Shown piece by piece: positions 1 through 35,490 of a stretch of 35,490 nt of DNA. The notes beneath the pieces are model-generated. The model ran no database searches. It worked only from the letters and a program-made list of their open reading frames with translations, and was not told where the DNA came from. The translations under genes and the position numbers were made by a program. The number at the start of each line of letters is the position of its first letter. The stretch's first letter is position 1. This DNA is from Desulfotignum sp. (GTDB lineage Bacteria; Desulfobacterota; Desulfobacteria; Desulfobacterales; Desulfobacteraceae). Location: positions 1 to 35,490 of the forward strand of contig JAABSB010000014.1 in the NCBI GenBank assembly GCA_011390615.1, given 5' to 3'.

Positions 1-1
1 C

Positions 2-661
2 GAGCTGCGGATCCTGGCCCATTGTGCAGAAGATGAGATCCTCATGGAAGCGTTCTGCAATGATGAAGACATCCACACCAGAACAGCCATGGAAGTGTTC
101 CAGGTGCTTCCCGGTTTTGTCACCGATGATCTGCGCAGCCAGGCCAAGGCAATCAATTTCGGGATCGTTTACGGTATGAGTGCTTTCCGTCTGGCCAATG
201 ACCTGAATATCAGCCGGAAAATGGCATCCACCTATATTGACAACTATTTTTCGCGGTATGCCGGGGTAAAAAAGTTCATTGACAACACCATCCGTCGCAC
301 CCGGGAAACCCAGGAAACAACCACTATTTTCGGCCGGAAACGCAGACTTCCCGACATCCGTTCCTCCAATGCCAATCTGCGCAATTTTGCCAACCGGGCG
401 GCTGTCAACACCCCCATCCAGGGCAGTGCGGCAGATCTGATCAAACTTGCCATGATCCAGATGGCACAGGCTTTGGAAAAAAACAGCATGACATCCCGGA
501 TGATCCTGTCTGTGCATGATGAAATCATATTTGAAACCCCGTTTGCAGAAAAATCCGGCCTCATGGATCTGGCCAGAGAGGTGATGGAAGGGGTATATCC
601 TTTAAAGGTACCCTTAAAGGTCAATTTCGGGTCCGGTGGCAACTGGGCTGCGGCACACTAG
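2..661 (+). CDS. polA: DNA polymerase I, C-terminal part (5' truncated by window edge)
   Basis: This is the polymerase domain of family A DNA polymerase I, the cytoplasmic enzyme that fills gaps and replaces RNA primers in replication and repair. The frame is open from base 2 and begins inside motif A (ELRILAH, usually preceded by DYSQI). Motif B, the O-helix, is seen as RSQAKAINFGIVYG, and motif C as SVHDE near the C-terminus. All three carry the expected catalytic residues, so the enzyme looks functional. About 220 codons are present; the N-terminal nuclease and proofreading regions lie upstream of the window. An internal ATG at 44 is not the start. nadK follows 8 bp downstream and is probably co-transcribed. 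Confidence 0.97.
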   Translation, partial: ELRILAHCAEDEILMEAFCNDEDIHTRTAMEVFQVLPGFVTDDLRSQAKAINFGIVYGMSAFRLANDLNISRKMASTYIDNYFSRYAGVKKFIDNTIRRTRETQETTTIFGRKRRLPDIRSSNANLRNFANRAAVNTPIQGSAADLIKLAMIQMAQALEKNSMTSRMILSVHDEIIFETPFAEKSGLMDLAREVMEGVYPLKVPLKVNFGSGGNWAAAH

Positions 662-669
662 GAAAAGTT

Positions 670-1512
670 GTGGCACACACCGTGGAAAAAAAGCGTATCG
701 GCATTTTTGTCAAACCCCAGGATGATGCCCAGAAAAAGGCCGGGGAACTGGTTAAGACATTCGGGGACAAGGTGGCCATCATTGACAGCAGACAAAATGC
801 TGGTGCCCGGTTGCCTGATGACCTCATCTGCATTCTGGTGCTGGGGGGGGACGGTACGTTTTTGAGTGCGGCCAGGCTTATCGGGGACCGTGACATCCCT
901 TTGCTGGGAACCAAGTTCGGGGAAGTGGGATTTCTGGCCATCACCCTGGAAGAGCACCTGTACGAGGCCCTGGAAAAAGTGTTCAAAGGCGCATACATTA
1001 TCCATAAACGGGCCCGGCTGAACATCAGCCTGGTGCGGGGAGACTCCACCCTGGCAAATGTGGATGTGCTAAATGACGCGGTGATCAACAAATCAGCATT
1101 GTCCAGACTGGCCTCCTGTGCCGTGTACCTGGACAACACCTATCTGACCACTTTCCGTGCGGACGGGCTCATTGTGGCCACCCCCACCGGCTCCACTGCC
1201 TATTCCCTGGCAGCCGGCGGTCCTGTTGTGCATCCGGCAGTACCATCCATTATCCTGACCCCTATCTGCCCCTTTACCCTCACAAACCGGCCATTGCTCA
1301 TCCCGGATACCACGGCCATTGAAATCCGTCTGGAAGACAGCCCGGAAGATATCGTTCTGACCCTGGACGGGCAGGAAGGATTTGAGATGGGTCCTGATGA
1401 CAGGATATTCATCTCTAAAAGCCCCCGTGCCGTAAAGGTGATCTCTTTTGAAGAACAGTCCTATTTCAATGTTCTAAAAACCCGGCTTCATTGGAGCGGT
1501 GGCCGCAGCTGA
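670..1512 (+). CDS. nadK: NAD kinase
   Basis: ATP- or polyphosphate-dependent NAD kinase, cytoplasmic, which makes NADP from NAD. The 280-residue length is normal for the bacterial family. The GGDGT nucleotide-binding motif is at residues 59-63, the conserved ND pair follows (NDAVINKS), and the glycine-rich segment TPTGSTAYSLAAGGP completes the active site. The start is a GTG at 670, preceded by AGGA that overlaps the polA stop codon at about 6 bp spacing; no better ATG exists nearby. It sits tightly behind polA and ends 3 bp before the convergent radical SAM gene. Confidence 0.95.
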   Translation: MAHTVEKKRIGIFVKPQDDAQKKAGELVKTFGDKVAIIDSRQNAGARLPDDLICILVLGGDGTFLSAARLIGDRDIPLLGTKFGEVGFLAITLEEHLYEALEKVFKGAYIIHKRARLNISLVRGDSTLANVDVLNDAVINKSALSRLASCAVYLDNTYLTTFRADGLIVATPTGSTAYSLAAGGPVVHPAVPSIILTPICPFTLTNRPLLIPDTTAIEIRLEDSPEDIVLTLDGQEGFEMGPDDRIFISKSPRAVKVISFEEQSYFNVLKTRLHWSGGRS

Positions 1513-1515
1513 TAC

Positions 1516-2844
1516 TTATGAAGTATATCCGGGCCAGGGCTTGTTGATCTGAACCAGAAAGTTTTTATGCTCCCCTAATGTTTCAATGAAGTCTTCCAGT
1601 TCGTCCCGGTCCAGTTCAGGGGAAATATAAAAGGCATCCTGGAACAGGCGGGTTTGTTTTCGGGTGGTTGTTGATTCAGGGGGCAACATCTGCATATGGC
1701 GTTTCAGTCCGAATACCCCGATGTTAACCCACACTGCTGTAATGTCCGGGTAGGATGCTACCAGATCAAAGGTTTCTCTTATGGATGCCATGGTTTCTCC
1801 AGGCCCTCCCAGAATCAGGGAAATACCATGGGCAATACCAGATGCGGCAAGACTTTCCAGAGCAGATCTGATGTCATCTTTTCTGTATCCCCGGTTCATA
1901 TTGGCCAGAAGCCGGGCGGATGCGGTTTCAATGGAAAGCCCTGTAAAGGTGCACCCGGATGTTTTGAGCATGCTGCAGAACTCACGGGAAATCCCTAAGG
2001 GTTTGAAGGTGCCGGAACGCCATTGCACATCTGTCTGCGCATCTGCCAGGGTCCGGCACAGGGTTTTGGCATGGGTGATGGGGCAGTTGAAGCTGGTGTC
2101 GCAGAAATTGATATCAGCCGCCCCGGTGTGGGCCTTGATATTAAGAATTTCCGCAAGAATCCGGTCATAGGATTTTATGCGGTACTCCTTTCCATTGGCA
2201 AAGCAGCTGGAACAATAGGTGCAGCCAAAGGAGCATCCCCGCTTGGTGACCATGCCCCAGGGAACATTCAGGCGGTTGTAAAAGGCGGAATCAAACAGTT
2301 GATATGCAGGCATAGGTATGGCATCCAGGGTCTTCATCTCCTGCCAGGGCCGGGTATACACATTTTCACCACTGCGGATGACTATTCCCGGTATCCGGCG
2401 CAACGCCTTTTCATGGATACAAGCATCCAGAAACGCAGGAAAGCTGGATTCACACTCTCCCACAAGGCCAAAATCAATGTCCAGGCAGAACAGCCAGTCA
2501 GAGGGAAAATAATTGAATCCTCCGCCGCCTGCCACCACCAGGGCATCGGTCTGCTGCTTTACAATAGTCACCAGGCGCTTGAGCATGGGACGGATATCGG
2601 TGAAAACAACGCTGTTTTGAAGGGGGTTTCCCGGGATGCTGCATGTGACCAAGGGAATAGACAGGCCCACCACATCCGGTTTGCACTGTTTCAGGCAGGC
2701 AATAAATCTGCTATCATCTCCCTGGTCCGGCAGGCAGTCAAAAACCGCCACCCGGTGCCCGGCCTCCAGTGCAGATCCGGCAATATATGCCGCCCCCACC
2801 GGCGACATGGGCAGCGAATTTGCTGAAATAATCAACACGTTCAT
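1516..2844 (-). CDS. B12-binding domain radical SAM protein
   Basis: Radical SAM enzyme with an N-terminal cobalamin-binding (Rossmann) domain. Numbered from the preferred start, the B12-like domain spans about residues 1-140 and includes VGECESSF, the equivalent of the GEGE turn. The CxxxCxxC cluster motif is C204, C208 and C211 (RGCSFGCTYCSS), followed by a TIM-barrel region to about residue 400. I chose ATG 2844 because a GAGGAT-type ribosome site lies 6-8 bp upstream; an in-frame longer start at 2901 lacks one. Family members are methyltransferases, ring-forming enzymes or of unknown role, and the substrate cannot be read here. The gene stands alone, convergent with nadK. Confidence 0.85.
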   Translation of the reverse strand: MNVLIISANSLPMSPVGAAYIAGSALEAGHRVAVFDCLPDQGDDSRFIACLKQCKPDVVGLSIPLVTCSIPGNPLQNSVVFTDIRPMLKRLVTIVKQQTDALVVAGGGGFNYFPSDWLFCLDIDFGLVGECESSFPAFLDACIHEKALRRIPGIVIRSGENVYTRPWQEMKTLDAIPMPAYQLFDSAFYNRLNVPWGMVTKRGCSFGCTYCSSCFANGKEYRIKSYDRILAEILNIKAHTGAADINFCDTSFNCPITHAKTLCRTLADAQTDVQWRSGTFKPLGISREFCSMLKTSGCTFTGLSIETASARLLANMNRGYRKDDIRSALESLAASGIAHGISLILGGPGETMASIRETFDLVASYPDITAVWVNIGVFGLKRHMQMLPPESTTTRKQTRLFQDAFYISPELDRDELEDFIETLGEHKNFLVQINKPWPGYTS

Positions 2845-2943
2845 GCCATATCCTCTTTGCTGGGTTTTATCGCGGCTGCAGCCGGAATATTTAATTTGCA
2901 AATTTCATACAGACACCATATTAAAGCACATTTCTAAAAGCAA

Positions 2944-3240
2944 ATGTTTTTTGAAGCATCCTGGTACCACAGGGGCAGCGGCTGTTTTCGGTCGGCCCGG
3001 GTCAACGGGATGAATATCGGTTTCATGCTCTGTACGGATCTGTGGTTCAGGGATCGGGCCAGGGATTACAAAGAACAGGATGTGGATATTCTGGTTTGCC
3101 CCAGGGCCACTCCGGTATCAAAAGCGGCCAAAAAGACCTATCCCCGGTATGTGCAGGAATAATATCCAATGGCTGGCCGAGAACCGATTGCAATGGCTTG
3201 CCGTGGTGCGGGGCTTTACATGGTTTTTTGAGGCCGGTGT
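2944..3240 (+). pseudogene. Carbon-nitrogen hydrolase (nitrilase family) remnant
   Basis: Remnant of a nitrilase-superfamily amidohydrolase. The first frame (2944-3162) reads EASWYHRG, then GMNIGFMLCTDLWF, which contains the nucleophilic cysteine context, and then DILVCPRATP, a family hallmark. That frame stops at 3160-3162. Similarity resumes in another frame at about 3164-3240 (WLAENRLQWLAVVRGF, compare the W..aR..AVvsGA block of the family). The glutamate and lysine of the catalytic triad and both ends of the protein are missing. A frameshift near 3140-3160 plus truncation against leuD indicates a dead gene. No homology search was run; the call rests on motif recognition. Confidence 0.6.
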
Positions 3241-3242
3241 TG

Positions 3243-3767
3243 TCAATAGTTCTGGTCGGCATATTCCACCCAGCCGCCGGCCTGGACCAGGGCTTTTTCA
3301 AACCCGGTGAGTGCAAAAGGGATGGTCCAGGTATCCGGGCCGGCGGTTGCCTGGATTTTACCGGTGTCCACATCCACTGCCACGTGAAGGGGGGATACGG
3401 CAGCTGCTTGAAACAGGCGGTCGATCTGTTTTGTGTTCAGCGTTATGGCCAGCATTCCGCAGTTGAACATGTTCTGGTAAAAAATCCTGGCAAAGCTTTC
3501 GGCAATAACCACATGAATGCCGTTGGCTTCCAGGGCCCAGGGGGCATGTTCCCTGGAAGATCCGCATCCGAAATTCCGCCTGGCAACCAGCACGCCTATC
3601 TCCTTCAGGTCCTGTTTTGGATCAAAGCCTTCCAGTTCCAGGTCTTCCATGAGATGGGGACCCATGGCGGTTTTTTCGATCTCGGTCAGGTACCGGGCCG
3701 GGATGATCTCATCGGTGTTGATATCGGACCGGTCCAGGCACAGGGTGGTTCCGCAAAATGATGTCAT
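3243..3767 (-). CDS. leuD: Aconitase-family hydro-lyase, small subunit (LeuD type)
   Basis: Swivel-domain subunit of a heterodimeric 3-isopropylmalate dehydratase-type hydro-lyase, 174 residues, normal for the short archaeal-type LeuD. Diagnostic blocks are DRSDINTDEIIPARYL, the ARRNFGCGSSREHAPWAL loop and IAESFARIFYQNMFNCGML. The large subunit lies 9 bp upstream and the leuC stop overlaps the AGGAGG ribosome site of leuD, so the two should be translated together. The residues after ARYL are TEIE, so the substrate loop reads YLTE, unlike the YLRT and YLVY I recall for homoaconitase and isopropylmalate isomerase. Leucine synthesis, citraconate and dimethylmalate chemistry all remain possible. 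The symbol names the family, not a proven substrate. Confidence 0.85.
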   Translation of the reverse strand: MTSFCGTTLCLDRSDINTDEIIPARYLTEIEKTAMGPHLMEDLELEGFDPKQDLKEIGVLVARRNFGCGSSREHAPWALEANGIHVVIAESFARIFYQNMFNCGMLAITLNTKQIDRLFQAAAVSPLHVAVDVDTGKIQATAGPDTWTIPFALTGFEKALVQAGGWVEYADQNY

Positions 3768-3776
3768 GGCAGCCTC

Positions 3777-5063
<1,287 letters not shown>

Positions 5064-5077
5064 GGCATTCTCCTGAT

Positions 5078-5662
5078 TCAGGCTGTTTTTTCACCAAAAT
5101 AATCTTCACCCTCTGCCGGGGTTACCACCCAGTAGGCCTGGAGCAGGATATCGGATGTATTGCGTATCAGATGGGGAATTTGGGAAAAAAAAGACACCGC
5201 ATCCCCGGCCTGGAGCTGGTGCTGTTCTTCTCCGTAGATCAGCTGGGCCGACCCGGAGATGATGATGCCCAGTTCTCTTCCCAGGTGACCGTCTTCTGCA
5301 TCCCCCCGTTCCTGGCCCGGCGCCAGTTCCAGGAAAAAGGCAGTAAAGGAATGGTTCCCTTTGGCCTGACTTTCACCGCAGAGTTTTTCATAGGAAAATC
5401 CCTTGCGCTTGTATCTTTTGCGTTCATTTTTCCGGATGATTTCCACCTGGGACTGGGTTTCATAGTCCTTGAAAAACTTGTCCGGTGATACACCGTACAC
5501 CTCCAGGAGCTGGAGAAGGGTGTCCAGGGAGGGAGAAATCCGGTTCCGCTCAATCTGGGATAAGAGACTGGAACTGATGCCTGCCTTGGCTGCCACATCC
5601 TTGATGGTAAACTGCCGGGTGTTGCGAATGGCCCGTAATAAAGCGCCCAGTTTTGTTTTCAT
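5078..5662 (-). CDS. XRE-family regulator with C-terminal cupin domain
   Basis: Transcription regulator of 194 residues. A helix-turn-helix of the Xre/Cro type covers residues 5-60 (TIKDVAAKAGISSSLLSQIERNR). A linker follows, and then a cupin domain at about 110-190 (APGQERGDAEDGHLGRELGIIISG, GDAVSFFSQIPHLIRN) that in this family senses a small ligand. It is the first gene of an apparent operon with the leuCD-type enzyme, suggesting it responds to that enzyme's substrate or product. A near-consensus promoter and a perfect inverted repeat lie just upstream, so it probably represses itself. A weak AGG lies before the ATG. Confidence 0.9.
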   Translation of the reverse strand: MKTKLGALLRAIRNTRQFTIKDVAAKAGISSSLLSQIERNRISPSLDTLLQLLEVYGVSPDKFFKDYETQSQVEIIRKNERKRYKRKGFSYEKLCGESQAKGNHSFTAFFLELAPGQERGDAEDGHLGRELGIIISGSAQLIYGEEQHQLQAGDAVSFFSQIPHLIRNTSDILLQAYWVVTPAEGEDYFGEKTA

Positions 5663-5687
5663 AAGCCTGTGTGATAAAAAAGTTAAT

Positions 5688-5742
5688 TTTTTCAGTATAA
5701 TTAATAAAAGTTAAATTATACTGAAAAACAACCATGTGTCAA
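5688..5742 (-). promoter_or_regulatory. Promoter and palindromic operator of the XRE-leuCD operon
   Basis: On the minus strand a TTGACA (5737-5742) and a TATAAT (5715-5720) are separated by 16 bp, close to the sigma70 consensus. A perfect 15-bp inverted repeat, TTTTTCAGTATAATT at 5688-5702 and its complement at 5714-5728, is separated by 11 bp. One arm covers the -10 box and the other lies over the expected start of transcription. This is the expected geometry for repression by the XRE protein encoded 26 bp downstream; the assignment of the protein to the site is inference. Confidence 0.7.
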
Positions 5743-5875
5743 TTATATTTTTTTTTGGGGGGATTGTGTCTGATAAATGCACCAAATCTTTTTATCTTAC
5801 CAGTGAAAATTTTGTCGGAAAAAATTGTGAAATTACTATTGCTATCACGGTAAAAATGTTTTAGAGGAATATGCA

Positions 5876-8056
5876 ATGGATATTTCAGGCAAAAGAAAAA
5901 TTTTGATCGTTGATGATATTCCCACCAATATTACGGTTCTGACCCAGATTCTGATGTCCGATTATAAAATGGTCTGCGCAACAAATGGAAAAGATGCCCT
6001 TAAACTGGCGTCATCTTCCTGTCCGGATCTGATCTTGCTGGATATCATGATGCCGGATATGGACGGTTACGCGGTGTGCCGGCAGTTGAAATTACAGGAT
6101 AGTACCCGGCATATCCCAGTCATATTCCTGACGGCGAAAAAAGAGGAAGAAGATGAGGTGAAAGGTCTTTCACTGGGTGCAGTGGATTACATATCAAAAC
6201 CTTTCAGTCCCGTCATATTGAAGCACAAAGTCAGGATACATTTGGAGCTTAAACTCCACCGGGACAATCTTGAAGAGATCATCAAAGAACGCACTATTGA
6301 AATATCAAAATCACACAAAAAGCTTCATGAAGAGATTACAGAACGTATTCAGGTCCAAAAATCGCTGATTGAACAGCGGGCCTATTTTCTGCATCTTTTT
6401 GAGAATTCTCCCCAGGCAATTATGATCGTTGCACCTGATGGAAAGGTTGTTGAAGCCAACAAGGGGTTTGAAAATATTTTCGGCTATGCGGTAGATGAAA
6501 TCAAGGGCAGATACAGTAAAAACCTGATTGTGCCGGAAGAAATGATTGCAGAGGACGAGACCTTTCATAAAAATATTCTTACAGGCAAAACCATCACCAA
6601 AGAAACCTATCGATCACGAAAAAATGGCGATCTCATACCAGTGACATTTCTGGGATATCCTGCCATTGTTAAAAACCAGATTGAAGGGCTTTTTATCCTA
6701 TACGACGATATTTCAGAAAGGAAAAAATTTGAAGCACAGATGCTGCACCAGTCTTTTCATGATCCCTTGACAGGTATCCCAAACAGGGCCCTGCTCATGG
6801 AAAGAATCAACCGGTCTCTGGAGCGCTCTAAAAGAAGAAAAGAATACCAGTTTGCTGTTCTCATGATTGATCTGGACAATTTTAAATCAGTTAATGACAG
6901 CATCGGGCAGCTGGCCGGAGATAAATTTTTGATACAATTTTCCGACCAGATACGGCACTGCATCAGGTCCACAGATACAATAGCACGCATGGGCGGAGAT
7001 GAATTCGCCGTGCTGCTGGAAGAATTCAAAGGACCGCGTGAAGTATTTAAGATTGCAAAACGTATTTTTAATATTGGAAAATCCAGCTTTTTCATAGAAC
7101 GAAATGAGATCACCATCAGTGCAAGTATCGGGGTGGTAATACAAACAACATCATATGACCGGGCTGAAAATATCATACGGGATGCAGATATTGCCATGTA
7201 CCGTGCCAAGGAAAATGGTAAATCCAGTTTTCGCATTTTTAAACAGAAAATGCACAAGTTGACCCTTGAATCCATAAAAATGCAAAATGAGCTGCGACAC
7301 GCCATTTTCAACAATGAACTTGTTTTGTTCTATCAGCCCATTATTTCTGTTTCTGAACAGCACCTGCTTGGCTTTGAAGCACTTGTAAGATGGCGTCACC
7401 CGGTCAGGGGCATGCTCGGTCCCAATCTGTTTATTCCCCTTGCCGAAGAAACCGATCTTATTCTTCCCCTGGGACGGTTTGTCCTACAAGAAGCATGCCG
7501 GCAGTTGAAACATTGGCATGAAACGATCCCGGGTGGTGAAAACCTGACCATGAATGTCAATATTTCCACCAAGCAGTTCATGGATGGCGAGTTGACCGGA
7601 TTTATTATCAAAACCCTGGAAGAGACCCAGCTGTCACCCCAATACCTTAATCTTGAGATAACCGAAAGCCTTATAACCAAAAATGCAAAATCCATGATGT
7701 CCAAACTTGCCGTCCTGAAAAAGCATGGCATCAATGTGCTGCTGGATGATTTTGGAACAGGGTATTCTTCATTGTCATATATTCAGGATTTTCAAATCGA
7801 CAGCATAAAAATTGACCGGTCTTTTATTAATGACATGGACCGGGATGGCGGCAGTATTGAAATTGTTAAAACGATTCTTGCCCTGTGCCGGAACCTGGGT
7901 CTCGGCGTCGTGGCTGAGGGCATCGAGCGCAAAACCCAGTTCAATCTCTTAAAAGAGCTGAATTGCGAAAAAATACAAGGGTTTTATTTTTCCAAACCGG
8001 TTGATGAAAAAAAGGCCGCACATCTGATAAAAAACGGGATCACCATTTCTGAATAA
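5876..8056 (+). CDS. Response regulator with PAS, GGDEF and EAL domains
   Basis: A 726-residue cytoplasmic cyclic-di-GMP protein. The receiver domain is at 1-125 with acidic pair D13/D14, phospho-acceptor D56 and K108 in YISKPF. A coiled linker covers 128-168, PAS 170-285 and GGDEF about 290-455. The active motif GGDEF is at 373-377, with an RxxD feedback site, RSTD, at 364-367. The EAL domain spans about 475-720, with EAL at 501-503, [26 protein letters not shown] and VVAEGIE. Both catalytic halves keep their key residues, so it may make and degrade c-di-GMP, with phosphorylation choosing between the two. It converges on the hybrid kinase gene, the two ends overlapping by 17 bp. Confidence 0.95.
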
Positions 8057-11000
8057 ATGATCTGATAAGCTGTCTGGCAGCCTCAAACTGGTAAATTCCT
8101 ATCTGGGCTTCAAGTTTTTGTGACAGATCAGCAAGACTTGTATCGTGAACATGGGTGTTGGTGTATTCTTTGAAACGGTCAAAGGTGATTTTTGATTCAG
8201 CAGGATCATATTCCGCCAGATTTGTATCCAGTTCTTCAAGCAGCGTATGTATTTTGTCGGGGTCATTTTTTTGATCTGGCTGGTGAAATGCGTTTTGTGA
8301 ACGGGTGGAGTCGGCATGAAGCGTTTCCAGGGATTTTTTAACTTCTGAAAACCGTTGTTCAATCTGAGAAATATAATGGTTTATCTGATCGGTATTTTCG
8401 GCATCAATGGCTTTTTCAAGGGATTGTGATGCGGCAAAAAGGTCCTTTGCCGCAAGATTTCCCGCAGATCCCTTGAGGGAATGGTTTTCTTTTCGGGCCT
8501 GTTTCAGATTATTCTGACAAACCAGGTCTTTTATCCTGGCCGGTACCGTTGCAAGATCCTGGCAGAACCGGTCAAGAATGTCTGTATACCTTTCCAGGCT
8601 GCAGCCCATGCGCGCCATCCCTTCAACAAGATCAATTCCCGACAGTGCAATGGTATCATTCGCTGTCATGTTGCTGTCATCTGAAGCCTGTTTTATTTCC
8701 GTGATATCTGAAACCACAGGTGTACCTGGAATATATTTTTTCAGGACCTTATACAGTTTGTGTCTGTCAATGGGCTTTGAAATATAATCATCCATGCCGG
8801 CTGCAATGCATTTTTCGCGGTCTCCCCGCATGGCATGGGCAGTCATGGCGATGATGGGCAGGTCTCTTTTCCCAAGATCATTTCGGATTCTGACAGTTGC
8901 TTCCAGGCCATCCATCTGCGGCATCTGAACATCCATCAATACAGCATCAAAGTCTTCGGTTTTTAGTTTTTCCATGGCCTCCACCCCGTTGACCGCTGTC
9001 TGGACATGCATGCCGGCCAGGGTGAGAATTTCAACCGCCACCATTTGGTTAATGGGATTGTCTTCCGCCAGCAGCACTTTGGCATCGGATGCGTAGTTAT
9101 AAACATCTTGCAAATCAGTTTGGGATGAAAAAACAGTCTGGTGTCCAAAAGACTCCATAATGGTATCCAGTAAAAGGGAAGGCCTGACAGGTTTTTCCAA
9201 AAAAAGGGGGGATTTTCCAGATAAAGACGGAAAGTATTTTCCGGGACTGGCGCAGGTTCCCATTAATATGACTGGCGGTTTGTGGGGTAAGTCTTTTTTT
9301 TCGATCTCTTCAGCAAACGTTTTTCCATCCATATCCGGCAGGCCAATATCAGAAATGAGCAGATCAAACGGCTGGGATGGGTCCTGGTCTGCAAGCAGTG
9401 ACAAAGCTTTTTCTGCAGTATCGGCCATATGGGGATGAAAGTCAAAGGAAGCAAGCATCTGATTCAACACATGCTGTGTGGATGGGTTTGCCTCTGCTAC
9501 AAGTATTTGCATCCCTTTCAGGCTTGATGGAAGTTTTCGGGGTCTGTCTTTTGCAGGGAGTCCTTTTTTCAGCCGGATAGTAAAAGAGAAAAGGCTTCCT
9601 TTACCGGGCATGCTTTCAACAGTGACTTTGCCGTGCATCATGGATATTATTTTGTGGCAGATGGCCAGTCCCAGCCCTGTACCCCCGTATTTTCTGGTTG
9701 TGGAGCTGTCTGCCTGGGCAAAGGCTTCGAAAAGGGTTTGCTGGTTTTTGGGATCAATGCCGATACCGGTGTCTTTTACGCCGAAATACAATGTGACATC
9801 CGCATCAGTTTCCTCAATGGCCTTGATGGTGATGCAGATATCTCCTTTTTCAGTAAATTTAACTGCATTGGATGTTAAATTTACAAGCACCTGCTGCAGC
9901 CGTAAAGGGTCACCAATTATTTCAGTAGGAATATCCGGCGCAATATCAATAATAAGTTCCAGGTGTTTTTTACGCAGATCATCAATAAAGAGATCAGTGA
10001 CATTATTAATAATTTCTTTTAACTGGAAAGGAATATTTTCAATATCCAGTTTTCCGGCCTCAATTTTTGAAAAATCCAGGATTTCATTGATTATTCCAAG
10101 CAGGGATTTTGCTGAAGAATTTATTATTGAAACATATTCCAGTCTCTGTTTTGGTGAGAGATTCGGATTTTTGGCCAGATCAGACATACCGATGATGGCG
10201 TTCATGGGTGTCCGTATCTCATGGCTCATGTTTGCAAGGAAACTGCTTTTGGCCTTGGTGGATTCATCAGCCAATTCTTTGGCTTTCTGGAGTTCAATAT
10301 TGGCGGCTTTAAGTTCCTGTGTCCGTTCCTCAACCCGGGTTTCCAGTTCATTGTGAATCTTGCGCAATTCCTGTTCAACCCGTTTGCGTTCAACAATTTC
10401 CACCTTGAGATCTTTGTTGGCATGGGCCAGCATTTCTGTTCGTTCTTTTACCCTGTCTTCCAGCAGCTGGTTTGCTTCATGGGTTTTCTGCTGCTCTTTT
10501 TCAAGAAGCCGGGCAAGAAAGAAATCTCGCCGGGCGGCATATTCTATGGAATAGCAGGAAAACATGCCGATGATATTTGCGCTGATAAAAAAGAAATTGT
10601 TGTTAATGAGAATAGGCAGAGGGGTTGAACTGATGACCGTGGCACCGATTTCATAACAGATGACAATAAACCAGCCTGATATGGTTGCCCAAATGAACCG
10701 TGCCCGTATGAATGAGTAGCCGAAAATAAAAATCAGCATCAATCCGGCATAATATGAATAGTTTATGGGTGGCGGTGCGATGATTATCATGGTGACAATG
10801 CCCAGTCCGGCCAGTACAACCACAAAAGCAAGGGAAAGCTGCATATATTTTTTATAGCCGGCGGAAAATGACAGCAAAAGCACCAGGGCTGTCACAGGAA
10901 AGAAAATGGCATACCGAATAAACCACAGCTTGTTTCTCATTTCCGGCATCAACTGGGCATCAAGGATACCGAAAAATGAATAAAAAACGATGGCTATAAA

Positions 11001-11165
11001 AAGGGATATCCTTACCTGGTTGATAAATTTTGCATGGTAATCGTCTAAAAATTCTTTTTCAAGCGCCCCGGATTCATCACGAAAGGACAAGGTAAGCAGT
11101 TTCAGCTGCATGCCTGACGGATTAAAGATGGAATGGGCCAGTCTTTTTTTAAAATTAGATGCCAT
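8040..11165 (-). CDS. Six-TM hybrid sensor histidine kinase with two receivers and Hpt
   Basis: A 1041-residue inner-membrane kinase. Residues 50-215 hold about six hydrophobic helices, with [20 protein letters not shown] and a final [11 protein letters not shown] coiled coil spans 220-305. HisKA has H315 ([11 protein letters not shown]), and the ATPase domain shows DTGIGI and GGTGLGL. Receiver 1 (553-672, D606) has EA in place of the usual acidic pair and may be degenerate. Receiver 2 (696-810, D745, K797) looks complete. An Hpt domain carries H895 (NHSLKGSAG). The methyltransferase gene ends 54 bp upstream, so the two are likely one operon. The ATG at 11165 has no clear ribosome site, so the start is the least certain part. 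Confidence 0.93.
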
Positions 11166-11219
11166 GGTTCATTTTTTTATCGGTGTCTGCAGATCTGGTC
11201 AGCAGCAGTGGCATTTTTT

Positions 11220-12131
11220 TCAACCCTTTGAAATGAAGTCTTTCCCTCGCTTCAAATGGAGAAACAGGTTTACGCCTTCAGGTTCCTGGCCTATGTGGAT
11301 ATCTGATTCTCTGAAATTGCAGGCCATGGCCAGTGAAATAAGTTGTTCCGGTGTTCTGTGAATCAACCGCCAGTCTCCGATGACTTCCATATAGGCTTGG
11401 GTTGGATTGTTTGTTGAAAAATTTCCGATGACCATTTCTCCGTCATCTCCAAGCAAGGGAATGAGGTGGTTTAAAAGGAATATAAATTTTTTATCATTGA
11501 GGTAGTCAAATAACCCGGCTGACCAAATCAGGCGGTATTTTTTGTCTGAGGTAAAATCAAAGGCATTTGTATGAAGAAAGGTAATTTTGTGCAGAAAATC
11601 TTTGCACAGGTTTTTTGCATAGGAGATGGCAAGCGGATCAAATTCCACATTTTCAACCAGGATGCTGCTGTCATTTTTTTGGGAAAAAAAATCAAACAGA
11701 TCCCTTGCAGGCCCGCTGGCAATATTTAATACTCTCTTGTCGGCGTCATTCTGGTCATCAAGGTGGTGCAAAAGATCAAGGAAATATTTTTTTCTGTTTC
11801 TTACTGCCATGGGGGCTTTCTGGAGCTGGAAAAAGAGATCCCATTTCCTCAGTTCCGGATCATTGGATGTGTGCTCAAGATAAATTTTTTCAATGATTTC
11901 ATAATCTCCTGGATAGCCATGGGGTTTGTTGAAAACAAAACCCTGAAGCGTCAATATGGAAAGAGCTTCTCCCATTTTTCCCCGGAGCAGATCAAGGTCA
12001 TTTTTGTGTAATGTACCATTTTTTATTTCCTTGTGAACCTGGGTGAGCCAGTCGGAAAACTCATGATATTCTGAAGAATCAGGCCCTCCTTTTGCTACCA
12101 TTTCTTCAATAAACGTAATATAATGTTTCAT
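11220..12131 (-). CDS. PhcB-like SAM-dependent methyltransferase (putative signal synthase)
   Basis: Class I S-adenosylmethionine methyltransferase of 303 residues. The N-terminal half carries NKPHGYPGDYEIIEKIY (68-84), a block I recognise from the family containing Ralstonia PhcB, which methylates 3-hydroxypalmitate to make the autoinducer 3-OH PAME. The SAM-binding fold follows: VLNIASGPARDL (motif I, 134-145), VEFDPLAISYA (162-172), WSAGLFDYL (203-211) and IGNFSTNNPTQAYMEVIGDWRLIHRT. It is first in an operon with a membrane hybrid kinase, as phcB is with phcS. The acceptor cannot be read from sequence, and many family members are uncharacterised, so the signal role is inference. Confidence 0.68.
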   Translation of the reverse strand: MKHYITFIEEMVAKGGPDSSEYHEFSDWLTQVHKEIKNGTLHKNDLDLLRGKMGEALSILTLQGFVFNKPHGYPGDYEIIEKIYLEHTSNDPELRKWDLFFQLQKAPMAVRNRKKYFLDLLHHLDDQNDADKRVLNIASGPARDLFDFFSQKNDSSILVENVEFDPLAISYAKNLCKDFLHKITFLHTNAFDFTSDKKYRLIWSAGLFDYLNDKKFIFLLNHLIPLLGDDGEMVIGNFSTNNPTQAYMEVIGDWRLIHRTPEQLISLAMACNFRESDIHIGQEPEGVNLFLHLKRGKDFISKG

Positions 12132-12456
12132 GGTAAATTAGCTCCAGATGAATATGGTGTGCCGATTGTTTCCAAATTGCCTCTTCTTTGATTGGAACCT
12201 TTCACCCAAATTAACAAAAAACCTGTAAATACAGATTCTGACCAAATTTTATAACGTATAACTACATAAATCAGTACCGCCTGTCAATTGATATGAGTGA
12301 TATTAAAAAGAATTATCCGCACCCTTTTTGATCAACTGCTCTGATTGTAATTTATTGACAAAATTTGATTTTCGATGCTATCTATCAGCATATATTTCTG
12401 TAAAGGCTGGTGCCGGACGGCATTTTTTAGAATCAAGAATCTCATGAGGTCCTTTA
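12132..12456. other. 325-bp intergenic region between divergent genes
   Basis: This AT-rich gap separates the methyltransferase operon (leftward) from the small DRR protein gene (rightward). It holds a likely promoter for the rightward gene (TTGACA at 12355) and a short dyad CTGTAAATACAG at 12223-12234 on the methyltransferase side. I see no open frame with a ribosome site and no recognisable RNA gene. No convincing -35/-10 pair was found for the methyltransferase operon. Confidence 0.5.
12355..12384 (+). promoter_or_regulatory. Candidate sigma70 promoter of the DRR protein gene
   Basis: TTGACA at 12355-12360 is followed after 18 bp by TATCTA at 12379-12384. The -10 match is modest. The expected transcript start is about 65 bp before the ATG at 12457. 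Confidence 0.4.
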
Positions 12457-12606
12457 ATGGAAAACAGCAAAGATCGGCGTACCAGAGAGGATCGCCGCAA
12501 AACAGATGACAAACGGACTGAAAGGTTTATCAAATACTTTCTTCCTGAAGAAGAAGAAAAAAGAAGCGGCAAGGATCGGCGTAAGTCCGGAACTAACAGT
12601 AAATAG
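12457..12606 (+). CDS. Small DRR-rich hydrophilic protein, unknown function
   Basis: A 49-residue open frame with a good ribosome site, GAGGT at 12446-12450, 6 bp before the ATG. The product is almost wholly charged: it begins MENSKDRRTREDRRK, has a central RFIKYFLPEEEEKR, and ends with GKDRRKSG. The DRR triplet appears three times in the pattern (K/E)DRR(K/T). There is no signal peptide, membrane segment or cysteine. I do not recognise a characterised family, though short proteins with repeated DRR motifs are familiar from this bacterial group. It ends 18 bp from the convergent yigZ gene. It is too short to call with certainty, but the ribosome site and ordered repeat favour a real gene. Confidence 0.55.
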   Translation: MENSKDRRTREDRRKTDDKRTERFIKYFLPEEEEKRSGKDRRKSGTNSK

Positions 12607-12624
12607 ATTTTTTCTGGGATTTTC

Positions 12625-13245
12625 TTACAGAGCAACTATGCCCTGTTTCTTATATTGGTTCAGCAACCTGTGAAAATCCGGTGCGCAATCTGTTTTCACC
12701 AGTAATTCATGGATGATCAGTTCTCCATAGTCGGTATCCGTAATTTTCGCATCAAACCGGCTGAGCTGGTGTAAAAAAGCATCATTGGATTCATAGGGTA
12801 CCTGAACCCGTACCTGAAAAGCCTTGACCAGCCGAACTTTTTTTGCGGTATCAAGGGCAGCGGCAACCGCATCTGAATAGGCCTGGATCAACCCCCTGAT
12901 ACCCAGCTTCACCCCGCCGTACTCCCGGGTCACCACTGCCGCCACCTGGGTCATGTTATGTGCTGTCAGCACATTGAGCATGGGTTTACCGGCCGTGCCC
13001 GAAGGCTCCCCTGCATCTGAGCTGTGAGAAATCTGTCCGGCATCCCCCACAATATAGGCCCAGCAGTTATGGGTGGCGGTTTTATTTTCTTTTGAAATTT
13101 TTGAAATGAAATCCTTGGCATCGGCTATGGAAGCGGCATGGGACAGGTGGCAGATAAACAAAGACCGTTTGATTTTAAGCTGTGCCGTATATATACCGTT
13201 TGCCGCTGATGCTGCGATGGCGTAAAATTGCTTTTCAGGTGCCAT
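12625..13245 (-). CDS. YigZ/IMPACT family protein
   Basis: A 206-residue member of the UPF0029 (IMPACT N-terminal) family, homologous to E. coli YigZ and to the conserved domain of eukaryotic IMPACT. The signature is in the first domain: SSDAGEPSGTAGKPMLNVL followed by VVTREYGGVKLGIRGLIQAYSDA, with a short ferredoxin-like C-terminal domain (DUF1949 type) from about residue 140. Length matches the family. A role in translation control is proposed for IMPACT, but the bacterial function is not settled. It appears monocistronic and convergent with the small DRR gene. The ATG at 13245 has only a weak upstream GGA. Confidence 0.9.
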   Translation of the reverse strand: MAPEKQFYAIAASAANGIYTAQLKIKRSLFICHLSHAASIADAKDFISKISKENKTATHNCWAYIVGDAGQISHSSDAGEPSGTAGKPMLNVLTAHNMTQVAAVVTREYGGVKLGIRGLIQAYSDAVAAALDTAKKVRLVKAFQVRVQVPYESNDAFLHQLSRFDAKITDTDYGELIIHELLVKTDCAPDFHRLLNQYKKQGIVAL

Positions 13246-13309
13246 GTGTTTTTTGTCCTGTGTAGTGGCTGTCCCGTTACCATTCGGGCGGTGGGTTTTT
13301 TATTCATTC

Positions 13310-13338
13310 TTGAAAATTTATCTGGAATAGTTTATACA
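13310..13338 (+). promoter_or_regulatory. Candidate sigma70 promoter of the DHH phosphoesterase gene
   Basis: TTGAAA at 13310-13315 and TATACA at 13333-13338 are separated by 17 bp. The expected transcript start is about 55 bp before the ATG at 13401. Confidence 0.55.
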
Positions 13339-13400
13339 CTGCCCGTTATGAAAATTTCCATTGCCCATTTATATTATTGCATGTTACCCAGGATTTTCCC

Positions 13401-14297
13401 ATGAGAATTGTAACTCGGCCTGATTTTGACGGTATTGTCTGCGCAGTGCTGCTGCGTGAAGCACTGCATATTGACACGGATATATACTGGGTGGAACCCA
13501 ACGCAGTCCAGAAAAAAGAGGCAGACATAAAATCGGGTGATATTCTGGCCAATCTGCCCCATGATCCCAGATGTTCCCTGTGGTTTGACCACCATGTTTC
13601 CAACACGCCCGACCAGGCGTTTGAAGGGGCACATGAGATTGTCCCGTCAGCCGCCGGCGTTATTCATAAATACTATAAGGGATCCGGACACCTGGACAAC
13701 CGGTTTGATGACCTGGTCTTTCACACCGATATTATTGATTCCGCCAGCCTCACCAGGGACCAGGTGCTGCATCCGGAAGCATATCCCCATATTCTGCTCT
13801 CCATGACCATCAAGAACCGGGACAACACAGACACAGCCTATTGGAACCATCTGGTGGAGATGCTCAGGACCCGGGATATTGCAGCCATCATGGCTGATCC
13901 CACAGTCAAAGTGCGCTGTGAAGCCGTTATCCAGGAAAACATGGTGTATGCCGGTTATCTCAAGGCTCACACCCGCATCCAGGGCCAAATTTCCATTACC
14001 GATTTCAGGGGCCTGGATCCTGTGCCATCGGGAAACCGGTTTTTGACCTACTGCCTGTTTCCCGAAACCGTTGCCAGTGTAAAACTTCGGTATACCGAAC
14101 CTGAAAAGACCCATGTGCTGGTGAGTATCGGCCACAGCATTTTCAACCGCAACTGCCGGGTGAATGTGGGGCAGCTGCTGGCACGCTACGGCGGCGGGGG
14201 CCATGCCGGTGCCGGGGGCTGCACCCTGGAGGCGGAAGAAGCCCAAGAGAAAATTGATGAGATCATACAGGTCCTGGAGGCCAATGCGCCTGTTTAG
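13401..14297 (+). CDS. DHH-family phosphoesterase
   Basis: A 298-residue DHH/DHHA1 phosphoesterase, a manganese-dependent family that includes exopolyphosphatases, nanoRNases and cyclic-dinucleotide phosphodiesterases. Motif I is RPDFDGIVCAVLL at the very N-terminus, the DHH motif occurs in LWFDHHVSN, and the DHHA1 substrate-binding loop is the glycine-rich RYGGGGHAGAGGCTL near the C-terminus. I chose ATG 13401 because AGGA lies 7-8 bp upstream and motif I then starts at residue 6, as usual; an upstream in-frame TTG is less likely. The substrate cannot be decided. It converges on the HDOD-SpoIIE gene. Confidence 0.88.
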   Translation: MRIVTRPDFDGIVCAVLLREALHIDTDIYWVEPNAVQKKEADIKSGDILANLPHDPRCSLWFDHHVSNTPDQAFEGAHEIVPSAAGVIHKYYKGSGHLDNRFDDLVFHTDIIDSASLTRDQVLHPEAYPHILLSMTIKNRDNTDTAYWNHLVEMLRTRDIAAIMADPTVKVRCEAVIQENMVYAGYLKAHTRIQGQISITDFRGLDPVPSGNRFLTYCLFPETVASVKLRYTEPEKTHVLVSIGHSIFNRNCRVNVGQLLARYGGGGHAGAGGCTLEAEEAQEKIDEIIQVLEANAPV

Positions 14298-14353
14298 CTG
14301 AGCCGGTTTTTTCATTTCCCGGAGATCCAAAATAACGGCCTGGATAAATTAGA

Positions 14354-16072
14354 TCATTCTCCGGATAAAATCATCAAGGTTAAATCATCTGTGCGGGGGA
14401 CAAGATATTCAGCGCAGCGATTTTCTATCCAGTTTATCTGGTCATCCAGCGGCATTTTTTTGGACTGGATCAACCACTTTAAAAAACCGTCAAAGTCCAG
14501 TTTTTTATCGATGTTGCAAGATTTTTTTTTGGTAATCCGGCCTTCTGTGAATCCATCCGTATATAGATACAACCGGCTGTCAGCAAGAGAAAATTTTTTG
14601 ACAGAATGCACCGCATCCGGAATGACACCCAAAGGGGGTGCGGAAGCAAGAATTTTGAAAATATTTTTTTCATTTACCAGCAGGGGAGGCAGATGTCCCA
14701 CATTAATCAGTGATATCTCCCGTGAGTCCGGATCAAGCCATCCCCCCACAAACGTAACAAACATTCCCCTGGTGGCAGTTTCATACAGTTCGTTGTTCAT
14801 CAGATAAACAATGTGACTGATATCATCAACCACTTTGCTCAAACACCGGAAAAGGGAAATGGCTTTTGCCATGAGGAGTGCGGCAGATGTTCCCTTTCCC
14901 GAAACATCGCCCAGACAAAAGCAGATGGTGCCGTCAGGTTTTGCAAAATAGTCGTAAAAATCACCTGAAAGATGAAACGCAGGAATATTGAATGCCACGA
15001 CTTGACGTATCTGTCCAATATCCGGCTGCAGATTTTTTTGGATTTCCCGGGCAATATCCAGCTCAGCCTCCAGTTTTGCAGCATATGCATCCCTTTGCTG
15101 AAGGGATTTTTGCAGTTTCCAGGTCAATTCCACATAACTGATAGTATCTTGTGTCAATTTCTGATTGGCCTGGGTCATCACGGAATGGAAATCAGGTTGT
15201 GTTCCTGTACTGATGTCCAATGAAAAGGACATTTCTTTAACCTGATCCGGCAAAAGGGACAATACTGATTCTATTGTATCCCCGTCCAGTCTGAAGATCT
15301 GATTGGCCTGTTGTTTGAGTGCAGACAAAGCAGTCGCTTTGTCATGACAGGAAAAGGCGGCATTGCACAGATCAGCCAGACCCATCAGGGATGACAGGAC
15401 GGTGTGCCCATCTGCTGCTGCCCTTTGCCTGATCTGTTTTTGATTGAAAATATGGTGATGGGAGGCAATGGCTGCAGTGTAGGTTTCAGGCAGATGCCAT
15501 TTTTTTGCCAGCAGTGCCCCCACGCTGTCATGGGTGGTATGAAATATTTCTTTTTCCATTTCATATCGTTTTTCCGGAAGATTGGCCCGTAACAGGGGCC
15601 ATCTGTCAACTTTATCAGGTGCGATGGAAAAAAGAACCAGCAGGCCGATATCCTGCATCATGCCGCCGGTAAACGCCTGTTCCACAGGGCCTTTCACAAG
15701 ACCGGAGAGCTGCCGGGCAGCAATTCCTCTTCGCAGGGCATCTTCCCAGAATAGGTTGATGTCAAAACCAGGTATGGCGGTTTTAGCCAAGGCCTCTTTA
15801 ACCGAAAAACATAAAACCAGATTGCGAAGTTGATCAATTCCCATGGCAACAATCGCTTCAGAAACAGTTTCAACAGATTGGTAAAAGCCAAAAAAAGCTG
15901 AATTGACAAAACCCAGAATCTGAGCGGTTAAAACAGGATTTAAGGCTATCAGGCGGCTCAGGTGTTGGATGTCGACATCTTCTTTTAAGGTATACCGGAT
16001 CAGTTCCATAATCCTGTCATCCGGCACAGGAAGATTTTCAAGCTGAAAATTTTTATATGATATGGCACGCAT
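14354..16072 (-). CDS. HDOD domain / PP2C (SpoIIE-type) phosphatase
   Basis: A 572-residue signalling protein. The HDOD domain spans about residues 10-215 (ILGFVNSAFFGFYQSVETVSEAIVAMGIDQLRNLVLCF). A coiled linker lies around 310-340 (ELDIAREIQKNLQP), a typical entry to RsbU-type phosphatases. The PP2C/SpoIIE domain follows, with metal-binding aspartates in LSGDFYDYF, LGDVSGKGTSAALLMA and LYTDGFTEG. Such proteins dephosphorylate anti-sigma antagonists in partner-switching systems, but no STAS or anti-sigma kinase gene is nearby, so the partner must be elsewhere. There are no membrane segments. ATG 16072 has GGA about 8 bp upstream. Confidence 0.92.
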   Translation of the reverse strand: MRAISYKNFQLENLPVPDDRIMELIRYTLKEDVDIQHLSRLIALNPVLTAQILGFVNSAFFGFYQSVETVSEAIVAMGIDQLRNLVLCFSVKEALAKTAIPGFDINLFWEDALRRGIAARQLSGLVKGPVEQAFTGGMMQDIGLLVLFSIAPDKVDRWPLLRANLPEKRYEMEKEIFHTTHDSVGALLAKKWHLPETYTAAIASHHHIFNQKQIRQRAAADGHTVLSSLMGLADLCNAAFSCHDKATALSALKQQANQIFRLDGDTIESVLSLLPDQVKEMSFSLDISTGTQPDFHSVMTQANQKLTQDTISYVELTWKLQKSLQQRDAYAAKLEAELDIAREIQKNLQPDIGQIRQVVAFNIPAFHLSGDFYDYFAKPDGTICFCLGDVSGKGTSAALLMAKAISLFRCLSKVVDDISHIVYLMNNELYETATRGMFVTFVGGWLDPDSREISLINVGHLPPLLVNEKNIFKILASAPPLGVIPDAVHSVKKFSLADSRLYLYTDGFTEGRITKKKSCNIDKKLDFDGFLKWLIQSKKMPLDDQINWIENRCAEYLVPRTDDLTLMILSGE

Positions 16073-16214
16073 CAGCAGATTCCGATCTATGGTAACATTT
16101 TTCAGGCCAATGGATTGTCAAATATGGTTGTTGATTATGACATGTAGGACAGGTGCTCCCTTTCTGTCAAACAAAACCTTTTCATGCCCTGGTTGAAAAC
16201 ATGGAAAACTCCTA

Positions 16215-16243
16215 TTGCAAGCTGTACAGGACCTGACTACAAT
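16215..16243 (+). promoter_or_regulatory. Candidate sigma70 promoter of the thiamine-binding protein gene
   Basis: TTGCAA at 16215-16220, a 17-bp spacer and TACAAT at 16238-16243. The transcript would start about 35 bp before the ATG at 16285. Confidence 0.6.
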
Positions 16244-16284
16244 GTATTGTGTTGGAATATAATTTTTTATTGAAGGAGTTGGTA

Positions 16285-16590
16285 ATGAAAGTTATTATTG
16301 ATCTGTGTGTCGTTCCCCTGGGGGTAGGCCTTTCCGTCTCCAGATATGTTGCAGCCTGCCATGAAGTTATTGCTGAAGCAGGCCTGAAATCAGAACTTCA
16401 CGCATATGGGACAAACATCGAAGGGGATTATGATGCCGTGTTTCAGGCAGTTAAAAAATGCCATGAAAAAATACACAAAATGGGTGCCCCGAGGATTAGC
16501 ACAACCATAAAGCTTGGGACCAGAATCGACCGGGATCAGACCATGGAAGACAAGGTAAAAAGCGTTCAGGAAAAGTTACAAAAAGTGTAA
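16285..16590 (+). CDS. MTH1187-family thiamine-binding protein
   Basis: A 101-residue protein of the MTH1187/YkoF-like (DUF77) family, small ferredoxin-like proteins that bind thiamine or a related pyrimidine. Recognisable segments are the start DLCVVPLGVGLSVSRYVAACHEVI, then LKSELHAYGTNIEGDYDAVFQAVKKCHE, and GAPRISTTIKLGTRIDR. I chose ATG 16285 because GAAGGAG lies about 7 bp upstream and the family begins at MKV; a longer frame opens at 16249. It precedes the trmH-like gene by 35 bp and may share its transcript. Confidence 0.88.
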   Translation: MKVIIDLCVVPLGVGLSVSRYVAACHEVIAEAGLKSELHAYGTNIEGDYDAVFQAVKKCHEKIHKMGAPRISTTIKLGTRIDRDQTMEDKVKSVQEKLQKV

Positions 16591-16625
16591 AAAAAAGCAA
16601 AGGTTCATAAACAGGAGAAACGCCC

Positions 16626-17183
16626 ATGTCAGGGCCCCATAAAATCCGGCAGATGATGAAAGCAGAGCGGGCTGCTGCACAACGCAGGTTCCGCAGGCAC
16701 AGAAACAACAACAAACTGGCCCGGTCCGGATGCCACCAGTGTGTTGTTGTCCTGGATCACCTGAAACCCACTTTTAATGTCGGCAAAATTTTCAGGAGTG
16801 CTGAAGCATTCGGGTGCAAAGAGATTCACCTGGTGGGTATTGACTTTTTTGACCCGGCCCCGGCCATGGGGGCCTTTAAATGGGTGCCTGCTTTTTTTTA
16901 TGCCCGGTTCAATACCTGCTATGCTGATCTTGTCAGCCGGGGGTATACCCTTTTTATTTTAGAACCGGATAAAGGAGAGCCGGTCATGGATATCTGCCTG
17001 CCCGAAAAAAGCGCATTTATCCTTGGCCATGAAGAGTTCGGCATCAGTTTTGAGCCGGATCTGTTTGACCGGGTCCGGCGTCTGACCATTCCCCAGTACG
17101 GAAGATCCGACAGCCTCAATGTCAGCGTGGCCGCTTCCATTGTGCTTTATGAATATGTGCGCCAAAACGGGGTCAGAAGTTAA
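16626..17183 (+). CDS. TrmH/SpoU-family RNA 2'-O-methyltransferase
   Basis: SPOUT-fold RNA methyltransferase of 185 residues. All three family motifs are present: motif 1 NVGKIFRSAEAFG, motif 2 FILGHEEFGIS, and motif 3 IPQYGRSDSLNVSVAASIVLYEY, which forms the SAM-binding knot. AGGAG at 16613-16617 supports ATG 16626. The substrate, tRNA or rRNA, cannot be assigned. The last residues, GVRS, and the stop codon are encoded by the left end of an inverted-repeat element (17169-17303). The native C-terminus has therefore been replaced, although all motifs precede the junction and the protein is probably active. Confidence 0.9.
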   Translation: MSGPHKIRQMMKAERAAAQRRFRRHRNNNKLARSGCHQCVVVLDHLKPTFNVGKIFRSAEAFGCKEIHLVGIDFFDPAPAMGAFKWVPAFFYARFNTCYADLVSRGYTLFILEPDKGEPVMDICLPEKSAFILGHEEFGISFEPDLFDRVRRLTIPQYGRSDSLNVSVAASIVLYEYVRQNGVRS

Positions 17184-17303
17184 CTTTTTTACTTTTTTTG
17201 TGGCTGTGCCATGACGGGTACATCAAAGGAGGAAAGAACAGTCCGGCAGATTGTTTTTTTATATAATTTTAAAAAAAGGGTAAAAAAGTTAACTTCTGAC
17301 CCC
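17169..17303. mobile_element. 135-bp MITE-like element with perfect 24-bp terminal inverted repeats
   Basis: The left end at 17169-17192 begins GGGGTCAGAAGTTAAC and continues with a T-run. The right end at 17280-17303 is its exact reverse complement over 24 bp. Runs of T (17193-17199) and A (17271-17277) extend the pairing after a 2-bp bulge. The interior of about 87 bp has no open frame. There is no obvious flanking target duplication. It carries the stop codon of the trmH-like gene at its left end and sits just before nadE. I infer a non-autonomous element, mobilised by a transposase encoded elsewhere or related to REP-type elements. Confidence 0.7.
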
Positions 17304-17305
17304 TA

Positions 17306-17335
17306 TTGACAGAAAGAGAGGGATTTGGGTATAAG
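17306..17335 (+). promoter_or_regulatory. Candidate promoter of nadE abutting the inverted-repeat element
   Basis: TTGACA at 17306-17311 begins 3 bp after the element ends. An 18-bp spacer leads to TATAAG at 17330-17335. Transcription would begin at or next to the ATG at 17342, giving a leaderless or nearly leaderless message, which fits the lack of a ribosome site in normal position. It could equally be chance. Confidence 0.4.
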
Positions 17336-17341
17336 CAGTCC

Positions 17342-18133
17342 ATGCAGACGCAAAAGGTCATCCATCATATTGTGAACTGGCTGAATACCTATGTGACGGG
17401 ATCCGGCCTCACCGGCTTTTGTGTGGGGGTGTCCGGCGGCATAGATTCTGCGGTTACATCCACCCTGTGCGCCAGGACCCTAAAGCCCACCATGGTATTG
17501 AATATGCCCATTTTTCAGGCGTCGGACCAGATGTCCCGGGCATCGGCCCACAATGCATGGCTGAAAGACAAGTTTTCCAACGTTGCAGATGTCGACCTGG
17601 ACCTGACACCGGTGTTTTCCAGTATCCAGGACAGTTTTCCTTCCGATATCCAGGACAACCTGACCATGGCCAATACCAAATCCCGTCTCAGAATGATTGG
17701 CCTGTACGCCTTTGCCTCCCATAACCGATTGCTGGTGGCCGGCACCGGCAACAAAGTTGAGGATTTCGGGGTGGGGTTTTACACCAAATATGGTGATGGG
17801 GGGGTGGATATTTCACCCATTGCAGACCTGCTCAAATCAGAGGTATATGCCCTTGCCCAAGCCCTGGGTGTTGCACAAGAGATCATAGCAGCCCCTCCCA
17901 CCGACGGGCTGTGGGAAGATAACCGCACAGATGAAAACCAGATCGGGGCCACTTATGCAGAACTGGAATGGGCCATGGCCTACAATGACCTGCCGGAAGA
18001 AGAAAAAAAAGAGGTGGTGCTGGATGCGCGGCAGAAACAGGTGCTGGCAATTTTTAACCAACTGCATGCAGCCAACCGCCACAAAATGGATCCCATACCG
18101 GTATGTTACATCCCAGATGATTTACGTCACTGA
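17342..18133 (+). CDS. nadE: NAD(+) synthetase, ammonia-dependent
   Basis: Final enzyme of NAD synthesis, which amidates deamido-NAD. The 263-residue protein has only the synthetase domain and no N-terminal glutaminase, so it should use ammonia. The ATP pyrophosphatase P-loop SGGIDSAV is at residues 31-38, and the conserved GTGNKVEDFGVGFYTKYGDGGVDISPIADLLKSEVY and PPTDGLWEDNRTDENQIG blocks are intact. I prefer ATG 17342 over an upstream TTG at 17306, as the family starts near this point; neither has a strong ribosome site. With nadK it gives the window two NAD(P) genes, about 16 kb apart. Confidence 0.93.
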   Translation: MQTQKVIHHIVNWLNTYVTGSGLTGFCVGVSGGIDSAVTSTLCARTLKPTMVLNMPIFQASDQMSRASAHNAWLKDKFSNVADVDLDLTPVFSSIQDSFPSDIQDNLTMANTKSRLRMIGLYAFASHNRLLVAGTGNKVEDFGVGFYTKYGDGGVDISPIADLLKSEVYALAQALGVAQEIIAAPPTDGLWEDNRTDENQIGATYAELEWAMAYNDLPEEEKKEVVLDARQKQVLAIFNQLHAANRHKMDPIPVCYIPDDLRH

Positions 18134-18183
18134 TCTGTGTATCAAAAGCAGCCGGCAACATGCCATCCAAAAACAGTGAAGCG

Positions 18184-18223
18184 GCTAACAGCTAAAAGCT
18201 AAAATCTAACCGCTAACAGCTAA
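18184..18223. repeat. Short direct repeat GCTAACAGCTAA (two copies)
   Basis: GCTAACAGCTAA occurs at 18184-18195 and 18212-18223, with related GCTAA-type units between. It lies in the 128-bp gap between nadE and the convergent regulator gene. The region is low in complexity and has no assigned function. Confidence 0.5.
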
Positions 18224-18261
18224 TGGCTTTCACGATTTGTTGTGCCCGCCGGGCATGGCTG

Positions 18262-19716
18262 TTATTGAAACACATCCCGGGTGAGGTTGAATTTTTTCAT
18301 TTTATAGTACAAAAGTTGCCGGGAAATCCCCAGTTTTCCGGCAGCCCGGGTGACATTGCCCCGATGCTGCATCAATGCCTGCCACACCATTTTTTTTTCA
18401 TGTTCTTTTTTGTTGAACATCAGATCTGATTCTTGTGTGTCCCTGTCTTCATTGCCTGGAATATAGGCCGCTGCCCTGCGGGATGCGGGGCGGATTATGC
18501 CGCAGCCATTGGCAAAATGGGACTGAAGATATGTCGTTCGGATCTGGTCATCCTGGCCCATGATGTTCATGGCCCCTTCAATCACATGCTCCAGTTCCCG
18601 GACATTACCGGGCCAGTGGTACCGGCCGAATATGTCCATGACCTGCTGGTCTACCCCCCGCACCTGTTTTCCCAGGGCTTTGTTGTGTTTGGCAATAAAA
18701 TGGTTTACCAGCAGCGGCAGGTCTGCAATACGGTCACGCAGGGGAACAATATGGATGAATACCACCCCCAGCCGGTAAAACAGATCTGAGCGCAGGCTGC
18801 CGTCGGCAATGGAAATATGGGGGTCCTGGTTCACCGAGGAGATGATTTTCAAATCAAATTTTATCTCCTTGAGCGCCCCCACCCGCCGCACTTTTCCTTC
18901 CTGGACAATGCGCAGGATTTTGCTCTGAAGGCCCACGGGCATGGAATTGATTTCATCCAGAAATATGGTGCCCTGGCTGGTGCGTTCAAACAGCCCGGCC
19001 TTGTTGATGGAACCGGTGAACGCCCCTTTGGAAGTGCCGAACAATATGCCTTCCAGCAGATTTTCCGGTATTGCGGCACAATTGACGGGTGTGTATTTTT
19101 TTTCATGCCTGGGGCTGTGGTTGTGGATGGCACGGGCAAACAATTCCTTTCCCGTGCCGGTCTCTCCATACAGCATCACGGGAGACGGGGTGTTTGCAGC
19201 CATTCGGGCCGCATTCAGGGCAGCCTTGAGCGCAGGATCCTGGCCGATGATGGTATCAAAGGTGATTTCATACTGGTGCATACGGTACTGGCTGTCCGGC
19301 AGGCGCATGGAGGACAGGGTTTCCGTGAGAACATTGAAATCGCGGACAAAGCAGATGGCACCCACAAGCTGGTTTTGGTTGAAGATGGGATGGACATTGT
19401 GGATGGTATTGGCAAATTTGCCCATGCGGGTCCGGTAGTAGATGGGTTCATCAATGATGGGCTGCCGGGTGCTGAGGCAGCGCAGGATCAGACTGGTGTT
19501 CTCATCCAGGTCATACACGCCCGTCACATGGTTGAGGATGGCGTTTTCAGGGTCCAGTTCATCAATGCGGGACATGGCCTGGTTGTAATAGACAATGATA
19601 CCGTCTTTGTTGGCAATAAGCACCCCGTCACTGTATTCGTCAAATATGGCCAGAAAATTGGCGTTATCCAGACCGAATAAAAAATTTTGGGCATTCTGGT
19701 GTGATAGGCGGTCCAT
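18262..19716 (-). CDS. Sigma54-dependent activator (PAS-AAA+-Fis HTH)
   Basis: A 484-residue enhancer-binding protein of the NtrC/RocR kind. A PAS sensor domain covers about 15-130. The AAA+ domain spans about 155-390, with Walker A GETGTGKE at 184-191, the sigma54-contact loop GAFTGS at 231-236 and Walker B TIFLDE near 250-255. A Fis-type helix-turn-helix is at 440-480 (NVTRAAGKLGISRQLLYYKMKKF). The contact loop is normally GAFTGA, so the last residue differs. Its ATG lies 1 bp after the etfA stop, so it is co-expressed with etfBA and is the obvious candidate activator of the sox-etf region. A PAS ligand rather than a phosphorylation signal is expected. Confidence 0.94.
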   Translation of the reverse strand: MDRLSHQNAQNFLFGLDNANFLAIFDEYSDGVLIANKDGIIVYYNQAMSRIDELDPENAILNHVTGVYDLDENTSLILRCLSTRQPIIDEPIYYRTRMGKFANTIHNVHPIFNQNQLVGAICFVRDFNVLTETLSSMRLPDSQYRMHQYEITFDTIIGQDPALKAALNAARMAANTPSPVMLYGETGTGKELFARAIHNHSPRHEKKYTPVNCAAIPENLLEGILFGTSKGAFTGSINKAGLFERTSQGTIFLDEINSMPVGLQSKILRIVQEGKVRRVGALKEIKFDLKIISSVNQDPHISIADGSLRSDLFYRLGVVFIHIVPLRDRIADLPLLVNHFIAKHNKALGKQVRGVDQQVMDIFGRYHWPGNVRELEHVIEGAMNIMGQDDQIRTTYLQSHFANGCGIIRPASRRAAAYIPGNEDRDTQESDLMFNKKEHEKKMVWQALMQHRGNVTRAAGKLGISRQLLYYKMKKFNLTRDVFQ

Positions 19717-19717
19717 C

Positions 19718-20665
19718 TTATAGTTGCCTGATCAGTTCCGGCAGGATCTCAAACAGATCCCCCTGGACATGGTAGTCGCAATTGGCCATTATGGCGGCAT
19801 TTTCATCCTTGTTCACGGCAATGATCATCCTGGCGGTTTTCATGCCGGCAAAATGCTGGATGGAGCCCGATATTCCGCAGGCAATGTATACCTGAGGGCT
19901 GACCTTTTCCCCGGTCTGCCCCACCTGAAAGGCATAGGGCACCCATCCTTCATCCACAGCCACCCGGGAGGCCCCCACAGCAGCATGCATCTTTTTTGCA
20001 CAGTCAAATATTAAAGAAAAATTGTCGCTGTTTTTTAATCCCCGGCCCCCGGCGATGATGATGTCAGCCTCTGCCAGGCTGGCCTGGCCTCCGTTTTCGC
20101 CGTCATCCCAGGACACTAGGGCAAGCCCTGCCACAGCTGCGCTGTCTGATGCCATTTTAATTTTTTGGGGCTGTGCAGGGGAGGGCACAGGCTGCACAGC
20201 ATTGGGCCTGATCCCGAATATCACCACATCTCCTGAAAGCTGGATATCTGCCAGCACCTTTCCGGAATAGTGGGAGGTTCTGGCGATGTTTTTCTCCAGA
20301 TCCACATCCAGACAGTCCATGACCAGCGGGGCATCCAGCAGGGCAGCCACACGGGGAATAAGGTCTTTGCCGTCTGCGCTGGAGAGTCCGAAAATGACAT
20401 CCAGCTGCAGTTTTTGGGCAGCCTGTGTAGCCGCTTTGGCCCGGACTGCCGGGTTCAGGCGCATCTCAGGGGAAAAAGAAAGGCCCAGATCCACAACCGT
20501 GGTGATGCCGTATCGGGCCAGAATATCACAGGCAGGATCATCCATGCCGTCCAGAACCAGGGCGTACAAATCAGTATCTGCCCGGGCAGCAAGGGTGATC
20601 ATGCCGAGAGTGGTGTCCTTGACCCTTTTGTTTTCCATTTCAATGAGGATTCCTGTCTTTTTCAT
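19718..20665 (-). CDS. etfA: Electron transfer flavoprotein, alpha subunit
   Basis: FAD-carrying subunit of the cytoplasmic ETF heterodimer, 315 residues, usual length. The C-terminal FAD-binding domain shows GGRGLKNSDNF, then GWVPYAFQVGQTGEKVSPQVYIACGISGSIQHFAGMK and AVNKDENAAIMANCDYHVQGD, all hallmark blocks. It overlaps etfB by 4 bp (ATGA) and abuts the sigma54 activator. Placed after the sox genes, this ETF is the probable electron acceptor of the sarcosine-oxidising flavoenzyme. No ETF:quinone oxidoreductase or bifurcating partner gene lies in the window. The short linker region (residues 150-190) is divergent. Confidence 0.95.
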   Translation of the reverse strand: MKKTGILIEMENKRVKDTTLGMITLAARADTDLYALVLDGMDDPACDILARYGITTVVDLGLSFSPEMRLNPAVRAKAATQAAQKLQLDVIFGLSSADGKDLIPRVAALLDAPLVMDCLDVDLEKNIARTSHYSGKVLADIQLSGDVVIFGIRPNAVQPVPSPAQPQKIKMASDSAAVAGLALVSWDDGENGGQASLAEADIIIAGGRGLKNSDNFSLIFDCAKKMHAAVGASRVAVDEGWVPYAFQVGQTGEKVSPQVYIACGISGSIQHFAGMKTARMIIAVNKDENAAIMANCDYHVQGDLFEILPELIRQL

Positions 20666-21432
20666 GCCAGCACCTTTGCCTCCTGCCGTAAAATTCTTAT
20701 GATCTCTTTTGCCTGGTCTGCCGGGGTTCCTGTGATTTTTTTTGGGTGGCGGTTCTGTACTAAGGGTGTGAGTGCAACGGTTTTTGCAGATCCGGCAGCA
20801 GGGGTGATGGCCAGGCTGTCCAGGGCAATTGTTTTTATGGGTTTTTTGCGTGCCTTGACCACATCAGGAAAGGTCGGATATCCCGGGGTGTTCAATCCCC
20901 GTCCTGCCCCCACCACACAGGGCATGGCCAGTTCAAAGGTGCGGGTTCTGCCCCCGGACAGTTCACAGGTGACAACTGCCCTGCCGGATGCTATGTCAAA
21001 AGTTGCGGCATTGGTCACTACGGGAAAATCAAACAACGCCCCGATGCGGAACTGGGTCTGCATCCCTTCGCTGTCTATGGATTCTTTGCCGGTAAAAATT
21101 ATGTCGGCAGATCCGTCCTGCACAATGGCTGCGTGCAGGGCCCGGGCCGTAGTCATGCTGTCGCAGACATCATCGGTTTCCACCAGGATGCCTCTGTCAG
21201 CACCCATGGCCATGGCAGACCGGATGGTTTTTTCTGCATCCGGTCTGCCTAAGCACACCGCGATTATCTCACTGTCCTGCACCTTTTTTTTCACGGCTGC
21301 CGCCTCTGTTACAGCATGTTCATCATAGGGGTTCAGTAAAAACGCCACTTTTTCATCGATCCGGATATCATCCAGGATGTGGATATTGGCGGCTGAATCC
21401 GGTACATGTTTTATACACACATAAATTTGCAT
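20662..21432 (-). CDS. etfB: Electron transfer flavoprotein, beta subunit
   Basis: Beta subunit of the ETF pair, 256 residues. Family blocks are the N-terminal CIKHVPDSA, FLLNPYDEHAVTEAAAVK, AMGADRGILVETDD, FTGKESIDSEGMQTQ and the C-terminal ARKKPIKTI. This subunit normally binds AMP and docks on the dehydrogenase. It overlaps etfA by 4 bp. The gap of 246 bp to the FAD oxidoreductase upstream holds a strong hairpin and no clear promoter, so transcription may come from the sox genes or from an unrecognised site. The ribosome site is weak. Confidence 0.95.
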   Translation of the reverse strand: MQIYVCIKHVPDSAANIHILDDIRIDEKVAFLLNPYDEHAVTEAAAVKKKVQDSEIIAVCLGRPDAEKTIRSAMAMGADRGILVETDDVCDSMTTARALHAAIVQDGSADIIFTGKESIDSEGMQTQFRIGALFDFPVVTNAATFDIASGRAVVTCELSGGRTRTFELAMPCVVGAGRGLNTPGYPTFPDVVKARKKPIKTIALDSLAITPAAGSAKTVALTPLVQNRHPKKITGTPADQAKEIIRILRQEAKVLA

Positions 21433-21621
21433 TATATCAACACCAGTTTCTATGTTTTTTGTTTACTCCGTGTGGTTATATCCATATGCCGGCATCAGGG
21501 GGCAGGACAATGATGCCGGGTGAAAAAAAAGGGCAGTGCCAGGGTATTCCCCGGCCTGCCCCTGGACAAAAGCATGCGGCATTGTATGTATGCAGCATGG
21601 GTGGTATATGGTGCCGCTTTT

Positions 21622-21659
21622 TCTCTGTGTTCCGGCAGGTGTCTGCCGGAACACAGAGA
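21622..21659. terminator. Perfect 17-bp hairpin between the FAD oxidoreductase and etfB
   Basis: Arms TCTCTGTGTTCCGGCAG (21622-21638) and its exact complement (21643-21659) enclose a GTGT loop, 20 bp beyond the stop of the minus-strand oxidoreductase gene. No U-tract follows on the minus strand. It may therefore act as an RNA-stability or processing hairpin, or a factor-dependent end, rather than a standard intrinsic terminator. Confidence 0.55.
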
Positions 21660-21678
21660 TCTGTACGGCTGGTTTGTG

Positions 21679-23016
21679 TTATCCGTTTACAGAAAAACTG
21701 GAGTCATAGTTGATCTCCCGTTTTCTGGAGAAAAAGCCCACGTCAAGGGTGCGTTTGGTGTATTTGAACTCATACTGGAACGGTTCCTTGTCATGGTCCA
21801 GGCCTTTTTCACAGGCATCGATGAGTTCGGCCATCATACGTCCCACAACCGGTGCATTCTTGTACTGGTTGCCTGAGGTGCCGATGGCCATGTAAAACCC
21901 GCCAAGATCGGATTTGTCATACACCGGAATCCAGTCATCAGAGCAGTCATACAGGTCCACAACCCCTTTGGGCTGGTTGGGTACCTGGAGGGTGGGGATA
22001 CGTTTTCCCAGACGGTAGCACTGGGCTTTCCACTGTTCGTCTGTGAGCACATTGTCTCTGCCGTGTCCCCCCTTGCCGGCATAAAATTCATCCGGATCCA
22101 CCCATTCCTGGGGATCGCAGTCCGGATCTTCAGAGCCGATGAGGAACAGGTTCCCCACTTCAGGTCTGACATAGCAGCCGATGTCGCCGTCAGACATGTG
22201 GTACCCGTCGTTGAGATAATCATAATCTTCCGGAGACGGGCAGTACATGACCTCGTGGCGCAGGGATTTGGTTTTGATGTTGCAGCCTTCCCATACGCCT
22301 TCAGCCATCTGGTTGATCTTGAAGGAATGGGGACCGCCCACATTGACCACAATGCCGGCATCGATCTGGGTGCCGTCTTTGAGTGTGATACCGGTAACTT
22401 TGCCGTTTTCGCTTCTGATGTCCACCACTTCCGCGTTGAACATGAACTCTCCGCCCTTGGCTTCAGCAGCCCGCATGATATTGTGGGCAGACAGGGCAGG
22501 GTCATTCACATACCCGCCTTCAGGGCAGAAAATGGCGCCTTCCAGCATTTCAGTGGGTTCGTCAAAGAATGTGGGATCTTCAGGGCGGCGCACGGGCCAG
22601 AATTTGTGCAGGTCAATGGGGGGGACATGTTTTTTGATGGTGTCCAGGTCCCATTCTTCATACTTAACGCCTACGGCATCATAGTGTTTTTGCACCTTGC
22701 GCCAGTCATGGCCTTCTGATTTGAGCAGGATGGAACCGGTGTTCATGTATTTTGCCATGCCTTTTTCATCTGTGACATTGCCCAGGTAGTTTTCCCAGTC
22801 CAGCCAGTACTTAAACCCTTCATAGGCCAGGGCCACCCCGTCCTCGGTGGAGTAGTGGGCACGTACAATGGCGCAGGAACCTGCGGTTGAGCCTTCTCCT
22901 GCATCCGGCAGCTTGTCCACGTTCAGGGTTTTGTAGCCCATTTTGCAAAGTTCATAGGCAATGGGGGTTCCGATAACGCCGGCACCGACAATAATTGCAT
23001 CATATTTTTTGTTCAT
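21679..23016 (-). CDS. FAD-dependent oxidoreductase (DAO / SoxB-like)
   Basis: A 445-residue flavoprotein of the D-amino acid oxidase / sarcosine oxidase group. The N-terminal dinucleotide fold is AIIVGAGVIGTPIAYELCKMGYKTLNVDK, followed by GSTAGSCAIVRAHYSTEDG, a typical FAD contact. The C-terminal part has YMAIGTSGNQYKNAPVVGRMMAELID. The RHDAV segment that carries the covalent-FMN histidine in SoxB is absent; the aligned stretch reads DPALSAHN. It should therefore bind only non-covalent FAD. A good AGGAG lies before ATG 23016. Being last in the sox cluster, it probably oxidises a related N-methyl amino acid such as dimethylglycine, but the substrate is not determined. Confidence 0.85.
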   Translation of the reverse strand: MNKKYDAIIVGAGVIGTPIAYELCKMGYKTLNVDKLPDAGEGSTAGSCAIVRAHYSTEDGVALAYEGFKYWLDWENYLGNVTDEKGMAKYMNTGSILLKSEGHDWRKVQKHYDAVGVKYEEWDLDTIKKHVPPIDLHKFWPVRRPEDPTFFDEPTEMLEGAIFCPEGGYVNDPALSAHNIMRAAEAKGGEFMFNAEVVDIRSENGKVTGITLKDGTQIDAGIVVNVGGPHSFKINQMAEGVWEGCNIKTKSLRHEVMYCPSPEDYDYLNDGYHMSDGDIGCYVRPEVGNLFLIGSEDPDCDPQEWVDPDEFYAGKGGHGRDNVLTDEQWKAQCYRLGKRIPTLQVPNQPKGVVDLYDCSDDWIPVYDKSDLGGFYMAIGTSGNQYKNAPVVGRMMAELIDACEKGLDHDKEPFQYEFKYTKRTLDVGFFSRKREINYDSSFSVNG

Positions 23017-23111
23017 GGTATTTTCTCCTTATAAATCAACCTGTCTTGTTACAGCTTGGTTTCTAATATGTAAAAATGGTTTTGTTTCCCGGCCATACAA
23101 GGGCTGCGGGC

Positions 23112-23744
23112 TTATATATTGTTTATCCAGTTGGTGAACCGGGCTTCGCCGGCCGGCGTGAGTCCGAATTCCTCACCAGCATGGAGGATGCCGTCAATCA
23201 TGTGTTTGCCATATCCCCTGGAACAGGTCAGCACCACACCGGATTTTTCCGCATCCCGGCAGAGGGTAACAATCTGGCAGGGCACATGGGAAAATGGTCC
23301 CTGGAAAAGAAACGGGGTCTGCTGGTCCGCACCGGCAAAGTCTAAAGCAGACAGTTTTTCACAGATGGAAAAAACGTTGTTTCCGAAAATGGCCACAAAA
23401 ATGGTGGATTCGGTGACATCGGTGTATTCCTTTTCTGCGGGGATGTCCATGGTTTCTCCGTCCAGGTGATAGATGGATGTCTGTATGCGGTTCATGCGGT
23501 TCAGCAGTATTCCTTTTTCCATAACAGACCGGCAGGGTATTTCAGGAATCGTGATCCCAAAGGGTTTTTTGGCTGCCAGGTCTGCACATTGCAGGTCCAG
23601 CCGGGTCTTGTGGCTCAGATCCACCAGCCAGGGACCCTCCCCCTCACCGTGGTATTCCAGGACCACATCCCAGTTGCCGCGTGTTTCATTTTTGAGCGGT
23701 GTTGCCTTGAATTCCACCGCTGAGTATCTTTTAATATCTTTCAT
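23112..23744 (-). CDS. soxG: Sarcosine oxidase gamma-subunit-like protein
   Basis: A 210-residue protein matching the gamma subunit of heterotetrameric sarcosine oxidase in position (after soxA) and in its C-terminal half. There PFLFQGPFSHVPCQIVTLCRDAEKSGVVLTCSRGYGKHMIDGIL resembles the conserved SoxG core, related to the folate-binding GcvT fold. In the enzyme, gamma has no known cofactor and packs against alpha. AGGGG lies 10 bp before ATG 23744 and overlaps the soxA stop region. The N-terminal half is poorly conserved, so the call leans partly on context. Confidence 0.8.
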   Translation of the reverse strand: MKDIKRYSAVEFKATPLKNETRGNWDVVLEYHGEGEGPWLVDLSHKTRLDLQCADLAAKKPFGITIPEIPCRSVMEKGILLNRMNRIQTSIYHLDGETMDIPAEKEYTDVTESTIFVAIFGNNVFSICEKLSALDFAGADQQTPFLFQGPFSHVPCQIVTLCRDAEKSGVVLTCSRGYGKHMIDGILHAGEEFGLTPAGEARFTNWINNI

Positions 23745-23757
23745 GCGTGTATATCCC

Positions 23758-26679
23758 CTACATTTTCATCCGTTTACCTTCAGGATCATAAAACGGTGTT
23801 TCCACAACCGTTCCGTAAATCAGCTCGCCATTGCATTCATCTTCATAAAATGCCAGCCGGGTGCCGATTTTGCTCATGTCTGCTTCCACCAGGGCCATAC
23901 CCACGGCTTCATTGAGGGAAAAACTGTTTCTGGCAGTGCACACATGGCCCCGGACCCGGTCATCCACGATCAGGGCGCCGTCTTTCGGGGCTCTGCCATT
24001 GTTTTCCATTTTGAATCCCACAAGCTTGAGCCGGGTGTTGTCTTTTTCCGCCTGGGCCAGGGCTGCCACGCCAACAGTCTTATAGCCTGTTTTCTTCCTG
24101 GACCAGAGAAAACCCATGCCGATATCCAGCAGGTTGGTGCGCTGTTCAGATTCCTGGCCCAGTATGACATGGCATTTTTCCATGCGCAGCACATTCTGGG
24201 CTTCCACACCGAAATTCTGGATCTTGAACTCTTTGCCGGCTTCCTTGAGCATCAGCCACAAAGATTTCATATAGGAGGCGGGCACGTGCAGCTCATAGGA
24301 CAGTTCGCCCACAAACCCCAGGCGCATGGCCTTGACAGGGATGGTGTCGGCAATGGTGAATTCCTTGTATTCGGAAAAACCGAATCCCTCGTTGGACACG
24401 TCAATGTCCACCACTTTTTCCAGCACTTTTCTGGCATTGGGGCCGGACAGGTTGATAACCCCCATGGCATCGGTGAGGTTCACCAGGGCAAAATCCCAGT
24501 TGTCATACCGGGTGTGGTACCGGATCCATTCGATGGTCTGGCCGGCACGGCCGGTGGATGTGGAAAAATAATAATCGTTTTCTCCCAGTTTGACAACCAC
24601 GCCGTCATCAATGACACAGCCGTCATCATTGCACATGGCCGTGTATTTGACCCGTCCTTCCTTGATCTTGGAAAGATCGGACACATATACCCGCTGCAGG
24701 GAGTTCAGGGCATCGGGTCCGTGAATTCGGAATTTTCCCAGGGTGGAGCCGTCCAGCATGCCCACATTGTTCCTGACGTTTTCTATTTCCTTTTTACAGG
24801 TAAAATCTTTTGAAAAATACCTGGCCCGCTGCCATACCCCGATGTTTCTGAAGATGCCGCCGTCTTTGCGCTGCATCTCATCCATGGGGGTTCTTTTGAA
24901 CATGGTATGGTTGGTACCGGCATAGGTGGCGATAAATGTGGGCACCAGGGGCGGCCGCACCGTGGTGGGCCTGATCTTGATATCCGGCAGGGCCTGGTAT
25001 TTGGCGGTGAACAGCGGCAGGTTGTGTCCCGGGATGCCGCCCTGGCCGGGCCCAAGCCCTGCACCGGAAAAACGCTTGATCAGTTCGGGAACATCAAACC
25101 CCTTGTCAATGGACTGCTTGATATTTTTGATACTGGTGTCTTCATCAAAGCAGATAAAGGTTTTTCTGCCCTTTACCGGTGCGGTTACCAGTTTGGTCCC
25201 CCTGGCAGGACCGGGCAGATCCTCCATGGCTTTTTTGGCTTCCCCCAGTTCGGCAATGGAACAGTTTTCACAGTCAAATGCCGCTTTGAGACCTGCCAGA
25301 AGACCGGAGGCTTCAATGGATTGTGCATTTTCAAACCCCAGCAGACTACCAGCAGCATGCATTTTTTTAGGCAGGTCCGTGGGCAGGAAAAAATTGGTGT
25401 GATTGTCATAGGTCAGTTTGGCCTGGTTCACCACCAAAGGTCCTGTAAGGGGGGTAAATCCGGCAGATGCCACCAGTACATCACAGTCATATGTTTTGGA
25501 AACCGTGGCATCCACACTCTTGACCGTAACTTTTTTCACCTGTTTGCCGCCATGGGCCTCAGTGGCCACCCAGCCTTTGAGAATGGTGATTTTCCGGTCC
25601 AGAACCGCCTTGAGCAGGGCCGGATCCTGGCCGTCTTCCCTGATGTCGGCGATGACAGGAACGGACATTCCCAGATCATGCAGGCTCACGGCTGTTTCCA
25701 GTCCCAGATCATGGCCGATGGAAAACACAGCTGTCTTGCCGGGCAGCATCCCGTATGTATTGGCCAGGCGCAGGGCACATCCGGCCTGCATCACGCCCGG
25801 GCGTTCATTGTTTTCAAACAGCAGGGGGCGCTCGATGCAGCCTGTGGCAACCACCACGCTGTTGGCCCGGATCTCAATATACCGTTCCGTAAAGACATCA
25901 GATTCTTTTCCGACCTGGAAACCGGTGATCAGGTTGTTATTGTATGCCCCGACATTGGCGGTGTGGGTGAACACCCGGATATTATCGGTTTTTTCCACCT
26001 CTTTTGCCAGCTGTACGGCCCGCTCGTGATGTGTCTGGCGGTTGATATATTCAGAAGTGCGGTATTCAAAATGTCCGCCGAGCCAGGGGCGTGCTTCCAT
26101 GAGGATGACCCGCAGCCCTTTTTGGGCCGCAGCCAGGGCTGCAGTCATGCCGGCAGGCCCGCCGCCGATGACACACACATCACAGGTGGGGAAGATCTCA
26201 TCATATTTGCCGGGCATGTGGTGGTCCGGAGACAACTTGCCGATACCCGCGGCCTTGCGGATCTGCTTCATGGCAACCGGCCAGATTTTGGCGGGCTTGT
26301 GCATGGTGTCATAGTAGAAACCTGCCGGCATGGCCCAGTCCATTTTGTCGATAAAGCCCAGGAAGTCATTTTCAGCAGAACCTTTGACATTCTGCTCTTT
26401 GACCACAATGCCGGGTTTCAGAAATGTGGTTTCGGTGCGGACATTGGGGATGCCGTTGACTTCCATCATGGTGTTGGAGCATTCCCCGTCCATGCTGTAA
26501 AGCCCTCTGGGACGGTGGTATTTCAGACTTCTTGCATAAATTCTGACCCCATTGGCATACAGGGCGGTTGCAATGGTATCCCCTTTTGTGCCGTAGTATG
26601 TTTTCCCCTTGTAAGTGAAGGGGATCTTGTCGCTTGTATCGATTTTCAATGTGGGCAGATGATTGAATCGGTTCATCAT
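23758..26679 (-). CDS. soxA: Sarcosine oxidase/dehydrogenase alpha subunit
   Basis: Large subunit, 973 residues, usual length. A ferredoxin-like N-terminal domain (about 10-100, IPFTYKGKTYYGTKGDTIATALYANGV) lacks the cluster cysteines, as in known SoxA. The NAD/FAD two-dinucleotide domain begins at CDVCVIGGGPAGMTAALAAAQKGL (about 170) and continues to about 560. A GcvT-like folate-binding domain spans about 600-960 (FVGELSYELHVP), where the methylene group is transferred to tetrahydrofolate. It overlaps soxD by 4 bp and has GGAGG 7 bp before its ATG, inside soxD. The active site lies at the interface with SoxB. Beside etfBA the enzyme probably acts as a dehydrogenase. Confidence 0.93.
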   Translation of the reverse strand: MMNRFNHLPTLKIDTSDKIPFTYKGKTYYGTKGDTIATALYANGVRIYARSLKYHRPRGLYSMDGECSNTMMEVNGIPNVRTETTFLKPGIVVKEQNVKGSAENDFLGFIDKMDWAMPAGFYYDTMHKPAKIWPVAMKQIRKAAGIGKLSPDHHMPGKYDEIFPTCDVCVIGGGPAGMTAALAAAQKGLRVILMEARPWLGGHFEYRTSEYINRQTHHERAVQLAKEVEKTDNIRVFTHTANVGAYNNNLITGFQVGKESDVFTERYIEIRANSVVVATGCIERPLLFENNERPGVMQAGCALRLANTYGMLPGKTAVFSIGHDLGLETAVSLHDLGMSVPVIADIREDGQDPALLKAVLDRKITILKGWVATEAHGGKQVKKVTVKSVDATVSKTYDCDVLVASAGFTPLTGPLVVNQAKLTYDNHTNFFLPTDLPKKMHAAGSLLGFENAQSIEASGLLAGLKAAFDCENCSIAELGEAKKAMEDLPGPARGTKLVTAPVKGRKTFICFDEDTSIKNIKQSIDKGFDVPELIKRFSGAGLGPGQGGIPGHNLPLFTAKYQALPDIKIRPTTVRPPLVPTFIATYAGTNHTMFKRTPMDEMQRKDGGIFRNIGVWQRARYFSKDFTCKKEIENVRNNVGMLDGSTLGKFRIHGPDALNSLQRVYVSDLSKIKEGRVKYTAMCNDDGCVIDDGVVVKLGENDYYFSTSTGRAGQTIEWIRYHTRYDNWDFALVNLTDAMGVINLSGPNARKVLEKVVDIDVSNEGFGFSEYKEFTIADTIPVKAMRLGFVGELSYELHVPASYMKSLWLMLKEAGKEFKIQNFGVEAQNVLRMEKCHVILGQESEQRTNLLDIGMGFLWSRKKTGYKTVGVAALAQAEKDNTRLKLVGFKMENNGRAPKDGALIVDDRVRGHVCTARNSFSLNEAVGMALVEADMSKIGTRLAFYEDECNGELIYGTVVETPFYDPEGKRMKM

Positions 26680-26936
26680 TCTTTTGCCTCCGGTGTTTCC
26701 TTTTCAAGGTTTGTCGTCGTATCCCGGAATATGGTAAACCATGAACCACATCCATCCCGGTGAAACCACCATTCCTGCTGCACGCCTGCCACGCATTTGT
26801 TCATGTGGACATAATCGCACCAGCTTTCAGGGGTCAGATCTTTTTCATCAGGTCTGGGGCCTTTTTCTTCTCCGCCGTAACGGAACTCATATCCGTTTCT
26901 CTTTCCGCAGATCGGACATGTAATTGTTAACGCCAT
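26676..26936 (-). CDS. soxD: Sarcosine oxidase delta subunit
   Basis: Small zinc-binding subunit, 86 residues. The four zinc ligands of the family are all present: C7 and C10 (CPICG), H59 and C63 (FHRDGCGSW). The RYGGE and WWFHRDGCGSWF blocks are strongly conserved. It lies between soxB and soxA in the standard BDAG order and overlaps soxA by ATGA. Its role is structural, at the alpha-delta interface. Confidence 0.95.
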   Translation of the reverse strand: MALTITCPICGKRNGYEFRYGGEEKGPRPDEKDLTPESWCDYVHMNKCVAGVQQEWWFHRDGCGSWFTIFRDTTTNLEKETPEAKE

Positions 26937-26978
26937 CTTATCTTCTCCTTGAATCTCATAAATATTTTATTCAGCTGT

Positions 26979-28217
26979 TTAATTGTCCGGGGTATAGCTC
27001 ATCAGCGCGGCAGTTTCACCCATGAGTTTGTGTTCCTGGTAGCGTTTCAAAGCAAAGGGCTTGAGTATGTCAGGACAGGTGTTGGTGGCCATGAAGCTTG
27101 CCATGTGACGTCCCACGGCAGAGCATGATTTAAAACCGAAATATCCCCAGCCGCAGTCCATGAAAAATCCTTCCACCTGCTCATTACCGTCCATGATGGG
27201 GGCCATGTCAGGGGTCATATCAGCCAGCCCGCCCCAGATTCGCATGAACCGCACCCCCCGCAGGGCAGGCAGAAATTCAGACAACGCCTCGGCCTGGTGC
27301 TTGATGTAGTGGGCTGTGTTCAAGGTGGTATAGTTGGGCCATGGATCCATATGGGCGCCGGTGGCGATTTCCCCTTTCAGGGTCTGGTTGGCGTAGCAGT
27401 GGTAGGCCCCTGAGGAGACCACATGGTCCAGGATGGGCTTGAGGGGCTGGGTCACCATGGCCTGGATGGTCAGAACGGAGATGGGCAGTTTGATGCCCAA
27501 AAATCCGTGGATCAGGGCTGCGGAATATCCGCCGGCGGAAATCAGCACCTGTTTGGTGTTGATGACACCTTTGTCGGTGACCACTGCCGTGACCTTGCCG
27601 TTTTTGGTATTGATGCCGGTGGCTTCTGTCTGCTGGTGGATTTCCACCCCCATTTTGGCAGCGCCTTTGGCCAGGCCCCAGACAACCGCGTCATGCCGGA
27701 CCACCCCCCCGGGGGGATGAAACATGGCCCCGTGGATGGGAAAGGTGATGTCCTCGGAAATGTTTAAGGCCGGCACCAGTTCTTTGGCTTCCTTGGCATC
27801 GATGAGGTGGGATTCCACACCGTGGAACTGGGCTGTGGCAATGGTCATGCGGGCTGCGTTCATGGCTGCCTCGGAATGCATGAGGTTGAGGTTGCCGCAG
27901 TTGTTGAACATTAAGTTGTAATCCAGTTCTTTGGTGAGAACCGGCCAGAGGTCAAGCGCTTCCTTGTAAAGCGGCACATTGTACTGGGTCCGCTGGTTGG
28001 CACGGACAATGGCCGTGTTTCTGCCGGCACCGCCATACCCAATATAGTTTTTTTCAATGATCGCTACATCGGTGATGCCATGCTCTTTTGCAAGGTAGTA
28101 CGCTGTTGCCAGACTGTGAAGTCCGCCTCCAATGAGAACCACATCATAACTTGATTTAAGCTTGGTTTTTTTGCCCCACATGGGTTTGCTTTTCGAAAAC
28201 ATTGGCCTTCTCTTCAT
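26979..28217 (-). CDS. soxB: Sarcosine oxidase/dehydrogenase beta subunit
   Basis: Catalytic flavin subunit of heterotetrameric sarcosine oxidase, 412 residues. The FAD fold is YDVVLIGGGLHSLATAYYLAKEHGI at residues 24-48. H175 in VVRHDAVVWG corresponds to the histidine that binds FMN covalently in characterised SoxB, so the two-flavin arrangement is expected. The C-terminus has GFFMDCGWGYFGFKSCSAVGRHMA. It is first of the soxBDAG set. Two start codons are possible, 28217 and 28202; the second has AGAAGG only 3 bp upstream, so I keep the longer form. It is transcribed away from the RpiR-type regulator. Confidence 0.94.
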   Translation of the reverse strand: MKRRPMFSKSKPMWGKKTKLKSSYDVVLIGGGLHSLATAYYLAKEHGITDVAIIEKNYIGYGGAGRNTAIVRANQRTQYNVPLYKEALDLWPVLTKELDYNLMFNNCGNLNLMHSEAAMNAARMTIATAQFHGVESHLIDAKEAKELVPALNISEDITFPIHGAMFHPPGGVVRHDAVVWGLAKGAAKMGVEIHQQTEATGINTKNGKVTAVVTDKGVINTKQVLISAGGYSAALIHGFLGIKLPISVLTIQAMVTQPLKPILDHVVSSGAYHCYANQTLKGEIATGAHMDPWPNYTTLNTAHYIKHQAEALSEFLPALRGVRFMRIWGGLADMTPDMAPIMDGNEQVEGFFMDCGWGYFGFKSCSAVGRHMASFMATNTCPDILKPFALKRYQEHKLMGETAALMSYTPDN

Positions 28218-28254
28218 TTTGGATTGATATTATTTTTCTGCCATATCCATCTCG

Positions 28255-28283
28255 TCAATACGCCATGAAAGAAAACATGTCAA
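28255..28283 (-). promoter_or_regulatory. Candidate sigma70 promoter of the soxB operon
   Basis: On the minus strand TTGACA (28278-28283), a 17-bp spacer and TATTGA (28255-28260) give a good promoter about 38 bp before the soxB ATG. One arm of the neighbouring dyad fills the spacer. Confidence 0.6.
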
Positions 28284-28317
28284 GCATTTTATTTAAAAAT
28301 GATTGTTTTTCTTTCAT
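28265..28317. promoter_or_regulatory. Dyad between soxB and the RpiR-type regulator
   Basis: ATGAAAGAAAACA at 28265-28277 and TGTTTTTCTTTCAT at 28304-28317 form an inverted repeat with one extra base and a 26-bp spacer. The left arm lies inside the soxB promoter spacer, and the right arm ends 6 bp before the TTGACA of the regulator's candidate promoter. Half-sites with TGAAA/TTTCA are common for RpiR proteins, making this a likely operator. Confidence 0.5.
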
Positions 28318-28323
28318 TTGTTC

Positions 28324-28352
28324 TTGACAAAACGGTAGTTCTGGATTAAATC
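28324..28352 (+). promoter_or_regulatory. Candidate sigma70 promoter of the RpiR-type regulator
   Basis: TTGACA at 28324-28329 with TAAATC 17 bp further on (28347-28352). The -35 box is a full match and the -10 is weak. Confidence 0.4.
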
Positions 28353-28420
28353 TCAATAAAATTAGCAAATTATAATAAAGAACCCGCTATGATAAAAACC
28401 ATCCAAATAAGGCAGCGACA

Positions 28421-29296
28421 ATGAATGATGCAGCATCACACCCGGTTATAGATGATATTTCCAGCAAGCTTGATACATTGACCCCCAAGGCCCAGACCCT
28501 TGGAAACTATATCATGCAGAACCCCTCCAAAGTGGTGTTCATGACCACCAAGGAGCTGGCAGAGGCCTGTGAGGTCAGCGAGGCCACCGTGGTCCGGTTT
28601 GTTGCAACCCTCGGATATAAAGGGTATTCGGACTTCCAGGATGCGCTCAAGGATTTTATCAACACCGGCCTGTCCCTGCCGGACCGGGTCAATCTCAAGG
28701 GCATTGATGAACCCGGGCTGGACAGGCTGCACCGGGGTATCCTGGAAGAACTCAACAACCTCAAATACCTGTATGAGCACATTGACATGGAAAGAATGAA
28801 CCAGTTCATAGACCACATGGACATCAGCCCCACCATCTATGTCACCGGTTCCAGGCTGTCCTATACTTTTGCCTATTACCTGGGATGGTCTTTGACCAAG
28901 GTAAGAAAAGGGATTCATATCCTCAAAGGCAGTGATTCCACGGCCATGGACATGCTGGCCAATGCCCCGTCCCAAAGCCTGGTTATCCTCACCGCAACCA
29001 CCCGGTACCCCAATGAACTGATCAAACTGAGCAAGATGATCCGGCGGTGCGGCCACACCCTGCTGGCCCTTACCGATTCCAGTATCTCTCCGGTTATCCC
29101 CTTTGCCCATCTGTCCCTGGTGGTGCCGTCCAAATCCATTCCCTTTATCGGCAATGTGTCGGGCATGCTGGCAGTGATTCAGTACATGGTGCAGGAACTG
29201 GCAAACCGGAAAGGGGATGCATTGCGGGCATATCAGGAGCAGCTGGAACAGGTGTATCTGGAAAATGACCTCCTTTTTAACATTGATCCCAAGTAA
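28421..29296 (+). CDS. RpiR-family transcriptional regulator (HTH-SIS)
   Basis: A 291-residue regulator. The N-terminal HTH_6 domain (about 10-85) reads LTPKAQTLGNYIMQNPSKVVFMTTKELAEACEVSEATVVRFVATLGYKGYSDFQ, nearly a textbook RpiR head. A SIS domain (about 125-260) would bind a phosphosugar or similar ligand (GSRLSYTFAYYLGW, ILTATTRYPNELIKLSKMIRRCG). It is divergent from soxB and the two share about 200 bp with facing promoters and a dyad. RpiR proteins usually govern sugar use; control of sarcosine oxidation here is inference from position. Confidence 0.92.
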   Translation: MNDAASHPVIDDISSKLDTLTPKAQTLGNYIMQNPSKVVFMTTKELAEACEVSEATVVRFVATLGYKGYSDFQDALKDFINTGLSLPDRVNLKGIDEPGLDRLHRGILEELNNLKYLYEHIDMERMNQFIDHMDISPTIYVTGSRLSYTFAYYLGWSLTKVRKGIHILKGSDSTAMDMLANAPSQSLVILTATTRYPNELIKLSKMIRRCGHTLLALTDSSISPVIPFAHLSLVVPSKSIPFIGNVSGMLAVIQYMVQELANRKGDALRAYQEQLEQVYLENDLLFNIDPK

Positions 29297-29386
29297 AAAT
29301 CAAGTGCCAGGGCAGCCAGAATGGGGCAATGTCTAATGTTTTTTTGAGGGGACAATATCATCCAGGCGATGTAATGACGTGCTGAA

Positions 29387-29527
29387 TTTTTACCACGAAG
29401 AACACGTAAAGTACGGAAAATGGATTTTGATAAACTGTCGAGTCAAATGAAATGAATTTCAGTGTTAAGAAAACTAAAGATGGGATCAGGCGGTTTTATG
29501 ATCCTTCGTGCCCTTCGTGGTGAAATA
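29387..29527. repeat. 141-bp element with imperfect inverted ends (ACCACGAAG type)
   Basis: The left end, TTTTTACCACGAAGAACACG from 29387, and the right end near 29500-29527 (CCTTCGTGCCCTTCGTGGTG) are imperfect reverse complements around ACCACGAAGnnCACG. Sequences of this type are dispersed in many genomes and generate spurious TTKGTK peptides when translated. The middle has no open frame with a ribosome site. It occupies most of the 256-bp gap before the TauE gene. Confidence 0.5.
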
Positions 29528-29552
29528 GATCACTAGGGCAAAGGAGAGTTTT

Positions 29553-30317
29553 TTGATAGAAGACCTGACAGTCATCAGTTTCGTGATTCTTTTTGCCACC
29601 GGCCTGTGTGCCGGTTTTGTGGACGCCATTTCCGGCGGGGGCGGGCTGATCGCCCTGCCGGTGCTGCTGGCCCTGGGCCTGCCTCCTGCAACAGCCCTGG
29701 GTACCAACAAGCTCCAGGGCAGCTTCGGAACCCTGTCGTCTGCCGTCAATTTTATCTCCAAGGGGCTGGTGGATATCAGGCAGTGCCTGGCCGGCATGGC
29801 ATTCACCCTGTGCGGGGCAGTCCTGGGGGCTGCGACCATCCAGCGCATGGATCCCGGGTTTATCCGGCACCTGATTCCGGTTTTGCTGCTGGTTGTCTTT
29901 TTTTATACCCTGTTTTCCAAAACCCTGGGATTGAAACCGGGGCGCCCCAAAATGGGCAGAAATCTGTTTTTTACCCTGTTCGGCCTGGGTCTGGGATTTT
30001 ATGACGGATTTTTCGGGCCCGGTACCGGATCTTTCTGGACCGGGGCCCTGCTGATTTTCCTGGGCCTGGACATGACCGGGGCCGTGGGCACCACCCGGGT
30101 GATGAATTTTGTGTCCAATATCGTGGCCCTGGCCGTGTTCATCATCGGCGGCAGCGTACTGTGGTCTGCCGGACTGGTCATGGCGGCCGGCCAGGTCATC
30201 GGGGCAAGGGCTGGGTCAAGCCTTGCCATCAAAAGGGGAGCCGGGTTTATCCGGCCGTTTTTTCTGACCATGGTGTTTCTGACCATTGTCAGGCTCATAT
30301 ATGTCAACTACGGGTAG
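29553..30317 (+). CDS. TauE/SafE-family sulfite or sulfonate exporter
   Basis: An inner-membrane permease of 254 residues with about eight hydrophobic helices in two repeats. Hallmarks are the first helix ending GFVDAISGGGGLIALPVLLALGLPPATALGTNKLQGSFGTLSSA, and in the second half GFYDGFFGPGTGSFW and VGTTRVMNFVSNIVAL. The start is a TTG at 29553, chosen because AAGGAGAG lies about 5 bp upstream and no ATG fits. The family exports sulfite, sulfoacetate and related anions; the substrate here is unknown. It is followed 42 bp later by the editing-domain gene. Confidence 0.9.
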   Translation: MIEDLTVISFVILFATGLCAGFVDAISGGGGLIALPVLLALGLPPATALGTNKLQGSFGTLSSAVNFISKGLVDIRQCLAGMAFTLCGAVLGAATIQRMDPGFIRHLIPVLLLVVFFYTLFSKTLGLKPGRPKMGRNLFFTLFGLGLGFYDGFFGPGTGSFWTGALLIFLGLDMTGAVGTTRVMNFVSNIVALAVFIIGGSVLWSAGLVMAAGQVIGARAGSSLAIKRGAGFIRPFFLTMVFLTIVRLIYVNYG

Positions 30318-30359
30318 CCGCTTAGGTCTGCTGCCCTGAACTTTGAGAAAGGAAAGAAA

Positions 30360-30848
30360 ATGTTACAGACGCAAAAAGAACTGCTCGCCCTGCTGTCCGA
30401 TATCGGCATTGCATACACCAACCATGTACACCCCCCGGTATTCACCGTGGAAGAGGCAGCTCAGCATCAGGACGGCATCAAGGGGGCCCACAGCAAGAAC
30501 CTGTTTTTCAAGGACAAAAAGAAAAACCTGTTCCTGGTGGTGACCCTGGCGGACAAGCCCATCAGGATCAAGGAGGTGGCAAAAAAAATCGGGGGAAACA
30601 ACATGTCATTTGCCAAACCAGACCTGCTTATGGAGGTACTGGGCATGATTCCAGGAGCGGTCACCCCGTTTGCCGCCATAAACATAAAAGACCATGAGGT
30701 AAAAATTGTTCTGGATGAAGAACTGATGGAACATGATCTGCTCAATTTTCATCCATTGGAAAACACCGCCACCACCTCCATCGCATCCGAAGATCTGGTG
30801 AAATTTCTGGAACACTGCGGCCAGGTCCCTGAGATCATACGGTTATGA
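30360..30848 (+). CDS. YbaK/ProXp-type aminoacyl-tRNA editing protein
   Basis: A 162-residue free-standing editing domain of the prolyl-tRNA deacylase (ProX/PrdX) family, which hydrolyses alanyl- or cysteinyl-tRNA(Pro) in the cytoplasm. It shows YTNHVHPPVFTVEEAAQH, GAHSKNLFFKDKKKNLFLVVTLADKPIRIKEVAKKIG, MSFAKPDLLMEVLGMIPGAVTPFAA and a C-terminal FHPLENTATTSI. The K-NLF-D block is typical of PrdX/ProXp-ala. GAAAGGAAAG lies before ATG 30360. It is probably co-transcribed with the upstream exporter, though their functions are unrelated. Confidence 0.88.
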   Translation: MLQTQKELLALLSDIGIAYTNHVHPPVFTVEEAAQHQDGIKGAHSKNLFFKDKKKNLFLVVTLADKPIRIKEVAKKIGGNNMSFAKPDLLMEVLGMIPGAVTPFAAINIKDHEVKIVLDEELMEHDLLNFHPLENTATTSIASEDLVKFLEHCGQVPEIIRL

Positions 30849-30883
30849 TTACAGATCGCAGGTTTGCTGTACCACATTGGCCA

Positions 30884-30911
30884 TTGACTTGCAGCCAGGC
30901 AGGCTTATATT
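30884..30911 (+). promoter_or_regulatory. Candidate sigma70 promoter of the small membrane protein
   Basis: TTGACT at 30884-30889, a 16-bp spacer and TATATT at 30906-30911. The transcript would start about 65 bp before ATG 30984. Confidence 0.45.
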
Positions 30912-30983
30912 TCACATAACTGGATCTGATGATGCAGTTGTGTGTATCAAGGTCCTTTATAACTGAAAAATAAGGAGGTTTTC

Positions 30984-31196
30984 ATGAAACTTTCATCCTG
31001 CATTCCCCAGAAAATATCCAAATTTGCCCTGGGAATGATTCTGGTTGCAGCTGCTCTGGCCATGACCGTTGTCAGTTTTACCCTTCTGCCGGTGATCGGA
31101 CTGGTGCTGGTGATACCGATTCTGGCCCTGGCTGTATATGTTTTCCGGCTGCATCTGAACGACCAGTGTGAAATTGATCCCTCTGAAGGCAGTTAA
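30984..31196 (+). CDS. Small two-TM membrane protein, unknown function
   Basis: A 70-residue protein with a strong ribosome site (AAGGAGG about 6 bp before ATG 30984). Two hydrophobic stretches (about 16-34 and 35-54) are joined by a proline near residue 36, flanked by positive residues at the N-terminus and a polar, acidic tail (NDQCEIDPSEGS). The N-terminal KISK pattern and short length resemble small inner-membrane proteins. I do not recognise a family. Its stop overlaps the stop of the convergent corA gene through a shared TTAA. Confidence 0.7.
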   Translation: MKLSSCIPQKISKFALGMILVAAALAMTVVSFTLLPVIGLVLVIPILALAVYVFRLHLNDQCEIDPSEGS

Positions 31197-32257
31197 AACC
31201 ATTTCTTTTTTTTGAAATAATACAGGGATGCACCTGCGATGAAGACCAGAACCCCCCAGAAAATGAAATAACTGTACTTGTATTTGAGTTCCGGCAGGTA
31301 TTCGAAATTTGTGCCGTATATGCCGGCGATAAAGGTGAGGGGTATGAAAATGGCGGCAAAGATGGTGAGCACTTTCATGATATCATTCATCTTGTTTGCC
31401 ACAACCGAGTTGTAGATATTCAACTGGTCGGTTAAAAGATCCCTGTATGTGTCAATGGCTTCTGTGGCGTGGACAACAAGGTCTTCCATGTCTTTTAGGA
31501 ATGGGAGTGTTTTTTCATGGATCAGGTCGCTTTCGAGTCTTGCCATCTGGAAGACGGCCTCTCTGGCCGGGCGTATGGATTTTCTCAGATAACTGGTCTC
31601 CCTTTTGAACAGGCTTATTGTTTCCATCACATCAGGATTATGGCCCTGAAGTACCGTTTCTTCGAGGTCTTCAATCTTTTCCCCTAAATGTTCGATTATG
31701 GAAATATAATTTTCCACCACTGTGTCCATAAGAACATAGGCCAGGTAATCGGTTTTGCATCCCCTTATGCGGGATGCATGCCGCCTGATTCTTTCTCTGA
31801 CAGGATCAAATACATCCCCGGGCCGCTCCTGAAACGTCAGCACAAATGTTTCTGCCAGCACAATACTCAGCTGCTCATTGACAATCTTTTGCGTGTCTCT
31901 GTCGAAGCGGATCATTTTCAGAACAATGAAGATATAGGACCCGTAATCATCTATTTTAGGCCGCTGGCCGGTATTGAGGATATCTTCCGTCACCAGGGGG
32001 TGCAGATCAAATGCCTGGCCGATGTTGCCGATGGCCGCCACATCGTGCAGGCCGTTGATATTGATCCAGGTTACCGACCGGGTCTGTTTGTAAAACGCCC
32101 CGTCTGTTATGTTCCCAAGTTCTTTTTCGGTAAGGGTGTTTTCATCATAGTCAATCAGGCGCATGTTTACGGTATCGACTTTTTGGGTCCCTACAAATAT
32201 GAGGGCACCCGGACTCTGGCCTTTTACCTTTTCTCTGTTTTTTAAAAACCGTGCCAT
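31193..32257 (-). CDS. corA: CorA-family Mg2+/Co2+ transporter with GTN signature
   Basis: Pentameric inner-membrane divalent cation channel, 354 residues from the preferred start. A long cytoplasmic alpha/beta funnel comes first (SVTWININGLHDVAAI, GQRPKIDDYGSYIFIVLKM). A long stalk helix follows, and two C-terminal TM helices. The signature loop after TM1 reads GIYGTNFEYLPEL, so the near-invariant GMN is GTN at residues 315-317, encoded by ACA. I chose ATG 32257 because AGGA lies 5 bp upstream; the longer start at 32275 has none. The C-terminal KKKKWF tail is normal. Cation selectivity may differ from standard CorA. Confidence 0.9.
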   Translation of the reverse strand: MARFLKNREKVKGQSPGALIFVGTQKVDTVNMRLIDYDENTLTEKELGNITDGAFYKQTRSVTWININGLHDVAAIGNIGQAFDLHPLVTEDILNTGQRPKIDDYGSYIFIVLKMIRFDRDTQKIVNEQLSIVLAETFVLTFQERPGDVFDPVRERIRRHASRIRGCKTDYLAYVLMDTVVENYISIIEHLGEKIEDLEETVLQGHNPDVMETISLFKRETSYLRKSIRPAREAVFQMARLESDLIHEKTLPFLKDMEDLVVHATEAIDTYRDLLTDQLNIYNSVVANKMNDIMKVLTIFAAIFIPLTFIAGIYGTNFEYLPELKYKYSYFIFWGVLVFIAGASLYYFKKKKWF

Positions 32258-32339
32258 TTTGTCCTTCCGCAGCATTTTTGAAAACTTGGTCGTTGATTTA
32301 TTGTTTCATTAATTACCCCAAAATAAAAGAAGATTTCTT

Positions 32340-32579
32340 ATGGCCAGATTACCTGTTGTTGCATATGAAAAAGCGGACAAAAAAATCAGGGGTATCTATG
32401 ATGCCATCCAGTCAAAATTCGGAATGGTTCCCAGCATCTTCAAGAAAATGGTCAACATTTCCTTGGTGTTGGAGGGATACCTGAAGCTTGATGAAATTAT
32501 TGCCGCCGGCACCGGAAATATGATTATGCCGTCTGGGGCAAACCATTTGTCAATGGCAAGCGTATGGGGTATAAAATAG
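32340..32579 (+). pseudogene. Truncated carboxymuconolactone decarboxylase (AhpD-like) gene
   Basis: A 79-residue frame that starts like an AhpD/CMD-family protein: MARLPVVAYEKADKKIRGIYDAIQSKFGMVPSIFKKMVNISLVLEGYLKLDEIIAAGTG. The catalytic CxxC helix that should follow (…NGCEYC…H) is absent. After AAGTG the reading becomes unrelated (NMIMPSGANHLSMASVWGIK) and stops. No continuation was found in other frames before the HAD gene at 32611. It is best read as a 3'-truncated gene, possibly through a deletion that joined it to the HAD locus. It is divergent from corA, 82 bp away. Confidence 0.6.
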
Positions 32580-32610
32580 CTATGTATGGCACACAAATGG
32601 TACATAGACT

Positions 32611-33519
32611 GTGAATACAGATAATATGGTTTTGAGAACAGAGGTAATTCCCACCCTGCATGAATGGCTCAGGGAAAATCTTGATAAACTGGATGCACTG
32701 GTGTTTGACATTGACGGCGTATTGCTCGTAAATGGCGGACCTGCACCGGGCAGCCATGCTGTGCTTTCTATGCTGCGCAGAAACCAGGTGCCTTTTTTTC
32801 TGCTCACAAATGACGGGGATCATTCCACCGAAGAAAAAGCACAAATTCTCAATGCCGCAGATCTGCAGATTCATTATACGGAGATTATTTCCTGTGGTGA
32901 CGGTCTGGTGACCCTGCATGCTGAGAAACATTTTTCTTTGGAACCGTTTTTTATCATGGGCAACTTAGGCAATCCGTGTTTTGCCCAAAAGATCGGACTG
33001 CATACCACCCGGGATCTGTCACAGATCCATCTCTGCCAGGGTATTATTGTGGGAGAGAAGGGGTATGACTGGGAAATCACCATCAATGCGGTTGTCAATT
33101 TTTTTATCCAAAAACCCGATGCCCTGCTGATTGTTCCCAATCCAGATGAGTATTATCCCGGGAAATCCCCGGAGCATATCTGCATCGGGGCAGGGGGTGT
33201 AGCCCGGTTTATTGTCCGGGTGCTCAAAACATACGGGATCAGTATGTCCCCCATTTATCTCGGAAAGCCCTTTGCACCGATATTCCAAAAAACTCATGCC
33301 CAGCTGGAAGCTTTGTACGGCAGGCCTGTTCTTCGCAATCGGGTCCTCATGACAGGGGATTTTATCCGCTCGGATGTCCAGGGGGCCCTGGATTTCGGGT
33401 ATTGTTCCGCCCTGGTGCTCACCGGTGTTACCACCCTGGATATGCTGGAAAGGTCCGAGGTCAGGCCTGACCTGGTGTTTGAAAGACTGGGCTGTCCAAT
33501 CGCACAACAGGCAGGATGA
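32611..33519 (+). CDS. HAD-IIA family hydrolase (NagD-like phosphatase)
   Basis: A cytoplasmic phosphatase of about 302 residues. The HAD nucleophile motif is VFDIDGVLL (D33 and D35), motif II is FFLLTNDG, and a C2-type cap lies between. Motif III/IV, RNRVLMTGDFIRSDVQGALDFGYCSALVLTGV, places the metal-binding aspartates late, as in NagD, PGP and AraL. Candidate substrates are phosphoglycolate, UMP/GMP or p-nitrophenyl phosphate-like compounds. The start is unclear: GTG 32611 or ATG 32626, neither with a strong ribosome site. The upstream neighbour is a broken gene, which may have removed the original leader. Confidence 0.85.
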   Translation: MNTDNMVLRTEVIPTLHEWLRENLDKLDALVFDIDGVLLVNGGPAPGSHAVLSMLRRNQVPFFLLTNDGDHSTEEKAQILNAADLQIHYTEIISCGDGLVTLHAEKHFSLEPFFIMGNLGNPCFAQKIGLHTTRDLSQIHLCQGIIVGEKGYDWEITINAVVNFFIQKPDALLIVPNPDEYYPGKSPEHICIGAGGVARFIVRVLKTYGISMSPIYLGKPFAPIFQKTHAQLEALYGRPVLRNRVLMTGDFIRSDVQGALDFGYCSALVLTGVTTLDMLERSEVRPDLVFERLGCPIAQQAG

Positions 33520-33665
33520 TATCTGTGTCGTTTTTAGATTACATGTAAAAAGACAGTAATTACATTTTTGTTTTTCATTTTATTACAATTGTGTAAATAT
33601 GAAAATTTACTTCAAAAACTTTTCATAAAGTATATATTCTTTATTTTCAAATAGTTATAACATGA

Positions 33666-34097
<432 letters not shown>

Positions 34098-34141
34098 TCT
34101 GACATTTTTGTCACATCTGACCATACTAAGGAGAAAATAAA

Positions 34142-35490
34142 ATGAACATATTGGCTGGTATCATCATCTTTTTGTTTTGTTCTGTTTCAGCTGTCGGAGC
34201 TGCCGGTTCCGATATCCCCACCCCACTGACCAACAAAGCGGCCATTGCCCTTGTGCAGTCCCATGCCGACTATGTCTGGACCCTTGTGGCTGCAGCCCTG
34301 GTTTTTTTTATGCAGGCAGGGTTTGCCATGGTGGAGGCCGGGTTTACCCGGGCCAAGAATGCCGTGAATATCATGATGAAGAATCTCATGGATTTTTCCA
34401 TGGGCTCGCTCTGCTTCTGGGCCATCGGGTTCGGTCTGATGTTTGGGGTGTCCGGCACCGGTTTTTTCGGCACCAGCGGTTTCTTTTTAAGTGATTTTCA
34501 GGTGGGCGGAGATCCCTGGGTTCTGGCCTTTTGGATGTTTCAGGTGGTGTTTGCCGCAACCGCCGCCACAATTGTATCCGGTGCCATGGCTGAGAGAACC
34601 AAGTTCAGCGGGTATCTAATATATACTGCAGTTGTGACCGGGCTGATCTATCCGGTTTTCGGATCATGGGCCTGGGGCAGTCTTTTCAACGGTTCCGGCT
34701 GGCTGGAAGGTCTGGGCTTCATTGATTTTGCCGGTTCCACCGTGGTCCATTCCGTGGGGGGCTGGGCAGCCCTGGCCGGTGCCCTGGTTCTGGGACCCCG
34801 CCTGGGCAAATATGATGCTGCCGGCAAGGTTCGGCCCATCCTGGGCCACAACATTCCCCTGGCAGCCCTGGGGGTGTTTATTCTCTGGCTGGGCTGGTTC
34901 GGGTTCAATCCCGGGTCCACCACTGCTGCAGGCAGGGATATTGCCATGATTTTTGTGAACACCAACCTGGCTGCAGCTGCCGGAGCTGTCCTGGCCATGG
35001 TCGTTTCCTGGGTGAAATTCGGTAAACCCGAAGTCAGCATGAGCCTGAACGGTGCCCTGGCCGGCCTGGTGGGCATCACTGCAGGGTGTGCCAATGTCAC
35101 CCCGGCAAGTGCAGTGATCATCGGGGCCCTGGCAGGGGTGATTGTGGTGTTTTCCGTGCTGTTTTTTGACAGGATCCGTATTGATGACCCTGTGGGTGCC
35201 ATATCTGTCCATGGGGTGTGCGGCGCCTGGGGCACCCTGGCAGCCGGGTTGTTCAACATCGGCGGCACGAGCCTGGCGATCATAGGGGTCCAGGCTATCG
35301 GCATTGCCGCATGTTTTTTATGGACCTTTCCTGCTGCCTGGGCCATGTTCAAACTCATTGATGTATCCATCGGCCTGCGGGTTTCCAAAGAAGAGGAACT
35401 GGAGGGACTGGATGCTGTGGAACACGGCGGCAACGCCTATCCTGATTTTACCACCATCAACCACGGCAGCATGGGATACGCCGGCGGTTC
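34142..35490 (+). CDS. amtB: Ammonium transporter, 3' end beyond window
   Basis: Trimeric Amt/Rh ammonia channel of the inner membrane; 449 codons are present and the frame is open at the window end. A probable cleavable signal peptide covers residues 1-21. Eleven TM helices follow. Family blocks include FFMQAGFAMVEAGFTRAKNAVNIMMKN, FSGYLIYTAVVTGLIYPVFGSWAWG, and the twin pore histidines H203 (STVVHSVGGWAAL) and H357 (GAISVHGVCGAWGTL). The C-terminal tail has begun (GLRVSKEEELEGLDAVEHGGNAYPDF), so few codons can be missing. AAGGAG lies about 8 bp before ATG 34142. It is co-transcribed with glnK. Confidence 0.96.
   Translation, partial: MNILAGIIIFLFCSVSAVGAAGSDIPTPLTNKAAIALVQSHADYVWTLVAAALVFFMQAGFAMVEAGFTRAKNAVNIMMKNLMDFSMGSLCFWAIGFGLMFGVSGTGFFGTSGFFLSDFQVGGDPWVLAFWMFQVVFAATAATIVSGAMAERTKFSGYLIYTAVVTGLIYPVFGSWAWGSLFNGSGWLEGLGFIDFAGSTVVHSVGGWAALAGALVLGPRLGKYDAAGKVRPILGHNIPLAALGVFILWLGWFGFNPGSTTAAGRDIAMIFVNTNLAAAAGAVLAMVVSWVKFGKPEVSMSLNGALAGLVGITAGCANVTPASAVIIGALAGVIVVFSVLFFDRIRIDDPVGAISVHGVCGAWGTLAAGLFNIGGTSLAIIGVQAIGIAACFLWTFPAAWAMFKLIDVSIGLRVSKEEELEGLDAVEHGGNAYPDFTTINHGSMGYAGG

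Follow-up and report, generated by a model that had tools for sequence, protein, structure and literature searches.

The locus described here has several partial counterparts among known signalling systems. By description, CqsA/CqsS and LqsA/LqsS resemble it in that a putative signal synthase adjoins a sensor kinase with six transmembrane (6TM) helices and short loops, and differ from it in that the synthase candidate of the locus is a methyltransferase. CqsA is a PLP enzyme, and CAI-1 belongs to hydroxyketone chemistry. The membrane domain of CqsS senses CAI-1, as set out in part of PMC4821796, and LqsA is given as a PLP enzyme in one passage of a survey of Proteobacteria (PMC10653808). In the Phc system of Ralstonia and Cupriavidus (phcBSRQ), a methyl ester is itself the signal according to part of PMC8578825, and the survey's passage on the phc cluster describes it as restricted, in Betaproteobacteria (PMC10653808). 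Furthermore, according to sections of PMC11606603 and PMC12505454, mammalian adenylyl cyclases and Rv1625c have membrane domains that respond to fatty acids.

The window (the whole stretch of DNA that was analysed, 35,490 nt) is a contig within a 3.0-Mb draft genome of Desulfotignum. Desulfotignum is a sulfate reducer, and to our knowledge few such lipophilic signals are known for anaerobes. A block of three genes in the window encodes a methyltransferase, a 6TM hybrid histidine kinase and a putative c-di-GMP response regulator. The presence of these three genes is confirmed, and a functional pairing of the methyltransferase with the 6TM domain is well supported. The fatty-acid-methyl-ester circuit that a preliminary description of this DNA read from the pairing is plausible but unproven.

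Organisation of the gene block

The methyltransferase gene (11220..12131, reverse strand) encodes a class I SAM-dependent enzyme of 303 aa from a short PhcB-superfamily clade, as assigned from its open reading frame, motifs, model and tree. An N-terminal helical part with the motifs GGPDSSEY and KPHGYPGDY (residue 69) precedes the Rossmann core. WSAGLFDYL (203), GNF (236) and DWRLIHRT (253) were also located, which accounts for all the motifs named in the preliminary description.

The gene for the hybrid kinase (1041 aa; 8040..11165, reverse strand) follows the methyltransferase gene on the same strand after a gap of 54 nt, and its open reading frame, Pfam matches and motifs give the domain order 6TM-HisKA-HATPase-REC1-REC2-Hpt. 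The sensor domain, of the adenylyl-cyclase/CqsS/PhcS type by profiles and model, spans about residues 51-210 (10536..11015, reverse strand, as are all kinase domains). Pfam places HisKA at residues 305-371 (10053..10253), where the phospho-acceptor His315 lies in HEIRTP, and HATPase_c at residues 418-533 (9567..9914). Both receivers were assigned from Pfam and motifs: REC1 (about residues 552-665, bounds set by eye; 9171..9512) has Asp606 and, on motif inspection, an altered acidic pair that reads EAN, and REC2 (697-808; 8742..9077) has Asp745 and the usual acidic pair. Hpt, assigned in the same way, covers residues 862-937 (8355..8582), with His895 in HSLKGSA. The two receivers and Hpt had no place in the preliminary description, nor had the wider pairing of methyltransferase and 6TM domain. 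Assignment as a BarA-type tripartite hybrid kinase was rejected, as the score of 488 bits misses the curated equivalog cut-off of 890.

The regulator gene (5876..8056, forward strand) converges on the kinase gene with a tail-to-tail overlap of 17 nt and encodes a REC-PAS-GGDEF-EAL protein of 726 aa (open reading frame, Pfam, motifs). Asp56 and the GGDEF, RxxD and EAL motifs are all present on inspection. With a phosphorylatable receiver aspartate and intact GGDEF and EAL motifs, the protein is predicted to be a c-di-GMP response regulator, given the usual roles of these motifs and of the phospho-acceptor residues in kinase and regulator. The layout given in the preliminary description held: three open reading frames at these coordinates, a hybrid kinase with six predicted helices directly after the methyltransferase, and a GGDEF-EAL regulator converging on it.

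A candidate promoter-like element, TTGACA-N17-TAGTTA (12259..12287, reverse strand), came from an alignment of eight upstream regions (the window and seven orthologs, with G082 left out). The TTGACA hexamer is kept in all eight and lies about 130 nt before the methyltransferase gene, within the best conserved part of the alignment. The second hexamer, 17 nt after it, is a poor match and reads TAATTT in five of the eight. A sigma-70 scan gave 5 sites against 4.1 in shuffled sequences, and the conserved element was not among them.

A candidate lipophilic-signal module

In the mechanism that we propose, the methyltransferase would make a small membrane-soluble molecule, most likely through carboxyl methylation of a (hydroxy) fatty acid, and the 6TM domain of the adjacent kinase would bind this product within the membrane; the signal may travel between cells or stay inside the producing cell. 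Phosphate would then pass from His315 to a receiver, to His895 of Hpt and on to Asp56 of the convergent regulator, whose phosphorylation would shift its GGDEF/EAL activity and change the level of c-di-GMP. The parts of this scheme carry different weight. The regulator is likely to be the target of the kinase; the methyltransferase product is, with somewhat less assurance, probably the ligand of the 6TM domain; and a fatty-acid methyl ester as that product is a tentative suggestion. A self-contained lipophilic-signal module is the best explanation of the block as a whole, and we regard it as about an even call. Conservation of the trio, which in genus g14 holds amid different flanking genes, counts for the module, as do the co-occurrence of methyltransferase and kinase in 5 of the 13 genomes of the host genus, the recurrent pairing, the adenylyl-cyclase/ImcA-like fold, the published sensing of fatty acids and CAI-1, and the PhcB-like core. 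Generic methyltransferase folds, the failure of PhcB orthology, the Nitrospirota relatives with no 6TM partner, the unpaired places of either gene and a possible exchange of partners count against it.

Conservation of the trio

Matches to the methyltransferase were found in 33 of 145 genomes, the source genome included. Besides the window there are eight close orthologs (74-91% identity), of which the host genus and genus g14 contribute four each, and the kinase gene lies directly beside the methyltransferase gene in all eight. The pairing is therefore not peculiar to this strain, an outcome that the preliminary description had named as counting against its reading; it is conserved in these orthologs and beyond. 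Where contigs reach far enough (G003, G006, G064, G038, G061 and G082), the regulator gene follows the kinase gene tail to tail in 6 of 6, their ends overlapping by 17 nt in four cases, by 26 nt in one and by 32 nt in another; in G002 and G005 the contig stops short of this position. In G082 the kinase and regulator frames are broken and the methyltransferase is intact. Because the flanking genes differ in genus g14, the trio behaves as a unit.

Among 13 genomes of the host genus, five have both the methyltransferase and the kinase ortholog, and six have neither. The remaining two, G007 and G008, lack the methyltransferase; their 6TM matches are different and weaker ones. A relative of the regulator at 61% identity was found in G023, a genome with no methyltransferase match, whose contig ends about 20 nt past the regulator gene.

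Relation to PhcB and the Phc system

The plasmid locus L031 of Paraburkholderia (P. graminis) served as proxy for phcBSRQ, the tree holding no Ralstonia or Cupriavidus sequences. Its genes encode a methyltransferase, a kinase and two receivers of 468, 445, 134 and 344 aa, in the gene order that parts of PMC6989110 and PMC8578825 give for phcBSRQ. In Ralstonia, PhcR additionally contains a kinase domain, whereas the corresponding gene of L031 encodes a receiver. When the P. graminis operon was compared with published Ralstonia mutations, one of three residues fitted (PhcB R22) and two did not (PhcQ R154 and PhcS L161). A tblastn search of plasmids for PhcB gave full cover in the P. graminis protein only, and a search of the phylum of G145 gave matches in 28 of 395 genomes, at no more than 34% identity among the matches listed. 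No Burkholderiales were found among the best 80 of 97 loci of a contig scan by a single peptide pattern.

The window methyltransferase and the P. graminis PhcB-like protein share 68 of 267 aligned residues (25%; E 6e-21 for the pair), and the columns KP.GY.GD, GL.DY and W.L are invariant in the window family and the PhcB-like protein alike; GNF of the window protein reads TNV in P. graminis. At 303 aa against 468 aa, the window protein lacks about 150 N-terminal residues; positions quoted in part of PMC6989110 give, by arithmetic, about 470 aa for Ralstonia PhcB, which has an N-terminal extension. A tree of 116 rows places the window protein in a clade of 52 short methyltransferases (support 100/100) from 9 Desulfobacteraceae, 35 Bacteroidota and 8 Nitrospirota. 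The PhcB proxy lies outside this clade (100/100), whose stem measures 1.67, and pairs with a Desulfobacteraceae protein of 575 aa; the two sit on long branches, and their join may be false. The separate clade and the shorter length rule out orthology to PhcB, so that of the PhcB likeness first proposed the homologous core stands and the orthology does not, and the protein would best be named a member of the PhcB superfamily, not PhcB.

A similar division applies to the phcB/phcS/phcR-like setting described previously. Like Phc, the block has a methyltransferase with a homologous core beside a 6TM-sensor kinase whose membrane domain is, by profile, kin to that of the P. graminis PhcS-type protein. 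It differs in that its kinase is a hybrid with two receivers and Hpt, compared with a PhcS-like kinase of 445 aa, and in having a GGDEF-EAL regulator instead of PhcR and PhcQ. No phcR- or phcQ-like gene was found in the block, and the operon phcB-phcS-phcR-phcQ is not matched.

The methyltransferase model is confident (pLDDT 95.6), and its nearest folds among the 50 matches listed are varied generic small-molecule methyltransferases; such matches to a predicted fold permit no substrate call. None of the curated families reached its cut-off (Methyltransf_31 at 26 bits against 27; nothing near in NCBIfam). A single-sequence search for a solved homolog returned six chance matches, five of them to ETV6/TEL fusions, and a search with the family profile matched 31 solved chains, on the SAM core or spuriously. 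No solved homolog of the P. graminis PhcB-like protein was found. The preliminary description would have counted it against itself had the enzyme clustered with methyltransferases of proteins, quinones or nucleic acids; no such clustering was seen, among relatives that are themselves without an assigned substrate.

These results bear on the nature of the product. If the methyltransferase made the 6TM ligand as some other lipophilic methylated molecule, derived from a quinone, polyketide or hydroxyketone, then varied folds, a clade far from the PhcB-like protein (stem 1.67) and related receptors with other ligands, such as CAI-1 for CqsS (part of PMC4821796), would fit. We nevertheless regard this as unlikely, since the invariant positions common to the window family and the PhcB-like protein argue for a related substrate.

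The six-TM sensor domain

The AlphaFold2 model of the sensor has six helices (pLDDT 90.6), the last of which extends into a long signalling helix. Four of the six exceeded the threshold of a crude hydropathy scan. Six predicted helices with minimal loops that lead into a signalling helix are the arrangement of the CqsS/PhcS/adenylyl-cyclase type. Foldseek placed ImcA first (E 6e-4), followed by human AC9 and AC5 at weak E values of 0.04-0.3 (TMq 0.47-0.60, probability 1.00), and hmmsearch with the 6TM sequence profile matched AC5 at E 3e-4. In hhalign, the window domain aligned with an HD-GYP/PhcS set at a probability of 99.4 and with P. graminis PhcS alone at 90.5; pairwise BLAST of the window kinase against that PhcS aligned the kinase part only. 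By fold and sequence kinship, the domain is of the adenylyl-cyclase/CqsS type. The 6TM adenylyl cyclases and the 6TM diguanylate cyclase ImcA are thus similar to it in fold, and in Bdellovibrionota loci the neighbour of the methyltransferase is itself a 6TM class III cyclase; the difference is that the output of the window protein is a histidine kinase.

The reported responses of 6TM cyclases to free fatty acids (parts of PMC11606603 and PMC12505454) also suggest the reverse relationship, in which the sensor detects a free fatty acid and the methyltransferase tunes or removes that signal by methylating it. Extra domains on other family members, cNMP_binding in 13 of 65 and PilZ in 2 of 65, are what a controlled tuning enzyme might carry, and because of them many relatives may be under second-messenger control; the window protein has neither. 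We consider such removal quite unlikely for the window, as the methyl ester itself is the signal in Phc (part of PMC8578825).

Recurrence of the pairing across genomes and phyla

Across the 145 genomes, a 6TM match lies within 5 kb of 20 of 38 methyltransferase places, where 0.11 were expected; with the nine orthologs (window and eight others) counted once, the figure is 12 of 30. Counted by genome, 28 have both genes, 5 the methyltransferase only, 17 the 6TM match only and 95 neither. Eighteen of the 38 methyltransferase places are without a match to the 6TM profile within 5 kb, and 44 of 66 6TM places are without a methyltransferase at that distance. The P-values of this comparison are inflated because the 6TM profile was partly trained on methyltransferase-linked sequences and the genomes are related.

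The contig scan gave 97 confirmed loci, of which the best 80 were surveyed; because a single peptide pattern was used, it is no census. The methyltransferase is present in all 80, and in 60 of them a 6TM protein is encoded within 2.4 kb, as counted from all open reading frames with a second 6TM profile (greedy picking of reading frames gave 77 and 52). Ten of the 80 loci also supplied training sequences for the two 6TM profiles, and a few others are nearly identical copies. The outputs of the 60 6TM proteins from these best 80 loci are a kinase core (41), HD-GYP (10), SpoIIE (2) or none of these (7). Pfam, run on 16 6TM proteins, identified six HD-GYP proteins, two SpoIIE, three kinases and four class III cyclases, and one contig-cut protein gave no match. 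Each of three Bacteroidota genomes (L079, L089 and L099) has a single match to the 6TM profile, and it lies beside the methyltransferase (3 of 3).

In a cleaner test, one 6TM cyclase and its methyltransferase served as queries against all 58 genomes sampled from the phylum to which G146, an Oligoflexia labelled Bdellovibrionota, belongs. Ten methyltransferase places were found in nine genomes, and a cyclase match follows directly at 8 of 10; in G573 and at one of the two places in G146, only the cyclase part of the query aligned. The six best cyclase matches in this phylum are all methyltransferase-linked, and G555 and G574 have the methyltransferase with no cyclase match.

Exceptions were found as well. 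The 20 loci with no 6TM protein among the best 80 of 97 comprise 8 from Nitrospirota, 11 with the methyltransferase near a contig end, and L093, which has no such excuse. At none of the eight Nitrospirota loci of the window clade in this survey was a 6TM partner found; seven have a convergent receiver-kinase instead, and the contig of L117 ends at the methyltransferase. Pfam, run on one of these receiver-kinases (L109), named PAS and no membrane domain. The genomes of L055, L058, L074 and L109 gave no match at all to this 6TM profile. Furthermore, in L156-L158 related proteins lie beside a kinase-HD-GYP protein with no 6TM match (3 of 3; 7TMR-DISM by Pfam in L156), an arrangement that counts against strict partner fidelity. 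Over 61 linked pairs, methyltransferase and 6TM distances correlate (Spearman 0.63, reached by 0 of 999 permutations), and this could be obtained from kinship of the organisms alone. Window-type methyltransferases are nearer to those of Bacteroidota (0.609) than to the long methyltransferases with kinases (0.714), whereas the 6TM domains of the window type are not nearer to Bacteroidota (0.617 vs 0.590), so partners may have been exchanged.

A CheR-like adaptation, in which the methyltransferase modifies the receptor or another protein, would also fit such frequent pairing. Weak matches to the CheR profile occur in 15 of 65 family members, and one of the 31 solved chains that the family profile hit is a chemotaxis methyltransferase (5ftw, at E 1.2e-5 over the SAM core). 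The window protein itself has no CheR match in Pfam at E <= 1, and CheR is absent among the 50 best folds listed for its model, which lowered this reading; moreover, the partners have the 6TM domain in common while their outputs differ, and so leave no obvious common cytoplasmic substrate. We consider protein methylation decidedly improbable. That the genes adjoin by chance, or just through general co-regulation, as the Nitrospirota relatives with no 6TM partner might suggest, is extremely improbable given a pairing that persists through changes of gene order and output domain.

Returning to the pairing as synthase and receptor, it may be, although we put this forward tentatively, that PhcB-superfamily methyltransferases and adenylyl-cyclase/CqsS-type 6TM domains form one widespread modular system, present in Desulfobacterota, Bacteroidota, Bdellovibrionota and further groups, whose receptor is plugged into kinases, HD-GYP proteins, PP2C phosphatases and class III cyclases. 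If so, the methyltransferase paired with a bacterial 6TM cyclase would reveal its class of ligand. Methylated lipophilic signalling would then span several phyla, including anaerobes, and the ligand of bacterial 6TM domains, adenylate cyclases included, would be directly testable, with a candidate enzyme encoded next door. No description of the module outside Burkholderiales was found among the titles and abstract openings listed in the literature searched, with subscription papers and preprints outside its scope.

The SiaABCD system offers a further comparison. The window has a SpoIIE protein outside the block (14354-16072, by Pfam), which differs in carrying HDOD, and no Sia-like gene was found in the block. 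The likeness lies in the related loci L058 and L060, where the methyltransferase lies beside a 6TM-SpoIIE phosphatase, accompanied by SiaC in L060 and by a GGDEF protein in L058.

Sensor and output partners of the methyltransferase

The six-transmembrane (6TM) sensor domain accompanies PhcB-superfamily methyltransferases on proteins of several architectures. At locus L072:3741-6550, a methyltransferase bearing a PilZ domain directly precedes a 6TM-bearing class III cyclase protein, and the same succession occurs in eight of the ten methyltransferase places in 58 genomes from the phylum of G146 (a Bdellovibrionota-labelled Oligoflexia), surveyed with one 6TM cyclase and its methyltransferase as queries; in G573 and one G146 place, the cyclase part alone aligned. 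Sia-like clusters that include the methyltransferase carry a SpoIIE phosphatase with 6TM, together with GGDEF (L058:5431-9315) or SiaC (L060:4587-9648). A tandem duplication of the pair gives the order methyltransferase, 6TM-HD-GYP, methyltransferase, 6TM-HD-GYP (L061:1853-8745).

The Bacteroidota locus L089:2143-6813 and others like it share a row of 6TM-kinase-REC, REC-HisKA_2-HATPase, REC-LytTR and short methyltransferase genes, with the domain make-up taken from Pfam on L089. The second gene of this row combines receiver and kinase, a make-up also reported for PhcR in the literature.

Long methyltransferases (570-578 aa in L156, L157 and L158) adjoin kinase-REC-HD-GYP proteins of ~1080 aa, as at L156:3846-8815. 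One of this type, L026, is sister in the tree to the PhcB proxy, a P. graminis plasmid methyltransferase, although both branches are long and their join may be false. Relatives of the window methyltransferase occur in 57 plasmid records, for the most part from Rhizobium; one, on a Rhizobium plasmid, is flanked by EAL, MHYT, GGDEF-EAL and BLUF genes (L032:3602-11373). The G082 locus (L040:3755-9657) has an intact methyltransferase next to a kinase and a regulator that are split into several frames.

Other genes of the window

An HDOD-SpoIIE protein is encoded at 14354-16072 (minus strand), with a counterpart at the equivalent position in the congeneric genome G006. The B12-binding radical SAM protein at 1516-2901 (minus strand) is closest to TIGR04072 (lipid biosynthesis), under its cut-off.
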